Positions 1 to 64,000 of a stretch of DNA of 64,000 bases are shown here, in pieces. A program made the position numbers and the translations under genes. Numbering within the stretch: the stretch's first letter is position 1; every line of letters starts with the position of its first letter. The DNA is from Pseudomonas taetrolens (GTDB taxonomy: Bacteria > Pseudomonadota > Gammaproteobacteria > Pseudomonadales > Pseudomonadaceae). The notes below the pieces were generated by a model, which saw only the letters and a program-made list of their open reading frames with translations, did not search any database and had not been told where the DNA came from. The DNA lies in NCBI RefSeq assembly GCF_900475285.1, contig NZ_LS483370.1, forward strand, positions 1,936,001 to 2,000,000, read 5' to 3'.

Positions 1-2
1 GC

Positions 3-1238
3 AGCGACACGCGCAAACTCAGTGGCAGCAAGGCGCGCCTGCTGGATGCCTACGTGTACGGTGATTTTACCGTCAACGACGACCAATACGTGTCCCTCAA
101 GGCCGGGCGGCACCTGGTGGCCTGGGGCGAAAGCCTGTTCTGGCCGAACATCAGCCAAGGCCAGGCGCCGGTCGATTCAACCAAGTTCAACGTTCCCGGC
201 ACTGAAGCCAAGGACGCTTACTTGCCGGTGGGGCAGATCTCGGGGTCGTGGTCGATTAACGATGACCTGGCCTTGCTTGGCTTCTACCAGTACAAGTGGG
301 AAGAAACCCAGCTCAACCCGGTGGGCGACTACTTTGGCAGTGACACCTTTGGCCCGGGCGCCGAGTTCTATCGCCTGGCACCGGGCATTATCCAGAACCT
401 TCCAGACCCGTCGTTCCGGGCCGTGGACTATGCCGGTTCGGTCAAGCCGGGCGACAGCGGAGAGTGGGGCCTCGGCACCCGTTACCGGCTGACGCAAAAT
501 ACCGAGATCGGCCTGTTTCATTACCGCTACCACGACCGCGTACCGGCACTGTTCTTCGATTTTACCGGCCAGACCCACTATTCCTCGCTGGGCAAAGTCG
601 GCGGTGGCGGTAACGGCCCGAGTTATCAATTGGGCTACTTCGACAACATCAAACTCACCGGGGCCAGCTTTACCACCAAGGTCGGTGACTCGGTGCAGTT
701 TGCCGGTGACCTGAGCTACCGCGACGGAGCGGCGGTGTATTTGAGCAATGGCGCCCCGGCACGTGGACAGGTGTGGCAGGGCAACCTGAACGCGGTGTAT
801 ATCCTTGGCCCTTCGTTCATGGCGCAACAGACCAACCTGATGGCCGAAGTGGTGCACCAGCGAATCCAGGGGGTTGATGACCTGACGATCACCGGCGGTG
901 GTGCAGGCACCGACGGCACGTTCAACAAATTCGTCTATGACGGTCAGACCCGGGGCTCAACGCTGTTGGGATTGGGTGCGTATTTCGATCACCCGAACGT
1001 CTTTGCCGGCTGGGACCTGACCACCAAGGCCACCTGGACCCAGAACATCGACGGCAGTGCCTACTCGGGTCTGGGCCGCGCCGAAAAGCGTCTGACCCTG
1101 GGCGGCGACTTCAAGTACCTGGGTAATTTCCAGTTGGGGATGACCTACGTGATGTACCTGAGTTCGGCCGACATCGCCCAGGGCCGCATGATGGCTGACC
1201 GCGATTATCTGTCGTTAAACGGCAAGTACACCTTCTGA
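3..1238 (+). CDS. DUF1302 family outer-membrane protein, 5' truncated by window edge
   Basis: The reading frame is open from the window edge, so the true start and signal peptide lie to the left. The visible 411 codons carry hallmarks of DUF1302: an early RLLDAYVYGDF segment, a GRHLVAWGESLFWPNISQ stretch, then PGTEAKDAYLPVGQIS, and alternating short strands ending in an aromatic residue (SLNGKYTF), as in outer-membrane beta-barrels. In Pseudomonas, DUF1302 genes usually sit beside DUF1329, YCF48-like and MMPL genes in clusters for degrading hydrophobic compounds such as steroids or terpenes; YCF48-like and MMPL genes appear here at 14477-17880. A role in substrate uptake or surface handling is inferred. 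The family match is firm, the substrate is not known. Confidence 0.85.
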   Translation, partial: SDTRKLSGSKARLLDAYVYGDFTVNDDQYVSLKAGRHLVAWGESLFWPNISQGQAPVDSTKFNVPGTEAKDAYLPVGQISGSWSINDDLALLGFYQYKWEETQLNPVGDYFGSDTFGPGAEFYRLAPGIIQNLPDPSFRAVDYAGSVKPGDSGEWGLGTRYRLTQNTEIGLFHYRYHDRVPALFFDFTGQTHYSSLGKVGGGGNGPSYQLGYFDNIKLTGASFTTKVGDSVQFAGDLSYRDGAAVYLSNGAPARGQVWQGNLNAVYILGPSFMAQQTNLMAEVVHQRIQGVDDLTITGGGAGTDGTFNKFVYDGQTRGSTLLGLGAYFDHPNVFAGWDLTTKATWTQNIDGSAYSGLGRAEKRLTLGGDFKYLGNFQLGMTYVMYLSSADIAQGRMMADRDYLSLNGKYTF

Positions 1239-1257
1239 GACGGGAGAGCAGGTACTC

Positions 1258-2481
1258 ATGAACAATGCCCGACATGTGTTTGAACCGCTGACCATTGGCC
1301 CCTTGACGTTGCGTAACCGGATTATCAAATCGGCAACCAATGAGGGCATGGCGCCCCAAGGGATTCCCTCGCGACAGTTGGTCAAGCTCCACGCGGCACT
1401 GGCGGAAGGCGGGGTGGGCATGACCACCCTGGCGTACTGTTCGGTCAGCCCGGACGGTCGCACGCTGCCGGGGCAGATAGTCCTCGACGCAAGCACTGTC
1501 CCTCATTTGCGTGCCCTGACCGATGCCGTGCATCGGCACGGCGCTGCCGCCTCGGCACAAATCACCCACGGAGGCTGTTTTACCTTTTTGCGTGAACGCT
1601 CGACGCCCAGGCCTCTGTCCTCCAGCGGTGGATTCAACAAGGTCGGGCTGATGAGCGGGATGTGGCGCAAGCAGGCCATGACCGAAGCCGATATGACGCA
1701 GGTGATCGGCCAGTTTGTACAGGGTGCCGAGCTGGCCCGTGCGGCGGGCTTCGATGCCGTGGAACTGCACATGGGCCACGGCTATTTGCTCAGCCAGTTT
1801 ATTTCCCCGCTTTATAACAGGCGACGTGACTCGTACGGCGGCAGTCTGGAAAACCGTTTGCGCTTTCCGCTGAGGGTGTTGCGTGCAGTGCTGGAGGCGG
1901 TGGGCAATGACCTGGCGGTGATCTGCAAATACAGCATCACGGATGGCGTTCGGGGCGGTAATACCGCGCAGGACGGCGCGGCCATTGCCAGATTGCTGGA
2001 AGCGGCGGGAGCGCATCTGCTGGTACTCAGTGCGGGCATGAACGTTGAGTCCATTACCACCATGTTTGGCTCTTCATTTCCCAAGGAGAACCGGGTGAAG
2101 GCGGGCAATCCGCTGATTGGCATGGCGATGGCGTTGCAGCGCCTGAAAGAGCCCGAGGTCGTGTTCCGGGAGCTGTACCTGCTGGAACATGCGCGCAAGG
2201 TCAGGGCTGCGGTGAAGTTGCCGCTGGCGTACCTGGGCGGGGTATCGAGTCTGGAAGGCATCGAGCGGGCAATGGCTGAAGGGTTTGATGCCGTGGCGAT
2301 GGGGCGGGGGTTGATTTGCCAGCCGGACTTCGTCAACCGATTGTCCCAAGGCCTGGCCCGACACAGTGGCTGTACCGCCTGCAACCGGTGCGTGGCCATG
2401 ATGTACACCCCCGGTGGCACCTCGTGTGTGCTCGGCCCGGCGGGTGATCCGGTGCTCAATGCGCAACCGGCAGCGGGCTAA
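1258..2481 (+). CDS. Old yellow enzyme family NADH:flavin oxidoreductase
   Basis: A 407-residue FMN-binding TIM barrel of the OYE family starting 19 bp after the DUF1302 stop, with a GGGAG-type ribosome site. The N-terminus FEPLTIGPLTLRNRIIKSA, the HMGHGYLLSQFISPLYNRR segment near residue 165 and the SYGGSLENR motif are diagnostic. The C-terminus has a cysteine-rich CTACNRCVAMMY segment resembling the 4Fe-4S motif of 2,4-dienoyl-CoA/enoate reductases (FadH, BaiCD/BaiH), but the second FAD/NADH domain of those enzymes is absent (they run to about 640-670 residues). In the steroid context it could reduce a double bond of a ring or dienoyl-CoA intermediate; this is an inference. Substrate unknown. 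Confidence 0.88.
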   Translation: MNNARHVFEPLTIGPLTLRNRIIKSATNEGMAPQGIPSRQLVKLHAALAEGGVGMTTLAYCSVSPDGRTLPGQIVLDASTVPHLRALTDAVHRHGAAASAQITHGGCFTFLRERSTPRPLSSSGGFNKVGLMSGMWRKQAMTEADMTQVIGQFVQGAELARAAGFDAVELHMGHGYLLSQFISPLYNRRRDSYGGSLENRLRFPLRVLRAVLEAVGNDLAVICKYSITDGVRGGNTAQDGAAIARLLEAAGAHLLVLSAGMNVESITTMFGSSFPKENRVKAGNPLIGMAMALQRLKEPEVVFRELYLLEHARKVRAAVKLPLAYLGGVSSLEGIERAMAEGFDAVAMGRGLICQPDFVNRLSQGLARHSGCTACNRCVAMMYTPGGTSCVLGPAGDPVLNAQPAAG

Positions 2482-2490
2482 TGCCGGGCT

Positions 2491-2521
2491 CCCCCTGAAC
2501 CTTCGCGAAAGGTTCAGGGGG
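2491..2521. terminator. Hairpin between convergent genes
   Basis: A perfect 13-bp stem (CCCCCTGAACCTT with AAGGTTCAGGGGG) and a 5-nt loop sits between the ends of the convergent OYE and acyl-CoA dehydrogenase genes. There is no clear T-run on either side, so it may work as a bidirectional hairpin terminator or a 3'-end stabiliser. Confidence 0.6.
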
Positions 2522-2541
2522 CGGCTGCGGTCTTGTAAACG

Positions 2542-3726
2542 CTAGCGAGGTTCCCGTGGCATTCCCAGCGCACGTTCAGCAATGATGTTGCGCTGTATCT
2601 CACTGCTGCCGCCGTAAATGGTGTCAGCGCGGGTGAATAGAAACAGGGCTTGCAGACGGGTCAGTTGATACGGTGCGGCGTCCAGCAACTCGGCCTCCGG
2701 CCCCATGACATCCATGGCCAGTTTGCCCAGCTCAAGGTGCCAGGTGGACCACGCCAGTTTATAAAGGGTCGCCTCCGGTCGCAGACTGCCGTCCTGCGGC
2801 CCGGACAACATGCGCAACGAGTTGTAGCGCAGCACGCGCAGGCCGCTCCAGGCCTGGGCAATGCGCTGGCGCAAGACCGGGTCTTGCGCGGCACCGTTGG
2901 CTTTGGCGATGCGCACCACCTCGTCCAGTTCGTTTTGAAACTGCATCTGCTGACCCAGGGTCGACACCCCGCGCTCAAACCCGAGCAGCGCCATGGCGAT
3001 TTTCCAGCCATCGCCCGGCTGGCCAATCAAGTTGTCGCCCGAGGTACGGGCCTCGTCGAAGAACACTTCGTTGAATTCACAGGTGCCCGTCAATTGCTGA
3101 ATGGGCTGGACCCGGATCTGTGGCTGGTTCATCGGCACCAGCAGAAAAGACAGGCCGCGATGGCCGACACTGCCGGGTTCGGTGCGTGCCAGCACAAAGC
3201 ACCAGTCCGACTCATGGGCCAGCGAGGTCCAGACTTTCTGGCCGCTGATCAGCCATTGCCCCGTATCGACGTCGAGCTGGGCGCGGGTCTTGATGTTGGC
3301 CAGGTCTGAACCGGCACCCGGCTCGGAATAGCCTTGGCACCAGAAATGCTGACCGGTGAGAATCGGCGGCAAAAACCGCTGTTGTTGCTCGGGCGTGCCG
3401 AACGCTGCAATGGTCGGCCCCACGAGGCCTTCGCCAATGTGTCCCATGCGTCCTGGGCCGCCAGCGCGGGCATACTCTTCAAAAAAGATCACCTGCTGGT
3501 TGATGGTCAAACCCCGGCCACCGTGTTCGATTGACCAACCTGCACCGATCCAGTTGCCCTTTGCCAGCTCTTGTTCCCAGCGTTTGCGCTGTTCGGGGGC
3601 GAAGTCTTCATCACCGGGGCCGCCGCGCAAACGCAGTACGCTGAACTCACCGGTCAGATGCTGGCGCATCCACTCGGCAACTTGATGACGGAACTGCTCA
3701 TCTGCAGCGCTAAAGCCGATATTCAT
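2542..3726 (-). CDS. Acyl-CoA dehydrogenase, catalytic (alpha) subunit, steroid type
   Basis: 394 residues with the full acyl-CoA dehydrogenase fold: helical N-domain, the FAD-binding beta domain with QGYSEPGAGSDLANIKT near 131-147, and a C-terminal helical domain ending TIYGGSSEIQRNIIAERALG. The usual MCAD-type catalytic Glu (in YEGT) is Gly here; instead there is a Glu in LLGFERG (residue 251), the position of the base in the FadE/ChsE steroid enzymes. Its ATG overlaps the stop of the upstream broken dehydrogenase by 4 bp, so the two are translationally coupled, as expected of an alpha2beta2 pair. By analogy with Scd1A/FadE-type enzymes it would desaturate a steroid-derived acyl-CoA and pass electrons to ETF. 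The exact substrate cannot be read from sequence. Confidence 0.85.
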   Translation of the reverse strand: MNIGFSAADEQFRHQVAEWMRQHLTGEFSVLRLRGGPGDEDFAPEQRKRWEQELAKGNWIGAGWSIEHGGRGLTINQQVIFFEEYARAGGPGRMGHIGEGLVGPTIAAFGTPEQQQRFLPPILTGQHFWCQGYSEPGAGSDLANIKTRAQLDVDTGQWLISGQKVWTSLAHESDWCFVLARTEPGSVGHRGLSFLLVPMNQPQIRVQPIQQLTGTCEFNEVFFDEARTSGDNLIGQPGDGWKIAMALLGFERGVSTLGQQMQFQNELDEVVRIAKANGAAQDPVLRQRIAQAWSGLRVLRYNSLRMLSGPQDGSLRPEATLYKLAWSTWHLELGKLAMDVMGPEAELLDAAPYQLTRLQALFLFTRADTIYGGSSEIQRNIIAERALGMPREPR

Positions 3727-4896
3727 GGCTGTTCTCCGAAAATCTGTTTTGCCAATTGTTCGCGATGAAATGCCGGGGTCCCGAGTAACTGTTCGCTGGC
3801 CCGCGCCCGCTTGAAATACAGGTGCGGGTCATATTCCCAGGTGAATCCGACGCCGCCGTGCAATTGGATCGACTCGGCCGCGCACTGGAAAAAGCCTTCG
3901 CTGGCATGGATTTTTGCGGTTGCGGCAGCCTCGGCCAGTTGCTGTCTGGCACTCGGATCGCCGTCGATATTCAAATACTCAGTAGCGATGCATGCCGCGT
4001 AGTAGCTGGCCGAACGGGCACACTCAACCGCCATCATCAAGTCCGCGCAGCGGTGCTTGATCGCCTGGAAGCTGGCAATGCTGCGGCCGAATTGCTCGCG
4101 TCCGGTGATATAGGCAAGTGTCAGGTCCAGCGACTGTTGCGCACCACCGGTCTGTTCAGCAGCCAGGCCGATACAGGCAATACGCAGTACGTCACGCAAC
4201 ATCGGCCAGCCCTGGCCGGGTTCGCTGAGCAACTGCTCGTCCAGCAGCTCGACGTCTTTGAGCGTTACGCTGGCCAGGCGCCGGGTCTGGTCCAGTGTCG
4301 GCACCTGCCGGCGACTGATGCCGGGCGTGTCGGCGGGCAGGGCGAACAGGCGAATACCGGCCTCACCGATACTGCCGGGTGTGCGTGCAGCAATGATCAA
4401 CAAATCACAGTCGGCACCATCGACGACGTACAGGTACTCGCCGTTGAGACGATAACCACCGGCAAAGCTTTGGGCCGATACCGTGATTGCGCTGTCGTCC
4501 CAGCGCGCGGAGCTGGTGTAGGCGAGGGTGGCGGTAATTTCGCCGGCGGCAATCTGCGTCAGCCAGTGCGCCTTGAGCGCGCTGTTATCACTGAGCAACA
4601 GCGCGGGAATAGCCAGGCAGCAGGTGGCAAAAAAAAGCTGAAGGCAGGAGGCTGCGGCCCAACTGTTCTTGCAACAGGCTGACTTCCACGAACCCCAGTC
4701 CCAGGCCGCCGAACTCTTCAGGGATCGCCAGGGCCGGCCAATACAGTTCACGGGCGATGCGTGTCCAGACTTCGGGGTCATGCCCGTGCTCGCTGGCCAT
4801 TGCCGCGCGCACGGCACTGGAGCTGGCGACCTGCGCCAAAAAGCGTTCGGCGGACTGCTGAATCATTCGCTGCTCGTCAGTCAGGGCAAGCTCCAT
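3723..4896 (-). pseudogene. Acyl-CoA dehydrogenase beta subunit, frameshifted in a T8 tract
   Basis: Reading from the ATG at 4896 gives MELALTDEQRMIQQSAERF and continues as a normal dehydrogenase N-domain (LAIPEEFGGLGLGFVEVSL) until LLPSAFFCHLLPG, after which the frame is wrong and stops near 4588. The correct continuation (ATCCLAIPALLLSDNSALK) is in the next frame down to 3723. The switch falls in a run of eight A on the + strand (4629-4636; T8 in the mRNA sense); with seven the frame is continuous at 390 codons. The repaired product has the C-terminus YFKRARASEQLLG with no catalytic Glu, as in the non-catalytic partner of alpha2beta2 steroid dehydrogenases, and precedes the alpha subunit with a 4-bp overlap. 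It may be a true null mutation, a sequencing error, or rescued by slippage. Confidence 0.8.
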
Positions 4897-4972
4897 AGGC
4901 TCCTCGTCATAAAAGTAGGGATCAGGCCGTGAGCATGGAAGGGGCTCCTGCGGGCGCAAACCCCGAGCCGGA

Positions 4973-4990
4973 CTAGTCCGTTTGGAGTGG
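4973..4990. promoter_or_regulatory. CTAG-containing motif in divergent promoter region (copy A)
   Basis: The 222-bp gap between two divergent catabolic operons (starts at 4896 and 5119) contains CTAGTCCGTTTGGAGTGG. Similar strings occur before the YCF48-like gene (14312) and the KshA-like gene (21125). CTAG is a rare tetranucleotide in enterobacterial and pseudomonad DNA, so three such matches in three intergenic regions of one cluster suggests a shared operator or activator site. No regulator is proven; the LuxR gene at 18056 is a candidate. Confidence 0.4.
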
Positions 4991-5118
4991 CAGCCCCCTC
5001 GTTTTACGAGGTCTTCACGGGTGTTCAGCGGGCGCTGGTGCTTAGTCTCAACGGACGATGATCCGCTCCGGGCGGCTTCCCATACTGCTCCCCAGCCATT
5101 GCCAACCCAGGAGCACAT

Positions 5119-5883
5119 GTGAACAGCGCAACCCACACCGCATTTCACACCAGTATCGACGCGGGAGTCGCTGAACTGGTGATCGACAGGCCACCGGTCA
5201 ATGCCCTCAACAGCCAGGAATGGCTGGATCTGGCGCACACCCTAGAAGCCCTGGGCCAGGATCCACAGGTACGCGTCATCGTGATTCGTGCCGAAGGGCG
5301 CGGTTTTTGCGCGGGCGTCGACATCAAGGAACTGGACGCCCACCCCGAATTGATCGTCAAGGTCAACGCCGGCAATTACGCCACCTTCAAGGCGGTGCAC
5401 CGTAACCCGGTGCCGGTCATCGTTGCGGTTCATGGCTTTGTATTGGGCGGCGGGATCGGTATTACCGGCGCCGCTGACATTGTCGTGGCGTCCGAGTGTG
5501 CCACCTTTGCCTTGCCTGAAGTGGACCGTGGCGCCATGGGCGGCGGAGCCCATTTGCAGCGTCTGTTTCCGGTGCAGAAAGTCCGTTACCTGTTCTTTAC
5601 CGGCGACAAGATCGGTGCGGTTGAAGCCCGGCAATACGGCTTTATCGAGCGCGTCGTGCCCCGCGAGCAGCTGCGTGAAACCGCCCTGCAGATCGCCCAC
5701 AAGATCGCCAGCAAAAGCCCGGCCATGATCCGTATCGCCAAAGAGGCGTTGAACGGCATCGAGGACGGCAATCTGGAAGACAAGTACCGCTGGGAGCAGG
5801 GCTTCACGCTCCAGGCCTACACCTCTGAGGACTCCGCCGAAACCCGGCGCGCCTTCGTTGAAAAACGCGACGCCACGTTCTGA
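5119..5883 (+). CDS. EchA20-like crotonase, probable steroid ring-D hydrolase
   Basis: A 254-residue crotonase-fold protein with a GTG start placed 6 nt after AGGAG; the ATG two bases upstream is followed at once by a stop. It resembles Mycobacterium tuberculosis EchA20 as recalled: PPVNALNSQEWLDLA, IRAEGRGFCAGVDIKEL, ADIVVASECATFALPEVDRG and IRIAKEALNGIE all have close counterparts there. EchA20 hydrolyses the ring of HIEC-CoA to give COCHEA-CoA in the pathway for the last two steroid rings. The first of the two hydratase glutamates (GGGCE in hydratases) is replaced by GGGIG, while the second (LPEV) is kept, which fits a hydrolase rather than a simple enoyl-CoA hydratase. First gene of an operon running to 12735. 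Confidence 0.8.
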   Translation: MNSATHTAFHTSIDAGVAELVIDRPPVNALNSQEWLDLAHTLEALGQDPQVRVIVIRAEGRGFCAGVDIKELDAHPELIVKVNAGNYATFKAVHRNPVPVIVAVHGFVLGGGIGITGAADIVVASECATFALPEVDRGAMGGGAHLQRLFPVQKVRYLFFTGDKIGAVEARQYGFIERVVPREQLRETALQIAHKIASKSPAMIRIAKEALNGIEDGNLEDKYRWEQGFTLQAYTSEDSAETRRAFVEKRDATF

Positions 5884-5893
5884 GGAGCTGACG

Positions 5894-7048
5894 ATGGAAC
5901 TGACTTACTCCCCCAAACAAAAGGCCTTTCGCCAGGAAGTGCGCCAATGGCTGGCAGCCAACCTGCCGGACAAGCCGTTGGCCAGCTACGACACCCGTGA
6001 GGGGTTTGAGCAGCATCGCCAGTGGGAAGCCAAACTGTTCGAAAACCGTCTGTCGATGGTGATGTGGCCGACCGAGCTGGGCGGGCGCGGCTGCGACCTG
6101 ATCGAGTGGCTGATATTCGAAGAGGAATACTACGGTGCCGGGGCCCCGATGCGGGTCAACCAGAATGGTCAGTTGCTGCTGGGTCCGACCCTGATGGAAT
6201 TCGGCACTGAAGCGCAAAAGAAGCGTTTCTTGCCGCGCATGGCTGCCAGCGTCGACATGTGGGCCCAGGGCTGGTCCGAGCCCAACGCCGGTTCTGACAT
6301 GGCGGCGATCACCAGCAAGGCAACACGCGACGGTGACAGCTATGTGCTGAACGGCCAGAAAACCTGGTCGACTCGGGCGATTTTTGCCGACTGGCTGTTT
6401 GGCCTGTTTCGCAGTGACCCGACCTCCAGCCGTCACCACGGTCTGTCGTTTGTCATGGTGCCGCTGAATGCGCCAGGCGTGACCGTGCGTCCGATCAAGG
6501 CCCTGAACGGCAAGGATGCGTTCGCCGAAGTGTTTTTCGATGACGTGCGCATTCCGTTGGAAAACCGTATTGGCGATGACGGACAAGGCTGGCATGTGGC
6601 GATGGCCACTGCCGGATTCGAGCGCGGCTTGCTGCTGCGCTCCCCGGCGCGTTTTCAGCACACCGCGCGCAAGCTGGTCGAGTTGTATCAGGCCAACCGT
6701 GCCAGTGCCGACCGCGATCCAAGCCTGGGAGATGCCGTCTGCAAAGCCTGGATGGACGCCCAGGCCTACGCCTTGTCCGCTTACCACACCGTGGGCCGCT
6801 TGAGCCGTGGGGCACAGATTGGCGCTGAATCCAGCACCAACAAGATCATTTGGTCCGAGCTGGATTTGCGCATCCACGAAACCGCGATGCGCATTCTGGG
6901 GGCCAGCGGTGAACTGACTGACCAATCGGTGCACGCGCACGACTGGCTGGAGGGCTTTCTGTTTGCCCAGGCCGGGCCGATTTACGCGGGCACCAACGAG
7001 ATCCAGCGCAATATCATTGCCGAGCGCATGCTCGGCCTGCCGAAGTGA
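5894..7048 (+). CDS. Acyl-CoA dehydrogenase, catalytic (alpha) subunit, second pair
   Basis: The ATG at 5894 lies after GAGGAG that overlaps the end of the EchA20-like gene; the longer upstream frame is not needed. The 384-residue product has the FAD-domain motif QGWSEPNAGSDMAAITS near 125-141 and a C-terminus IYAGTNEIQRNIIAERMLG. As in the enzyme at 2542, the usual YEGT glutamate is missing (YAGT) and a Glu in AGFERG (residue 243) can act as base. It is followed 8 bp later by a partner lacking that Glu. The pair would form an alpha2beta2 dehydrogenase of the steroid type (FadE/Scd class), reducing ETF. Its place beside EchA20-, FadA6- and IpdF-like genes suggests an intermediate of C/D-ring breakdown. 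Confidence 0.85.
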   Translation: MELTYSPKQKAFRQEVRQWLAANLPDKPLASYDTREGFEQHRQWEAKLFENRLSMVMWPTELGGRGCDLIEWLIFEEEYYGAGAPMRVNQNGQLLLGPTLMEFGTEAQKKRFLPRMAASVDMWAQGWSEPNAGSDMAAITSKATRDGDSYVLNGQKTWSTRAIFADWLFGLFRSDPTSSRHHGLSFVMVPLNAPGVTVRPIKALNGKDAFAEVFFDDVRIPLENRIGDDGQGWHVAMATAGFERGLLLRSPARFQHTARKLVELYQANRASADRDPSLGDAVCKAWMDAQAYALSAYHTVGRLSRGAQIGAESSTNKIIWSELDLRIHETAMRILGASGELTDQSVHAHDWLEGFLFAQAGPIYAGTNEIQRNIIAERMLGLPK

Positions 7049-7056
7049 GGCCGGGT

Positions 7057-8115
7057 ATGGACTTTACCTTTACCGATGACCAGCAAACGTTCCGCGAGGC
7101 CATCAGCCGTTTTCTGATGACCGAAGCCGCACCGGAAATGCTCCGTGAAATCTGGGAAACCGACGTCGGGCGCTCACCGGATCTGCGCAACAAAATTGCC
7201 GAACAGGGCCTCACGGCACTCTCGGTGCCCGAAGCCTTTGGTGGCCTGGGCATGGACGATGTGGCCTGGTCATTAATGACTCAGGAACTGGGTTATTACG
7301 CCATTCCCGATTCGCTGGCCGACACCGCCTACGTGGCCAGTGCCTTGATCGCCGGTTTGCCGCAGAGCGTGGCACTGCGCGGCGAATGGTTGGGGCAGAT
7401 TGCCGATGGCAGTCTACGGGTCGCGATCGGGCATCCGGTCAATCCGCTGGTGGCCGATGCCGCCCACGCTGACTTGCTGTTGTTGGCCCATGGCGATGAG
7501 GTTCACGCTGTCCCTCGGGCTCAGGTCGATGTGCAGTCGCACGCCAGCCTTGATGCTTCGCGGCGTCTGGCCCGGGTCAGTTGGCAACCGAGCGCCGCCA
7601 CGTTGGTGGCGCAGGGTGAAACAGGCCGCGCGTTATGGGCGCATACCCTGAGCCGCGGTGCGTTGTCGGTGGCCGGGCAACTGCTCGGGCTGGCGCAACG
7701 GATGCTGGACCTGTCGGTGGACTACGCCGCCCAGCGCAAGCAGTTTGGCAAGCCGATCGGCAGTTTTCAGGCGGTCAAACATCACCTGGCCGACGTGGCC
7801 ACGCAGCTTGAGTTCGCCAAACCGGTTCTCTATCGCGCCGCCTATGCACTGGCCCACAGCGAGAAAAACGCTGATGTGTGGGTGTCGCAAGCGCGTCTGG
7901 CCTGCTGTGAAGCCAGTTGGCTGGCAGCGCGCCACGGGATCCAGGTGCACGGCGCCATGGGTTACACCTGGGAAGTCGACCTGCAAATGTTCATGAAGCG
8001 GGCCTGGGCGCTGGATAACGCCTGGGGCGACCGCGCCCTGCATAAAAATCGTGTCGCCGAACACGTACTCAGCGGTGCGGCGCCTTTGGGCCCTGGCCAT
8101 ACCTTCGAGGATTGA
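7057..8115 (+). CDS. Acyl-CoA dehydrogenase, non-catalytic (beta) subunit
   Basis: 352 residues beginning MDFTFTDDQQTFREAISRF, with the start at 7057 rather than a GTG overlapping the previous stop. It has the dehydrogenase N-domain (PEAFGGLGMDDVAW), a shortened middle domain without a recognisable SEPxAGSD flavin motif, and the C-terminal helical domain with RKQFGKPIGSFQAVKHHLAD and QVHGAMGYTWEVDLQMFMKR. Where catalytic subunits carry a Glu before the final helix it reads NAWGDRALHK, so no base is present. These are the marks of the beta partner in heterotetrameric steroid acyl-CoA dehydrogenases. It sits 8 bp after the alpha subunit and 3 bp before the thiolase. Confidence 0.82.
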   Translation: MDFTFTDDQQTFREAISRFLMTEAAPEMLREIWETDVGRSPDLRNKIAEQGLTALSVPEAFGGLGMDDVAWSLMTQELGYYAIPDSLADTAYVASALIAGLPQSVALRGEWLGQIADGSLRVAIGHPVNPLVADAAHADLLLLAHGDEVHAVPRAQVDVQSHASLDASRRLARVSWQPSAATLVAQGETGRALWAHTLSRGALSVAGQLLGLAQRMLDLSVDYAAQRKQFGKPIGSFQAVKHHLADVATQLEFAKPVLYRAAYALAHSEKNADVWVSQARLACCEASWLAARHGIQVHGAMGYTWEVDLQMFMKRAWALDNAWGDRALHKNRVAEHVLSGAAPLGPGHTFED

Positions 8116-8118
8116 TTA

Positions 8119-9270
8119 ATGCCCCAAGCCTATATTGTTGACGCCTTGCGCAGCCCCACCGGCAAACGCAAGGGCGGTTTGGCCCATGTTCACGCGATTG
8201 ACCTGGGTGCCCATGTACTCAAGGCTCTGGTCGAGCGCAATCAGATTCCGGCCAACGAATACGACGACGTGATCTTTGGCTGTGTCGACACCATTGGTTC
8301 GCAAGCGGGGGACATTGCTCGCACCAGCTGGCTGGCCGCCGGTCTGCCGCTCAACGTGCCGGGCACCACCATTGACCGCCAATGCGGATCGTCGCAGCAG
8401 GCGCTGCATTTTGCGGCGCAGGCGGTCATGAGTGGCACTCAGGACGTGATTGCCGTCGGTGGCGTGCAAACCATGACCCAGATCCCGATATCGTCGGCCA
8501 TGCTGGCCGGCCAGCCGCTGGGTTTTGCGGATCCGTTTTCCGGCAGCAAAGGCTGGAAAGCCCGCTTCGGCGACCAGCCGGTAAACCAGTTCTATGCGGC
8601 GCAACGCATCGCCGATCACTGGCAGATCAGCCGCCAGCAGATGGAAGCCTACGCACTGGAAAGCCACAGACGCGCGCTGGATGCGATTGCCGGCCGGCGC
8701 TTCGTCAACGAAATCGTACCGTGTGAAGGCGTGTGGGATGACGAAACCCCGCGTCAGACCAGCCTGGCCAAAATGGCTGAGCTGGAGCCGGTATCGGCCG
8801 AATTCCCATCGATCACCGCCGCTGTTTCCAGTCAGACCTGCGATGCCTCGGCGGCCTTGCTGGTGGTGTCCGAAGCGGCGCTCAAGCGTTACAACCTGAC
8901 ACCCAGAGCGCGCATCCATCATTTGTCGGTGATGGGCGACGATCCCATCTGGCACCTCACGGCGCCGATTGCCGCGACCCGCGCTGCCCTGAAAAAAGCC
9001 GGGATGAGTATTCAGGACATCGACCTGGTGGAGATCAACGAAGCGTTTGCCTCGGTGGTCATGGCCTGGGCCAAGGAGCTGGATTACGACCCGGCGAAAA
9101 CCAACGTCAACGGCGGCGCGATCGCCCTCGGTCACCCGCTGGGTGCCAGCGGGGCGCGACTGATGACCAGCCTGCTCAATCAACTCGAACGCAGCGGCGG
9201 CCGTTATGGCTTGCAGACCATGTGCGAAGGCGGTGGCCAGGCCAACGTCACGATCATTGAGCGCCTCTGA
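8119..9270 (+). CDS. FadA6-like steroid thiolase
   Basis: A 383-residue thiolase with nucleophile Cys89 in DRQCGSSQQ, the EINEAFASVV motif, the NGGAIALGHPLGASGARL histidine loop and the second cysteine in MCEGGG. It matches the recalled sequence of M. tuberculosis FadA6 closely over the active-site region (GCVD-IG-QAG-IAR-SWLAAG, SGT-DVI, QIPISSAM). FadA6 acts late in C/D-ring catabolism, on the beta-ketoacyl-CoA formed after ring opening (MOODA-CoA branch). Position: 3 bp after the beta dehydrogenase subunit, 27 bp before an SDR, all one strand. Substrate by homology only. Confidence 0.85.
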   Translation: MPQAYIVDALRSPTGKRKGGLAHVHAIDLGAHVLKALVERNQIPANEYDDVIFGCVDTIGSQAGDIARTSWLAAGLPLNVPGTTIDRQCGSSQQALHFAAQAVMSGTQDVIAVGGVQTMTQIPISSAMLAGQPLGFADPFSGSKGWKARFGDQPVNQFYAAQRIADHWQISRQQMEAYALESHRRALDAIAGRRFVNEIVPCEGVWDDETPRQTSLAKMAELEPVSAEFPSITAAVSSQTCDASAALLVVSEAALKRYNLTPRARIHHLSVMGDDPIWHLTAPIAATRAALKKAGMSIQDIDLVEINEAFASVVMAWAKELDYDPAKTNVNGGAIALGHPLGASGARLMTSLLNQLERSGGRYGLQTMCEGGGQANVTIIERL

Positions 9271-9297
9271 CGCGCCGCAACCTACAGGAGAAAGCCC

Positions 9298-10176
9298 ATG
9301 GCAATTTGTGAAGGACGTACCGTCATCATTACCGGCGCAGGCGGCGGATTGGGGCGGGCCTACGCGCTGGCCTTCGCCGCACAGGGTGCCAACGTGGTGG
9401 TCAACGACATTCGTCGCGAGGCCGCTGAAGCCGTAGTCGCTGAAATCCGCGAGCTGGGTGCCCAAGCCATCGCCAATGCCGATGACATCACCAGCGTTGC
9501 GACGGCACAGCGCATCGTCGATGTCGCACTCGAAGCCTTTGGGGAAGTCCACGTGCTGGTCAACAACGCAGGCATTTTGCGCGACCGCATGTTTATCAGC
9601 CTCAGCGAAGAAGATTGGGATGCGGTGATGCGGGTTCACCTCAAGGGCCATTTCTGCCTGGCCAATATTCTCGGCAAGCGCTGGCGCGATCAGGCCAAAG
9701 CGGGGCAGCCGGTGGCCGCACGGATCATCAACACCAGTTCCGGTGCGGGCCTGCAAGGTTCGGTCGGCCAGTCCAACTACAGCGCGGCCAAGGGCGGGAT
9801 TGCGGCCTTGACCCTGGTGCAAGCTGCAGAGCTGGGGCGTTATGGCGTGACCGCCAACGCCCTGGCCCCGGCCGCACGGACCTCGATGACCGAAAGCGCG
9901 ATGCCCGATGTGGTGAAAAAACCCGAAGACGGCGGTTTTGATGCCTGGGCCCCGGAAAACGTCGCGCCGCTGGTGGTGTGGCTGGGCAGCGAGCTGTCGA
10001 GCCATGTGACCGGACACATCATCGAGAGCCAGGGCGGACGCTTGTCCCTGGGCGATGGCTGGCGCACGGGCGTGACCCGTGACAAGGGCGGGCAATGGCA
10101 ACCGGAAGAAATCGGTGTCGCCATGAGCCAGATCCTGGCCGAAGCCCCTGCGCCGCAGCGGGTCTGGGGCAGCTGA
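9298..10176 (+). CDS. SDR, 3-hydroxyacyl-CoA dehydrogenase-like (Rv3548c type)
   Basis: A 292-residue short-chain dehydrogenase preceded by AGGAGA. The cofactor loop TGAGGGLGRAYA and the NNAG motif are intact, and the catalytic Tyr/Lys are in SNYSAAKGGIAALT with a Ser upstream in NTSSGAGLQGS. The C-terminal extension rich in Trp and Gly (GDGWRTG, QRVWGS) and the RDRMFISLSEEDWDAVMRVH segment are typical of the multifunctional-enzyme-type hydroxyacyl-CoA dehydrogenases found near echA20 in actinobacterial sterol clusters. It likely oxidises a (3R or 3S)-hydroxyacyl-CoA in side-chain or ring-derived beta-oxidation. Function by family and context. Confidence 0.78.
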   Translation: MAICEGRTVIITGAGGGLGRAYALAFAAQGANVVVNDIRREAAEAVVAEIRELGAQAIANADDITSVATAQRIVDVALEAFGEVHVLVNNAGILRDRMFISLSEEDWDAVMRVHLKGHFCLANILGKRWRDQAKAGQPVAARIINTSSGAGLQGSVGQSNYSAAKGGIAALTLVQAAELGRYGVTANALAPAARTSMTESAMPDVVKKPEDGGFDAWAPENVAPLVVWLGSELSSHVTGHIIESQGGRLSLGDGWRTGVTRDKGGQWQPEEIGVAMSQILAEAPAPQRVWGS

Positions 10177-10185
10177 AACAACGAT

Positions 10186-10224
10186 GCCCCCTGAATCGCG
10201 AGCACGCTCGCTCGCGCAGGGGGC
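10186..10224. terminator. Intercistronic GC hairpin
   Basis: The gap between two SDR genes holds GCCCCCTG...CAGGGGGC as the base of a hairpin with an inner CGCGAGC/GCTCGCG stem. There is no T-run, and genes on both sides read in the same direction, so it may attenuate, mark an mRNA processing site or stabilise the upstream message rather than end transcription fully. Confidence 0.45.
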
Positions 10225-10251
10225 GGTCTATTTTCAATAGAGAATTCACGC

Positions 10252-11037
10252 ATGAAACAAGCGCCTCCGTACGTACCGGGTCATCAATTGCTGGCCGGGA
10301 AATCGATCTTGATCACGGCCGCAGCAGGAGCCGGGATTGGATACGCCGCCGCCAAGCGCTGTGCCGAAGAAGGCTGCCGTGCCTTGATGATTTCTGATAT
10401 TCATCCGCGCCGTCTTGAAGAAGCGGTAGAGCGCCTCAAGGCCGAAACCGGCTTGAAAAAGGTCTACGGCCAACTGTGCAACGTCACGGTCGAAGCCGAG
10501 GTGCAGGCGTTGGTCGCCGCCGCCGAAGAGGCGCTGGACGGGGTTGATGTGTTGATCAACAACGCCGGGCTTGGCGGTCAGGTGCGTCTTACCGAAATGA
10601 CCGATCAGCAATGGTCGTCCGTGCTCGATATCACGCTGACCGGCACCATGCGCATGACCCGCGCCATGCTCCCGCACATGGAGCGTCGCGGGGCGGGTGC
10701 CATTGTCAACAACGCCTCGGTGCTGGGTTGGCGTGCACAGAAAGAGCAGGCGCATTACGCCGCAGCCAAGGCCGGTGTCATGGCGCTGACCCGCTGCAGT
10801 GCCCTCGAAGCCGCCGAGAGCGGAGTGCGCATCAACGCGGTGGCACCCTCGATTGCCTTGCATGACTTTCTGAAAAAAGCCTCCAGCAACGAACTGCTTG
10901 AACAACTGAGCAGTCGCGAAGCCTTTGGCCGCGCGGCGGAAGTCTGGGAAGTGGCCAACGTCATGGTGTTTCTGGCCAGTGACTATGCCTCGTACATGGT
11001 CGGCGAAGTGCTGCCGGTCAGTTCGCAACAGGCCTGA
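10252..11037 (+). CDS. IpdF-like SDR of steroid C/D-ring (HIP) catabolism
   Basis: A 261-residue SDR with an unusual cofactor loop (ITAAAGAGIGYAAA), NNAGLGGQ, catalytic Tyr/Lys in HYAAAKAGVMALTRCSA and the segment VNNASVLGWRAQ. These strings match the recalled IpdF protein of M. tuberculosis (Rv3559c), an SDR of the pathway that degrades the hydroindane propionate left after ring A/B cleavage, where it oxidises a ring hydroxyl of the CoA-bound intermediate. It sits after the hairpin at 10186 and 9 bp before a MaoC-family gene. The homology is strong for an SDR; the stereochemistry of its substrate is unknown. Confidence 0.8.
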   Translation: MKQAPPYVPGHQLLAGKSILITAAAGAGIGYAAAKRCAEEGCRALMISDIHPRRLEEAVERLKAETGLKKVYGQLCNVTVEAEVQALVAAAEEALDGVDVLINNAGLGGQVRLTEMTDQQWSSVLDITLTGTMRMTRAMLPHMERRGAGAIVNNASVLGWRAQKEQAHYAAAKAGVMALTRCSALEAAESGVRINAVAPSIALHDFLKKASSNELLEQLSSREAFGRAAEVWEVANVMVFLASDYASYMVGEVLPVSSQQA

Positions 11038-11046
11038 GGACGCACG

Positions 11047-11517
11047 ATGAGTACGCTTTTCAGCAGTGCTGACCAATTACTGGCGTCCCAGGGGCAGGAT
11101 CTGGGTCGCACCGACTGGCTGGTGGTCACCCAGCAGCGGATCAACCTGTTTGCAGAGGCCACCGGCGATCACCAGTGGATTCATGTGGATCCCGAGCGCG
11201 CCGCCCGGGGGCCGTTTGGGGCCTGCATCGCCCACGGCTACCTGACGCTCGCGCTGGCCAACCTGTTCATGCCGCAACTGATGCAGTTCGACAATCTGGC
11301 CATGGGCGTCAATTACGGGAGCGACCGGTTGCGTTTTCCGGCAGCGGTCAAGGTCGGTTCCCGAGTGCGTGGGCATGGCGAGATCCTGAAGGTCGAAGTC
11401 ATGGGTCAGGCCTTGCAGGTGGTGGTCCGGATCAGTGTCGAAATCGAGGGCAGCGATCGCCCCGGCTGCGTGGTGGACACCATCAGCCGTTACACCTTCA
11501 ACCCTCTTGAGCAGTGA
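11047..11517 (+). CDS. MaoC-family (R)-specific enoyl-CoA hydratase
   Basis: 156 residues forming one hot-dog domain. The hydratase signature FAEATGDHQWIHVDPERA carries the Asp and His that activate water, followed by GPFGACIAHGYLTLAL. The length fits single-domain hydratases such as Rv0130/HtdZ. It lies 9 bp after the IpdF-like gene and 9 bp before a thiolase, so with these it can supply the hydration and dehydrogenation steps of a beta-oxidation turn on a steroid-derived acyl-CoA. Confidence 0.85.
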   Translation: MSTLFSSADQLLASQGQDLGRTDWLVVTQQRINLFAEATGDHQWIHVDPERAARGPFGACIAHGYLTLALANLFMPQLMQFDNLAMGVNYGSDRLRFPAAVKVGSRVRGHGEILKVEVMGQALQVVVRISVEIEGSDRPGCVVDTISRYTFNPLEQ

Positions 11518-11526
11518 GCCCCTTAC

Positions 11527-12735
11527 ATGACGCTTAATGACGTAGTGATCGTATCCACGGCGCGAACCGCGCTGAGCAAATCCTTTCGCGGGTCTTTCAA
11601 CGACACCGAAGCGCCGGTACTGGGCGGGCACGTGGTGCGGGCCGTGGTGGAGCGGGCCGGCATCGAGCCCGGCTCGGTAGAAGACGTGATCATGGGCGCT
11701 GCTGCGCAACAGGGCACCCAGGGCTACAACATCGGCCGACTGTGCGCCAACACCGGCGGCTTGCCCAACACCGTGCCGGGCATGGCGATTGACCGTATGT
11801 GCGCCTCGGGCCTGATGAGCATCGGCGTGGCAGCCAAAGGCATCATGACCGGGGAAATGTCGATTGCCGTCGCGGGCGGCGTCGAGTCGCTGTCCCTGAC
11901 CCAGAACAAATACAAAAACACCTACCGCGCGCAGTCCGAAGCGGTCATCGAATGCATGCCAACGGCCTATATTCCGATGCTGGAAACCGCTGAAATCGTG
12001 GCCCGTCGCTACAACATCAGCCGCGAAGTGCAGGATCAGTACGCCCTGCAAAGCCAGCAACGCACCGCTGCGGCCCAGGCCGCCGGTTTGTTTGCCGACG
12101 AAATCGTGCCCCTGGCGGCGCGCAAACTGCTCTTCGACAAGGAGGGCAAGCCCAGCGGTTATCAGGAAGTGATCGCCGACCGTGACGAGTGCAACCGTCC
12201 CTCCACCACCCTTGAAGACCTGGCCGCGCTCAAGCCGGTGTGGAAAGACGGCAAGTGGGTGCAGCAGGGGGAATTCATCACGGCTGGCAACGCCTCGCAG
12301 TTTTCCGATGGCGCTTCGGCTGTGCTGCTGATGAGCCGCGCCGAAGCACAGCAGCGGGGGATTGAAGCGCTGGGTGTGTACCGCGGGATTGCAGTGAGCG
12401 GCTGTGCGCCGGAAGAGATGGGCATCGGCCCGGTGTTTGCGATTCCCAAGCTGCTCAAGCGTTTTGGTTTGAGGGTATCAGACATCGACCTGTGGGAGAT
12501 CAACGAGGCCTTCGCCTGTCAGGTGGTGTACTGCCGTGACTTCCTCGAGATCCCCAACGATCGGCTGAACGTGAACGGCGGGGCGATTTCCATCGGCCAC
12601 CCGTTTGGCATGTCCGGGGCGCGGATGGTTGGCCACAGTCTGCTGGAAGGCCGTCGCCGGGGTGCGCGCTTTGTGGTGGTCGCCATGTGCATTGGCGGTG
12701 GCATGGGTGCGGCCGGTCTGTTTGAGTTGAATTAA
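11527..12735 (+). CDS. Acetyl-CoA acyltransferase (thiolase)
   Basis: A 402-residue degradative thiolase with nucleophile Cys92 (IDRMCASGL), [31 protein letters not shown] and a second Cys in [12 protein letters not shown]. It differs from the FadA6-like protein at 8119 and is closer to general 3-ketoacyl-CoA thiolases. As last gene of the operon it probably releases acetyl- or propionyl-CoA in the final beta-oxidation steps. Which of the two thiolases acts on side chain and which on ring fragments cannot be decided here. Confidence 0.85.
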
Positions 12736-12814
12736 GGTAAAGAAGCGCACGGTAGCCGCTGACGGGGCCATTTACGGTATAACCCCTCATAGCTTTTATT
12801 GAGGTCACTCCGTT

Positions 12815-14170
12815 ATGCAAACCCCGTCACAGCGGCCGCTGTGGTTGATCTACCTGATCTTCCTGGCGCCAATGGTGCTGTCCAACTTCCTGCAAAGTTT
12901 CTCCGGCACCCTCAACGGGATATATGTCGGGCAAATGCTCGGCACCCAGGCGTTGGCCGCAGTGTCGGGCATGTTCCCCATCGTGTTTTTCTTTATCGCC
13001 CTGGTGATTGGCCTGGGTGCAGGTGCTTCGGTGCTGATCGGTCAGGCCTGGGGTGCGCGCGAGACGGCGATGGTCAAGCAGATCACGGGGGCCACCCTGA
13101 CCCTGGGCGCCCTGATCGGTTTGCTGGCCGCCGTGTTGGGCAGTGTGTTTGCCCGGCCGGCCATGCAGGCGCTGGGAACACCGGCGGATGTGCTGGACGA
13201 TGCAGTGGGCTATGCGCGGGTCATGATGCTGATCATGCCGCTGCTGCTGGTGTTCATTTTGTTCACGCAATTGCTGCGGGGGGTGAGCGACACCGTGTCG
13301 CCGTTGCTGGCCTTGATGGTGTCGACGCTGGTGGGTCTGCTGTTGACGCCTGCGTTGATTCTGGGCTGGGCAGGCTTGCCGCAGTTGGGCATTCAAAGTG
13401 CGGCCTATGCAGGTCTGGTGGGCAACACTCTGGCCATGCTGTTTTTGGTGCTGCGTTTGCGTCACAAAAAGCATGTGATGGCACCTGACCGCGAACTGTG
13501 GGCCGCGCTGCGCCTGAACCGGGTGATTCTGGGAAAAGTCTTGCGCATTGGCCTGCCCACCGGCCTGCAAATGGTGGTGCTGTCAGTCTCGGAGCTGGTG
13601 ATTCTGGCGTTGGTCAACAGTCATGGATCCCAGGCCACAGCGGCTTATGGCGCGGTGACACAAATCGTCAACTACGTGCAGTTCCCGGCGTTGTCGATCG
13701 CCATCACGGCCTCGATCCTGGGCGCTCAGGCCATTGGTGGCGGGAGGCTGGAGCAAATCGGGCCGATCCTGCGCACAGGCCTGTTGATCAACCTGTGCCT
13801 GACCGGGGCCCTGATCGTGCTCGGGTACGTCATGTCGCACTGGCTGCTGGGTTTGTTCATCACCGACGTTGACGCCCGGATCAGGGCCGAGCACCTGCTG
13901 CACATCATGCTCTGGAGCATTCTGGTGTTCGGCTTCCAGGCAGTGATCGGCGGCATCATGCGCGCCAGCGGGGTGGTCATGGTGCCGATGGGGATCACGG
14001 TGTTCTGCGTGCTGTGCATCGAACTCCCGGTGGCCTATGCCCTGGACGCGCATTTTGGGCTGGAAGGGGTGTGGATGGCCTTCCCGGTGACCTACCTCGC
14101 GATGCTGATCCTGCAAACTGTCTATTACCGCTTGGTATGGCGTCACAAGCAGATCCAGCGCCTGATATAA
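12815..14170 (+). CDS. MATE-family efflux transporter
   Basis: A 451-residue, very hydrophobic protein with about 12 membrane segments in two pseudo-repeats, as in MATE drug/sodium antiporters (FLAPMVLSNFLQSFSG, then GIYVGQMLGTQALAAVSG at the N-terminus and a similar arrangement after residue 240: LRIGLPTGLQMVVLSVSE). It is separated from the thiolase by 79 bp that could hold its own promoter. It may export steroid intermediates or another toxic compound; only its place in the cluster suggests this. Confidence 0.88.
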   Translation: MQTPSQRPLWLIYLIFLAPMVLSNFLQSFSGTLNGIYVGQMLGTQALAAVSGMFPIVFFFIALVIGLGAGASVLIGQAWGARETAMVKQITGATLTLGALIGLLAAVLGSVFARPAMQALGTPADVLDDAVGYARVMMLIMPLLLVFILFTQLLRGVSDTVSPLLALMVSTLVGLLLTPALILGWAGLPQLGIQSAAYAGLVGNTLAMLFLVLRLRHKKHVMAPDRELWAALRLNRVILGKVLRIGLPTGLQMVVLSVSELVILALVNSHGSQATAAYGAVTQIVNYVQFPALSIAITASILGAQAIGGGRLEQIGPILRTGLLINLCLTGALIVLGYVMSHWLLGLFITDVDARIRAEHLLHIMLWSILVFGFQAVIGGIMRASGVVMVPMGITVFCVLCIELPVAYALDAHFGLEGVWMAFPVTYLAMLILQTVYYRLVWRHKQIQRLI

Positions 14171-14174
14171 CCCT

Positions 14175-14206
14175 GTGCTCGCGATGATCACGGTCATCGC
14201 GAGCAC
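14175..14206 (+). terminator. Hairpin after MATE gene
   Basis: A perfect 13-bp stem (GTGCTCGCGATGA with TCATCGCGAGCAC, loop TCACGG) starts 4 bp after the MATE stop. No T-run follows, so strength as an intrinsic terminator is doubtful. The rest of the 306-bp gap holds the CTAG motif copy B and no gene that I can support. Confidence 0.55.
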
Positions 14207-14311
14207 TCGAACCGTCGACTGACGGCTCCTGCCATGTTGCAGGCACCTCTCTGCGGGGTGCCGCCCGTTTACCCCTTCCCTGAAATGTCTCGAAAGACTC
14301 CTCCATACCGG

Positions 14312-14330
14312 CTAGGCCGTTTGGACGATG
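14312..14330. promoter_or_regulatory. CTAG-containing motif (copy B)
   Basis: CTAGGCCGTTTGGACGATG lies 147 bp before the YCF48-like start. It shares CTAGnCCGTTTGGA with copy A (4973) and CTAGnCC...GAACGATG with copy C (21125). Candidate site of a regulator common to the cluster. Confidence 0.4.
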
Positions 14331-14476
14331 TGTCTGTGACCCGCCAGTCCGATGATCCAAGCCAGGTTCTAGCGGCCTCGCCGGTGAGTTCGCCAGAGCA
14401 CCCACGACTATAAAAAGAAGAGGACTGGCCGCATGAAATCCGCCCAGCAACTGCGTTCTGCAGCGAGGTATCGACC

Positions 14477-15451
14477 ATGCGTGCAATGATCGGCTACCTG
14501 GTTTGCCTGATTGTCGCGGTGACCATCGCGTTTACTTTCACTCCCCATAAACCCGCTGATGTTGCCCCGGCAGAATTGCGCACCGATCGCTTGCAGATCA
14601 ACGGCATGCTGTACCTCGACAAGCGTGTGGTGGCCGTCGGCGAGCGCGGCACTATTTTGCTCAGCGATGATCAGGGCGTGAGCTGGCAGTCGGCCAAGGT
14701 CGAACCGCAGCGTGATTTGACCCTCACGGCGCTGGTGGCACTGGCAGACAAAAGTCTGTTGGCGGTCGGGCATGACGGCTGGATTTTGCGCTCCGAGGAT
14801 GAAGGCTCGAGCTGGCGCGAAGTACGCCACGACAGTGAAGTGGCCGAACCCCTGCTGGGTGTCTGGAACGCAGGCGGCACTGAAGTGCTGGCCTTTGGCA
14901 GTTTCGGCAAGTTTTATCAGTCGCTGGACGGCGGCCTGACCTGGCAGCCGGGGGAGCTTGAAGTCGACAGCGCGCACCTGAATGGCATGGACGGCGCTTC
15001 GGATGGCCGGCGGATGCTGGTGGGTGAGCAAGGCCTGGTCATGCGCAGTGACGATGGCGGGCGCCATTGGCAGAAGCTCGAACCCTTCTACAACGGTTCA
15101 CTCTTTGGTGTGGTGCGCCTCACGCCGGATCGTTGGGTGACCTACGGCATGCGCGGTCATGTGTTTGTCAGCCAGGACTTTGGCCGCAGCTGGAAACAAG
15201 TGCCGGTGGGCAACCAGTCGCCACTCTACGGTCATGCAGTGCTGCCCAATGGCGGCGGGTTGTTGATCGTCGGTGCGGGTAGCTCGATGGTCCGTCTGGA
15301 TGCACAGGGTCATCTCGTCAGCGCAACACGCCTGGCGGGTTTGGGAACACTGACTTCGGCGGTATTGGTCGGTTCGCAGCGCCTTCTGGTCGGCGGCGAA
15401 CGGGGTGTATTCCAGGGTACTGATGGCAGCGTTGCTGCGCTTGGCCAATGA
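14477..15451 (+). CDS. YCF48-like beta-propeller protein of MMPL cluster
   Basis: 324 residues. An N-terminal hydrophobic segment (MIGYLVCLIVAVTIAFTF) is a signal peptide or membrane anchor, so the rest should lie in the periplasm. It contains repeated BNR/YCF48-like blades with the S-D-D/S-W pattern: LLSDDQGVSWQS, LRSEDEGSSWREV, YQSLDGGLTWQP, MRSDDGGRHWQKL, VSQDFGRSWKQV. Proteins of this kind accompany DUF1302 and MMPL genes in Pseudomonas catabolic islands. Its stop is followed by the MMPL start 11 bp later. Probably an accessory factor of that transporter; not experimentally known to me. Confidence 0.85.
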   Translation: MRAMIGYLVCLIVAVTIAFTFTPHKPADVAPAELRTDRLQINGMLYLDKRVVAVGERGTILLSDDQGVSWQSAKVEPQRDLTLTALVALADKSLLAVGHDGWILRSEDEGSSWREVRHDSEVAEPLLGVWNAGGTEVLAFGSFGKFYQSLDGGLTWQPGELEVDSAHLNGMDGASDGRRMLVGEQGLVMRSDDGGRHWQKLEPFYNGSLFGVVRLTPDRWVTYGMRGHVFVSQDFGRSWKQVPVGNQSPLYGHAVLPNGGGLLIVGAGSSMVRLDAQGHLVSATRLAGLGTLTSAVLVGSQRLLVGGERGVFQGTDGSVAALGQ

Positions 15452-15462
15452 GAGGCGCAAAA

Positions 15463-17880
15463 ATGAACGCTCCGCAATCTTCAATCAATCGAATGGTCGA
15501 GCGTACTGCCGACCTGTTGATCCGCTGGCGCAAGGGGTTGCTGGCGTTGTTCGTGCTGTTGACGCTTGCCCTGGGCTATAGCGCGACGCATACCCAACTG
15601 GACCCGGGGTTCAATAAACAGATCCCGGTGCGCAATGCGTTCATGGTCAATTTCCTCAACTTCAGCCAGTACTTCACCGGCGCCAACCGCTTTCTGGTCA
15701 GCGTGAACTGGAAGGGTGAAGGTGACATCTATAACCGCGAATTCCTCGAAACCCTGAATAAAGTCACCGATGATGTGTTCTTTATCAACGGGGTCAGCCG
15801 CTCCAGTGTGACCTCGCTGTTTACCGCCAACGTGCGTTACATCGAAATCACGGAAGACGGCTTTTTTGGTGATGTGGTCGTACCGCCGCGTTTCACCGGT
15901 TCCACCGATGACCTCGGGCAGGTGCGCAGTAACGTCGCCCGTTCGGGCCAGGTTGGCCGTCTGGTGGCCAATGACCTGAAGTCCTCGATGGTGCGCGCGG
16001 ACCTGCAGGACATGGATCCGCAGACCGGCAAGCCGGTGTCCTATGCCGAAGTAGCCCAGCGCCTTGAAGATATTCGCGCCAAGTACAGCAACGACAATAT
16101 CGAAATCAATATCGTCGGCTTTGCCAAGCTGGTGGGCGATGTGGTGGATGGCCTGAACACGGTGATCGGTTTCTTTGTGATTGCCTTTGTTATCACCGGG
16201 CTGTTGCTGTGGCTGTATTCGCGCTCATGGCGCCTGACAGTGGTGGCCCTGGTGGTCGCGCTGTTGCCCGTGGTCTGGTTGCTGGGCCTGTTGCCGTTAT
16301 TGGGGCTGGGCATCGACCCGATGTCGATTCTGGTGCCGTTCTTGATCTTCTCGATCGGCGTGTCCCATGCGGTGCAGATGACCAACGCCTGGAAACAGGA
16401 CGTGCTGGCCGGCAGCCCGTCGGTCGAGGCTGCGCACAGTGCCTTCTGCAAGATTTTCATTCCCGGCTCGCTGGCCCTGCTGATGAACGCCCTCGGGTTT
16501 GGCGTGATCATGCTGATCGACATTCCTATCGTGCATGAGCTGGGGGTCACGGCCTGCATCGGGGTGATGCTGATGATCATCACCAACAAGCTGATGCTGC
16601 CGATCATCCTGTCGTATTTGAACCTTGAACGCAGCGCCATGGCCAAGGGGCTTCAAGCCCGGGGCAAACACCAACTCTGGTGGAAGCTCTCGGCACTGGC
16701 CGAGCCTAAACCGGCGCTGGCGGTGTTTGCCATCAGCCTGTTGCTGTTGGGGCTGGGCGCTTACAAGGCCCGGGACCTGGCCGTCGGCGATATCGGTGTC
16801 GGGGCGCCGGAGCTGCGTGCCGATTCGCGCTACAACCAGGACAACCAGAAGATCATCAACAGCTATTCCATTGGCCTGGATGTGATGTCGGTGTTTGTGC
16901 AACTGAACGGCATTGAGGAAGGCTGCCTGGCACCCCAGGTGATGCGTGCGGTGGAGTCGTTCGACTTTCAGGTGCGCAGTGTAGAAGGCGTGCAGTCAGT
17001 CCAAAGCGTCGCCGGGATGGGCAAGAACGTGATTGCCGGCAATAACGAGGGCAATCCGCGCTGGTCGGCGATTCCCGGTTCAGAGCGAGGCCTGAGCCAG
17101 GGCGCCCGGGCTTACATGCCTGACGACGGACTGGTCACGGAAGGCTGCCAGCGCATGCAGATCCTGGTGTTCCTCACCGACCATGAAGGCCCGACCGTGG
17201 CCCATGTGGTCAATGAAACCCAGCGCATTATTGCCGGGCTGCAGACGCCTGAGGTGCAGTTTTTGATGGCGGGCGGCAACGTCGGCGTAATGGCGGCCTC
17301 CAACGAAGCGGTCAAGCAAGCCGAGGTGGTGATGCTGGCCGCGCTGTTTGGCTCGGTGGCACTGTTTTGCTGGATGACCTTTGGTTCATTGCGGGCGGTG
17401 CTGTGCATTCTGGTGCCACTGGCGATTGTGGCCATTCTGTGCAACGCCTTGATGGCGACGTTGGGGATCGGTCTGAAGGTCGCGACGTTACCGGTGATGG
17501 CGCTGGGGGTCGGGGTCGGGGTCGATTACGGAATCTATCTGTACGAGCGCATTCAGCATGAAATGGCTGACGGCAAAGATTTGCGCAACGCCTTTTACCT
17601 TGCCATGTGCCAACGGGGTACGGCGGCGGTATTTACCGCGCTGACCATGTCCATCGGGGTCTGTACCTGGGCGTTTGCACCGCTCAAATTCCAGGCGGAC
17701 ATGGGGATCCTGCTGTCGTTCATGTTCCTGGTGAACGTCCTGGGGGCGATTTTCCTGCTGCCGGCGCTGGCTGCCTGGTTCAACCTGGGACGGCCGCTGG
17801 TCAAGTCCCGTGTGCATTGTGCTGCGGCTTCGGCGGGGCATTACCCGCTCAAGCAGAGCGTGGCCGCCAAGGACGCCTGA
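15463..17880 (+). CDS. MMPL/RND-superfamily transporter
   Basis: 805 residues if started at the ATG at 15463, which has AGAGG seven nt upstream; an ATG overlapping the previous stop at 15448 is possible. Layout is classic RND: one N-terminal membrane helix, a large periplasmic loop (about 60-220), five helices with the GVSHAVQMTNAW segment, a second helix near 425 and second loop, then five C-terminal helices with GVGVGVDYGIYLYERI. The Asp in VGVDYG is the usual proton-relay position. It belongs to the two-MMPL-domain exporter group rather than tripartite drug pumps; partner proteins would be the YCF48-like and DUF1302 proteins. Lipid or steroid transport is inferred. Confidence 0.88.
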   Translation: MNAPQSSINRMVERTADLLIRWRKGLLALFVLLTLALGYSATHTQLDPGFNKQIPVRNAFMVNFLNFSQYFTGANRFLVSVNWKGEGDIYNREFLETLNKVTDDVFFINGVSRSSVTSLFTANVRYIEITEDGFFGDVVVPPRFTGSTDDLGQVRSNVARSGQVGRLVANDLKSSMVRADLQDMDPQTGKPVSYAEVAQRLEDIRAKYSNDNIEINIVGFAKLVGDVVDGLNTVIGFFVIAFVITGLLLWLYSRSWRLTVVALVVALLPVVWLLGLLPLLGLGIDPMSILVPFLIFSIGVSHAVQMTNAWKQDVLAGSPSVEAAHSAFCKIFIPGSLALLMNALGFGVIMLIDIPIVHELGVTACIGVMLMIITNKLMLPIILSYLNLERSAMAKGLQARGKHQLWWKLSALAEPKPALAVFAISLLLLGLGAYKARDLAVGDIGVGAPELRADSRYNQDNQKIINSYSIGLDVMSVFVQLNGIEEGCLAPQVMRAVESFDFQVRSVEGVQSVQSVAGMGKNVIAGNNEGNPRWSAIPGSERGLSQGARAYMPDDGLVTEGCQRMQILVFLTDHEGPTVAHVVNETQRIIAGLQTPEVQFLMAGGNVGVMAASNEAVKQAEVVMLAALFGSVALFCWMTFGSLRAVLCILVPLAIVAILCNALMATLGIGLKVATLPVMALGVGVGVDYGIYLYERIQHEMADGKDLRNAFYLAMCQRGTAAVFTALTMSIGVCTWAFAPLKFQADMGILLSFMFLVNVLGAIFLLPALAAWFNLGRPLVKSRVHCAAASAGHYPLKQSVAAKDA

Positions 17881-18055
17881 AACCACTGAAATAGAGGGCT
17901 GGACGGGCTTGTATGGCGATGAACATAAAGCCACACTGAGGTGTTTGCGCGCCATTGTTTCAATCAATGATGCAGGCGCGCAGAGGCAAGCCGCTGGTTA
18001 TAAGAACAATAAAAAGGGCAGGTCTTTGAACCTTGCCCGATGCGAGGAAAAATCC

Positions 18056-19300
18056 GTGGATACAGTGACCTTGAATCACCAAACCCTGGCCAGTCTGGGG
18101 CTCGAATTGGCCGATTACGATCAAATGGTCGGCAGCTTCTATGATGGCGCGCTGGATCCGAAGGTCATGGGGCGCACGTTGTGCTCGGTGCGCGACATGT
18201 TCAAGGCCAATTACGCGACGTTGATCCTGCGGGTACCGGATCAGCCGGACATGTGCCTGATGATTGTTGCCGGGGACATCGAAGGCGAGGGCGAGCTGAC
18301 TTACCAGACCTACCCGCAAACCAATACCCCCTTTGTCGGCCAGGCACTGGATGAGGTGTTCACCGTTGAAGACCTGATGAGCGAGTCGGAATGGGTCAAC
18401 TCGGCGTACTTCAAAGCGTATTGCGCGCAACAGAATGTTTACCATGTGATGGGTGCCGACATCTCGACCCCGGAGGGCGGCAAGCTGCGTTTTCGCTTGA
18501 CCCGACCGAAAAACGCCCCGCAGTTTTCGGCTGGCGAACGGGCGCTGTGCAGCATGTTCCTGCCGCACTTGCGCCGGGCCTTGCACCTGCACAACCTGCT
18601 GGACCGCAGTGAGTCCATGAGCGAGTTGTATGCGCAAGCCATCAGCCGCTTGTCGGTGGCGACGATTGTGCTCGACGAAACCGGCAAGGTGTTGAGCCTC
18701 AATCCGGTCGCCGAAGAAATCCTCAAAAGTGCCGACGGCCTGAAAGTGGTCGGCGGCCGCCTGGAAGCCACTTACCCCAGTGACAACCGCGAACTGCAGC
18801 GCCTGGTCAAACACGCGTTCAGCCAGGAAGTACGCGAAGGCGGGGTGACGGCGGACGCCATGTCCGTGACCCGGCCTTCAGGGCAGGTCAGTCTGGGCCT
18901 GGTGGTTGAAGCGATTCCTTCACTGGAATGGGCCGAAGGCAAGAGCAAGCCGGCGGCGGTGATCTACATTCGCGACTCGGTGGGCAAGTCTCTGGCCAGT
19001 GAGGTGGTGACCAAACAGTTGTTCAACCTGACCAAGGCTGAAACCGCGCTGGCGATGGAGCTGGCTAACGGTTTGTCATTGGAAGAGGCGGCCGAGAACC
19101 TGAATATCCGGCGCAACACGGCCAGGGCACACCTGCGTTCGATCTTCTCCAAGACCGGGGTGCGCCGCCAGACCGAGCTGGTGAGGATTCTGTTGAACAG
19201 CGTGGTCGCGTTGGGAAAGCCCAAGAGCGCCTTGCGAGCGGCTGATGCCGTGATCGTGCCGGCACCACAGCTGGCGCGGCCGATTCGCCAGAGCGCTTGA
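18056..19300 (+). CDS. LuxR-family transcriptional regulator of the cluster
   Basis: The frame is open upstream, but GTG at 18056 after GAGG gives a product starting MDTVTLNHQTLASLG and avoids overlap with the MMPL gene; 414 residues. The N-terminal half has no family I can name; the middle (about 200-300: ATIVLDETGKVLSLNPVAE) resembles a PAS-like sensor, and the C-terminal 65 residues are a LuxR helix-turn-helix (LTKAETALAMELANGLSLEE, then NTARAHLRSIFSKTGVRRQ). There is no receiver domain, so it probably binds a small ligand. Its place inside the island makes it the likely activator of steroid genes. Confidence 0.85.
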   Translation: MDTVTLNHQTLASLGLELADYDQMVGSFYDGALDPKVMGRTLCSVRDMFKANYATLILRVPDQPDMCLMIVAGDIEGEGELTYQTYPQTNTPFVGQALDEVFTVEDLMSESEWVNSAYFKAYCAQQNVYHVMGADISTPEGGKLRFRLTRPKNAPQFSAGERALCSMFLPHLRRALHLHNLLDRSESMSELYAQAISRLSVATIVLDETGKVLSLNPVAEEILKSADGLKVVGGRLEATYPSDNRELQRLVKHAFSQEVREGGVTADAMSVTRPSGQVSLGLVVEAIPSLEWAEGKSKPAAVIYIRDSVGKSLASEVVTKQLFNLTKAETALAMELANGLSLEEAAENLNIRRNTARAHLRSIFSKTGVRRQTELVRILLNSVVALGKPKSALRAADAVIVPAPQLARPIRQSA

Positions 19301-19401
19301 GGGCACGCGGGATCTTGCTTGCAATGACAGCGGCGGTTGCCGCTGCTGTCCATTGATCGTCAACCAGGCGCCGGTCGCCTGCATCTTCAAAGGAAAATCA
19401 T

Positions 19402-20169
19402 ATGCCAGTTACAGCTGTCAGCGGTTCCGCTTCCGGAATCGGCGCCGCCGTGTGTGCGGTATTACGTGCTGCGGGTCACCGCATCATCGGGATTGACCGG
19501 GCGAATGCCGAGGTGATCGCCGACCTGTCCAGCGCAGAAGGCCGTCAGGCTGCAGTGGCGCAGGTGCTCGAGCAGTCGGGCGGTGTGCTGGACGGGTTGG
19601 TGTGCTGTGCGGGGCTGGGGGTAACAGCTCCCTCCAGCAGCCTATTGCTGGCGGTGAACTATTTCGGCGTCAGCCAATTACTGGACGGTCTGGTCGATGC
19701 TCTGGCCAAGGGCGAAAACCCGGCCGCGCTGGTGATCGGTTCGGTCGCGGCCACGCAGCCGGGTGCCGATCAACAACCGATGGTTGAAGCCTTGCTGGCG
19801 GGGGACGAAGCCAGGTCACTGACGCTGGCCAACGACTTGGGGCAACCCCATGTGGCTTATGCCTGTTCCAAATACGCCGTGACCTGTGAGGCACGACGCA
19901 AGTCGGTGCCTTGGGCAGCCCAGGGCATTCGTCTGAACGTGGTGGCGCCGGGTGCAGTGGAAACCCCCTTGCATCAGGCGGCCAAGGACGATGCGCGTTA
20001 CGGCAAATCGGTCAGTGAGTTTGTCGCACCTTTGGGACGCGCCGGACATCCCGAAGAGATCGCCCAAGTGGTGGCGTTCCTGCAATCAAGCCAGGCCAGC
20101 TTCGTGACGGGCAGCGTGATCTTTGTCGATGGCGGAATGGACGCCATGGTGCGCGCTCAGCGCTTTTGA
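19402..20169 (+). CDS. SDR similar to 3-alpha-hydroxysteroid dehydrogenase
   Basis: A 255-residue SDR. The short cofactor loop SGSASGIGAAVCAVL, a truncated first region (direct IDRANAEVIADLSS), CCAGLGV in place of NNAG, catalytic YACSKYAVTCEARRK and C-terminal VTGSVIFVDGGMDA are the features of the Comamonas HsdA / 3-alpha-HSD carbonyl reductase group, which interconverts 3-hydroxy and 3-keto steroids. That role is a good fit for an initial step of bile-acid or androgen breakdown. An AAAGGAAAA ribosome site precedes the ATG; a CAGCGGC/GCCGCTG hairpin lies in the 101-bp gap before it. Confidence 0.78.
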   Translation: MPVTAVSGSASGIGAAVCAVLRAAGHRIIGIDRANAEVIADLSSAEGRQAAVAQVLEQSGGVLDGLVCCAGLGVTAPSSSLLLAVNYFGVSQLLDGLVDALAKGENPAALVIGSVAATQPGADQQPMVEALLAGDEARSLTLANDLGQPHVAYACSKYAVTCEARRKSVPWAAQGIRLNVVAPGAVETPLHQAAKDDARYGKSVSEFVAPLGRAGHPEEIAQVVAFLQSSQASFVTGSVIFVDGGMDAMVRAQRF

Positions 20170-20202
20170 TCTGTGCGGGTAGTTAACCCCTGAGGAAAAC
20201 CC

Positions 20203-21036
20203 ATGAATAAAGTGGCATTTATTACCGGCGCCAGCCGTGGCATTGGCCGTGAAACCGCGCTGGCATTTGCCCGCGCCGGTTTTGATCTGGCCATCAGCGC
20301 CCGCAGCCTGGAAGAAGGCGAAAGCCATACCCACGGTTTGCGTAACCCGGATGGCACTGCACTACCGGGCAGTTTGAACGCGACGGCAGCCGCCATTCGC
20401 GAGCTGGGGCGCAAGGCGCTTGTCGTGCGCATGGACCTGCTCGACAGCGCCTCGGTACACGCCGCCAGTGAGGCAGTCTTCGCTGAATATGGCCGGGTCG
20501 ATGTGCTGGTCAATAACGCGATTTACCAGGGCAGTGATCTCAACGCACCGTTCATGGACTTGCAGCCCGAAACCCTTGAACGGGTCTTCCAAGGCTATGT
20601 GATGACGCCTTTCCTGCTGACCCGCGCCGTGGTTAGCCACATGCTGGAGCAGGGCGGCGGTGTGGTGATCAATGTCACGTCCGGCGCCGGAGAAACCGAT
20701 CCGCCTGTCGCGGCCGGGAAGGGCGGCTGGGGCTACGCCTACGGGGCGGGCAAGGCTGCCGTGTCGCGGTTGTCCGGGATCCTGTCGGTGGAGTTCGGCG
20801 ATCGCGGCATCCGTGCCTACACCCTCAACCCGGGGGTGGTGACCACCGATGCCTTGCGCGCCACGATTGGCGACAAAGGGGTGATTGCCTTGCGTGCCGG
20901 CTCTGCTCCGCCCGACGTGCCGGCGGCGGTGATGCTCTGGCTGGCCACCCATGAGGCAGCGGTCGATCACCAGTGCAAGACCCTGCACTGCCAGCCTTTT
21001 GCCCGTGAGCACGGGATTGTGGCCGATTGGCGCTGA
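20203..21036 (+). CDS. Short-chain dehydrogenase
   Basis: 277 residues, ATG after GAGGAAAA. The loop TGASRGIGRETALAFARAG, VLVNNAIYQGSDLN (NNAI rather than NNAG), the Ser in NVTSGAGE and YGAGKAAVSRLSG give a complete SDR. The C-terminus ends in a His/Cys-rich tail (DHQCKTLHCQPFAREHG) I cannot assign. It lies between the 3-alpha-HSD-like gene and the KshA-like gene and may oxidise or reduce a ring hydroxyl (for example position 7 or 12 of bile acids); that is a guess from context. Confidence 0.72.
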   Translation: MNKVAFITGASRGIGRETALAFARAGFDLAISARSLEEGESHTHGLRNPDGTALPGSLNATAAAIRELGRKALVVRMDLLDSASVHAASEAVFAEYGRVDVLVNNAIYQGSDLNAPFMDLQPETLERVFQGYVMTPFLLTRAVVSHMLEQGGGVVINVTSGAGETDPPVAAGKGGWGYAYGAGKAAVSRLSGILSVEFGDRGIRAYTLNPGVVTTDALRATIGDKGVIALRAGSAPPDVPAAVMLWLATHEAAVDHQCKTLHCQPFAREHGIVADWR

Positions 21037-21124
21037 ATGTCGCTGATTCACCGCAGCCGCAGCCGGCTCTGAGGTCACGGCCTGAGTGGCAGCGCCTGCG
21101 GGGAGGGTCCGCACAGAGGGGCGT

Positions 21125-21143
21125 CTAGTCCAAGTGAACGATG
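21125..21143. promoter_or_regulatory. CTAG-containing motif (copy C)
   Basis: CTAGTCCAAGTGAACGATG lies 71 bp before the KshA-like start. It shares CTAGTCC with copy A and the GAACGATG/GGACGATG end with copy B. The distance to the start codon suits an activator site. Confidence 0.38.
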
Positions 21144-21213
21144 AGGCCTCCGGGTACCTCGGTGAAGATCAACCGGGTTCATGCCCTGGCCCTTAACCTG
21201 AGGAATAATAAAA

Positions 21214-22251
21214 ATGACTAAACTCGCAGAAATCCACGTCGAGAATGCGTTATCGCCACGTTTTGGTCGTGGTTGGCATTGCTTGGGTGAAGCGGATGAG
21301 TTTCGTGATGGCAAACTGCACACCCTGAATGTGTTTGGCACACGATTGCTGGCTTATGCCACCTCGAAAGGTGATATCAGCGTCATGGATGCCCACTGTC
21401 CGCACATGGGCGCCGACCTGTCCCAGGGCACGCTTGAAAACGATCGCGTCGTTTGCGCCTTCCACCATTGGCAATTCGATGCCAGTGGCAAGTGCGTGGA
21501 AATCCCTTATTGCAAACGCATTCCGCCCAAGGCCAAAACCCGTACCTGGCAGACCTGTGAAGTCAACCAGCTGCTGTTTGTCTGGAACAACCCTGAGGGC
21601 AAGCCCCCTGCCGAAGGTGTGGTGATCCCGCATTTGCCGGAAATGGACAGCGATGAATGGCTGCACTCCTGGCACATGGACAAGCTGATCATCAACACCA
21701 ACCCGCGCGAGCTGGTCGACAACCTGGTGGATGCCCAGCATTTCGGCCCGGTCCACGGCACGCCAACCAAATACTTCCACAACGTTTTCGAAGGACACAT
21801 TGCCCAGCAGATTTTCCACGGTGATTCCGAGCGCCTGGGCGGAGATCTGGTGGCCGAGTCGGCCTACTATGGCCCGGCTACACACCTGACCCGCATGAGC
21901 GCCGTGTTTGATGGCCAGGAAATCAAGTCCATCCTGCTGAACTGCCATGTGCCTATCGGTCCCAACAGTTTTGAACTGCGCTTTGGTTGCATGGTGAAGA
22001 AGGTTCCGGGCTGGAGCGAGGCCCAGAACGAAGCACTGGCGCTGGATTACGTGCAGCGCAACCGCGAGTCGTTCTACCAGGACGTCGATATCTGGACCCA
22101 CAAGATCCGGGTCAACAACCCGGTATTGGCGGAGGGCGACGGCCCGGTGTATCAGCTGCGCGAGTGGTATCAGCAGTTTTTCACGGATGAGACCAGCGTG
22201 CCGGCGAGCATGGCCGAACGCCGCGAAATCACCACGGTCGATCATCGCTGA
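21214..22251 (+). CDS. KshA-like Rieske oxygenase (3-ketosteroid 9-alpha-hydroxylase)
   Basis: 345 residues. The Rieske cluster ligands are C62 and H64 (HCPHMGADLSQG) and C81 and H84 (CAFHHWQFD). The mononuclear iron motif is N170, D173, H176, H181 in DNLVDAQHFGPVHGT, the arrangement and spacing seen in KshA rather than in ring-hydroxylating dioxygenase alpha subunits. KshA adds the 9-alpha hydroxyl that, with 1,2-desaturation by KstD, opens ring B. It needs a reductase (KshB), and none is encoded in the window. Start ATG follows GAGGAATAATAAAA. The gene has its own upstream region with motif copy C. Confidence 0.82.
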   Translation: MTKLAEIHVENALSPRFGRGWHCLGEADEFRDGKLHTLNVFGTRLLAYATSKGDISVMDAHCPHMGADLSQGTLENDRVVCAFHHWQFDASGKCVEIPYCKRIPPKAKTRTWQTCEVNQLLFVWNNPEGKPPAEGVVIPHLPEMDSDEWLHSWHMDKLIINTNPRELVDNLVDAQHFGPVHGTPTKYFHNVFEGHIAQQIFHGDSERLGGDLVAESAYYGPATHLTRMSAVFDGQEIKSILLNCHVPIGPNSFELRFGCMVKKVPGWSEAQNEALALDYVQRNRESFYQDVDIWTHKIRVNNPVLAEGDGPVYQLREWYQQFFTDETSVPASMAERREITTVDHR

Positions 22252-22285
22252 ACGATGATTTGAGCCAAGGGGAAGGGCAGTGCCA

Positions 22286-23476
22286 ATGACGGTGAATCAA
22301 CGCAACGTGCTGATATGGATGCTGGCGGCGAGCCTGGCATCGACCATTGGCGGCTTGCCCTTCAATACGCTGCCCATCCTGCTGGGTTCATTGGCAGACA
22401 GTTTTGGCTTTGAGCCGACACACATCGGTTTACTCGGTTCGGTGTGCTTTACCGGCTATCTGGTGGGAACACTGGTAGCCGTGGGCTTTATCGACCGTTG
22501 CAACTGGCGCGCACTGACGTTTACCTGTGCCGCGGGCTCGGCTTTGGCCTTGCTGGCATCTGCGCGATTGCCTGCAGCCGCGCAGTTGCCGTTGTGGGCC
22601 TTGATTGGTTTTTTTGCTGCAATGATGACGTGTCTGGGCCTGCGGATCATGGCGCAAATGCCCAACAAAGAGCGGGCATTCGGCATGCGCCAGGGGATTG
22701 AGCTCGGGTTGGTGGCGCTGGTGCTGTTTGTTTTGCCTTCGATGGTGATTGCCCATTTTCAGTACGCCGGTGGCGCGCTGGTGCTGGCGGCAATGATTTT
22801 GTTACTGAGCCTGAGTGCTTTTGCATTGCCTCGGCGCAGCGAGTTTTCGGAAAAGGTTGATCTGGCGAAAGACAGTTCCCTTCAAGGCCGTTTTCGCTTC
22901 CCGGTGCCCGCGTATTGGGCACTGGGGTTTTTCTTTGTGTTTGGCGCCGGACAGATAGGCCTGTGGGCGTTTCTTGAGCGTCTGGGGCACGGGCTGGCTG
23001 TTGAGCCTGCACAAATGGGCATCGTATTTGCGGTGCTCAAATTGCTGGGTGGCGCAGCAGCGCTTGCACTGGCCCTGATCGGTGACCGACTGGGTCCTCG
23101 CTGGCCCCATGTGCTGGTGCTGGGGGTGATCAGTACCGGCCTGTTGTTATTGGCCAAGGCGCAGGGTTTTGCCTTGTACGCACTGGGCGCCTGGATTTGG
23201 GAGGTAGGTTTCTGCTGGGGCTGCATCTACCAGACTTCTGCCGTAGCCCGGCTTGATCCGAGTGGACGCGCAATCATGTTTATTCCTGCTGCCTTTGCCC
23301 TGAGTTCTATGGTCGGCCCTGCGCTCGCCGGACAACTGGTGGCAGGCGGCTTTGCCGGTCTACTGTGGCTGGCTTTGGCCACAGCGGTGGTGCCGGTGGT
23401 AGCGTTTGCCGGGCTGCTGGCCCGTCGGTTGGCGTTGCGCCCGGTGCTGTTGAGCACCGCCGATTCAGCCGCATGA
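22286..23476 (+). CDS. MFS transporter
   Basis: About 396 residues and 12 predicted membrane helices, with the A-motif-like loop GFIDRCNWRALTF after helix 2 and a charged central loop (PRRSEFSEKVDLAKDSS) between the two six-helix halves. The ATG at 22286 or the GTG at 22280 could start it; GGGGAAGGG lies just upstream. Placed 34 bp after the KshA-like oxygenase, it may take up steroid or a degradation product. Substrate unknown. Confidence 0.82.
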   Translation: MTVNQRNVLIWMLAASLASTIGGLPFNTLPILLGSLADSFGFEPTHIGLLGSVCFTGYLVGTLVAVGFIDRCNWRALTFTCAAGSALALLASARLPAAAQLPLWALIGFFAAMMTCLGLRIMAQMPNKERAFGMRQGIELGLVALVLFVLPSMVIAHFQYAGGALVLAAMILLLSLSAFALPRRSEFSEKVDLAKDSSLQGRFRFPVPAYWALGFFFVFGAGQIGLWAFLERLGHGLAVEPAQMGIVFAVLKLLGGAAALALALIGDRLGPRWPHVLVLGVISTGLLLLAKAQGFALYALGAWIWEVGFCWGCIYQTSAVARLDPSGRAIMFIPAAFALSSMVGPALAGQLVAGGFAGLLWLALATAVVPVVAFAGLLARRLALRPVLLSTADSAA

Positions 23477-23556
23477 GATCAAACCCTGCTGGCTTTTTGA
23501 TCCACGCTGCTTAAGATGGCCGACATATAAAAACCATCGGGCTTGGATCTGGGCCA

Positions 23557-24570
23557 ATGTTGAACAAAGACACGATCTCTATCCACCTGGTGCGCGAAGC
23601 GCTGTTGCAGAGCTGTGCGCCGGGCCACGCCATGCAGGACGTCCTGAACAAGGTCGGCATCGCCCCCGGGTTGCTGAGCGAAGTGGATGCGCGAGTGCCG
23701 GCCACGGTCTATGCGCGGTTGTGGCGGCTGCTGGCGCAGCGTCTGGATGATGAGTTTTTTGGGATGGATCCGCGCAAGCTCAGATCAGGCAGCCTGGCGT
23801 TCATGTGCCGTGCCGCAATGGCCCAGCCCACCCTGGCACAGGGGCTGGAGCTGGCGCTGGAATTTCTGTCGCTGATGCTGGAGCGCCTGCCGGCACGTCT
23901 GGTGCGTCAGCAAAGCCTGGCGGAAATTGTCCTGCTGGAACCCGAAGGTGAATCGAACCGGGGGTTCGCTTACTTCACCTATTGGATGATTGTGCACGGT
24001 GTAGCATGCTGGCTGGCCGGCCGGCGGATTCCGATTCTGGCGATTGAGTTGCGCTGTACCGCGCCCGACTACTGCGAAGACTACGCAGTGATGTTTTCGG
24101 AGAACCTGCGCTTTGATCGCCCGCGGACGCGGATGATTTTTGCTGCGGATTGTCTGGATCTGCCGATCAAGCGCAGCCCTCAGGAGCTGCAACGGTTTTT
24201 GGCCCAGGCACCGGCCAATATTCTGGTTAAATACCGCGATCCGCAAAGCCTGGCGAGTCAGATCAAGCACTCATTGCGCCAATTGCCTGCCGCTCAATGG
24301 CCAGAAACACAAGGCCTGGCCCAAGGGCTGTGCATGTCCGCCTCGACCTTGCGCCGTCGTCTGGCCGAAGAAGGACAGACCTACCAGGGACTCAAGGATG
24401 GCGTACGCAAGGAGTTGGCGATTGGCTGGCTGGCCGAACCCGACCTGAGCTTCGCCGACATCGCCTTGAACCTGGGTTTTGCCGACACCAGCTCCTTCTA
24501 CAAAGCCTTTCGCAAATGGTCCGGTACCAACCCGGGGCATTACCGCAGCTTGATCGTGGGCGGTGGGTGA
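23557..24570 (+). CDS. AraC-family transcriptional regulator
   Basis: 337 residues in the layout of OruR/ArgR-like AraC proteins: an N-terminal ligand-binding domain (VREALLQSCAPGHAMQDVLN onwards, AraC_N arabinose-binding-like class) and a C-terminal double helix-turn-helix with GLCMSASTLRRRLAEEGQTY and then ALNLGFADTSSFYKAFRKWSG. It ends the catabolic island, 80 bp after the MFS gene and just before a REP element. It probably controls its neighbours, perhaps the MFS/KshA-like unit; its target sites are not visible. Confidence 0.85.
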   Translation: MLNKDTISIHLVREALLQSCAPGHAMQDVLNKVGIAPGLLSEVDARVPATVYARLWRLLAQRLDDEFFGMDPRKLRSGSLAFMCRAAMAQPTLAQGLELALEFLSLMLERLPARLVRQQSLAEIVLLEPEGESNRGFAYFTYWMIVHGVACWLAGRRIPILAIELRCTAPDYCEDYAVMFSENLRFDRPRTRMIFAADCLDLPIKRSPQELQRFLAQAPANILVKYRDPQSLASQIKHSLRQLPAAQWPETQGLAQGLCMSASTLRRRLAEEGQTYQGLKDGVRKELAIGWLAEPDLSFADIALNLGFADTSSFYKAFRKWSGTNPGHYRSLIVGGG

Positions 24571-24587
24571 GCGGTTTAACAAGCTCT

Positions 24588-24675
24588 GTAGCTGCTGCCG
24601 AAGGCTGCGATGGGGGCGCAGTAGCCTTGTTTTGAAGGTCCTTCGGCCCTTTTCGCAGCCTGCGGCAGCGGCTAC
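24588..24675. repeat. Paired REP element (REPIN/BIME type)
   Basis: GTAGCTGCTGCCGAAGGCTG at the left end is mirrored by CAGCCTGCGGCAGCGGCTAC at the right, enclosing a shorter GAAGG/CCTTC stem. This is the inverted pair of GTAGCnGCTGCCGAAGGCTGC units found in Pseudomonas genomes, in the usual place between convergent genes. Confidence 0.8.
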
Positions 24676-24684
24676 AAGCCGTGA

Positions 24685-26226
24685 TCAGGCAGGTGCCGAT
24701 CCGATGCCGGTGGTCATGCGGGTACGTCCCTCCAGACGCCGTTTCAAGCCGCGAGGCTCGATCAACAGCTTCGAGCCGTTGGCCGCATTCGCCCGCGCCC
24801 ACTCTTCGAGCAATTCAAGGCACGAGTGATCGATGTAGCTCAGGTTATTGAGCGGCACATGCACCGTGCTACCGGCGGGTACGCGTGACAACACTTGAGT
24901 CAACGCCGGCACCTTGAGGAACGTTGCCGCGCCGCTCAGGCGCAACTCCATCTCACCGGTTCCGGGCAGCTCGACCACGCTGATTTTCAGTCGCGACGCT
25001 TTCCATGCCAGCTTGACCAGTGTCAGGCCGAACCCTACCAGCACACCGGTCAGCAAGTCGGTAAAGATGATGGCCAGGGCCGTTGCCGCATAGGTAAACA
25101 TAGGCATTCGCCCGTAACGCCCCAGGCCACGAAAGGCCTTGAGATCCACCAGCTTGATCCCGGTATAGACCAGCACGCCCGCCAGGCTCGCCACCGGGAT
25201 GCTTTGCAGCACACTGGATAGCAGCAGCACAAACGCCAGCAGCCACAGGCCATGGAATATCGCTGAATAGCGCGTGGTGGCCCCGGCCTGGACGTTGGCC
25301 GAACTGCGCACGATCACGCCGGTCATGGGCAGCGCACCGAGCAAGCCGCAGAGCATATTGCCAACCCCTTGGGCGGACAGCTCCTTGTCAAAATCCGAGC
25401 GTTGCCCACTGTGCATGCGGTCAACCGCTGCCGCTGACAACAAGGTTTCGGCGCTGGCGATAAAGGCGACCGCGAAGGCGGCGATCAGCAGGTTGGGGTC
25501 GGCCAGGTTCAACAGGTCGGCAGGGCGCAACCAGTCGATTGCGTCAGCCAGGTTTTCCGGAACGTTCACCCGTTTGACCTGTAAGGCCAGTGCCAGGCTG
25601 ACCACGGTGGTCAAGCCTACACCGAGTAGGGCGCCGGGGATAAACCGCAGGGTTCGCGGCCGGAACTTGTCCCACAACCACATCACCAGCATTGTCGCGA
25701 GGCCGAGCAACCCGGCCTGCCAGCCCAGTCCGCCTCCCAGGGTCGGCATGGCCTCGGCCAGTGCTCCAGGGAAGCCTGTCAGGTTATCCAGCCCCGAGGG
25801 CTTGGGAGCACCGTCGAGCATGACGTGCACTTGCGACAGCACGATCAGTACCCCGATCCCCGCGAGCATGCCGTAGACCACAGCCGGGGCGGTGACACGA
25901 AACCAGCAGCCCAGCCGCAAGCGCCCGGCCACCAGTTGTAGAAAACCTGCCAGGAGCAGGATTGGACCGAGCATGGCCACGCCATGCTGGCGGACCAGTT
26001 CGAAGACCAATACCGCCAGCCCGGCTGCCGGGCCGCTGACTTGCAGCGGGGACCCCGCCAGCCAGCCGACCACCAGACCACCGATGATGCCCGTGATCAG
26101 GCCTTTGGCTGGTGGCATCCCGGAGGCGATGGCGATACCCATGCACAGAGGCAGGGCGACCAGAAACACCACCACGGAAGCCAAAAGCTCCCGTGGAAAA
26201 ACCGCTTTTAATTGCGCAGCACGCAT
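24685..26226 (-). CDS. SulP-family anion transporter (probable bicarbonate carrier)
   Basis: 513 residues from the ATG at 26226, which has GGGAGAG upstream; a longer frame exists but lacks support. It begins FPRELLASVVVFLVALPLCMG, the first helix of SulP proteins, has the conserved GMPPAKGLITGIIGG and GSPLQVSGPAAGL segments, about 10-12 helices, and a short C-terminal STAS-like domain (LTQVLSRVPAGSTVHVPLNN then YIDHSCLELLEEWA). A beta-carbonic anhydrase gene lies 82 bp upstream on the same strand. That pairing points to bicarbonate rather than sulfate. Confidence 0.85.
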   Translation of the reverse strand: MRAAQLKAVFPRELLASVVVFLVALPLCMGIAIASGMPPAKGLITGIIGGLVVGWLAGSPLQVSGPAAGLAVLVFELVRQHGVAMLGPILLLAGFLQLVAGRLRLGCWFRVTAPAVVYGMLAGIGVLIVLSQVHVMLDGAPKPSGLDNLTGFPGALAEAMPTLGGGLGWQAGLLGLATMLVMWLWDKFRPRTLRFIPGALLGVGLTTVVSLALALQVKRVNVPENLADAIDWLRPADLLNLADPNLLIAAFAVAFIASAETLLSAAAVDRMHSGQRSDFDKELSAQGVGNMLCGLLGALPMTGVIVRSSANVQAGATTRYSAIFHGLWLLAFVLLLSSVLQSIPVASLAGVLVYTGIKLVDLKAFRGLGRYGRMPMFTYAATALAIIFTDLLTGVLVGFGLTLVKLAWKASRLKISVVELPGTGEMELRLSGAATFLKVPALTQVLSRVPAGSTVHVPLNNLSYIDHSCLELLEEWARANAANGSKLLIEPRGLKRRLEGRTRMTTGIGSAPA

Positions 26227-26308
26227 GATGACTCTCCCTGGAAAATCGTGAGACAGGGTAAGGCCTGACTGCTTTTGAGCAGCCACAGCGTTACTCGATG
26301 ATGACGGT

Positions 26309-27037
26309 TTAGAAGCGCGCTTTAGGTGTCGCGCAAGGGATTGCCAGGGGATTGTCCAGGGGCAGGAAACATCCCTGTTCTGCATCGTAGGCTTTGATTT
26401 GACTGGTCTCGATGTTGTAGATCCAGCCGTGGATAAACAACTGGCCGTTGGCGATGCGTGAGGCCACCGACGGATGAGTGCGCAGGTGCTGCAACTGCGC
26501 GATCACATTTTCTTCGGTCAGAATGTGCATGCCTTCGGTTTCGTTGGCGCAATCGCAGTTCTCTTGCACCATGGTCTTAGCGACCTCGGCGTGGCGTAGC
26601 CAGGCTTTGACCGTGGGCATTCTCTCCAGGCTTGCCGGGTTGAGCACGGCCCGCATCGCTCCGCAATCGGAGTGCCCGCAGATGATGATGTGTTGTACGC
26701 CCAGGGCCAGGTTGGCGTATTCAATGGCCGTGGACACCCCGCCGTTCATCTGCCCGTAAGGTGGTACGACGTTGCCGACATTACGGGTCACGAACAAGTC
26801 GCCGGGTGCGCTTTGGGTGATCAGTTCAGGAACGATTCGCGAGTCTGCGCAGGCAATGAACATTGCCCGTGGTCGTTGGGCGGTGGCAAGCCTTTTGAAC
26901 AGGTCTTTCTGTTGCGGAAAGACCTCATGATGGAAATGCATAAAACCTTCAACTATGTGCTGCAGCGCTGCATCGGCATGTTCCGTATCGTGACAGGCAG
27001 TAGCTGCAGCCAAAGGCTGGTTGTCCTTGGTACTCAT
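26309..27037 (-). CDS. Beta-class carbonic anhydrase
   Basis: 242 residues from the second of two tandem ATGs (27037), better spaced from GAGGA than the one at 27040. Zinc ligands are visible: Cys and Asp/Arg in IACADSRIVPELI, then His and Cys in IICGHSDCGAMRAVL; the NVGNVVPPYG and IEYANLALGVQHI segments complete the beta-class core. It interconverts CO2 and bicarbonate and is probably co-transcribed with the SulP carrier downstream. Confidence 0.92.
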   Translation of the reverse strand: MSTKDNQPLAAATACHDTEHADAALQHIVEGFMHFHHEVFPQQKDLFKRLATAQRPRAMFIACADSRIVPELITQSAPGDLFVTRNVGNVVPPYGQMNGGVSTAIEYANLALGVQHIIICGHSDCGAMRAVLNPASLERMPTVKAWLRHAEVAKTMVQENCDCANETEGMHILTEENVIAQLQHLRTHPSVASRIANGQLFIHGWIYNIETSQIKAYDAEQGCFLPLDNPLAIPCATPKARF

Positions 27038-27211
27038 CATTCGTCCTCTTTGCCAGTGCCAGGCCAATAGCCTGTTAAGTTCAGGGCGGGCCTTTTGTGA
27101 CCCGCTGGTCACGTTACTGACCTAAACTTAACCAAACCTTAATTGGACGCTCTAACACGGACCTTTGGTGATGGCAAAAGGCATTCCGTCTACAGGTTCC
27201 GCTGCATGCTG

Positions 27212-28267
27212 TCAGAGCAACCACAGCCCCACGAGCCCGCTGATGACTCCGACCAGCATGGTCATCAGCGCAACGCTGACCAGCACCCGAGCGTCGAAGT
27301 CTTTGCGCAGCATCAGTAGCGACGGCAGACTCACGCTGGGTAAGGTCATGAGCAGGGCTACGGCCGGTGCCGTGCCCATGCCCAGTGCCATCATGGTCTG
27401 CACAATCGGGATTTCAGCAGCCGTCGGAATGACAAACAATGTCCCGATAATGGCCAGCGGCACCAACCACATCAGGTTGTCGCTCATGGCACCGTCTACA
27501 TGGGGGAACAACCAGACCCGTGCCGCGCCCAGCAGCAACACCGCCAGCAGATACACCGGAATCGTGTTCCAGAACAGCTGCCACAAAGTGCGGCCCCAGC
27601 GGCTGAAAAAGCTTTGCTGATTGATCACGCTCGCTTCGGACACGGCTTCCAGCGCAGCTTCAGGAATGGTTTCAGGACGCGAGATGCGTTGCGCGATCAG
27701 CGACACCCCAATCACCAGTACCAGGCCGGCCACCAGACGCAAGGCACTGAAGCCCCAGCCCAGGACAAACCCCATAAATACCAGCGTGGCCGGATTGAGC
27801 ACCGGGTTGGCGATCCAGAAGGCCAGTGCGGCACCCACCGAGACGTTTTGTCGACGCATGCCGGCCGCCACCGGTGCGGCACAGCAGGTGCACATCATGC
27901 CCGGCAAAGCGAACAGGCCGCCGCGCAGGGTTGAACCCAGGCCGGCTTTGCCGAACAGGCGCAGCAGCCAGTCACGGGGAATCAGGACCTGAATCAGCGA
28001 GCCAAGAATCACCGCCAGTACGGCAGCTTTCCAAATGGCCAGGAAATACACCTTGGCATAGGCCAGAGCCGCGGCGATGGGCTCGCCCTGGTTGTCATTG
28101 AGGATCGAAGCGCCAATGCTGTGATTGTCTGCGGCGACAAACGCCTTGAAGTAGTAGGGCGACCATTTTACGTAGTACAGGCCAATACCGGCGACCAGCA
28201 GGAACAGCAGAGGCTTCCACCAGAATGACCAGCCGCGTATGGGTTTGGCTGAGGAAAGACTGGGCAT
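27212..28267 (-). CDS. ArsP/DUF318-type membrane permease
   Basis: 351 residues with about 8 membrane helices. The motif PGMMCTCCAAPVAAGMRRQ and the second half-repeat with LFVIPTAAEIPIVQ mark the permease family that includes ArsP (PF03773), where cysteines may bind a thiophilic substrate such as organoarsenicals. No arsenic genes or thioredoxin partner lie nearby, so the substrate is open. It is separated from the carbonic anhydrase start by 174 bp and probably has its own promoter. Confidence 0.78.
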   Translation of the reverse strand: MPSLSSAKPIRGWSFWWKPLLFLLVAGIGLYYVKWSPYYFKAFVAADNHSIGASILNDNQGEPIAAALAYAKVYFLAIWKAAVLAVILGSLIQVLIPRDWLLRLFGKAGLGSTLRGGLFALPGMMCTCCAAPVAAGMRRQNVSVGAALAFWIANPVLNPATLVFMGFVLGWGFSALRLVAGLVLVIGVSLIAQRISRPETIPEAALEAVSEASVINQQSFFSRWGRTLWQLFWNTIPVYLLAVLLLGAARVWLFPHVDGAMSDNLMWLVPLAIIGTLFVIPTAAEIPIVQTMMALGMGTAPAVALLMTLPSVSLPSLLMLRKDFDARVLVSVALMTMLVGVISGLVGLWLL

Positions 28268-28353
28268 AAAGAGTTACCGAACGTAAGGAAATTGCCGCGC
28301 ATCATACGCCAATCCTGCCGATGCCGAACGTAGCCCGGTGCATATATGCCCCT

Positions 28354-28377
28354 GTAGTCGCTGCCGAAGGCTGCGAT
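28354..28377. repeat. Single REP unit
   Basis: GTAGTCGCTGCCGAAGGCTG followed by CGAT matches the REP half-unit at 24588 except at one position, and has no inverted partner nearby. Confidence 0.7.
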
Positions 28378-28401
28378 AAGACCGGGTCGCTCAACAACGC
28401 C

Positions 28402-29178
28402 TTACAACGTCCGGATCGAGTTGCTGATCGAGCGCGCACACTGGATAACGGAGGAGGCCAGTTTCTGTTCGGCGTCGGGCAGGGTCCAGCGGCTGCAGGG
28501 CACGGCCAAATGTACGGAGGCCACGGGTAGCCCATGGCTGTTGATGACAGGCGCAGCGATGGTCATGTCGCCGAGGAACATTTCTTCCTGGTTGGTGGCA
28601 TAACCTTGTGCGCGGCTGTTCTGGATGCGTTTGAAAATGCTCGAGATGTCGGTCTGGGTGTATTGGGTGAACGTCACCCGGTCGCTGGATTCGAGCATGG
28701 CATGGATCTCGTCATCTCCCAGCACGCTGAGGTAAGCGCGTCCGGCGCCACTGCAGTACATGGGGATCCGGCTACCGATCGGCATGTGCACCGGGATGAA
28801 TTTTGGTGCGACGAAACGGGCCACATAAACCATATCCAGTCCGTCCGGCTCCGTCAGGTTGACCGTCTCGCCGGTGATCTGATTGAGTTCGGCCAGGTAG
28901 GGGTTGGCAACGTCGACCAGAATGTCGGCCGCCAGGTAGTTGTAGCCAATCTCCATGACTTTTGGCGTTAGCTGGAAGCGCCGGCTTTGCGGGTGTTTGC
29001 GCACGTAGCCGAGCTCTTCAAGGGTATGGATCATGCGCTGCGCCGAGCTTTTGCTGATGCCCGCCACCTGTGCAATATCAGCCAGGTTCATGGTGCGCCG
29101 CGCTGCGCCAAACCCGCGAAGCACGGCCAGCCCCTTTTCCAGAGATTGATTGAAAAGAGGGTTGTTGTGATCACTCAT
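28402..29178 (-). CDS. IclR-family transcriptional regulator
   Basis: 258 residues. An N-terminal winged helix (LADIAQVAGISKSSAQRMIH) is followed by an IclR effector domain (about 90-250) with FVAPKFIPVHMPIGSRIPMY and the GYATNQEEMFLGDMTIAAPV segment typical of IclR ligand pockets. It is divergent from an ABC substrate-binding protein gene; an ATATCG-N5-CGATAT repeat lies between them. It most likely controls that uptake/oxidase operon and itself. Confidence 0.9.
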   Translation of the reverse strand: MSDHNNPLFNQSLEKGLAVLRGFGAARRTMNLADIAQVAGISKSSAQRMIHTLEELGYVRKHPQSRRFQLTPKVMEIGYNYLAADILVDVANPYLAELNQITGETVNLTEPDGLDMVYVARFVAPKFIPVHMPIGSRIPMYCSGAGRAYLSVLGDDEIHAMLESSDRVTFTQYTQTDISSIFKRIQNSRAQGYATNQEEMFLGDMTIAAPVINSHGLPVASVHLAVPCSRWTLPDAEQKLASSVIQCARSISNSIRTL

Positions 29179-29209
29179 GGTGTTTCCTTGGCTTTTGTAC
29201 GGGCAGTGA

Positions 29210-29226
29210 ATATCGATAAGCGATAT
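29210..29226. promoter_or_regulatory. Inverted repeat, probable IclR operator
   Basis: ATATCG, five bases (ATAAG), CGATAT is a perfect 6-bp inverted repeat in the divergent gap, 32 bp from the IclR start codon. Position and symmetry suit an operator for the dimeric IclR protein. Confidence 0.5.
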
Positions 29227-29351
29227 TTATAAATCTCTTTACGATTTGAGCGAATTGGTTATAGTCGAAGCACGCTTTTTGTACCACAGGGCGCGACGGT
29301 TTTTTAGAGGCGTCATCAGGAATAATAAAAGCGATCACAGGGAGATTCGCC

Positions 29352-30113
29352 ATGCAAAAACCATTTCAAGTGCTCACGCTTATGTGCGCAATGGCCACCG
29401 GTTTGATGGTGTCCGCCAGTGTCACAGCTGCACCCGTCTACAAAGTCGGTGCTACCGCCACAGGTATTCCGTTTACGTTCCTAGACATCAAGAGCGGAAA
29501 CATCCAGGGCATGATGGTTGACGCGGTAGAAGCCGTCGGCAAGGCCGGGGGGTTTGATACCGAGATCCAGCAGACCACCTTCGCGGCTCTGATCCCATCG
29601 TTGACCTCAAGCAAGATCGACCTGATCTCGGCGGCCATGTTGAAGACCCCTGAGCGGGAAAAGGTCGTGAAATATTCCGACCCGATCTTCAGCTACGGCG
29701 AAGGCCTGATCGTGAAGGCTGACGACGCAAAACCCTACAAGAGCATGGATGACCTGGCCGGTGAAGTGGTCGGCGCCCAAGTGGGCACCGTGTTCCTCGA
29801 TGCGCTTAACAAGCACGGCGGGTTCAAGGAAGTGCGCAGCTACGACTCCATTCCCGACATGATGCGCGACTTGTCACTGGGCCGGATCAAAGCCGCCTTT
29901 GGCGATCGCCCGATCATTGCCTATCAGCTGGCTCAAGGTAAAAACCAGGACGTAAAACTGTCAGACACCTATGTGCCGGTGGTCATGGGCGATGTGTGCC
30001 TGGTCATGCGCCAGGGTGACAGCGAGAAGCTGGCGCAGGTCAATCGCGGCATCGCGGCGATCAAGGCTGACGGCTCGCTGCAACGCATCATCGAGAAGTG
30101 GAAACTGAATTGA
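29352..30113 (+). CDS. ABC transporter substrate-binding protein (family 3, amino-acid type)
   Basis: 253 residues with a cleavable signal peptide (LTLMCAMATGLMVSASVTAA then APVYKVG). The mature part is a family-3 periplasmic binding protein: FTFLDIKSGNIQGMMVDAVE, TFAALIPSLTSSKIDLI, TPEREKVVKYSDPIF and the C-terminal GSLQRIIEKWKLN. This class binds polar amino acids or related amines. The next gene encodes the permease. With an FAD-dependent amine oxidase-like gene downstream, the ligand may be an amino acid or amine used as nutrient. Confidence 0.88.
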   Translation: MQKPFQVLTLMCAMATGLMVSASVTAAPVYKVGATATGIPFTFLDIKSGNIQGMMVDAVEAVGKAGGFDTEIQQTTFAALIPSLTSSKIDLISAAMLKTPEREKVVKYSDPIFSYGEGLIVKADDAKPYKSMDDLAGEVVGAQVGTVFLDALNKHGGFKEVRSYDSIPDMMRDLSLGRIKAAFGDRPIIAYQLAQGKNQDVKLSDTYVPVVMGDVCLVMRQGDSEKLAQVNRGIAAIKADGSLQRIIEKWKLN

Positions 30114-30173
30114 TGGTCCTGCGGCCCTGGCAGGTCCGGGTGCCGCTTTATGTGGTGTTTCGCAGGTAGCTTT

Positions 30174-30827
30174 ATGTTTGTCCAGGATGCGTTGGACTTT
30201 CTGCCCATTCTGTTGAAAGGGGCGGTGGTCACTGTACAGGTCACGGCGGGATCGTTCGTACTGAGCTCGCTGATCGGTCTGTTGTTTGCCTTGATGATGG
30301 TCTCGAAAATTCGTGCCATCGCGTTGTTCGCCATCGGCGTGGTCAACGTGATACGCGGGCTGCCGATTATCGTGCAGCTGTTTTACATCTATTTCGTATT
30401 ACCCGACTTCGGTATCCAGCTCAGCGCCATGCAGGCCGGTGTGATCGGGTTGGGGATCGCTTATTCGGCCTACCAGGCCGAGAACTTCCGCGCCGGAATT
30501 CAGGCCATTGACCATGGCCAGATCGAGGCGGCGCAGTCGGTCGGCATGCGTGGCCTGATGATCATGCGCCGGATCGTGCTGCCCCAGGCGTTCCGCATTG
30601 CCTTGCCGCCTTACGGCAACACCCTGGTGATGATGCTCAAGGATTCTTCGCTGGTGTCGACCATTACCGTGGCCGAAATGACACGGCAAGGGCAGCTGAT
30701 TGCCTCGTCGACCTTTGAAAACATGACGGTGTACACCCTGGTTGCGTTGTTGTACCTGTCTATGAGCTTGCCGCTGTCCTTTGGCTTGCGCCGTCTGGAA
30801 GCGCGTTTTGCACTGCGGAGAAAGTAA
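30174..30827 (+). CDS. Amino-acid-type ABC transporter permease
   Basis: 217 residues from the ATG at 30174, with about five membrane helices and the His/Glu/Gln/Arg permease signature: GSFVLSSLIGLLFALMM, NVIRGLPIIVQLFYIYFVL, and the EAA loop GQIEAAQSVGMRGLMIMRRI. A single permease probably works as a homodimer. Its TAA overlaps the ATG of a 23-codon ORF (TAATG), where the ATPase gene would be expected. Confidence 0.88.
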   Translation: MFVQDALDFLPILLKGAVVTVQVTAGSFVLSSLIGLLFALMMVSKIRAIALFAIGVVNVIRGLPIIVQLFYIYFVLPDFGIQLSAMQAGVIGLGIAYSAYQAENFRAGIQAIDHGQIEAAQSVGMRGLMIMRRIVLPQAFRIALPPYGNTLVMMLKDSSLVSTITVAEMTRQGQLIASSTFENMTVYTLVALLYLSMSLPLSFGLRRLEARFALRRK

Positions 30828-30898
30828 TGATTGAACTCAAGGGGGCTGGCGGTCTTGCAGTGTCCGACATGGAGCAGGTTGGGGAGGCGCAGGGATGA
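30827..30898 (+). pseudogene. 23-codon remnant at the ATPase position of the ABC operon
   Basis: An in-frame mini-ORF (MIELKGAGGLAVSDMEQVGE plus three residues) starts in the permease stop (TAATG) and stops within the start of the FAD gene (ATGA). Polar-amino-acid ABC ATPases commonly begin MIELK and sit exactly here, coupled on both sides. The simplest reading is that most of an ATPase gene was deleted in frame, leaving its two ends. It could also be a fortuitous coupling peptide. A working transporter would need an ATPase from elsewhere. Confidence 0.5.
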
Positions 30899-32184
30899 AA
30901 TCGTCGTCAATCAGGACATTACCGCCGTCGCTCTGGACGGCCACCGCTCGCCCTGCGGCATTGACCCCTGCCTTGAGTGAAAACAAGCAGGTGGACGTGG
31001 CGATTGTCGGCGCGGGCTACACCGGGCTGGTCACCGCACTGCGCCTGGCAGAGGCGGGCATCAGCGTGTGCGTACTGGACGCGGCCGAGCCGGGTTGGGG
31101 AGCCTCCGGCCGTAACGGTGGACAGGTGATTCCCGGGCTTAAATATGACCCGGATCAGTTGATCGAACGCTTCGGGTCGCAGCGCGGCGAGACGATCATT
31201 GAGGCCTGCGGCGGTGCGGCGGATGAAGTCTTTTCATTGATCCGCGAGTACAGCATTGCCTGCGATGCCAGCCGCAAAGGCTGGATCCAGCCCGCCAACT
31301 CTGCGACGTCACTCAAGGCACTGGAGCATCGCGCCCGGCAATGGGAGCAGCGCGGAGTACCGGTTGAGCTGCTGGACCGTGAGGCGGTCTGTCAACGTAT
31401 CGGTTCACGGAACTACATGGGGGGATGGGTTGATCCGCGTGCCGGCAGCCTGCATCCACTCAACTATGCGCGGGGACTGGCCAAATCGGCGTTGGGCCGT
31501 GGCGTGACCATTCACAGCGATAGCCGGGTCACGGATTTACGCCGGATTGGCCCGAAGTGGCAACTGACTACGGCGCAAGGCCATACCGTGATGGCCGAAC
31601 GGGTGTTGCTGGCGACCAACGGCTACACCGATGACTTATGGCCAGGCCTGCGCCAGACCGTGCTGGCAGCTAACAGCTTTATCATTGCCACGCGCCCGCT
31701 GTCACCCGAGCTGCGTAAAACCGTGCTGCCCGGCGGGGAAGTGTGCTCGGACGCGCGGCGTTTGCTGCTGTACTTCAAGCAGGATGCCCAAGGGCGGGTT
31801 CTGCTGGGCGGTCGAGGGCCGTTTGCCGAGCCCTGCCGTGCGGGTGACTGGGCGCATCTGGAGCGTTCGTTGGTCAACGTGTTTGCGCAGTTGGCGGGGG
31901 TGGCGATCGAGTACCGCTGGAGTGGTCGTGTTGCGCTCAACCAGAGCGTGTTGCCGCAACTGCATGAGCCGCAACCGGGGCTGTCGATTCTGCTTGGCTA
32001 CAACGGGCGCGGGGTTGCGATGTCGGCCATGCTGGGCAAGCACCTCGCGGCGCGCATGGCGGGTACCAGTGATGACTTTCCGTTTCCGGTGACACCGATT
32101 CGCCAGATTCCTTTCCACCGTTTGCAGCGCCTGTATCTGGCAGCCGGTATCAGTTACTACCGGCTGCTCGACGCGCTGCATTGA
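30895..32184 (+). CDS. FAD-dependent amine/amino-acid oxidoreductase (PuuB/DadA-like)
   Basis: 429 residues. The Rossmann motif is VAIVGAGYTGLVTALRLAEA near residues 36-55, with a Glu/Asp pair at the end of strand 2 (VLDAAEPGWGASGRNGGQV). GWVDPRAGSLHPLNYARGLA and the C-terminal GYNGRGVAMSAMLGKHLA are typical of the gamma-glutamylputrescine oxidase/glycine oxidase group of DAO enzymes. It starts inside the stop of the 23-codon remnant. The likely reaction is oxidative deamination of an amine or amino acid brought in by the linked transporter. Confidence 0.85.
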   Translation: MKSSSIRTLPPSLWTATARPAALTPALSENKQVDVAIVGAGYTGLVTALRLAEAGISVCVLDAAEPGWGASGRNGGQVIPGLKYDPDQLIERFGSQRGETIIEACGGAADEVFSLIREYSIACDASRKGWIQPANSATSLKALEHRARQWEQRGVPVELLDREAVCQRIGSRNYMGGWVDPRAGSLHPLNYARGLAKSALGRGVTIHSDSRVTDLRRIGPKWQLTTAQGHTVMAERVLLATNGYTDDLWPGLRQTVLAANSFIIATRPLSPELRKTVLPGGEVCSDARRLLLYFKQDAQGRVLLGGRGPFAEPCRAGDWAHLERSLVNVFAQLAGVAIEYRWSGRVALNQSVLPQLHEPQPGLSILLGYNGRGVAMSAMLGKHLAARMAGTSDDFPFPVTPIRQIPFHRLQRLYLAAGISYYRLLDALH

Positions 32185-32210
32185 TCACGGCCGCCCTTTG
32201 CGCAGGGCGG

Positions 32211-32435
32211 TCAGTCGGCCTTCCTGATGGTGCCGACCTCGTCAGCCCTGACCTTGATACGTTTGCCTGCGATGTCTTCAAACTCATAGAAGCCGTCTTT
32301 GGTCTTGGTTTTCGGCATGTCTTTGGTCAAGTATTGCGTGCCGTTTTGCAGGGTCACCACGCTGGGTGTTGAGCAGCCCGCAAGCCCCAGCATGGCGACG
32401 ATGACCAGAGGTAAACCGATAACGTTAATCTTCAT
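32211..32435 (-). CDS. Small YgdI/YgdR-like lipoprotein
   Basis: 74 residues from the ATG at 32435. The signal peptide INVIGLPLVIVAMLGLAGCS ends in a lipobox LAGC; the mature part (VVTLQNGTQYLTKDMPKTK, KDGFYEFEDIAGKRIKVRAD) is an SH3-like YgdI/YgdR (DUF903) domain. Abundant small envelope lipoproteins of this type have no known function. The GGCCGCCCT/AGGGCGGTC hairpin overlapping its end may terminate both this gene and the convergent FAD gene. Confidence 0.85.
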   Translation of the reverse strand: MKINVIGLPLVIVAMLGLAGCSTPSVVTLQNGTQYLTKDMPKTKTKDGFYEFEDIAGKRIKVRADEVGTIRKAD

Positions 32436-32613
32436 GCTTGTACCTTGAGCTCTTCGCAAGTCAGGAGTGGATCGCACCGGCCTGGTTTGGCAGCCAGCGC
32501 TGGAAGGTGGTTGCTTTATCTGACAACGTTTTTTGCCGATAGTGCTGCGCACTGACTTCGAGGGACAGTGCGCTGGCAGCGCTCCGATGCGGCCTTTGAC
32601 TGTTACGGGCTGA

Positions 32614-33285
32614 TCAGGTCGGGCAGGCTTTGGTGCCGTTGTTCAGTTCTTGCTTGTCAACGCGGCTGAGCAGCGTTGCCTTGCCGTCATGCCAGGTCAC
32701 GGTCAGTACATAGAGCGTGTCGAAGTCATGGGATGGCCAGTCTTCTGTCAGTGTGGTCTTCTTGCCCAGGGCTTCGCCCGCGACGCTGTTGATCAGTTCT
32801 GGCAAATAGCCATGAGACCAGGCGGTGTAGATCGTCGCGTTGTGGTATTTGTCTTTGGTCAATTCCCGGGCCAGTTGGCGCGTGTCATTGGCCGAAAACT
32901 CCAGATTGATCGGCAATCCTAGTTTGATGGCGCTGGGGTTGATGGTCATCAGCGGTCGCACGTAACTGTAGGCATCATCGTCGGCGCCTTCTTCAACTCG
33001 CCGCGACGGGTCCGCGGCAAATACATAGTTGGCATTACCGTACTTCAGTGGCAGCAGTGTCGCCAAATCGATGGCGCGGTTCAGTCCCTGGCAGGTCAGT
33101 TGGCCAAGGCCATCGGCAGGTTTCTCGGCATGACGCATGAACACCAGTGTTTGCACGCCGTCAACCGGCTCTGCAAATACTTTGTCCGCGTGGGATGTGA
33201 GGGTGACGGCAGCGGCAATCATCAACAGCGGGATCGCTGCCAGCGCGTAGGGCTTGAATCGGGATTTTAAAACGGACTGGGTCAT
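32614..33285 (-). CDS. Exported histidine phosphatase superfamily protein
   Basis: 223 residues from the ATG at 33285 (the longer frame has no ribosome site). A basic N-terminus and a hydrophobic segment (ALAAIPLLMIAAAVTLTS) form a signal peptide or anchor. The phosphatase signature is TLVFMRHAEKPADGLGQLT (RHxE form of the RHG motif), and the second catalytic His is likely in TAWSHGYLPELI. The AADPSRRVEEG segment corresponds to the substrate-phosphate region. An extracytoplasmic phosphatase or a relative that lost activity; substrate unknown. Confidence 0.75.
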   Translation of the reverse strand: MTQSVLKSRFKPYALAAIPLLMIAAAVTLTSHADKVFAEPVDGVQTLVFMRHAEKPADGLGQLTCQGLNRAIDLATLLPLKYGNANYVFAADPSRRVEEGADDDAYSYVRPLMTINPSAIKLGLPINLEFSANDTRQLARELTKDKYHNATIYTAWSHGYLPELINSVAGEALGKKTTLTEDWPSHDFDTLYVLTVTWHDGKATLLSRVDKQELNNGTKACPT

Positions 33286-33546
33286 GAGGCTCTTCTGATT
33301 ACATCCATTAAGGCTGACCAACCTGGTCACAGCAGTCAGTAGATCCGCGTGTATATCCTTGTCGTTTATGTGCGTCCTATGCTTCTCGTCCTTGAGCAAA
33401 GTATTTATTAGACGCGTTTTTCGAAATTGGTTCGATACTACCTACAATTGATTCTGATTCATCCTACATAGACCTTAAGTTTAGGGTTTTTATGTGACAA
33501 GATTTTTTGTCTAACCTGCTTTTTCACCTTCATAAGGTCGTTTTCG

Positions 33547-34254
33547 ATGCTTCCAGTACCGTTCAGGAAATCTGGCAACGCTGTGCACCTGCGTGTTCGC
33601 GCCTGGCGTGGGCGAGTGGGGCTGGGGTTGGTAGCAAGCCTTTCGGTACTGGCGGGCATGACCGATGCCATTGGCTTTTTGGCCACGGGTGACTTTATTT
33701 CGTTCATGAGTGGCAATACCACGCGGCTGGCCGTGGCCATCGGCGAGGGTAATCTGCAGAGCGTGGTGCGTTTGGTGGGTGCAGTGCTGGCGTTCGTGGT
33801 CGGCAATGCCCTGGGTATCATGATCGGACGCTGGGGTGGCCAGCGCGCGCTGCCACTGATGCTATGGATCGCCGGACTTTTATGCGCCGCCGCCCTGGTG
33901 CCCTTCGACTCACGCGCCCCTGCGATGCTGGCGGCCATTGTGGCGATGGGCATGCTCAATGCGGCAGTGGAGCAGGTTAACGGTTTGCCGGTTGGGCTGA
34001 CCTATGTGACGGGCGCGCTCTCGCGTTTCGGGCGCGGGCTGGGCCGTTGGTTATTGGGCGAGCGGCCCAGTGGCTGGCGAGTACAGTTGGTGCCGTGGAC
34101 GGGCATGTTATCGGGTGCGGTTATCGGTGCGCTGCTGGAAGCGCGCTTCGGCATCATGGCATTGCTCTTCAGCGCCGGGTTCTCCGTGGTGCTGGGCCTG
34201 GTGTCATTGAAAATTCCCCGGCGCTGGCAGCGCGACTACATGCCGCGCAAGTGA
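33547..34254 (+). CDS. DUF1275 (YoaK-like) membrane protein
   Basis: 235 residues with about six membrane helices. The first helix carries GMTDAIGFLATGDFISFMSGNTTRLA, typical of DUF1275, and later GLPVGLTYVTGALSRFGRGL. Function of the family is unknown. The 261-bp gap upstream contains only AT-rich sequence with no gene I can support. Confidence 0.85.
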   Translation: MLPVPFRKSGNAVHLRVRAWRGRVGLGLVASLSVLAGMTDAIGFLATGDFISFMSGNTTRLAVAIGEGNLQSVVRLVGAVLAFVVGNALGIMIGRWGGQRALPLMLWIAGLLCAAALVPFDSRAPAMLAAIVAMGMLNAAVEQVNGLPVGLTYVTGALSRFGRGLGRWLLGERPSGWRVQLVPWTGMLSGAVIGALLEARFGIMALLFSAGFSVVLGLVSLKIPRRWQRDYMPRK

Positions 34255-34415
34255 GCCCGGGTCGGATGACTCAAGTCGGTGCCCATCGTCGTCAATCCTG
34301 ACTGTGCTGTTGGCGGCCCTTGGCGTGTGGCATCAAGCGCCCGTATTGCTGAAGGCGCGCTAGAGGTAGACTGGCAACGTGCCCATGCATGCCCAAACCC
34401 GTAACAGGAGCCGTC

Positions 34416-35168
34416 GTGTCCCAGTCTGTTGATGACCATTCATCCCTTGAGTCGTTTTCCATCGAGAGTCCTTCGCCGCTGTACGCACGCGTCAAGCAGG
34501 CCATCGCGCAGAAAATCCGTTCAGGCGCCTGGCTGCCCAACTCAAAATTGCCCTCGGAAAGCGAATTGCTCAACCTGCTGGGCGTGAGCCGCATGACTAT
34601 CAACCGTGCGCTACGTGAATTGACCATTGAAGGCCTGCTGGTACGCATGCAAGGCGTCGGCACGTTTGTGGCTGTGCCAAAAGGGCAATCGGCTTTATTC
34701 GAGATTCGTAATATTGCCCAGGAAATTTCGGAGCGCGGTCATGCCCATCGCTGTGAAGTCATTCTTCTCGAAGAGCTTGCACCGAAGTCCTCATTGGCCT
34801 TGCCGTTTGCCCTGGACGGTATCAAGCGGGTGTTTCATTCCGTGATGGTGCATCACGAAAACGACATGCCCGTGCAAATAGAAGAGCGGTTCGTCAATGC
34901 CGCGATTGCCCCCGATTACTTGCTGCAGGATTTCACCCGGACCACCGCCTATGCCTATCTGATGCAGCTGGCACCCCTCACCGGAGGGGAGCATGTCGTC
35001 GAAGCCATCCATGCCAAATCGGCAGAGTGCCGCTTACTGCAGATCAAGCGCAACGAACCCTGCCTGTTGATTCGCCGGCGCACCTGGTCGGCCCAGGGGC
35101 TGGTGGGCAGCGCACGTCTGGTCTACCCCGGCTCACGTTACCGCTTGCAAGGTCAATGCGGTAATTGA
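34416..35168 (+). CDS. hutC: HutC-like GntR-family repressor
   Basis: The GTG at 34416 follows AGGAG by six nt and gives 250 residues, close to the usual HutC length; an in-frame ATG at 34389 lacks such a site. The N-terminal winged helix (PLYARVKQAIAQKIRSGAWL, LPSESELLNLLGVSRMTIN) and the UTRA domain (IAQEISERGHAHRCEVILLE, EERFVNAAIAPDYLLQDF) match HutC, which binds urocanate. A dyad like the known hut operator lies before the next gene, urocanase. Here it probably represses the HutU/CoA-transferase/dehydrogenase/permease unit, with urocanate as inducer. It may be a paralogue of the main hut regulator. Confidence 0.82.
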   Translation: MSQSVDDHSSLESFSIESPSPLYARVKQAIAQKIRSGAWLPNSKLPSESELLNLLGVSRMTINRALRELTIEGLLVRMQGVGTFVAVPKGQSALFEIRNIAQEISERGHAHRCEVILLEELAPKSSLALPFALDGIKRVFHSVMVHHENDMPVQIEERFVNAAIAPDYLLQDFTRTTAYAYLMQLAPLTGGEHVVEAIHAKSAECRLLQIKRNEPCLLIRRRTWSAQGLVGSARLVYPGSRYRLQGQCGN

Positions 35169-35180
35169 GGACGCAGTTTT

Positions 35181-35206
35181 ACGCGGGAACACAGTGTTAC
35201 CCGCGT
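35181..35206 (+). terminator. Terminator after hutC-like gene
   Basis: ACGCGGG...CCCGCGT forms a hairpin with inner ACA/TGT pairs, beginning 12 bp after the stop and followed by TACTTTT. It separates the repressor from the urocanase transcript. Confidence 0.6.
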
Positions 35207-35403
35207 TACTTTTGGTGCAATTCCGTTACCTTCCTGCCCTGAATCGCACCAAGTTGCGGCAATTTATTGTGGCTATCTGCTGCATGAAAAATACTTTCCA
35301 AAAAATCATTAGATTCTAACTTAATGATTTAAAAGTAAATTTATAGATGGATCAGATAGAGATGCCTATTCAGGTGCTCAGGTTGGCCCTTCACTTGCAT
35401 TCA

Positions 35404-35417
35404 CTTGTACATACAGG
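35404..35417. promoter_or_regulatory. HutC-type operator dyad before hutU
   Basis: CTTGTACATACAGG is CTTGTA-N2-TACAGG; its reverse complement CCTGTATGTACAAG differs at one base from CTTGTATGTACAAG, the dyad I recall for Pseudomonas hut operators. It lies 67-80 bp before the urocanase start, at the end of a 315-bp gap whose remaining AT-rich sequence has no gene. Confidence 0.55.
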
Positions 35418-35483
35418 TTGGTATAAGTGCTCTGGTAGCACATGACACCGTATGACATTGAAGCCATTTGATGAGGATGAACC

Positions 35484-37160
35484 ATGACCACTGCCCCTGA
35501 CCGCCACCGTGACGGTGAAATCCGTGCAGCACGCGGCACCCAGCTCACCGCCAAGAGCTGGATGACCGAAGCCCCGTTGCGGATGCTGATGAACAACCTC
35601 GACCCGCAAGTGGCCGAGAACCCGACCGAGCTGGTGGTGTATGGCGGTATTGGTCGCGCGGCGCGTAACTGGGAGTGCTACGACAAGATTGTCGAGAGCC
35701 TGACCAACCTCAACGATGACGAAACCCTGCTGGTGCAGTCGGGCAAGCCGGTCGGTGTGTTCAAAACCCACAGCAACGCGCCCCGTGTACTGATCGCCAA
35801 CTCCAACCTGGTGCCACACTGGGCCACGTGGGAGCACTTCAACGAACTCGACGCCAAGGGCCTGGCCATGTATGGGCAGATGACCGCCGGCAGCTGGATC
35901 TACATCGGTAGCCAAGGCATCGTTCAGGGCACGTACGAGACCTTCGTTGAAGCCGGGCGCCAGCATTACAACGGCAGCCTGGTGGGCAAATGGGTACTCA
36001 CCGCCGGCCTGGGTGGCATGGGCGGTGCGCAGCCTCTGGCTGCCACTCTGGCCGGTGCCTGCTCGCTGAACATCGAATGCCAGCAGAGTCGCATCGATTT
36101 CCGTCTGGCGACCCGTTATGTCGACGAACAAGCCGTGGACCTGGATGACGCGCTGGCGCGTATCGCGAAATACACCGCTGAAGGCAAAGCCATTTCTATC
36201 GCCCTGTGCGGGAATGCCGCCGAACTGCTGCCAGAAATGGTCCGCCGTGGCGTACGTCCGGACATGGTCACCGACCAGACCAGCGCTCACGACCCGCTTA
36301 ACGGCTACCTGCCCAAAGGCTGGACCTGGGAACAGTACCGCGACCGCGCCGTGACCGATCCGGCTGCCGTGGTCAAAGCCGCCAAAGCCTCCATGGGCGA
36401 ACACGTCGAAGCCATGCTGGCGTTCCAGAAAGCCGGTATTCCGACCTTCGACTACGGTAACAACATCCGTCAGATGGCCAAGGAAGTCGGCGTCGAAAAC
36501 GCCTTCGACTTCCCGGGTTTTGTACCGGCTTATATCCGTCCCTTGTTCTGCCGTGGCGTAGGCCCGTTCCGCTGGGTTGCGCTGTCGGGTGATCCGGAAG
36601 ACATTTACAAAACCGACGCCAAGGTCAAAGAACTGATTGCCGACGACGCCCACCTGCACAACTGGCTGGACATGGCCCGCGAGCGCATCAGCTTCCAGGG
36701 TCTGCCGGCACGTATCTGCTGGGTTGGCCTGGGTCAGCGCGCCAAGCTCGGCCTGGCGTTCAACGAAATGGTACGCAGCGGTGAGTTGAAAGCACCGATC
36801 GTGATCGGTCGCGACCACCTGGATTCGGGTTCGGTGTCCAGCCCGAACCGCGAAACCGAATCGATGAAGGATGGCTCGGATGCAGTCTCCGACTGGCCGC
36901 TGCTCAACGCCTTGCTCAACACCGCGAGCGGCGCGACCTGGGTTTCGCTGCACCACGGCGGTGGCGTTGGTATGGGCTTCTCGCAGCATTCGGGGATGGT
37001 GATCGTGTGTGACGGCACCGACGAAGCGGCCGAACGCATCGCCCGCGTCCTGCACAACGACCCGGCCACCGGGGTGATGCGCCATGCCGATGCCGGCTAC
37101 GACATCGCCATTGACTGCGCCAACGAGCAGGGCCTGAACCTGCCGATGGTTAACGGCTGA
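35484..37160 (+). CDS. hutU: Urocanate hydratase (urocanase)
   Basis: 558 residues, essentially the full HutU length. The NAD-binding loop [19 protein letters not shown] lies at 173-191 and the catalytic region [18 protein letters not shown] has Cys412, equivalent to Cys410 of P. putida urocanase. It converts urocanate to imidazolonepropionate. Unlike Pseudomonas hut operons, no hutH, hutD, hutI or hutG follows; instead a CoA-transferase and an acyl-CoA dehydrogenase do. Hence it may serve urocanate produced from imidazolepropionate rather than from histidine. A GAGGA site precedes the ATG. Confidence 0.93.
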
Positions 37161-37204
37161 TAGACGCCAGCCCGGCAGGGCATCAAGACTCCGAGGTGAT
37201 AAAA

Positions 37205-38365
37205 ATGAACAGCAGTCCATTTACCCGACAACTGCAAGGCGTGCGCGTGCTGGACATCAGTCGCGTGCTGGCAGGGCCGCATTGCACGGCGATGCTCGCG
37301 GATCTGGGGGCCGACGTCATCAAGTTCGAAGTGCCGCAAGAGGGCGATGATGCCCGGCACCTGGGGCCGTTTCTGGATGGCGAGAGCGTGTATTTCGGGT
37401 TGATTAACCGGGGCAAGCGCAGCGTTGAAATCGATTTCAAGGACCCGGCGGATCGTCAGCGTTTTTATGAGTTGGTGGCCGATGCGGATGTGGTGGTCGA
37501 GAACTTCCGTCCCGGGGTTACCCAACGGCTGGGCATTGATTTCGATACCCTCAAACAGCACAACCCGCAGCTGATCTACGCCAGCATTTCGGGCTTTGGC
37601 CAGGATGGTCCGCTGTCCAGCCGTCCGGCCTACGACATCGTGGCCCAGGCCATGTCCGGCCTGATGAGCGTGACCGGATTTGCATCCACCGGGCCGACCC
37701 GCAGCGGCGAGGCCATAGGCGACCTGTGCGCAGGGGTGTACGCGGCCTGGGCAATCAGCTCGGCGCTGTTTGCCCGTGAGCGTCATGCTCCGGGTGCGCA
37801 GTACATCGACGTGGCCATGTTTGATGTGCTGTTCAGTTTGCAAATGACCGGTCTGTCCAACCTTTACGCCAACGGTGTTGCGCCGGGGCTGGTGGGTAAC
37901 CGGCATCCGGTCTCGACACCGTTCGACACCTACCGCGCTGCCGATGGTCTGGTGGTGATTGCCGTGGCCAGCAATCGTTTGTTCGAGCGCTTGTGTCACT
38001 GCATGGGGCAACCGGAACTGGCCACTGATCCACGGTTTATCGATGACACCCGGCGCACGCTGAACGAGCCGGCGTTGCGCGCAGCCATCGAAGGTTGGAC
38101 GGCACAGCACAGCGTCGAGCATTTGTGTGACGGCTTGCTGGACGCGGGAGTGCCCTCGTCACCGGTCTGGAACCTGGCCGAGGCCGCAGGCAGCGAACAT
38201 GCCCGAGTGCGTCAGTTGCAGGTTCTGCCTGAGGGCGGGGCCTTACCGCTGGTGCCGCAACCGGTGTTTTTCAATGGCCAGAAACCACACGCAACCACTC
38301 GCGCCCCGCAATTGGGCGCCGACAACAGGCTGTTTGGCCTGAGCAAATCAGGAGAGCACGCATGA
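37205..38365 (+). CDS. Class III (CaiB/BaiF-type) CoA-transferase
   Basis: 386 residues from an ATG after GAGGTG, 44 bp downstream of hutU. VRVLDISRVLAGPHCTAMLA, ADVIKFEVPQEGDDAR and NRGKRSVEIDFKD mark the family; the catalytic Asp173 is in GEAIGDLCAGVYAA and PFDTYRAADGLVVIAV follows. These enzymes swap CoA between carboxylic acids. Next to an acyl-CoA dehydrogenase (4-bp overlap) and urocanase, it could load CoA onto imidazolepropionate from urocanoyl-CoA or succinyl-CoA. The substrate assignment is inferred. Confidence 0.87.
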   Translation: MNSSPFTRQLQGVRVLDISRVLAGPHCTAMLADLGADVIKFEVPQEGDDARHLGPFLDGESVYFGLINRGKRSVEIDFKDPADRQRFYELVADADVVVENFRPGVTQRLGIDFDTLKQHNPQLIYASISGFGQDGPLSSRPAYDIVAQAMSGLMSVTGFASTGPTRSGEAIGDLCAGVYAAWAISSALFARERHAPGAQYIDVAMFDVLFSLQMTGLSNLYANGVAPGLVGNRHPVSTPFDTYRAADGLVVIAVASNRLFERLCHCMGQPELATDPRFIDDTRRTLNEPALRAAIEGWTAQHSVEHLCDGLLDAGVPSSPVWNLAEAAGSEHARVRQLQVLPEGGALPLVPQPVFFNGQKPHATTRAPQLGADNRLFGLSKSGEHA

Positions 38366-39504
38366 ACTTTGAATTGAATGCAGAAGAACTGGCGGTGATT
38401 GAAAGTGCCGAGCAGGTCGCACGCGAAGTGATTCAACCGCTGGCCCGGCATTACGACGAAACCGAAACATTCTGCGCCGACAGCATCAAGGCCTTGGGTG
38501 ACCTGGGGTGCATGGGGATCAACTTGCCTGAGACTTACGGTGGGTTGGGGATCGGCAGTCTGGCCATGAGCCGTGTGGTGGAGGCTGTGGCAGGTGCGTG
38601 TGCCTCAACGGCATCGGCCATGACCGCACATTTCCTGGCGACGGACTCGATTCTGCTGGGCGGGACCGAGGAGCAGAAGCAGGAGTGGCTGCCACGTGCT
38701 GCAAGTGGCGAACTGCTGGGCGCATTCGCCCTGACCGAACCGGCCGCAGGTTCAAACCCTGCCGACATGCGCAGTCGTGCCGTGCGTGAAGACGGTGGCT
38801 GGCGCGTACGCGGCAGCAAGCATTACATCACCAACGCCAAAGAAGCCGATTTCATCGTTCTTTACGTCAAGACGGATGCTGAAGCAGGGCACAAGGGCAT
38901 TAGCGCTTTTATGGTGCCCCGTGGCACGCCCGGGATCGATTTCTCCAGCCCGGAAAAAACCATGGGCTTGCGTGGCAGCACGATTTACGAGTTGGCGCTC
39001 GATTGCTGGTTGCCGGCATCGGCATTGCTGGGTGTTGAAGGGCAGGGCTTTAATACTGCGATGGCGGTACTGGATCGCGGACGGGTCGAAGTGGCGGCGA
39101 TGTCGCTGGGTATCGCCAATGCGGCCTTGCAAGCCAGTCTGAACTGGGTGCGTGAACGGCAGATCGGGCCCAAGCCGCTGGCCGCCTATCAAGGAACGCA
39201 ATGGCGGCTGGCGGATATGTATGCGCAGCTTGAGAGCGCCCGTCTGCTGACCATGAAAGCTGCGGCACGGCGTGACAGTGGCGAACGTTTCAGTCTGGAT
39301 TCGGCCACGGCCAAACTGGTGGCTGCCGAATGTGCCGGTTTTGTCACCGATGCGGCGCTGCAATTGCATGGAGGCTATGGCTACGTTCGCGACTTGCCCC
39401 TTGAGCGCTATGTACGCGACGCGCGGATCCTGAGGATTTTTGAAGGCACCTCAGAGGTGCAGAAAATCATCATTTCCCGTGCCTTGCTCGACGCCTGCAA
39501 GTAA
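38362..39504 (+). CDS. Acyl-CoA dehydrogenase, short-chain/aryl-propionyl type
   Basis: 380 residues, ATG overlapping the CoA-transferase stop (ATGA). It has [20 protein letters not shown] for flavin binding, VPRGTPGIDFSSPEKTMGLR, QLHGGYGYVRDLPLERYVRD and the catalytic Glu361 in RIFEGTSEVQ, so it is a self-contained, active homotetrameric type unlike the steroid enzymes in this window. The strict coupling to a CoA-transferase beside urocanase suggests it desaturates imidazolepropionyl-CoA to urocanoyl-CoA; electrons would go to ETF, encoded shortly downstream. A GGCAGGAG/CTCCTGCC hairpin follows the stop. Confidence 0.87.
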   Translation: MNFELNAEELAVIESAEQVAREVIQPLARHYDETETFCADSIKALGDLGCMGINLPETYGGLGIGSLAMSRVVEAVAGACASTASAMTAHFLATDSILLGGTEEQKQEWLPRAASGELLGAFALTEPAAGSNPADMRSRAVREDGGWRVRGSKHYITNAKEADFIVLYVKTDAEAGHKGISAFMVPRGTPGIDFSSPEKTMGLRGSTIYELALDCWLPASALLGVEGQGFNTAMAVLDRGRVEVAAMSLGIANAALQASLNWVRERQIGPKPLAAYQGTQWRLADMYAQLESARLLTMKAAARRDSGERFSLDSATAKLVAAECAGFVTDAALQLHGGYGYVRDLPLERYVRDARILRIFEGTSEVQKIIISRALLDACK

Positions 39505-39631
39505 TCGGTTTGCGGCAGGAGCACGGCTCCTGCCAGCGGCTGCAGGGATGCGTAGCGGTACGGTCAAGGATTGGAAAAGTCTTTCCCAAAACAACGGGCG
39601 CACCCACGGTGACGACCTCAAGGAACTGCTT

Positions 39632-41059
39632 ATGTCCACGCACAATGAAGATTCACCGCGGGCCGCGCTGGTTGAACAGCGCTCAATTGATTACATCCCG
39701 GAATCCGAACGCCATGGCCGCCTGTTCAGTCAGTTTACCTTGTGGTTCGGGGCGAACTTGCAAGTGACGGCGATTGTCACCGGGGCACTGGCCGTGGTTC
39801 TGGGCGGCGATGTGTTCTGGTCGCTGATCGGCCTGTTGATTGGACAAGTACTGGGTGGTGCAATCATGGCGCTGCATGCGGCGCAAGGCCCCAAGCTGGG
39901 CTTGCCGCAGATGATCTCCAGCCGGGTACAGTTCGGTGTTTATGGCGCGGTGATACCGATCGTACTGGTGTGCCTGATGTACGTGGGCTTTTCGGCCAGC
40001 GGTTCGGTACTGGCCGGGCAGGCTGTCGGGCAACTGGCGGGTGTCAGTGATTCGTGGGGCATTCTGATTTTTGCCGCGTTGATCGTGCTGCTGACCATCC
40101 TCGGCTATCGCACCATTCATATGATTGGACGGGTGGCGAGCGTGGTCGGCGTCCTGGCGTTCTTCTATTTGTTCTACACCTTGCTGTCGCAAAATGATGT
40201 CGCGGTGCTGCTGAGCAACCGGCACTTCTCGCTGAGCAGTTTTTTGCTGGCCATCTCGCTCTCGGCGTCATGGCAGATCGCGTTTGGGCCGTATGTTGCC
40301 GACTACTCGCGTTACTTGCCGGGCAAAACCTCGTCGGTGAAAACCTTTCTGGCGGTCGGCCTGGGTTCGGTGGTGGGGTCGCAGATATCGATGGTCTTCG
40401 GGGTGTTTGTGGCGGCGCTGGCGGGAGACAAATTCGCCGGCCATGAAGTGTCGTACATCGTAGGGCTGAGCTCGACCGGGGCGATGGCCGCGGTGCTGTA
40501 TTTCTGCGTGGTATTCGGCAAAGTGACGATCACTACGCTCAATGCCTATGGCAGTTTCATGTCGCTGGCGACCATTGTCAGCGGGTTTCGCGGCAATCAC
40601 GAGATTTCCAGAAGCCTGCGCCTTGTCTACATCCTGATCATGGTGGGGCTGGCCACCTTGCTGGCGTTGTTGGGGCAGCACTCGTTCCTGCACGATTTTT
40701 CGGCATTCATTCTGTTTCTGCTCGCGTTTTTCACGCCGTGGAGCGCCATCAACCTGGTGGACTTCTATCTGATAAGCAAAGAGCGCTACGACGTGCCGGC
40801 ACTGTCTAACCCAAATGGCCGATACGGACGCTGGAACCTGCGCGGTATTCTCGTGTATGCCTTTGGGGTAGTGATCCAGCTGCCTTTTATTGCCACCAGT
40901 TTCTACACTGGACCATTGGTCGAACATCTGGGCGGTACCGATATCTCCTGGATCATCGGCCTGACGCTACCCGCGCTGGTGTACTACTTCGTGGCCCGCC
41001 ATTCGGGGCAAACAGTTCCGGACCGGCTTATTTTGCCAGTCGAGCCGTCGGCGGTTTAA
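39632..41059 (+). CDS. NCS1-family cytosine/purine-type permease
   Basis: 475 residues from the ATG at 39632 (AAGGA upstream); the longer frame overlaps the dehydrogenase end and is not needed. About 12 helices with [20 protein letters not shown] at the N-terminus, [20 protein letters not shown] and [20 protein letters not shown], all NCS1 hallmarks. NCS1 carriers import nucleobases, hydantoins and other small heterocycles. A gene of this family also occurs in the Pseudomonas hut locus (P. aeruginosa PA5099 region, from memory). Here an imidazole acid such as imidazolepropionate or urocanate is a plausible substrate. Confidence 0.85.
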
Positions 41060-41142
41060 GGGTTTCAATCAACACTGGTGGAGGGCGCCGGTACGAGCCG
41101 GCGCCATGCCCAAGGCAATGTATAGCCATTGAGGGAGAAGCA

Positions 41143-41892
41143 ATGAAGGTGCTGGCCTGTATCAAACGAGTGGTCGATTACAACGTTAAGGTTCGCGTCA
41201 AAGCGGACAACTCCGGCGTTGACCTCGCCAACGTCAAGATGTCGATGAACCCCTTCTGCGAAATCGCAGTGGAAGAAGCCGTACGCCTGAAAGAGAAGGG
41301 CGTTGCGACTGAAATCGTCGTCGTCTCCATCGGTCCGACCACGGCTCAGGAACAGCTGCGTACTGCGCTGGCTCTGGGTGCCGATCGTGCCATCCTCGTC
41401 GAATCTGCCGAAGACCTGACCTCGCTGGCCGTGGCCAAGCTGCTCAAGGCGGTGGTCGACAAGGAGCAGCCACAGCTGGTGATCCTGGGCAAACAAGCCA
41501 TCGACAGCGACAACAACCAGACCGGCCAGATGCTGGCGGCGCTGACCGGTTACGGTCAGGGCACCTTTGCTTCGAACGTTGAAGTGGCGGGCGACAAGGT
41601 TGCTGTCACCCGTGAAATCGACGGCGGCGCACAAACGGTTTCGCTGAGTTTGCCGGCCATCATCACCACCGACCTGCGTTTGAACGAGCCGCGTTATGCG
41701 TCCTTGCCAAACATCATGAAAGCCAAAAAGAAGCCGCTTGAAGTGCTGACGCCAGACGCGTTGGGCGTTTCCACAGCTTCGACCCACTCGACTGTGAAAG
41801 TTGAAGCGCCGGCAGCACGCAGCGCTGGCATCAAGGTCAAGTCGGTGGCTGAACTGGTCGAGAAACTGAAAAACGAAGCGAAGGTAATCTAA
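41143..41892 (+). CDS. etfB: Electron transfer flavoprotein beta subunit
   Basis: 249 residues: [20 protein letters not shown], the [19 protein letters not shown] segment, [11 protein letters not shown] for AMP binding, [20 protein letters not shown] and the dehydrogenase-recognition region [20 protein letters not shown]. With EtfA it carries electrons from acyl-CoA dehydrogenases, many of which are encoded in this window, to ETF:quinone oxidoreductase. A GGCGCCGG/CCGGCGCC hairpin (41084-41105) and GAGGGAGAAG precede the start. Confidence 0.95.
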
Positions 41893-41894
41893 TC

Positions 41895-42824
41895 ATGACT
41901 ATCTTGGTAATCGCAGAACACGACGGCAAGGTGCTGGCTCCGGCCACGCTGAACACCGTAGCCGCCGCTGCCAAAATCGGCGGCGATATCAACGTTCTGG
42001 TTGCAGGCCAGGGCATCGGTTCCGTGGCTGAAGCTGCGGCAAAAATCGCTGGTGTGGCCAAAGTGCTGGTGGCCGATAACGCCGCTTATGCGCATCAGTT
42101 GCCAGAAAACGTAGCGCCCCTGGTTGCAGAGCTGGGTGCCGGCTACAGCCACATCCTGGCCGCCGCGACCTCCAACGGCAAAAACATCCTGCCGCGCGTC
42201 GCCGCGCAGCTGGACGTCGATCAGATCTCCGAGATCATCTCGGTTGAAAGCGCTGACACCTTCAAGCGCCCGATCTACGCCGGTAACGCCATTGCTACCG
42301 TGCAATCCACAGCGCCGGTCAAAGTCATCACCGTACGTGCCACCGGTTTCGATCCGGTTGCTGCAGAAGGCGGTTCGGCAGCGGTTGAAGCGGTTGCAGC
42401 GGTTCACGATGCAGGCACTTCGTCGTTTGTTGGTGAGGAACTGGCCAAGTCTGACCGTCCTGAGCTGACCGCTGCCAAAATCGTCGTTTCCGGCGGTCGT
42501 GGCATGCAGAACGGCGACAACTTCAAACACCTGTACGCTCTGGCCGACAAGCTGGGCGCTGCTGTTGGCGCTTCGCGTGCTGCGGTCGACGCCGGTTTTG
42601 TGCCGAACGACATGCAGGTTGGTCAGACCGGCAAAATTGTTGCGCCACAGCTGTACATCGCGGTTGGTATTTCCGGCGCGATCCAGCATCTGGCGGGCAT
42701 GAAAGACTCCAAAGTGATCGTCGCGATCAACAAGGACGAAGAAGCCCCGATCTTCCAGGTAGCGGATTACGGCCTGGTAGCGGACTTGTTCGAAGCAGTG
42801 CCGGAGCTGGAGCTCGCAGTCTGA
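41895..42824 (+). CDS. etfA: Electron transfer flavoprotein alpha subunit
   Basis: 309 residues, 2 bp after etfB. The FAD-binding C-terminal half has [60 protein letters not shown] and [20 protein letters not shown], the standard EtfA motifs. Forms the ETF heterodimer with EtfB. The usual neighbour in Pseudomonas, the etf-QO dehydrogenase gene, is not next to it here. Confidence 0.95.
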
Positions 42825-42906
42825 TGTGAGAGCCGCACAGGCCTCAAAAGGCCCCGGAAATGGGCCGCAATGCTGTTCGCTCAAGGATTGTCGTCAGCCG
42901 GAAAAT

Positions 42907-42934
42907 CCGGAGTCTGGTTTAGACTCCGGGTTTT
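42907..42934 (+). terminator. Intrinsic terminator of etfBA
   Basis: CCGGAGTCT-GGTTT-AGACTCCGG is a perfect 9-bp stem followed by GTTTTTA. The rest of the 302-bp gap to 43126 shows a second short stem (GGGAAA/TTTCCC) and no gene. Confidence 0.85.
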
Positions 42935-43126
42935 TATGCCTGCTGCTCAGGATTTAAGTCTGAACCGGATTGTTCCGGGGCGCCGCTCTCTCGCTTTGAA
43001 GTCTTCGCCGACCACCGTTCTAGGGAGCAACTCACCTTTTTAAGGCCAGTGACGTACCAATGCTGATGAAGGGAAGGGCAGTGATCCACCAGGGAAAGCC
43101 TGATTTCCCATTCGCGTTTTTTAGCC

Positions 43127-43750
43127 TCAGTTATTTGACATCACCACCATGACTTCGGCATCGGCGCCATCCTTGCTTTCAGCCAGATAAATATGGCCAA
43201 TAGCACTGTTGAAATAGGCTGTTTCGCGGCAACCGATACTGAGGGACTCGCCCGTTTCGAATTGAATACGTACACGACCTGATAGGACTACGGCGAACTC
43301 TTGTCCGGGGTGACGAATATAATCTTCGAACTGACTCAGTTCGCGCGCAAATATCCGCGCGTACATGGGCGTCATATTGCGCCCGGGGAAATCTCCCGCC
43401 ATCGGATGATATTCGTAATTGCCAGTGCTATAGCCCGCTGCGTTATCGATGGCAGAGCTGACCGCCGTAGGCTGCACAGCACCTGTATTTTCCGTTGAGG
43501 GACTGAAAAGCTGAGCGATGTCTACGCGCAGCGCGTGGGCCGCTGCTGCGAGTTTTTCGTAACTTACGGACACTTGCGCTAGTTCCATCTTCGACAAGGT
43601 CGACAGGGCTACACCTGAACGTTCAGACAGCTGCTTGAGTGTCAGCTTCTGTTTTTTACGGATAACGCGCAAGCGTGCACCTACTTGGGCGCGATCCATC
43701 AGAGGAGGGGCTTGGGGGGCCGAAGCTGGCGAGATTCGGTCAGAACTCAT
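43127..43750 (-). CDS. XRE-cupin transcriptional regulator
   Basis: 207 residues. An N-terminal helix-turn-helix (ARLRVIRKKQKLTLKQLSER, GVALSTLSKMELAQVSVSYE) is joined to a C-terminal cupin (about 115-200: FARELSQFEDYIRHPGQEFA, VVLSGRVRIQFETGESLSIG). XRE-cupin proteins control amine and amino-acid catabolism in Pseudomonas, with the ligand bound by the cupin. It is divergent from an FAD oxidase/RidA/YkvI operon and a 9-bp inverted repeat lies in between, so it most likely controls that operon. Confidence 0.9.
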   Translation of the reverse strand: MSSDRISPASAPQAPPLMDRAQVGARLRVIRKKQKLTLKQLSERSGVALSTLSKMELAQVSVSYEKLAAAAHALRVDIAQLFSPSTENTGAVQPTAVSSAIDNAAGYSTGNYEYHPMAGDFPGRNMTPMYARIFARELSQFEDYIRHPGQEFAVVLSGRVRIQFETGESLSIGCRETAYFNSAIGHIYLAESKDGADAEVMVVMSNN

Positions 43751-43825
43751 GCGGATTCTCTATCGTGCGGAAAAGCGATGTCTAGGGCTGAAGCAAGGAA
43801 TGGAATATTACCTCATGGTGATGGG

Positions 43826-43872
43826 TTGACGGGGTAATTCTCATATCTTACATTTCTCTTATGTGAGAATTA
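43826..43872 (+). promoter_or_regulatory. Promoter with overlapping inverted repeat for the FAD oxidase operon
   Basis: TTGACG (43826-43831), a 17-bp spacer and TACATT (43849-43854) form a good sigma70 promoter. A 9-bp inverted repeat TAATTCTCA (43835-43843) and TGAGAATTA (43864-43872) brackets the -10 element, the place expected for a repressor site. The divergent XRE-cupin protein is the obvious candidate. Confidence 0.55.
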
Positions 43873-43928
43873 TAAGAGCCAATGGAAGAGTCCTTCTTCC
43901 TTGCGGCGACAGGCAGGAGGTTTTCGGC

Positions 43929-45065
43929 ATGCACGGCAGCGAATGTTTCGATTTCGCCATCATCGGCGGCGGTATTGCAGGGGCCTCTCTGGCCTATCGC
44001 TTGGTTGGGCAAGCCAGCGTTGTAGTTCTAGAACGTGAGAGTCAGCCTGGTTATCACTCCACTGGGCGGTCCGCAGCCATGTTCATGGAGAGCTATGGAA
44101 CCCCACAGATCCAGGCGTTGACACGCGCCAGTCGGGCGTTTTATGAACATCCTCCAGCCGATTTTACCGAACATGCTCTGCTGGAGCCCCGTGGCTGCCT
44201 ATACGTAGCCGGCGCCGATCAACAGTCCTTGTTGAAAAAAACGTTCGAGGTCAGCCAGGCACAGGCGGGCAATGTTGCCTTGATAGACACCGCGCATGCG
44301 CTGGCCTTGGTGCCGTGTCTGAGGCCAGATGCAATTGCCGGGGCGATGCTCGAAACCGAAGCCCGTGACCTGGACGTGCACGCACTGCATCAAGGTTTTT
44401 TGCGAGCAATGCGCCGTGCGGGTGGGATTCTGCAGTGCGATGCCCAGCTAAGCAGTGCCACTCGTGAGGGAGGGCACTGGAAACTGACGCTGGCCGACGG
44501 TCGTCAATTGCGGGCACACAATCTAGTGAACGCTGCAGGTGCCTGGGCCGACCAGGTGGCGCAGCAATGCGGGGTGAAGACGATTGGGTTGCAACCCTGC
44601 CGGCGTACCGCATTTACTTTCGACGGCCCTGAGGGCGTAGATTTTTCACGCTGGCCTGCGGTGATAGGAATCGACGAAAGTTTTTACTTCAAGCCGGATG
44701 CCGGTCAACTCTTAGGTTCTCCAGCTAACGCTGACCCTGTCCCGGCGCAAGACGTGATGCCCGAAGAACTGGATATAGCCACCGGGATTTATCACATCGA
44801 AGCTGCTACCACCTTAACCATCCGGCGCCCACGCCACACGTGGGCGGGGTTGCGCTCGTTCGTGAGCGATGGCGATCTGGTGGTTGGTTGGGACGACCAG
44901 TGCGAAGGTTTCTTTTGGCTCGCCGCTCAGGGGGGGTATGGCATCCAGTCTGCGGCAGGTGTTTCGCAACTTGCCTGCGCCCAACTGCTGGATCAGCCTT
45001 TGCCCGAAGCGTTGCGCAGCCACGGTGTAGATCCACAGCGCTTATCCCCTGGTCGTTTGCGTTAA
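43929..45065 (+). CDS. FAD-dependent D-amino-acid/glycine oxidase-like protein
   Basis: 378 residues from the ATG at 43929, eight nt after AGGAGG. FAD motif DFAIIGGGIAGASLAYRLVG at residues 9-28, VLERESQPGYHSTGRSAAMF, a second nucleotide-contact region LVNAAGAWADQVAQQCGVK and a C-terminal GYGIQSAAGVSQLACAQLL: the DAO family. Downstream genes encode RidA (imine deaminase) and a YkvI-like transporter. An oxidase that makes reactive imines, RidA to hydrolyse them and a carrier would form a small amino-acid catabolic unit; the substrate is unknown. Confidence 0.85.
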   Translation: MHGSECFDFAIIGGGIAGASLAYRLVGQASVVVLERESQPGYHSTGRSAAMFMESYGTPQIQALTRASRAFYEHPPADFTEHALLEPRGCLYVAGADQQSLLKKTFEVSQAQAGNVALIDTAHALALVPCLRPDAIAGAMLETEARDLDVHALHQGFLRAMRRAGGILQCDAQLSSATREGGHWKLTLADGRQLRAHNLVNAAGAWADQVAQQCGVKTIGLQPCRRTAFTFDGPEGVDFSRWPAVIGIDESFYFKPDAGQLLGSPANADPVPAQDVMPEELDIATGIYHIEAATTLTIRRPRHTWAGLRSFVSDGDLVVGWDDQCEGFFWLAAQGGYGIQSAAGVSQLACAQLLDQPLPEALRSHGVDPQRLSPGRLR

Positions 45066-45094
45066 TCATTCATTCTAAAGAAGAGGCCCGTGCC

Positions 45095-45472
45095 ATGACT
45101 GACAGTCTTCAGCGATACCCCAGCCATCTGCCTTACCCGTTTTCAAAAGCCATTCGGGTGGGGGGATTCTTGTTTCTTTCCGGGCAAATACCGATGAATC
45201 CCGAGGGGGAGGTGGTACACGGCGATATCCGAGAGCAAACCGAGGCTGCGATGGCGCGTATCGGCGAGACCCTGGCCGAATGTGGCGCAGGTTTTGATCA
45301 GGTGGTGAAAGCAACGGTTTGGTTGACCGATATGCAACATTTTGCCGGTTTCAATGAGGTGTACAAGCGCCACTTCCAGAACGGATTCCCGGTGCGCTCT
45401 ACCGTCAGCGCCCAATTGGCGCTGGGGGTTGATGTGGAAATTGAAGTTCAGGCCTGGGTCGGCGCCGACTAA
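45095..45472 (+). CDS. RidA-family imine/enamine deaminase
   Basis: 125 residues from the ATG at 45095, preceded by AAGAAGAGG. It has AIRVGGFLFLSGQIPMNPEG, VKATVWLTDMQHFAGFNEVY and FPVRSTVSAQLALGVDVEIE; the Arg in the last motif is the residue that holds the substrate carboxylate in active RidA proteins. A longer frame overlapping the oxidase exists but is not needed. It probably clears the imine made by the upstream oxidase. Confidence 0.9.
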   Translation: MTDSLQRYPSHLPYPFSKAIRVGGFLFLSGQIPMNPEGEVVHGDIREQTEAAMARIGETLAECGAGFDQVVKATVWLTDMQHFAGFNEVYKRHFQNGFPVRSTVSAQLALGVDVEIEVQAWVGAD

Positions 45473-45569
45473 CCCACGTCAGTCCGTTTTGCCATCGTTA
45501 TGTCCTGGCCGGGATGTGAAGGGTGGCCCCCTCAGTACCCATAACAAAAATAACTCGAGGCAAATCCTC

Positions 45570-46625
45570 ATGAAAGAAAGTCTGAAAATAGCCGGTGCAT
45601 TTGTCGGTGTTATCGTCGGCGCAGGATTTGCCTCTGGTCGGGAACTGTTGCTGATGTTCGTGGATTTTGGCGTCTGGGGACTGCTTGGAGCAGTGATCAG
45701 CGCTGCGCTCTTCACTTTTCTCGGGATGGTGTTGGCGGGCATGGGCAGCAGACTTCGGGCAAAGTCCCATAAGGACGTGGTGTATGCCCTGTGCGGACGC
45801 TACTTGGGCAGCTTTGTCGACCTGATGATCACTTTTTTCATGTTTGCGGTGACCGTGGTTATGTTGGCCGGTGGCGGCGCCTTGCTGGAGCAACAGTTCG
45901 GTATCCCTGCCATATCCGGTAGCGTAGCGGTGACCCTGATTGTGGTCGCCATTGTGTGCCTGGATGTGCACAAGGTCATTGGTCTGATCAGCGCAGTCAC
46001 TCCGCTTTTGATCCTGACGGCGGTAGCCGTGGCCGTATATGGAGTCGCTACCCGGGACTTGAGTTTCGGCGAACTGAATCAACTGGCCAGCCAGCAAAGT
46101 GCCGGGGCGAGTCATTGGCTGCTGGGGGCGTTTTTGTACGTGTCTTACAACATCGTGGCCGGAGTGCCGATTCTGGCAATTATGGGCGGGGCTGCGAAAT
46201 CCGAGAAACAGGCTATCTGGGGCGGTATTTTGGGGGGGGCGATACTGGGGCTGCTGATGTTGGTGATGAGCCTGGGGTTATTGTCACGCCTGGACAGTGT
46301 GGCTGACCTGCCAATGCCGATGTTGTCCATCGCCACGGAAATCTCGCCGGTCCTTGGGCTGTTGATGGCGTTGATCATTTTCTTGATGATTCTCAACACG
46401 GCCGTCGGCACCTTGTATTCCTTTTCGGCTCGGCTGCTGCCTGCGGGCACCCGTAAATTCCGCCTTGGCTCAGTCGCCGCTGGCGCACTGGCCTTCGTCG
46501 GTAGTTTGGTCGGGTTTATCAGTCTGGTCGGCCAGGTTTATCCGCTCTTTGGCTACTTGGGCTTTTTGTTGATTGGCGCTGTGGTGATTGGTTGGTTACG
46601 CATAGGGCGCTTGGCTCAAGCCTGA
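45570..46625 (+). CDS. YkvI-like membrane transporter
   Basis: 351 residues with about ten membrane helices (FVGVIVGAGFASGRELLLMF at the N-terminus, LGAFLYVSYNIVAGVPILAI in the middle). The N-terminal GAGFASGRE resembles the unwound first helix of LeuT-fold carriers, and the protein fits the uncharacterised YkvI group. It is the last gene of the oxidase/RidA operon and is a fair candidate for amino-acid transport. Confidence 0.78.
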   Translation: MKESLKIAGAFVGVIVGAGFASGRELLLMFVDFGVWGLLGAVISAALFTFLGMVLAGMGSRLRAKSHKDVVYALCGRYLGSFVDLMITFFMFAVTVVMLAGGGALLEQQFGIPAISGSVAVTLIVVAIVCLDVHKVIGLISAVTPLLILTAVAVAVYGVATRDLSFGELNQLASQQSAGASHWLLGAFLYVSYNIVAGVPILAIMGGAAKSEKQAIWGGILGGAILGLLMLVMSLGLLSRLDSVADLPMPMLSIATEISPVLGLLMALIIFLMILNTAVGTLYSFSARLLPAGTRKFRLGSVAAGALAFVGSLVGFISLVGQVYPLFGYLGFLLIGAVVIGWLRIGRLAQA

Positions 46626-46728
46626 TTGATATTGACGTATTGAGCCCAAAAAGCGATCAGGACGATCAGTGCCGATAACGGCAAAGTTGGTTCGACGATT
46701 GTTGTCTACCTGGACTTCGAAAACAGAA

Positions 46729-46802
46729 CACCCTGCGAAAACGTAGCTCTCGCAGGGTGCGGGGTGACCATTTCATTAAGCCCCGGAGATTGTCCGGGGC
46801 TT
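46729..46802 (-). terminator. Two hairpins downstream of the small hypothetical gene
   Basis: Read on the minus strand, AAGCCCCGGA/TCCGGGGCTT (46778-46802) comes first, then CACCCTGCGA/TCGCAGGGTG (46729-46759), the second followed by TTCTGTTTTC. They would end the transcript of the gene at 46822-47151 and may also stop readthrough from the YkvI-like gene. Confidence 0.6.
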
Positions 46803-46821
46803 GTTCATATGGCGGGGGTTA

Positions 46822-47151
46822 TCAGCTGTAGCTGTTAACTTTGACCAGAGACGGCTCGGATTTGGCCTTCTCCCAGGTCAGGGTCAAGGTTTGCAGCACA
46901 CGCGCCATGTAATCGGTATCGGCGGCAGCTTTCTTGCCCACGTAGCCCTGGCCACGACGGTACATTTTGAGATGGGCACGCATTTGTGGGCGGTCCTTCT
47001 CGAATGGGGTTTCTTCCTTGCAAGATGTCACAGTATCGATCCGAACATCACCGGCTTCGCTGATCCACAGAATGTGGTCATCAAGCGTGTCTTTCTGGGC
47101 GGCGAACAGTCGAGCCAGCTCATTAACAGTCGGTTGGTTATTCAGGTTCAT
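46822..47151 (-). CDS. Conserved-looking hypothetical protein
   Basis: 109 residues from the ATG at 47151, which has AAGGAG seven nt upstream; an ATG 18 bp earlier has none. The product (MNLNNQPTVNELARLFAAQK at the N-terminus, then DDHILWISEAGDVRIDTV and YMARVLQTLTLTWEKAKSEP) is soluble, charged and without a motif I recognise. Good ribosome site, terminator and normal composition argue that it is a real gene. Function not known. Confidence 0.75.
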   Translation of the reverse strand: MNLNNQPTVNELARLFAAQKDTLDDHILWISEAGDVRIDTVTSCKEETPFEKDRPQMRAHLKMYRRGQGYVGKKAAADTDYMARVLQTLTLTWEKAKSEPSLVKVNSYS

Positions 47152-47809
47152 CGTTAACTCCTTGACCATGTATTGATCTGTCTAATTGATTCGCGCAACT
47201 GCAGATGCAGCGCTACGTAGTGTCCATCTAAAGCAGATCCGGCCTTGAGTTCGTCACATGTAGTCGTAAAATCAGGCACTACATTCAAAGCGTGAAGCGA
47301 GGGGAGCCGCGTGAACCAGGATGCCTTGGGTGACATGACGCATCAGCCACAAGCCTCTTGAGGACGTTTCGCCAGCCTCTCTCGCCCTAAACCCGGACGA
47401 ACAAGCCAGTTCGGCTTCATCAATTCTGCCTTGTGGGCAGTACCTATCCCGGAACAGCCCGACAGCTCGTCGAGCATGCATGCAACAACCCTTTCCAGTG
47501 CTTCCGGTGGGGAAGACGTCTGCATAATGCTGGGTGAAATTCACCCCGTCAACACATATGTAGTGTTTATTTTTGCTCACTACATATGTGACCAGCGGGT
47601 CGCTTTTCAGCATGCCGGTCATCCCTCGGGACGCCCGCAGCGCCTTGAGAACACAGGTGTTGGTCGTGTGTTATCGGGTCGTTTTTAAGCGTGTCCTTTC
47701 GCCCGCAGGTTGATGCCTGGCAGCTGGCAGTTGGCCCCGCAGGACAAATCCATGGGCAGGCGCTCGCTCTGTTAATATCCGGGCTTTGAAATTGACCAAG
47801 AGGTGCACC
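47152..47809. other. Gene-poor stretch before selD
   Basis: About 650 bp without a gene I can support. Short frames on the minus strand (for example 47343-47525) have no ribosome sites worth trusting and no known domain; they may be decayed coding sequence. The stretch includes the perfect inverted repeat at 47553-47590 and related TACGTAGTG/CACTACAT fragments near 47212 and 47274. Confidence 0.5.
47553..47590. repeat. Perfect 13-bp inverted repeat
   Basis: CACATATGTAGTG, a 12-nt spacer (TTTATTTTTGCT), then CACTACATATGTG. The arms are low in GC compared with the surroundings. It could be a hairpin, a pair of operator half-sites, or a trace of an element end. Confidence 0.7.
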
Positions 47810-48844
47810 ATGAGCGAGCCGATTCGCCTGACCCAGTACAGCCACGGAGCAGGTTGCGGCTGCAAGATCTCACCTCAGGTGCTGGAAGTGATTCTTGCCG
47901 GCAGCGGCGCGCAGAATCTTGACCCTAAGCTCTGGGTCGGCAATGCATCGCGCGATGACGCGGCCGTGTATGCGCTGGACGAGGAGCGGGGCGTGGTGTC
48001 GACCACGGACTTCTTCATGCCGATCGTCGATGATCCTTATGATTTCGGGCGCATTGCCGCCACCAATGCCATCAGTGATATCTACGCCATGGGCGGTGAT
48101 CCGTTGATGGCCATTGCCATTTTGGGCTGGCCAGTACATTTGCTGGCGCCGGAAGTCGCCCGTGAAGTGATCCGCGGTGGCCGCGCCGTGTGCGATGAGG
48201 CCGGTATTCCCCTGGCGGGCGGCCACTCGATTGACACACCGGAGCCGATCTTCGGTCTGGCCGTCACGGGGGTGGTCAACAAGCGACAGATGAAACGCAA
48301 CGACACTGCCACCGCCGGCTGCTTGCTGTACCTGACCAAGCCCTTGGGCATCGGCGTGCTCACCACCGCCGAGAAGAAAGGCAAGCTGCGCACCGAAGAC
48401 GTGGGCGTGGCGCGGGACTGGATGTGCACCCTGAACAAGATCGGCAGCCAGTTTGCCAAGCTGGAGGGCATCACCGCGATGACCGACGTCACCGGCTTCG
48501 GTCTGCTTGGCCACCTGGTGGAAATGGCAGACGGCAGCGGCCTCACGGCGCGTATCGAATATGCCCGGGTGCCGCAACTGGCCTCGGTTGAGTACTACCT
48601 GGAGCAAGGCTGTGTGCCCGGGGGTACGTTGCGCAACTTTGACAGTTACGCGAGCAAGCTGTCGCCACTGCAACCGCTGCACAAACTGGTGCTGTGTGAC
48701 CCGCAAACCAGCGGTGGCCTGCTGGTTGCCGTCACGCCGGAGGGCAACGAGGCGTTCCTGAAAGTGGCCGCTGAGCATGGCTTGAACCTTGAGCCGATTG
48801 GTCAACTGGTTGAGCGACAGACACACGCGGTTGAGGTTTCATGA
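47810..48844 (+). CDS. selD: Selenide, water dikinase
   Basis: 344 residues from the ATG at 47810, where [20 protein letters not shown] matches the start of E. coli SelD. The glycine-rich GAGCGCK loop has Cys at the catalytic position (no in-frame TGA, so not a selenoprotein); [39 protein letters not shown] and DPQTSGGLL follow. It makes selenophosphate for selenouridine and perhaps selenocysteine. Its TGA overlaps the next ATG by 4 bp. Confidence 0.96.
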
Positions 48845-49935
48845 TGGTTCATGACATCACCGACTTCCGCGAACTGTTCCTCAATGATCGGCCCATGATG
48901 GATACCCGTGCGCCGATTGAATTCCTCAAAGGCGCATTCCCCGGCGTGCTCAACCTGCCGCTGATGACCGACCACGAGCGCGAGCGCGTGGGTACCTGCT
49001 ACAAGCAGCAAGGGCAGCAGGCTGCGGTGATCCTGGGGCATCAACTGGTGTCGGGCCAGACCAGGGCCGAGCGTCTTCAGGCCTGGGCCGATTTTGCCCG
49101 GGCCAACCCCGAGGGATGCCTGTACTGCTTTCGTGGCGGCATGCGCTCGCAAATCGTCCAGCAGTGGCTCAAACAGGACGCCGGCATCGACTACCCGCGT
49201 GTTACCGGCGGCTATAAGGCGCTGCGTACGTTTCTGATTCAAACCGTCGACGACGCGGTCGAGCAGTGCGATTTACTCGTGCTCGGCGGGATGACCGGCA
49301 CCGGAAAAACCGACGTGCTGGTGCAGCTCGACAATGCACTGGACCTGGAAGGTCATGCCAATCACCGGGGGTCGAGTTTCGGCAAACGGGCGACCGGGCA
49401 GCCGACGAACATCGACTTTGAGAACCGGCTGGCCATTGATGTCCTGAAAAAACGCGCCAACGGTCACCAGCAATTTGTGCTTGAGGACGAGAGCCGTACC
49501 GTGGGCAGTTGCGCGTTGCCGTTGCCGCTCTATCAACGCATGCAGAACGCACCGATGGTGTGGCTTGAAGACAGCCTTGAAAGCCGCGTTGAGCGCATCC
49601 TGCGAGATTACGTGGTGGAGTTGAACGCCGAGTTCATCGACAAGAACGGGGAGCACGGTTTCGCGCTGTTTTCCCGTCGGTTGCTCGACAGCCTGTCGAA
49701 TATTCAGCGCCGCCTTGGCGGTGAACGTTACCAGCGTCTGCAGGCGGTGATGGAAGCCGCACTGGGTGAGCAGGCCAGCTGCGGTTCGGTGGACTTGCAC
49801 CGGGTCTGGATCGAAGCCTTGCTGCGCGAATATTACGATCCGATGTACGCCTTTCAGCGCGAGAAGAAAGGCGCGCGCATCGCCTTTGCCGGCGATCAGG
49901 CCGCGGTGCTGGCGTATCTGCGTCAGCAGGGCTGA
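48841..49935 (+). CDS. mnmH: tRNA 2-selenouridine synthase
   Basis: 364 residues. An N-terminal rhodanese domain has the catalytic Cys in [18 protein letters not shown], and a P-loop ATP/GTP-binding domain follows ([20 protein letters not shown]). This is the full MnmH (SelU/YbbB) layout. It replaces sulfur by selenium in 2-thiouridine at the wobble position of some tRNAs, using selenophosphate from the coupled selD product. Confidence 0.95.
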
Positions 49936-50137
49936 CCCGCAACAGGCAGGTTCGGGCGCCCGTCCCGGCGCTTGTGCAGGCGCATGCTGGCCTGCAGTTA
50001 ACCGGCCTGTCGGCCATTGGCCAAAACAGTCAGCCAGCTTGCGCGGTTTGACCATTGTTGCAGAGCCTTCGCAGGGCGATTATCAGCAGGATTTTTCAAC
50101 GGTTCCCATCCTAAAAAAAGACCGAGGGATTCTGCTG

Positions 50138-51802
50138 ATGCGCGATTATCTGACCGAGATGACCGACTTTGACTACCCGCGTACGGTGGCCAGCGCACTG
50201 GACGGCCATTTGGCGGCACTCAATGCCTGTATCGAATGCTGCGACCGACACGCCTTGCCAGGGCGTATTGCGTTGTTCTGGGAAGGCCGCGATGCCAGTA
50301 GCGCGACCTACACCTTCACTGACTTGCAGGGCAAGGCCGCACGCTTTGCCAATTTCCTGCTCGCCCAGGGCATCAAGCGTGGTGACAAAGTGGCGGGCTT
50401 GCTGCCGCGCAATGTCGAGTTGCTGGTGGTCGCCTTGGCCGCCTGGCGTATCGGTGCCATCTACCAGCCGCTGTTCACGGCGTTTGGTCCCAAAGCCATC
50501 GAACATCGGCTTAACAGTTCAGGCGCGGCGCTGGTGGTCACCGATGCGGTCAACCGCCCCAAACTCAGTGAGGTCAACGCCTGCCCTGCGATCGTCACCG
50601 TAGCGGGCGCCAAAGGGCAGGGCCTGGTGCGCGGTGATTTCAGTTTCTGGGCTGAACTGGACAACTATTCGGCGATCTGTGAACCCGTCATGCTGACTGG
50701 CGAAGATCCGTTTCTGCTGATGTTCACCTCGGGCACGACGGGCCCGGCCAAGCCGCTGCTGGTGCCGCTCAAGGCCATTGTCGCCTTTCAGAGTTATACC
50801 CGCGATGCCGTGGATTTGCGCCCGGAAGACGCGTTCTGGAACCTGGCTGATCCGGGCTGGGCCTATGGCATTTATTTCGGCATCGCCGGGCCGTTGTCCA
50901 TGGGGCATCCGATTACGTTCTACGATGGCCCGTTCACGGTTGAAAGCACCTGTCGGGTGATCAACAAGTACAGCATTACCAACCTGACCGGCTCGCCAAC
51001 GGCGTATCGCATGCTGATCGCCGCCGGGGAGGGGTTTGCCGGCAAAATCAAAGGCCGCCTGCGCGCGGTGAGCAGTGCCGGCGAGCCGTTGAACCCGGAA
51101 GTGATCCGCTGGTTCGCCGAGCAGCTGGACGTCACCATCCATGACCACTATGGCCAGACCGAAATCGGCATGGTGCTGTGCAATCACCACGGGCTGGCGC
51201 ATCCGGTGCACATGGGGGCTGCCGGCTTCGCCTCGCCGGGTCACCGGATCGTGGTGCTCGACGACAACCATCAGGAACTGCCGGTGGGTCAGCCAGGGAT
51301 TCTGGCCGTCGATCGCAGCCAGTCACCGATGTGCTGGTTCAATGGCTATGAAGGTTTCAACACCAAGGCTTTTGTCGGCGATTACTACTTGAGCGGCGAT
51401 ACCGTGGAGCTGAACGTCGACGGCAGCATCAGCTTTGTCGGACGCAGTGATGATGTGATCACGACCTCCGGTTACCGGGTAGGGCCCTTTGATGTGGAAA
51501 GCGCTTTGATCGAGCACCCGGCCGTGGTCGAGGCTGCCGTAGTCGGCAAGCCGGACCCCGAGCGCACCGAACTGGTCAAAGCTTTTGTGGTGCTGAGCCC
51601 GCACTACCTCGGGGATGCGCAACTGGCTGAAACCCTGCGCCTGCATGTGCGCCAGCGTCTCGCGGCGCATGCCTATCCGCGTGAAATCGAATTTGTCAGC
51701 GAGCTGCCGAAAACCCCGAGCGGAAAGCTGCAGCGCTTTATTTTGCGCAATCAGGAAATCGCCAAGGCCGAACTGGCTGCAAACGCCAACGTCACGGCTT
51801 AA
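50138..51802 (+). CDS. AMP-dependent acyl-CoA synthetase
   Basis: 554 residues from the ATG at 50138; the frame is open far upstream into mnmH but that part is a shadow. Adenylation motifs: MFTSGTTGPAKPLLVPLK, the middle HDHYGQTEIGMVLCNHHG, and GRSDDVITTSGYRVGPFDVE before the C-terminal Lys in PKTPSGKLQRFI. Gene order with the next four matches the P. putida PP_2213-2217 operon (short/branched-chain acid activation), as recalled. Likely activates short or branched carboxylic acids as CoA esters. Confidence 0.88.
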   Translation: MRDYLTEMTDFDYPRTVASALDGHLAALNACIECCDRHALPGRIALFWEGRDASSATYTFTDLQGKAARFANFLLAQGIKRGDKVAGLLPRNVELLVVALAAWRIGAIYQPLFTAFGPKAIEHRLNSSGAALVVTDAVNRPKLSEVNACPAIVTVAGAKGQGLVRGDFSFWAELDNYSAICEPVMLTGEDPFLLMFTSGTTGPAKPLLVPLKAIVAFQSYTRDAVDLRPEDAFWNLADPGWAYGIYFGIAGPLSMGHPITFYDGPFTVESTCRVINKYSITNLTGSPTAYRMLIAAGEGFAGKIKGRLRAVSSAGEPLNPEVIRWFAEQLDVTIHDHYGQTEIGMVLCNHHGLAHPVHMGAAGFASPGHRIVVLDDNHQELPVGQPGILAVDRSQSPMCWFNGYEGFNTKAFVGDYYLSGDTVELNVDGSISFVGRSDDVITTSGYRVGPFDVESALIEHPAVVEAAVVGKPDPERTELVKAFVVLSPHYLGDAQLAETLRLHVRQRLAAHAYPREIEFVSELPKTPSGKLQRFILRNQEIAKAELAANANVTA

Positions 51803-51830
51803 TTGTCAGGATTAGAGTTCAGGAACCCTC

Positions 51831-52598
51831 ATGCAAATTGAAAACAAGGTGTTTATCGTCACAGGTGGTGCTTCGGGACTGGGCGCTGCCACGGCCGAGA
51901 TGTTGATCAAGGCTGGCGCCCGGGTGATGCTGGTCGACATGAATGCTGAGGCGGTGGCGGCTCAGGCCGCCAGGCTGGGGGATCATGCCTGCAGCGCGGT
52001 CGCCGATATCAGTCAGGCGCAGGCGGCCCAGGCGGCCGTTGACGCCACGGTAGCAGCATTTGGCGGGGTGAACGGGCTGGTCAATTGCGCGGGCATTGTG
52101 CGCGGCGAAAAGATTCTCGGCAAAAACGGTCCGCACGCCCTGGAGAGTTTCAGCCAGGTGATAAATGTCAACCTGGTGGGCAGCTTCAACATGCTGCGTC
52201 TGGCCGCTGCGGCCATCGCTGAAACCACCGCTGACGCCGATGGCGAACGCGGCGTTATCATCAATACGGCTTCGGTTGCCGCCTTTGATGGCCAGATCGG
52301 CCAGGCGGCATACGCTGCTTCCAAAGGCGCCATCGCCAGCCTGACCTTGCCCGCAGCCCGCGAGCTGGCGCGCTTCGGGATTCGGGTGATGACCATTGCT
52401 CCCGGTATTTTTGAAACGCCGATGATGGCCGGCATGACGCCTGAAGTACGTGACTCGCTGGCTGCCGGTGTGCCGTTCCCGCCGCGTCTTGGCAAGCCTG
52501 CCGAGTACGCATCACTGGTGCGGCATATCCTTGAAAACAGCATGCTCAATGGTGAGGTGATCCGTCTCGACGGTGCCTTGCGCATGGCCGCCAAATAG
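51831..52598 (+). CDS. SDR 3-hydroxyacyl-CoA dehydrogenase type 2 (HSD10-like)
   Basis: 255 residues. FIVTGGASGLGAATAEMLIK, the NCAG loop, an insertion with GERGVIINTASVAAFDGQIG and catalytic AAYAASKGAIASLTLPAARE, followed by MTIAPGIFETPMMAGM: the HSD17B10 pattern. This enzyme class oxidises 2-methyl-3-hydroxybutyryl-CoA in isoleucine breakdown and other short hydroxyacyl-CoAs. Equivalent to fadB2x of P. putida by position. Confidence 0.88.
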   Translation: MQIENKVFIVTGGASGLGAATAEMLIKAGARVMLVDMNAEAVAAQAARLGDHACSAVADISQAQAAQAAVDATVAAFGGVNGLVNCAGIVRGEKILGKNGPHALESFSQVINVNLVGSFNMLRLAAAAIAETTADADGERGVIINTASVAAFDGQIGQAAYAASKGAIASLTLPAARELARFGIRVMTIAPGIFETPMMAGMTPEVRDSLAAGVPFPPRLGKPAEYASLVRHILENSMLNGEVIRLDGALRMAAK

Positions 52599-52608
52599 GA
52601 GGTTTGAA

Positions 52609-53802
52609 ATGACTATTGCCAATGATCCCGTTGTAATTGTGAGTGTTGCGCGTACGCCCATGGGCGGTTTTCAGGGTGACTTCAAGGGGCTGACGGCGCC
52701 ACAGCTGGGCGCTGCGGCAATCCGTGCGGCGGTGGAGCGGGCCGGTGTGCCGGCAGATGGTGTCGAAGAAGTGCTGTTTGGTTGTGTGCTCTCGGCCGGC
52801 CTCGGCCAGGCCCCTGCGCGTCAGGCAGCGCTGGGGGCGGGGCTCGACAAGGGCACACGCTGCACCACGCTGAACAAAATGTGCGGTTCGGGCATGGAAG
52901 CCACGATTCTGGCCCACGACCGGTTGCTGACCGGTAGTGTCGATGTGGCAGTGGCGGGCGGCATGGAGAGTATGTCCAACGCGCCGTACTTGCTGGACCG
53001 CGCGCGCAGCGGCTACCGCATGGGGCATGGCAGGGTGCTGGACCACATGTTCCTGGATGGCCTTGAAGACGCTTACGACCGTGGCCGCTTGATGGGCACG
53101 TTCGCGGAAGATTGTGCCCAGGCCCACGGTTTCAGCCGCGAGGCGCAAGATGATTTTGCCGTGGCGTCACTGACCCGTGCGCAGCAGGCGATCAAAGAGG
53201 GCAGCTTCAGTGCCGAGATCGTGCCGGTGCCGGTGATGGTGGGCAAGGAGCAGCGCCTGATCAGTGATGACGAGCAGCCGCCCAAGGCCAACCTGGGGAA
53301 AATCCCCACCCTGAAACCGGCCTTTCGCGAAGGCGGCACGGTGACCGCGGCCAACTCCAGTTCCATCTCGGATGGCGCGGCAGCGCTGGTTTTGATGCGT
53401 CGCTCCGAGGCACACAAACGTGGGCTGACACCACTGGCAGTGATTCACGGGCATGCAGCGTTTGCCGATGAGCCCGGGCTGTTCCCGACCGCACCGGTGG
53501 GGGCGATCAAGCGTTTGATGGGCAAGACCGGCTGGAACCTGGCTGACGTCGACCTGTTCGAGATCAACGAGGCTTTTGCGGTGGTGACGCTGGTGACCAT
53601 GAGTGAGCTGGACATCCCCCACGACAAGGTCAACATCTTTGGCGGTGCCTGTGCCCTGGGGCATCCGATCGGTGCTTCGGGAGCGCGGATTCTGGTGACG
53701 CTGATTTCGGCGCTGCGCCAGCGCCATCAGAAACGCGGGGTTGCCGCGATCTGCATCGGCGGCGGTGAAGCCACGGCCATTGCCGTGGAATGTCTGTACT
53801 AA
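52609..53802 (+). CDS. Acetyl-CoA C-acyltransferase (fadAx-like thiolase)
   Basis: 397 residues from the ATG at 52609 after GGAGG. Nucleophile Cys in LNKMCGSGMEATI, EINEAFAVVTLVTM, GGACALGHPIGASGARILVT and the second Cys in AICIGGGEATA. Thiolase of the short-chain operon; it should cleave acetoacetyl- or 2-methylacetoacetyl-CoA. Confidence 0.9.
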   Translation: MTIANDPVVIVSVARTPMGGFQGDFKGLTAPQLGAAAIRAAVERAGVPADGVEEVLFGCVLSAGLGQAPARQAALGAGLDKGTRCTTLNKMCGSGMEATILAHDRLLTGSVDVAVAGGMESMSNAPYLLDRARSGYRMGHGRVLDHMFLDGLEDAYDRGRLMGTFAEDCAQAHGFSREAQDDFAVASLTRAQQAIKEGSFSAEIVPVPVMVGKEQRLISDDEQPPKANLGKIPTLKPAFREGGTVTAANSSSISDGAAALVLMRRSEAHKRGLTPLAVIHGHAAFADEPGLFPTAPVGAIKRLMGKTGWNLADVDLFEINEAFAVVTLVTMSELDIPHDKVNIFGGACALGHPIGASGARILVTLISALRQRHQKRGVAAICIGGGEATAIAVECLY

Positions 53803-53811
53803 GGAATTTTT

Positions 53812-54939
53812 ATGCTGCCCACATCCGAACACTTACAAATTCGTGAAGCGGCACGCCAGTTTGCTCAGGAGCGCCTGAAGCCTTTTGCCGCTGAATGGGA
53901 CAAGCAGCATCGCTTCCCGCGCGAGGCTATCGATGAAATGGCCGAACTGGGTTTCTTCGGCATGCTGGTGCCAGACGCGTGGGGCGGTTGCGACACGGGT
54001 TATCAAGCCTACGCCATGGCCCTCGAAGAAATCGCTGCAGGCGACGGATCGTGCTCCACGATCATGAGCGTGCACAACTCGGTGGGGTGCGTACCGATTT
54101 TGACCTACGGCACCGAACAGCAAAAACGCGAGTTCCTGACGCCCCTGGCCAGCGGTGCAATGCTTGGTGCATTTGCGCTGACCGAACCACAGGCCGGTTC
54201 GGATGCCAGCGACCTGAAAACCCGTGCCCGCCGCGAGGGCGATCATTACGTGCTCAATGGCTGCAAACAATTCATCACCTCGGGGCAAAATGCCGGGTTG
54301 GTGATTGTGTTCGCAGTGACCGATCCGGCGGCCGGCAAACGGGGCATCAGCGCGTTTATCGTGCCCACTGACTCGCCGGGCTACAGCGTGGCACGGGTTG
54401 AAGACAAGCTGGGGCAGCATGCCTCGGACACCTGCCAGATTCTGTTTACTGACGTCAAAGTCCCGGTGGCCAATCGCCTGGGTGAAGAAGGGCAGGGCTA
54501 CAGGATTGCGCTGGGTAACCTGGAAGGCGGCCGCATCGGTATCGCGTCCCAGGCGGTGGGCATGGCCCGTGCGGCGTTCGAAGCGGCCCGTGACTACGCC
54601 CGTGAGCGCGTGACCTTTGGCCAGCCGTTGATTGAGCATCAGGCCGTGGCGTTTCGCCTGGCGGACATGTCGACTGAAATTGCCGTCGCCCGGCAGATGG
54701 TCAGCTATGCCGCCGCGCTGCGTGACAGTGGGCAATCGGCATTGGTCGAAGCGTCCCAGGCCAAGCTGTTCGCTTCGGAGATGGCCGAGCGCGTGTGCTC
54801 CAAAGCGTTGCAAACACTGGGCGGTTATGGCTATTTGAGCGACTTCCCGCTGGAGCGGATCTATCGCGATGTGCGGGTGTGCCAGATCTACGAAGGCACC
54901 AGCGATATTCAGCGCATGGTCATTTCGCGCAATCTTTGA
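53812..54939 (+). CDS. Acyl-CoA dehydrogenase (short/branched chain)
   Basis: 375 residues, 9 bp after the thiolase. [20 protein letters not shown] for flavin binding, [40 protein letters not shown] and the catalytic Glu in [16 protein letters not shown]. In this operon it probably oxidises 2-methylbutyryl- or another short acyl-CoA to the enoyl-CoA, passing electrons to EtfAB. Confidence 0.9.
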
Positions 54940-54955
54940 ATCGAGGACGTTAACC

Positions 54956-55729
54956 ATGAATTACGAAACCATTCTGCTGGACATTCACGGACAGGTCGGC
55001 CTGATTACGTTGAATCGGCCACAGGCGCTGAATGCCCTGAACGCGCAATTGGTCAGCGAAGTGAACCATGCGCTGGACCGGCTCGAAGCCGACAGCGCCA
55101 TTGGTTGCATCGTCCTCACCGGCTCGAAAAAGGCTTTTGCTGCCGGTGCAGACATCAAGGAAATGGCAGAGCTGGCTTACCCGCAGATTTACCTGGAAGA
55201 CTTGTTCTCGGACAGCGATCGCGTGGCCTCGCGGCGCAAGCCGATCATTGCGGCGGTGGCGGGTTTTGCCCTGGGCGGCGGCTGTGAGCTGGCGATGATG
55301 TGCGACTTTATCCTGGCCGGTGACAATGCCCGTTTTGGTCAGCCGGAAATCAACCTCGGCGTCTTGCCGGGCATGGGCGGCACCCAGCGTCTGACCCGCG
55401 CAGTAGGCAAGGCCAAGGCCATGGAAATGTGCCTGAGCGGGCGTTTGATGGATGCGGTGGAAGCCGAGCGTTCAGGGTTGGTGGCCCGCGTGGTGCCGGT
55501 GGATGAGTTGCTTGAAGAAGCGCTGAAAGTCGCGGCCCAGATCGCTAAAAAATCCCTGCCGGTGTTGATGCTGACCAAGGAAAGCGTGAACCGTGCGTTT
55601 GAAGTCAGTTTGTCTGAAGGCGTGCGTTTCGAGCGTCGCGTATTTCACTCGCTGTTCGCCACGCAAGACCAGAAAGAAGGCATGGCGGCGTTTGTCGGCA
55701 AGCGCGAAGCGCAGTTCAAGAATCAGTAA
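54956..55729 (+). CDS. Enoyl-CoA hydratase (fadB1x-like)
   Basis: 257 residues from the ATG at 54956. Both hydratase glutamates are present ([14 protein letters not shown] and [19 protein letters not shown]), as is the oxyanion-hole region [12 protein letters not shown]. Completes the ligase/SDR/thiolase/dehydrogenase set by hydrating the enoyl-CoA. Confidence 0.92.
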
Positions 55730-55753
55730 TTACCCGTTCCGGATCCTGATGCG

Positions 55754-55802
55754 AAAAGGCCCCTGCAGGAGTGAGCAAGCTCGCTCCTGCAGGGGTCTTT
55801 TC
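55754..55802. terminator. Bidirectional terminator
   Basis: CCCCTGCAGGAG-T-GAGC and GCTC-G-CTCCTGCAGGGG pair over 16 bp with an A-run before and TCTTTT after, between two convergent operons. Confidence 0.85.
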
Positions 55803-55841
55803 GCTTAACTGATCGGCCTTGCTCCACAGGAAGGCTTTTTT

Positions 55842-56993
55842 TTACACCAGGTAATGTTTCAGCTCCCGTGCGATCACCATCCGCTGGATTTCGCTGGATC
55901 CCTCATAGATCTGGGTGATGCGCGCGTCGCGGTAATAACGTTCCACCGGATAGTCTTCGAGGTAACCGTAGCCACCATGTATCTGGATGGCTTTGGAGCA
56001 CACGAATTCAGCTATTTCCGAGGCGAACAGCTTGGCCTGCGAGGCTTCCGACAGGCAAGGCTTGCCTGCCGTACGCAGGCGCGCCGCATGCAGGATCAGC
56101 AGCCGGGCGGCATTGAGGCGGGTCTGCATGTCGGCCAGCATGTTGGCCACACTTTGGTGCTCGATGATTGCCTTGTCGAATTGCACCCGGTCACGGGCAT
56201 AACCCAGTGCGGCTTCAAAGGCGGCCCGGGCGATGCCCAATGCCTGGGCGGCAATCCCGATGCGCCCCCCTTCAAGGTTGGACAGGGCGATGGCCAGGCC
56301 TTTACCGCGCTCGCCCAGCAGGTTGGCTTGCGGCACGCTGCAGTTGCTCAAGGTCACCGCGCAGGTGTCCGAGGCGCGGATGCCCATTTTGTGTTCCGTG
56401 CGGTCGACGATAAACCCCGGGGTATCGGTGGGGACCAAAAACGCCGAGAGGCCTTTTTTACCCAGTTCCGGATCGGTGACGGCAAACACGATGGCCAGTT
56501 TGGCGCGTTTGCCATTGCTGACAAATTGCTTGGCGCCGTTGATCACCCATTGTCCGTCCCGCAGTTCTGCGCGGGTGCGCAGATTGTGGGCCTCAGAGCC
56601 GGCCTGCGGCTCGGTCAGGCAAAAGCAGCCGATGGCCTGGCCGCTGGCAAGTTCCGCCAGCCAGGTCTCTTTCTGTGCTTGCGTGCCGTACTTGAGAATC
56701 GGACCGCAGCCGACGGAGTTGTGAATGCTCATCAGCGCTCCGGTGGCGCCGTCCCCGGCTGAAATTTCTTCGACGGCCAGCGCATAGGCGACGTAATCGA
56801 CGTAGGTGCCGCCCCACTCTTCAGGCACGATCATGCCGAGCAGGCCCAGTTCGCCCATCTTTGACACCAGCGCATCGTCGATCCAGCCGGCTTTTTCCCA
56901 GGCCTGGGCATGGGGTGCGATCTCGCGGCGGGCAAAGTCGCGGGCCATGTCGCGGATCATGATTTGTTCTTCGCTCAGTTCGATGTCCTGCAT
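55842..56993 (-). CDS. Acyl-CoA dehydrogenase, isobutyryl-CoA type
   Basis: 383 residues. [60 protein letters not shown] and catalytic Glu in [16 protein letters not shown]. It lies 3 bp after a 3-hydroxyisobutyryl-CoA hydrolase-like gene on the same strand, which suggests valine catabolism with isobutyryl-CoA as substrate. Substrate by context. Confidence 0.87.
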
Positions 56994-56996
56994 GGC

Positions 56997-58103
56997 TCAA
57001 GCTCCCGTCGCTTTGAAATCGGTGAAAAAACTGGCGACATGAGCCGCATCCAGGGCATCAAGGCTGGGTGGATTCCAGTGAGGCGTTTTATCTTTGTCGA
57101 TGATCAGCGCCCGCACACCTTCCATCAGATCGCCGCGGTCGAACCACTGGCGATCAAGGTGCAACTCCAGCGCGAAGCACTGCTCAAGGGGCAGCTCGCG
57201 GCCACGGCGGAGCATTTCAAGGGTGACGGCCATCGCCAGCGGTGAGCGGGTCTGCAGCTGGCTGAGCGTGTCATTGGCCCAGTCCCGGGTGTGCTCGTCG
57301 CTGACAGCGTGCAATCCGGCGACAATGCCCGGCATGTCTGGCCGGGCGAAAATCTCATCGATTCGGGCGCGGACTTTGGCCAGTGGTGGCTCCGGCAATG
57401 AGCTCACAGTGAAAGTGCCAATCAGCGTTTGCAGGTCTTCGAGGGGTGTTGTTTTCCAGGCAAGGGTGTTGAGGCATTGATCCAGTTCGGCCAGCTTGCC
57501 GCTCTCGATAAAGCCATCGGCGAGGCCGCAATACAGCGCATCGCTGGCGCGCACCTGGACCCCGGTGACGCCCAGGTACGTACCGAGCTGGCCGGGCGTG
57601 CGGGTCAGAAAGTAGCTGCCGCCAACGTCCGGGAAATAACCGATGGCCACTTCCGGCATGGCCAGTTTGCTGCGTTCGGTCACCAGGCGCAGGTCAGCGC
57701 CTTGCACCAGACCCATGCCGCCGCCCAGGACAAAACCGTCCATCAAGGCAATAAGCGGTTTGGAATAGCGATGCAGTGTCAGGTCGAGGGCGTATTCCTC
57801 CTCGAAGAAGATCGTGTGCAGTGTATCGTTGCTTTGATAGCTGTCGTACAGCGAGCGGATATCGCCGCCGGCACAGAAGGCTTTTTCGCCTGCACCACGC
57901 AGCACTACCGCTTTGACGCTGGGGTCTGCCGCCCAGGCATCGAGATGGCGCTGCAGTTCACGGACCATGTTCAGGTTGATGGCATTCAGGCCGCCAGGGC
58001 GGTTCAGGGTCAGGTGGCCGATATGGTTGCGCACGTCGGCCAGGATCTCGCCCTGATTGGTTTCGACATCCTGTGCCGGTGAGGTTGAAACCTGAGCAGT
58101 CAT
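56997..58103 (-). CDS. 3-hydroxyisobutyryl-CoA hydrolase-like crotonase
   Basis: 368 residues, longer than hydratases and typical of HIBCH-type hydrolases. GAGEKAFCAGGDIRSLYD, the GGGMGLVQGADLRLVTERS segment and AMPEVAIGYFPDVGGSYFL (Glu and Asp pair of the hydrolase) are visible, with the extra C-terminal domain. First gene of an operon with the dehydrogenase downstream, under a region with three palindromes. Confidence 0.87.
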   Translation of the reverse strand: MTAQVSTSPAQDVETNQGEILADVRNHIGHLTLNRPGGLNAINLNMVRELQRHLDAWAADPSVKAVVLRGAGEKAFCAGGDIRSLYDSYQSNDTLHTIFFEEEYALDLTLHRYSKPLIALMDGFVLGGGMGLVQGADLRLVTERSKLAMPEVAIGYFPDVGGSYFLTRTPGQLGTYLGVTGVQVRASDALYCGLADGFIESGKLAELDQCLNTLAWKTTPLEDLQTLIGTFTVSSLPEPPLAKVRARIDEIFARPDMPGIVAGLHAVSDEHTRDWANDTLSQLQTRSPLAMAVTLEMLRRGRELPLEQCFALELHLDRQWFDRGDLMEGVRALIIDKDKTPHWNPPSLDALDAAHVASFFTDFKATGA

Positions 58104-58138
58104 CGCTAACTCCCTGCTTTATCTTGTTTTTAGAGTGT

Positions 58139-58225
58139 GTTCGCGCGCGAACGATGGTCGATGCTAACAGTGCAAATTTGCCCATTACAACCCGGATAAG
58201 TGCAGGCTTGGTGTGCAAATTTGCA
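58139..58225. promoter_or_regulatory. Palindrome-rich control region upstream of the hydrolase/dehydrogenase operon
   Basis: Two copies of GCAAATTTGC (58172-58181 and 58215-58224) have centres 43 bp apart, about four DNA turns; a third palindrome GTTCGCGCGCGAAC (58139-58152) lies between them and the start at 58103. The paired identical palindromes look like operators for a dimeric regulator not encoded in the window. Confidence 0.55.
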
Positions 58226-58251
58226 TGTCTGGCAGGCACAAGCGGGCGCTA

Positions 58252-59022
58252 TTATTGCGCCAGCCAACCGCCGTCCACATTCCATGCCGCGCCGCGCACC
58301 TGACTGCCGGCGTCACTGCATAAAAACAGCACCAGTTCGCCCAGCTGGGGCGGAGTGACGAACTCCAGCGAGGGTTGTTTTTCGGCCAGCAAGTCGTGTT
58401 GCGCCTGGTAGGGATCAATGCCTTGCTGGATGCGCTGGTCAATTTGTTGCTGGACCAGCGGGGTCAATACCCAGCCCGGGCAGATGGCGTTGCAGGTGAT
58501 GTTGCTGGTGGCGGTCTCAAGCCCGACGACCTTGGTCAGGCCAATCACGCCATGCTTGGCGGCGACATAGGCGGCTTTGCTGACCGATCCCACTTGTCCG
58601 TGCACGGAGGCGATGTTGACGATCCGGCCCCAGCCGCGTTTGCGCATGCCAGGCAACGCCAGTCGCGTACTGTGGAACACGGAAGACAGGTTGATCGCGA
58701 TGATGGCATCCCAGCGTTCGACCGGAAATTCCTCGACGCTGGCAACGTGCTGGATTCCGGCGTTATTGACCAGGATATCGATACCGCCGAATTCGCGCTC
58801 GGCGTAGCTGATCATGTCGGCGATCTGTGCAGGATCACTGACGTCTGCAGGGTGGTGGCCCACCTGGGTGCCGAATTGCTTCAGCTCGGCAATTACTTTG
58901 CTGGCATCGCCAAACCCGTTGAGTATCAGGTTGGCCCCGGCTTTGGCCAGGCTTTGCGCGATGCCCAGGCCGATGCCGCTGGTGGAACCGGTTACCAAGG
59001 CAGTTTTACCCTCAAGGCTCAT
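58252..59022 (-). CDS. hbdH: 3-hydroxybutyrate dehydrogenase
   Basis: 256-residue SDR: ALVTGSTSGIGLGIAQSLAK, ILVNNAGIQHVASVEEFPVE, the Ser in IVNIASVHGQVGSVSKAAYV with Tyr/Lys in AYVAAKHGVIGLTKVVGLE, then AICPGWVLTPLVQQQIDQR. These match bacterial D-beta-hydroxybutyrate dehydrogenases, including the Gln-rich substrate loop. Converts 3-hydroxybutyrate to acetoacetate. Confidence 0.9.
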   Translation of the reverse strand: MSLEGKTALVTGSTSGIGLGIAQSLAKAGANLILNGFGDASKVIAELKQFGTQVGHHPADVSDPAQIADMISYAEREFGGIDILVNNAGIQHVASVEEFPVERWDAIIAINLSSVFHSTRLALPGMRKRGWGRIVNIASVHGQVGSVSKAAYVAAKHGVIGLTKVVGLETATSNITCNAICPGWVLTPLVQQQIDQRIQQGIDPYQAQHDLLAEKQPSLEFVTPPQLGELVLFLCSDAGSQVRGAAWNVDGGWLAQ

Positions 59023-59097
59023 GATCCATTCCTCAGGTGACGCACGATGGGTGCGTGAATGAAGAAACGTAGCACGAGGTGGGTACTGCGGATACGA

Positions 59098-59123
59098 AAC
59101 GGCCCACCAAAAGGTGGGCCGTT
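59098..59123. terminator. Intrinsic terminator after ppiC
   Basis: AACGGCCCACC-AAAA-GGTGGGCCGTT, an 11-bp perfect stem, lies 21 bp after the parvulin stop (minus strand) and may also act on readthrough from the other side. Confidence 0.75.
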
Positions 59124-59143
59124 TTCACACAGAGCCTGGGAGA

Positions 59144-59425
59144 TTAGTCCTGGCGGCTGGTGACTTCCAGCAGGTGGTAGCCGAACTGGGTTTTAACCGG
59201 GCCTTGCACCACGTTGATGGGCGCGCTGAAGACGACGGTGTCGAATTCTTTAACCATTTGACCCGGACCGAAAGAACCGAGATCACCACCTTGACGGCTG
59301 GACGGGCAAGAGGAGTTGGCTTTTGCGACTTCGGCGAAATCAGCACCGGCTTCGATTTGTGCTTTCAGTTCGTTGCACTTGTCTTCGCTGGCAACAAGGA
59401 TGTGACGGGCAGTGGCTTTGGCCAT
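59144..59425 (-). CDS. ppiC: Parvulin-type peptidyl-prolyl isomerase
   Basis: 93 residues, a single parvulin domain as in E. coli PpiC: ARHILVASEDKCNELKAQIE, CPSSRQGGDLGSFGPGQMV and TQFGYHLLEV. Cytoplasmic (no signal peptide). AAAGGAG precedes the ATG. Confidence 0.93.
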   Translation of the reverse strand: MAKATARHILVASEDKCNELKAQIEAGADFAEVAKANSSCPSSRQGGDLGSFGPGQMVKEFDTVVFSAPINVVQGPVKTQFGYHLLEVTSRQD

Positions 59426-59553
59426 GAGAGAGTACTCCTTTCAAGAAAGTGCTGAGCCTACCGGATTCAGTCGTTTTTTTCTCGGCAAAGTTCCTTTGCG
59501 CAACGGGAGGCCATGCAGCCTCCCGGTTACATTGCTGTCTGCCGGGCAACGGT

Positions 59554-60642
59554 TCAGGCGATGGCCTTGGTCGCGTTGCGCTGTGCCTGCAGTCGGGCGG
59601 CGCCAGTGCGCAGCATGCGCTCGGTGGCATCCCATCCCAGGCAACCATCGGTCACGGACACCCCGTAGCGCATGTTTGGGCCCAGCGGCTGGCAACCCTC
59701 GAAGAGGTGGCTTTCGAGCATCATGCCAATCAGTGAGTCATCGCCCGCCAGCCGCTGCTGGAGCACATCGTCGAACACGGCCGGTTGGCGCAGCGGGTCT
59801 TTGCTGCTGTTGGCGTGGCTGCAGTCAACCATCACACGGCTCGGTATGCCGTTTTTTTCCAGGCCTGCACGCGCCTTGGCGACACTGGCGCGGTCGTAGT
59901 TAGGGCCGCTGTGGCCGCCGCGCAGCACTAAATGGGTGTCAGGGTTGCCCGGGGTCAGAAGGATTGCCGGGTGACCCTGTTCGTCCACACCGAAATGGCG
60001 ATGACTGTGGGCTGCAGAGCGCATGGCATCACAGGCAATGGCCACACCGCCATCCGTACCGTTTTTGAAGCCCACTGGCATGCCCAGGCCGCTGGCCATT
60101 TCGCGGTGGATCTGCGACTCGGTGGTGCGCGCGCCGATGGCGACCCAGCCCAGCAGGTCGTCGAAGTATCCGGCAGCAATCGGTTGTAGCAGCTCGGTCG
60201 CAACGGGCAGGCCCATGCGTAGCATTTCAAGCATCAGTTCACGTGACAGGGCAAGGCCGTGGGCCATGTCGTCCGTGCCGTCCAGGTGCGGGTCGTAGGC
60301 CAGGCCTTTCCAGCCGACAGTGGTTCGTGGCTTTTCGACATAGGCGCGCATGACCAGCAGCATGTCATCACGCAGCTCGTGTGACAGAGCGGCCAGGTTG
60401 CTGGCGTATTCAAGGGCGGACTGAGGATCATGGATCGAGCAGGGGCCGACGACAATCAGCAAGCGGGAGTCGTCACCGTTCAGAATGGCGCGGATGGCCT
60501 GACGCTGGTCATGGACCCGGGCGCTCAGCGTGTCGCTGAGGGGCAGCTGTTGTTTGAGCTGCGAAGTGCTGGGCAGGCGCTGGCTCAATACTGTTTTGAC
60601 GGCGTTATGTGTAGCGGGCAGAGCGGATACGGATGCGTTCAT
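59554..60642 (-). CDS. aroF: 3-deoxy-7-phosphoheptulonate (DAHP) synthase, class I
   Basis: 362 residues from the ATG at 60642 (MNASVSALPATHNAVKTVLS); the longer upstream frame is non-coding leader. Active-site strings: LLIVVGPCSIHDPQSALEYA, the metal Cys in GPCSIHD, RAYVEKPRTTVGWKGL, IGARTTESQIHRE, FKNGTDGG and MVDCSHANSSKDP. First step of the shikimate pathway. Whether it is the Tyr-, Phe- or Trp-inhibited isozyme is not clear, so the symbol aroF is used loosely. Expression is likely set by the leader at 60690-61096. Confidence 0.9.
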   Translation of the reverse strand: MNASVSALPATHNAVKTVLSQRLPSTSQLKQQLPLSDTLSARVHDQRQAIRAILNGDDSRLLIVVGPCSIHDPQSALEYASNLAALSHELRDDMLLVMRAYVEKPRTTVGWKGLAYDPHLDGTDDMAHGLALSRELMLEMLRMGLPVATELLQPIAAGYFDDLLGWVAIGARTTESQIHREMASGLGMPVGFKNGTDGGVAIACDAMRSAAHSHRHFGVDEQGHPAILLTPGNPDTHLVLRGGHSGPNYDRASVAKARAGLEKNGIPSRVMVDCSHANSSKDPLRQPAVFDDVLQQRLAGDDSLIGMMLESHLFEGCQPLGPNMRYGVSVTDGCLGWDATERMLRTGAARLQAQRNATKAIA

Positions 60643-60689
60643 GGTGTGGGCTTCCTGGGCAGACGGCGGGTTTTCCCGCGCGCTCGGCC

Positions 60690-60842
60690 CTAGTGGGGTG
60701 TTCGACAATTGGCCGGGCTGGCTGTGAGTGCATGCGTGCCACCGATGTGGGTCCGTTCGGAGGCGGCAGACTGTCCCGAACGACGGCTGATAAATCGCCA
60801 TGCAGTGCAAAGGTCGAAGCGGTAATAAGTGACGTAGTTCAT
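60690..60842 (-). CDS. Aromatic-rich mini-ORF between attenuator and DAHP synthase
   Basis: A 50-codon frame starting at 60842 with GAGGA at good spacing. Its first 21 residues (MNYVTYYRFDLCTAWRFIS then RR) include three Tyr, two Phe and one Trp; the rest is ordinary. It begins 37 nt after the attenuator stem and stops 47 nt before the DAHP synthase ATG, with a GCGGG/CCCGC hairpin in between. It may be a second sensing peptide, working after transcription has passed the attenuator. Confidence 0.55.
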   Translation of the reverse strand: MNYVTYYRFDLCTAWRFISRRSGQSAASERTHIGGTHALTASPANCRTPH

Positions 60843-60878
60843 GGGGTGATTCCTCAAATTAATAAAATGTCGGGGCCT

Positions 60879-60916
60879 GAAAAAACAAAACCCCCGGTCG
60901 GGAGGCCGACCGGGGG
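60879..60916 (-). terminator. Attenuator terminator of DAHP synthase leader
   Basis: On the minus strand CCCCCGGTCGG-CCTC-CCGACCGGGGG is a perfect 11-bp stem followed by TTTTGTTTTTT. It lies 48 nt after the stop of an aromatic-rich leader peptide. An ACCGG segment between them is complementary to CCGGT of the left arm and could form the competing antiterminator. Confidence 0.85.
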
Positions 60917-60964
60917 TGAGAATTCTCTGGTAGGCGACCCGTAAAAGTGGGCGCCGGTTGGGTG

Positions 60965-61096
60965 TCAGGCGCGCCAGTGGCTAAACCAATACCCAAAATA
61001 AAATCGTGCAGCAGAGAGCGTGTCGTTCGCGCACACAGCAGCAGCCGGACGCTGGGCGCCTGCGGACGTGCAATCTGTATTAACGTGATGCAACAT
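60965..61096 (-). CDS. Aromatic amino-acid leader peptide
   Basis: A 43-codon ORF with GGAG seven nt before the ATG at 61096. Residues 31-41 read RFYFGYWFSHW: three Phe, two Tyr and two Trp codons in eleven, just before the stop and upstream of the terminator at 60879-60916. This is the layout of attenuation leader peptides: ribosome stalling on aromatic codons would favour the antiterminator when charged Phe-, Tyr- or Trp-tRNA is short, switching on DAHP synthase. Confidence 0.85.
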   Translation of the reverse strand: MLHHVNTDCTSAGAQRPAAAVCANDTLSAARFYFGYWFSHWRA

Positions 61097-61121
61097 GAGT
61101 TATCTCCACTGAGTGGTACGC

Positions 61122-61151
61122 AGCTTACGCGAGCCGAGCCGGGGGATTCAA
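61122..61151 (-). promoter_or_regulatory. Candidate sigma70 promoter for the leader/DAHP synthase transcript
   Basis: On the minus strand TTGAAT (61151-61146), an 18-bp spacer and TAAGCT (61127-61122). Start of transcription would be near 61115, leaving a short 5' end before the leader ribosome site. Confidence 0.45.
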
Positions 61152-61261
61152 TAGAAAAATGAACTGAGTGTGTCCCGTGCCCTTACGTTCCCTGACCGTC
61201 TGTGCAGGGGATGTGTTGCAGTAGGCAGTTAATCCGGCATCGAGCTGAATTAAGCGCATAC

Positions 61262-61504
61262 TCAATGCAGATCGTCACGTTCGGCTTCTTCTGATGCTGA
61301 AGCCCGTGCAGGGATGATGCCGTCTTTCATGCCCAAAAGAACCGCTACTTTGTGGGCCTCACCGCGCCTTCCCTTTTTACGCCCAGCGAGCACTTGATAA
61401 GTGGTGGCCGGGTCGACGCCATGCTCTCGAGCAAACTCTTGAACGGACTTTCCCTGATGATCCAGCCATGCCTTGGCTTGTGCGGCAGTACGAATTCCGG
61501 TCAT
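61262..61504 (-). CDS. Phage-associated DNA-binding protein, BcepMu gp16-like
   Basis: 80 residues with a helix-turn-helix-like segment: KAWLDHQGKSVQEFAREHGV then DPATTYQVLAGRKKGRRGEA and HKVAVLLGMKDG. This pattern is that of the BcepMu gp16 family of small phage proteins. It is divergent from an XRE regulator, as in phage control regions, but no structural phage genes lie in the window. Confidence 0.75.
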   Translation of the reverse strand: MTGIRTAAQAKAWLDHQGKSVQEFAREHGVDPATTYQVLAGRKKGRRGEAHKVAVLLGMKDGIIPARASASEEAERDDLH

Positions 61505-61505
61505 A

Positions 61506-61531
61506 GTTCAAAACCGTTCAAAATTGTTTGA
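61506..61531. promoter_or_regulatory. Operator-like repeats between divergent HTH genes
   Basis: Two direct copies of GTTCAAAA (61506-61513, 61516-61523) and an inverted repeat TCAAA-ATTG-TTTGA (61518-61531) lie in the 63-bp gap. The arrangement resembles operator sites of a phage-type repressor; the XRE protein is the likely binder. Confidence 0.5.
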
Positions 61532-61567
61532 TATTTATCGATTATACCATCCTTGTGGGTGTTTAAA

Positions 61568-61945
61568 ATGGGATCTTACATCCAAATGAGTGGAATTGGT
61601 TCGCGGTTGCGGCAAGAGAGAGAGCGCCTTGGATTGTCGCAGAAATCTTTTGGTGAAATCGGTGGTGTTGAGGCAAACGCCCAAGGCAAGTATGAGAATG
61701 GTGATCGTGCGCCAAAGGCAGATTATTTGTCTCGTGTCGCAGAGCGGGGTGTAGATGTCCTTTATGTACTGACCGGCTGTCACACGCCGACCCAGCTCGA
61801 TAACCTCAGCCAGATTGAAGAGAAAGTGCTCGTCAGTTATAGGGTGTTGCACAAGGAAGATCAGGATGCCATCCGCCGGTTGACCGTGACCCTGGCCGAG
61901 CTTTCGGTACCCAGCCTGGTCAAAGGTAGCAGTGAAATGGGTTAA
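61568..61945 (+). CDS. XRE-family transcriptional regulator
   Basis: About 125 residues. Start unsure: ATG at 61568, ATG at 61586 (MSGIGSRLRQERERLGLSQK) or an upstream TTG; none has a strong ribosome site. The helix-turn-helix is GSRLRQERERLGLSQKSFGE then GVEANAQGKYENGDRAPKAD, followed by a C-terminal part (LDNLSQIEEKVLVSYRVLHK) seen in phage-like CI repressors of Pseudomonas without a peptidase. It looks more AT-rich than its neighbours, which with the gp16-like gene suggests transfer. Confidence 0.8.
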   Translation: MGSYIQMSGIGSRLRQERERLGLSQKSFGEIGGVEANAQGKYENGDRAPKADYLSRVAERGVDVLYVLTGCHTPTQLDNLSQIEEKVLVSYRVLHKEDQDAIRRLTVTLAELSVPSLVKGSSEMG

Positions 61946-62077
61946 AGTTGATCGGGTACCGATCATTTGATGTGTTTTTGATTATCAGTGAATGAGTTGA
62001 CGCAGGTAGGTAGGTTGGTTGAATGGTTTCTTGTTAAGGTGTCGACTTTCAACCAAGACCAATTGCGAGGTGTCGAC

Positions 62078-62716
62078 TTGATTCGGGTTCTAGTGGTCGA
62101 TGATCACGATCTTGTGCGTACAGGCATCACTCGTATGCTGGCTGATATCGAAGGCCTGCTGGTGGTCGGTCAGGCCGAGTCCGGTGAAGAGTCATTGCTC
62201 AAGGCTCGCGAGCTCAAGCCCGATGTGGTCTTGATGGATGTGAAGATGCCGGGCATCGGTGGCCTTGAGGCCACACGTAAAATGATGCGCAGCCATCCCG
62301 ACATCAAGGTGGTTGCCGTCACTGTCTGTGAAGAAGACCCCTTTCCGACGCGCCTGCTGCAAGCGGGCGCTGCGGGATACATGACCAAGGGGGCAGGCCT
62401 GGCTGAAATGGTCCACGCAATACGCCATGTGTTTGCCGGTCAGCGCTATATCAGCCCGCAAGTGGCACAACAGTTGGCCCTGAAGTCCTTTCAGCCGGCC
62501 AGTGATTCCCCTTTCGATGCCTTGTCTGAACGCGAAATCCAGATCGCGCTGATGATTGTCGGCTGCCAGAAGGTCCAGGTGATCTCGGACAAACTGTGTT
62601 TGTCCCCCAAGACCGTGAACATTTACCGCTATCGGATTTTCGAGAAGCTTTCAGTCAAGAGTGACGTTGAGCTGGCCTTGCTGGCAGTCCGTCACGGCAT
62701 GGTCGATGCCGGTTGA
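62078..62716 (+). CDS. gacA: Response regulator GacA
   Basis: TTG at 62078, with GAGG seven nt upstream, gives MIRVLVVDDHDLVRTGITRM and 212 residues; the TTG start is also reported for other Pseudomonas gacA genes. Phospho-acceptor Asp54 is in VVLMDVKMPGIGG; the C-terminal LuxR helix-turn-helix is DALSEREIQIALMIVGCQKV to SPKTVNIYRYRIFEKL. With sensor GacS it switches on the small RNAs that titrate RsmA/CsrA proteins. uvrC follows 3 bp later, the usual Pseudomonas order. Confidence 0.96.
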   Translation: MIRVLVVDDHDLVRTGITRMLADIEGLLVVGQAESGEESLLKARELKPDVVLMDVKMPGIGGLEATRKMMRSHPDIKVVAVTVCEEDPFPTRLLQAGAAGYMTKGAGLAEMVHAIRHVFAGQRYISPQVAQQLALKSFQPASDSPFDALSEREIQIALMIVGCQKVQVISDKLCLSPKTVNIYRYRIFEKLSVKSDVELALLAVRHGMVDAG

Positions 62717-62719
62717 AAC

Positions 62720-64000
62720 ATGACTGACGTGTTTGATTCCAGTGCTTTCCTGTCGACCTGCAGCGGTCGCCCTGGCGTGTACCGCATGTTTGATGGCGAT
62801 GCGCGGCTGTTGTACGTGGGCAAGGCCAAGAACCTTAAAAAACGCTTGGCCAGCTACTTCCGTAAAACCGGCCTGGCGCCGAAAACCGCTGCGCTGGTGG
62901 GGCGTATCGCGCAAATTGAAACCACCATCACCGCCAATGAGACCGAGGCGCTGCTGCTCGAGCAGACCCTGATCAAAGAGTGGCGCCCGCCGTACAACAT
63001 CCTGTTGCGGGACGACAAGTCCTATCCTTATGTGTTTTTGTCCGATGGGGACTACCCGCGGCTGAGTATTCACCGCGGCGCCAAGAAGCTGAAGGGCAAG
63101 TATTTCGGGCCCTATCCCAGCGCAGGGGCCATCCGGGAAAGCCTCAGCCTGCTGCAGAAAACCTTTCTCGTCCGCCAGTGCGATGACAGCTACTTCAAGA
63201 ACCGCACCCGCCCGTGCTTGCAGTACCAGATCAAGCGCTGCAAGGGGCCGTGTGTCGGGCTGGTGGATCCTCAGGTGTACGCCGAGGATGTGCGTCACTC
63301 GGTCATGTTCCTTGAGGGGCGCAGCAGTGCCCTGACCGATGAGCTCAATGCAGAAATGGAGCAGGCAGCCAGTACCCTCGATTTTGAACGTGCTGCCGAG
63401 GTGCGCGACCAGATCTCGTTACTGCGGCGGGTCCAGGATCAGCAGAGCATGGAAGGAGGTACCGGAGATGTCGACGTCATCGCGGCTTTTGTAAACCCCG
63501 GCGGCGCGTGCGTGCATTTGATCAATGTGCGCGGCGGGCGGGTGTTGGGCAGCAAGAACTTCTTCCCGCAAGTGGGCATTGAGGAAGACGTGGCCGAAGT
63601 CATGGCGGCCTTTCTCGGGCAGTACTACATCAGCAGTCCCGAGCGCGACCTGCCGAGCGAGTTGATCGTCAACGTGGAGCACGAAAGCTTTGGGGCGATC
63701 ATTGACGCGATTGAGGCTTTGCGCGGGCGGGAAATGGCCATCAGCTATCGCGTGCGCGGCACCCGGGCCCGCTGGCAGCAACTGGCGGTCACCAATGCCG
63801 AGCAGGCCCTGGGGGCTCGCCTCACCAATCGACTGCACGTGGCCGCCCGTTTTGAGGCCCTGGCGCAGGTGCTGAAGCTCGATGAAGTCCCCCAGCGCCT
63901 TGAGTGCTATGACATCAGTCACTCCAGTGGCGAGGCAACGGTTGCCTCCTGCGTGGTGTTTGGCCCTGAAGGTCCGATCAAGTCGGACTATCGACGCTTC
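62720..64000 (+). CDS. uvrC: Excinuclease ABC subunit C, 3' truncated by window edge
   Basis: 427 codons are visible with no stop before the window end. The N-terminal GIY-YIG nuclease has [40 protein letters not shown] and the CKGPCVG segment follow; the UvrB-binding UVR motif is [20 protein letters not shown]. The last visible part ([20 protein letters not shown]) is the start of the RNase H-like endonuclease domain with its Asp. Makes both incisions in nucleotide excision repair. Confidence 0.97.

Follow-up and report, generated by a model that had tools for sequence, protein, structure and literature searches.

A cluster of seven genes on the + strand of Pseudomonas taetrolens contig NZ_LS483370.1 raises the question of which acid could be delivered to a urocanase by a CoA-transferase and an acyl-CoA dehydrogenase (ACD). 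It lies in the window analysed, a stretch of 64 kb (positions 1,936,001-2,000,000 of the contig), and is highly likely to channel imidazolepropionate (dihydrourocanate), by way of urocanate, into histidine breakdown.

Genes of the cluster

The gene order given in a first-pass annotation (hutC, hutU, CoA-transferase, ACD, NCS1 carrier and etfBA on one strand) has been recovered in full, all seven genes having strong Pfam matches. The start of the cluster had been placed at 34416; hutC' is present there and its longest open reading frame begins at 34389. The features, in window coordinates, are the following.

34389..35168, + strand: hutC', GntR/UTRA repressor of the HutC type (TIGR02018)
35383..35398, + strand: sigma54-like -24/-12 element, TTGGCCCTTCACTTGC (pattern search)
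35406..35415, + strand: candidate HutC operator TGTA-N2-TACA, TGTACATACA (pattern search)
35484..37160, + strand: hutU', urocanate hydratase (TIGR01228), near-identical second copy
37196..38365, + strand: class III CoA-transferase, proposed urocanoyl-CoA:imidazolepropionate CoA-transferase (PF02515, Asp176)
38362..39504, + strand: ACD, proposed imidazolepropionyl-CoA dehydrogenase (Pfam domains, Glu361, clade-specific acidic residue 243)
39629..41059, + strand: NCS1-family carrier (PF02133), related to the carrier beside hutU in other Pseudomonas
41143..41892, + strand: etfB', nearly identical to the etfB next to ETF-QO at 1.304 Mb
41895..42824, + strand: etfA', nearly identical to the etfA next to ETF-QO at 1.304 Mb

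The domains assigned are GntR and UTRA in HutC', the N-terminal, middle and C-terminal Urocanase domains in HutU', CoA_transf_3 in the CoA-transferase (E 8e-115), the N-terminal, middle and C-terminal acyl-CoA dehydrogenase domains in the ACD, Transp_cyt_pur in the carrier, ETF in EtfB' and ETF with ETF_alpha in EtfA'. The cluster encodes neither a CoA ligase nor a urocanate reductase of the UrdA type. It also lacks hutH, hutI and hutG, as had been pointed out, all three of which are situated in a hut operon elsewhere in the genome.

The CoA-transferase belongs to class III by its domain (384.2 bits against PF02515) and its catalytic Asp. This residue, previously given as Asp173, is present and is numbered 176 from the GTG at 37196 and 173 from an ATG three codons on; all 59 clade rows have it, as do all 28 other CoA-transferase rows. 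The gene overlaps that of the ACD by 4 bp (38362-38365), in agreement with the earlier description. The ACD has the three domains, the expected fold and an intact catalytic Glu, noted earlier and located here as Glu361 in IFEGTSE; its AlphaFold2 model (pLDDT 87.9) has 5ol2 as best PDB match (TM 0.94). Position 243 is acidic in 58 of 58 clade rows (at least 51% identity; four lie away from hut loci, and many are close relatives rather than independent events) and in none of 16 outside rows, four rows below 35% identity having been left out.

The carrier shares 72-77% identity with the NCS1 carriers adjoining hutU in 26 of 28 other loci examined, which in other Pseudomonas we take to be HutTu from the place of the gene, and scores 105 bits against the subfamily model TIGR00800, below its cut-off of 353. 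The position beside hutU in Pseudomonas is described as that of hutTu in the accessible text of PMC8871633. The etfBA genes of the cluster share 98.9% nucleotide identity over 1676 nt with the etfBA beside ETF-quinone oxidoreductase (ETF-QO) at 1.304 Mb. In all three gammaproteobacterial clusters scanned (Citrobacter L043, Providencia L044 and Ignatzschineria L057) ETF-QO follows etfBA, which points to an oxidative direction.

A second urocanase and a probable hut-type switch

A complete hut operon with a second hutU, which the first-pass annotation had proposed to look for, is found at about 4.546-4.556 Mb and comprises hutF divergent from hutC-hutD-hutU-hutH-permease-hutI-hutG, the names being confirmed by profiles. 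The possibility that hutU' is the sole hutU of the genome is refuted by this copy. Nor is hutU' a decayed copy: its reading frame is open, its nucleotide identity to the hut-operon hutU is 99.3% over 35501-37161 and the two proteins are 100% identical over 552 residues. Because of this identity the substrate of HutU' is almost certainly urocanate. The protein scores 1016.5 bits against the urocanate hydratase profile TIGR01228 (cut-off 375) and retains Cys412, the residue named in its earlier description as a complete urocanase.

In six of eight Pseudomonas with pairs of hutU copies, the two resemble each other more than they resemble any hutU of the other seven genomes, cluster and hut copies having been compared across genomes one way only; in G202 and G203 the copies are not closest to each other. 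All 28 genomes with the module that were searched contain hutH. This carries little weight, because the comparison covered module genomes only and hut genes may be widespread in the genera concerned. One of the 28, the draft G106, has no urocanase match.

HutC' is assigned to the HutC family by TIGR02018 (292.8 bits, cut-off 220) and shares 63% identity over 239 residues with the HutC of the hut operon. The narrower model NF011575 (cut-off 424) is reached neither by HutC' (346.6 bits) nor by the main HutC (365.9 bits). The site at 35406-35415 is the only TGTA-N2-TACA, the HutC operator consensus taken from the accessible text of PMC12977541, in the 64-kb window (one found, 0.10 expected; at least one in 9 of 100 shuffles). 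The sigma54-like element by itself is not significant (3 found, 3.2 expected). The composite of sigma54-like promoter and operator occurs at exactly two sites in the 4.84-Mb genome, upstream of the hut-operon hutU and upstream of the cluster, and at none in the reversed control. These observations support the view that the cluster and the histidine-breakdown genes are controlled by a switch of the same type. Four clusters of relatives, one from Citrobacter and three from Providencia, keep TGTA-N2-TACA and have no sigma54-like part; no perfect site is seen in Ignatzschineria L057, Wohlfahrtiimonas L056 and Pseudomonas boanensis L036.

Recurrence in other genomes

The best 80 of 206 loci from a CoA-transferase search have been analysed, of which L014-L059 (n=46) are gammaproteobacterial. 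Conservation of the gene order in other genomes, which had been suggested as a check, is borne out: the ACD adjoins the CoA-transferase on the same strand in 46 of 46. hutU is immediately upstream in 38 of them, of which 13 show no more than a fragment of it where the contig ends. Of the rest, five carry hutC' without hutU, two are truncated by the contig end, and in Wohlfahrtiimonas (L056) a HutC-like gene lies on the opposite strand. As the pairing and the linkage to hutU or hutC' recur among these 46 loci, the arrangement is not due to chance.

Pairs of CoA-transferase and ACD from the same clade lie at hut loci in members of Pseudomonas, Citrobacter, Providencia and Ignatzschineria, in relatives of Delftia and in a further class of the phylum; some of the genomes examined lack this linkage. 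P. umsongensis, P. moorei and P. fragi are among the species that carry the module. P. schmalbachii and P. panipatensis have hutU, CoA-transferase, ACD, NCS1 carrier, hutI and hutG in a single run with one hutU per genome (G207, G209), and in Ignatzschineria hutI lies within the module. Among distant pairs, with adjacency judged by tblastn within stretches of up to 19.8 kb, four of six in a phylum sample and seven of eight in a Delftia family sample are at hut loci; with one genome common to both, this amounts to 10 of 13 distinct pairs, the other three being without demonstrated hut linkage. L178 of the phylum sample has the pair between hutG and hutU on one strand. The available sequence contains no hut genes near the pair in L173 and L175 (two of the six in the phylum sample) or in the clade members L061 and L062; L065 has a HutC-like neighbour and no adjoining ACD match, and L064 has its ACD on the opposite strand.

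Trees comprise 42 of 78 ACD and 51 of 87 CoA-transferase sequences, the gammaproteobacterial rows having been thinned by hand and sequences with coverage below 85%, under 100 bits or containing a stop dropped. Hut labels, hand-assigned from neighbour lists, were given to all gammaproteobacterial cluster rows including those without hutU; L063, with hutU on the opposite strand, was labelled non-hut. On this basis 18 of 22 clade ACD rows and 19 of 23 clade CoA-transferase rows are hut-linked, and since the label needs four changes on the ACD tree and five on the CoA-transferase tree, the linkage is not one clean event. A pair within a hut operon of Oceanobacillus falls outside both clades, lacks the acidic residue 243 and was left out of the same-clade counts. 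The gene content, the identity of the urocanase, the common promoter and operator pattern and the recurrent hut linkage are direct observations on these genomes.

Proposed route and competing readings

Imidazolepropionate is proposed as the substrate because it is the simplest acid turned into urocanate by CoA loading and α,β-dehydrogenation. The NCS1 carrier would import it, and the CoA-transferase would convert it to its CoA ester, with urocanoyl-CoA as the most economical CoA donor. The ACD with EtfBA would oxidise imidazolepropionyl-CoA to urocanoyl-CoA, the electrons passing via ETF-QO to quinone, and urocanate would be freed as the CoA-transferase hands the CoA to the next imidazolepropionate. 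HutU' would hydrate the urocanate, leaving the remaining steps to HutI, HutF and HutG, which the main hut operon encodes. HutC' and HutC would repress the sigma54-type promoter, with relief by urocanate and perhaps also by imidazolepropionate. According to a 1965 paper by Schlesinger and Magasanik, cited in PMC12772324, imidazolepropionate reportedly induces the histidine-degrading enzymes in another bacterium, itself not being metabolised there. We infer substrate, direction, CoA recycling and inducer from the genomic evidence. The same sequence of steps from imidazolepropionate to HutU had been put forward in the first-pass annotation, and most independent checks agree with it: the second hutU, the same urocanase, the shared promoter and operator, the hutU-type carrier, the ETF (with ETF-QO in the three relatives scanned) and the recurring hut linkage lend it support.

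The cluster shares with the Pseudomonas hut pathway (HutF/C/D/U/H/T/I/G) a urocanase, a HutC-type repressor, TGTA-N2-TACA beside a sigma54-type promoter and a hutU-type carrier, and differs in having CoA-transferase, ACD and ETF as the proposed urocanate source instead of histidine ammonia-lyase. In the reduction of carnitine by E. coli, the class III CoA-transferase CaiB recycles CoA between substrate and product, and the ACD CaiA has its own ETF, FixAB. The cluster likewise pairs a class III CoA-transferase, with proposed CoA recycling, with an ACD and its own ETF; unlike that system it is probably oxidative, has no CoA ligase and stays below the CaiB (111.4 of 413 bits) and CaiA (172.1 of 540 bits) profiles.

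This layout of reductive systems such as cai/fix is also what would be expected if the same enzymes ran in reverse, activating urocanate with CoA and then reducing it to imidazolepropionate to dispose of electrons. Among NCBIfam profiles, the one closest to the ACD describes a reductase, acryloyl-CoA reductase, which counts against the oxidative reading; the score is below the equivalog cut-off (386.6/640 bits), as are those for glutaryl-CoA dehydrogenase (238.6/470) and 3-sulfinopropanoyl-CoA desulfinase (258/600). A reverse flow is improbable: hutU in the same run would drain the urocanate, the cluster etfBA duplicates the ETF genes next to ETF-QO, which is itself in the clusters of the three relatives scanned, and hutI and hutG share the run in P. 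schmalbachii and P. panipatensis.

Equally improbable is an unrelated substrate, for example the dicarboxylates glutarate or methylsuccinate, for which the two enzymes would only happen to lie next to a hutU copy. The CoA-transferase does match the profiles of CoA:oxalate (327.3 bits), succinyl-CoA:mesaconate (295.4) and succinate-glutarate (291.5) enzymes, but all under the cut-offs (522, 700 and 750), and no NCBIfam equivalog cut-off for oxalate, mesaconate, glutarate or carnitine CoA-transferases is reached. Hut linkage repeated across distant bacteria, the candidate HutC operator upstream and hutU' as the sole hydratase or lyase in the cluster (by gene list and Pfam) argue against it.

About as improbable is another imidazole acid, namely cis-urocanate isomerised as CoA ester, ergothioneine-derived thiourocanate-type compounds, hydantoin-propionate or imidazolelactate: an aminotransferase and a 2-hydroxyacid dehydrogenase in the Oceanobacillus hut operon with the CoA-transferase and ACD suggest a wider imidazole-acid diet there, but isomerisation would need no ETF, no imidazolelactate dehydratase is seen, and the scores of HutU' against the thiourocanate and S-methylthiourocanate hydratase models (692.8 and 709.9 bits), below its urocanase score, led us to reject thiourocanate/ergothioneine breakdown as the role of the cluster.

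The oxidation of imidazolepropionate would join the same two acids as UrdA, a flavin enzyme that does not require CoA, in the opposite physiological direction and by a CoA route. UrdA interconverts urocanate and imidazolepropionate (PMC13320830, PMC10882135, accessible text). Imidazole propionate, a gut-bacterial product from urocanate, is associated in the accessible text of PMC13320830, PMC10882135 and PMC7676231 with cardiometabolic and neurodegenerative disease. The cluster very probably returns this diabetes-linked product of gut microbes to urocanate. Coote and Hassall, cited in PMC3953581 and PMC9157411, reportedly described in 1973 the degradation of imidazolylpropionate, the acid proposed here, by Pseudomonas testosteroni. 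The species now bears the name Comamonas testosteroni. Such degradation has been known since 1973. The earlier statement that no described gene cluster was known for the route is uncontradicted in the open-licence literature searched, most subscription papers being outside its scope, and no description of imidazolepropionate-consuming genes was found there. We consider it likely that histidine catabolism in Pseudomonadota has a further branch, widespread, sparse and hitherto undescribed, in which imidazolepropionate is oxidised by CoA cycling under hard-wired hut regulation. This branch would supply the genetics missing for growth on imidazolylpropionate and would act as a natural sink for a gut metabolite linked to disease. 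UrdA is already known as the producing enzyme, and naming the proposed consuming genes makes decades-old physiology testable; if the route is true, the public names acryloyl-CoA reductase and 3-sulfinopropanoyl-CoA desulfinase need correction. The gene set could be used as a marker to flag probable consumers of imidazolepropionate in genomic and metagenomic data. It is sparse, being found in four of 199 genomes of the genus, that of P. taetrolens included, and in one of 369 in a class sample, the P. taetrolens genome itself.

Gene content and genomic setting

A cluster of seven genes, recognised from open reading frames and profile matches, is encoded in the window, and a separate, complete histidine-utilisation (hut) operon is present in the same genome, which is a single contig of 4.84 Mb. 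Primes denote the cluster copies.

34389-42824 of the window, + strand: hutC'-hutU'-class III CoA-transferase-acyl-CoA dehydrogenase (ACD)-NCS1 carrier-etfB'-etfA'
~4.546-4.556 Mb of the genome: main hut operon, with hutF divergent from hutC-hutD-hutU-hutH-permease-hutI-hutG

The active-site residues listed in the first-pass annotation have all been located, namely Cys412 of HutU', Glu361 of the ACD and the Asp of the CoA-transferase, which is residue 176 from the GTG start and 173 when counted from ATG. The annotation had also called for a search of the rest of the genome for a second hutU and a complete hut operon; both are found at the main operon, and the whole-genome search gives two urocanases. 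HutG, HutI, HutH, HutC and HutF of this operon exceed their profile cut-offs, HutD has been identified by Pfam, and the permease is an amino-acid permease nearest to ProY, under the ProY cut-off. The genome also encodes two near-identical etfBA pairs, the other being at 1.304 Mb with a gene for ETF-quinone oxidoreductase (ETF-QO) close by on the opposite strand. The segments hutU' (35501-37161) and etfBA' (41137-42812) each have near-identical counterparts elsewhere in the genome, with flanks that differ. Two more ACD genes, 39-40% identical to the cluster ACD, lie on opposite strands ~15 kb downstream (53824-56987).

Urocanase copies and promoter

Over 1661 nt, starting at codon 7 and ending with the stop, hutU' shows 12 differences from hutU of the main operon (99.3% identity); beyond this stretch the likeness is limited to a 41-bp promoter piece (80%). 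The proteins are identical across 552 residues. The presence of the same urocanase in both places suggests a role for the cluster in making or handling urocanate. In eight Pseudomonas genomes with both copies, the DNA identity between copies is 88.7-99.3%, and in six of them the two copies are closer to each other than either is to any copy from the other seven genomes, the pattern that gene conversion would give; such conversion is likely in several Pseudomonas. In the remaining two (G202 and G203) the copies are not closer to each other than to those of other genomes. The copies are 69-77% identical in one Citrobacter, four Providencia, one Ignatzschineria and one Bosea genome. Thirteen of the best 80 of 206 CoA-transferase loci start inside hutU at a contig end, as would happen if assemblies tend to break at a near-identical repeat.

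TGTA-N2-TACA, given as the HutC consensus in excerpts of PMC12977541, occurs once in the 64-kb window, ~70 bp before hutU' (0.10 expected). According to the same excerpts, the HutC-protected region of the P. aeruginosa hutU promoter overlaps the sigma54 site (PMC12977541). The predicted operator at hutU' is preceded by a sigma54-like -24/-12 element, which alone is not significant; the composite pattern occurs at two sites in the whole genome, before the main hutU and before hutU', and at none in the reversed-genome control. The same block lies upstream of the module in several other Pseudomonas. P. fragi is collinear with ~26.0-42.8 kb of the window except that hutU is absent (35431-37204), and its operator sits directly before the CoA-transferase. 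As this genome (G199) has one hutU, elsewhere, the cluster urocanase is dispensable while the CoA-transferase, ACD, carrier and ETF stay.

Conservation and distant relatives

The best 80 of 206 loci from a CoA-transferase search of the genome collection were kept, and the closest named records among them (91-92%) are strains of Pseudomonas psychrophila, P. fragi and P. lundensis. The 46 gammaproteobacterial loci among these 80 (L014-L059) all have the ACD next on the same strand. hutU is directly upstream in 38 of the 46; five others have hutC' without hutU, two are cut by a contig end, and in Wohlfahrtiimonas a HutC-like gene is found on the opposite strand. A single run hutU-CoA-transferase-ACD-NCS1-hutI-hutG with hutH nearby occurs in P. 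schmalbachii and P. panipatensis, each of which has one hutU in its genome, and in Ignatzschineria hutI sits between the carrier and etfBA. ETF-QO is the next gene after etfBA in all three clusters scanned (one each of Citrobacter, Providencia and Ignatzschineria), which argues for electron flow out to quinone. The module is rare, being found in 4 of 199 genomes of the genus at 1e-130, own genome included, and in 1 of 369 of the class sample, the own genome. In Providencia stuartii NCTC11800 (L067) the matches to hutU and the CoA-transferase are both split in two, as by a frameshift; these are either pseudogenes or sequencing errors.

The NCS1 protein has a match at 1e-60 in 45 of 59 Pseudomonas genomes, own included. 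Two of the best 30 loci are the modules of the own genome and G015; hutU is immediately beside the NCS1 gene in 26 of the other 28 (in L161 by a short match only), one of the remaining two being at a contig edge and one having no hutU in the flank examined. A review excerpt places the urocanate transporter gene hutTu of SBW25 between hutU and hutH (PMC8871633). The main hut operon of the own genome has no NCS1 gene, so the cluster carrier may serve urocanate as well. Going by its position, HutTu may be this NCS1 protein.

In a phylum sample of 398 genomes the ACD is found at 1e-120 in eight: the own genome, the same-family L172 (hutC-hutU-CoA-transferase-ACD-NCS1) and six distant ones (52-57% identity). 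The CoA-transferase adjoins the ACD in all six distant loci, four of which have hut genes around, as in L178, with the one-strand order hutI-hutH-hutG-CoA-transferase-ACD-hutU-hutD. The ACD of L177 is identical to Delftia entries; among 299 genomes of its family, eight have the ACD at 1e-130, with the pair at most ~10 kb from hutC-hutH-hutU in seven; in the eighth it is on a 12.6-kb contig that carries no hut genes. Over both samples, which have one genome in common, 10 of 13 distinct distant pairs are hut-linked. In trees built from thinned sequence sets with loci labelled hut or non-hut, 22 ACDs from Pseudomonadota fall into one supported group (100/100), 18 of them with the hut label, and 23 CoA-transferases fall into one group (96/94), 19 of them with it; the label requires four changes on the ACD tree and five on the CoA-transferase tree.

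The hut operon of Oceanobacillus polygoni (L060, 950-17218) includes a CoA-transferase, an ACD that falls outside the clade, an SSF carrier, HutP, an aminotransferase and a 2-hydroxyacid dehydrogenase, possibly reflecting a wider imidazole-acid diet. A luciferase-like monooxygenase gene is near hut genes and the CoA-transferase/ACD in two unrelated bacteria (L060, 950-2275; L174, 12178-13596). Bosea sp. 117 (L064, 3605-8962) has these parts arranged differently: an MmgE/PrpD-family gene comes after hutU, the ACD is divergently oriented and the CoA-transferase lies nearby.

Proposed route and identity of the dehydrogenase

In the route judged most likely, imidazolepropionate would enter the cell and receive CoA, and the ester would be oxidised by ACD, ETF and ETF-QO to urocanoyl-CoA, which would hand its CoA to the next imidazolepropionate and free urocanate; HutU' would hydrate this, and HutI, HutF and HutG would complete the breakdown. 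Within this route the hand-over of CoA is the most uncertain step; the cycle could draw its CoA, or at least the priming CoA, from succinyl-CoA or acetyl-CoA. Imidazolepropionate reportedly induces the histidine-degrading enzymes of another bacterium without being metabolised (Schlesinger and Magasanik, 1965), which would fit direct sensing by HutC. Bacterial degradation of imidazolylpropionate is said to have been described by Coote and Hassall in 1973. The physiology is old. Targeted searches of the open-licence literature gave no description of the genes, of how they are regulated or of how widely they occur, and these points are probably new; subscription papers, mostly outside this search, may contain one.

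Residue 243 of the ACD is acidic in all 58 clade sequences (56 Glu, 2 Asp) and in none of 16 outside sequences, 14 of which have Gly. In the alignment its counterpart in the chain of the rat short-chain ACD is the Gly at position 250, next to Ile251 and Gln254, two residues that line the acyl pocket; the acid could hold the imidazole ring. The AlphaFold2 model of the ACD (pLDDT 87.9) matches butyryl-CoA dehydrogenase 5ol2 (TM 0.94) and the rat enzyme. Neither the ACD nor the CoA-transferase reaches any NCBIfam equivalog cut-off, and both are therefore unnamed members of their superfamilies. Close relatives of the cluster ACD (38362-39504) carry the public names acryloyl-CoA reductase, AidB-like and 3-sulfinopropanoyl-CoA desulfinase, which are likely to be wrong.
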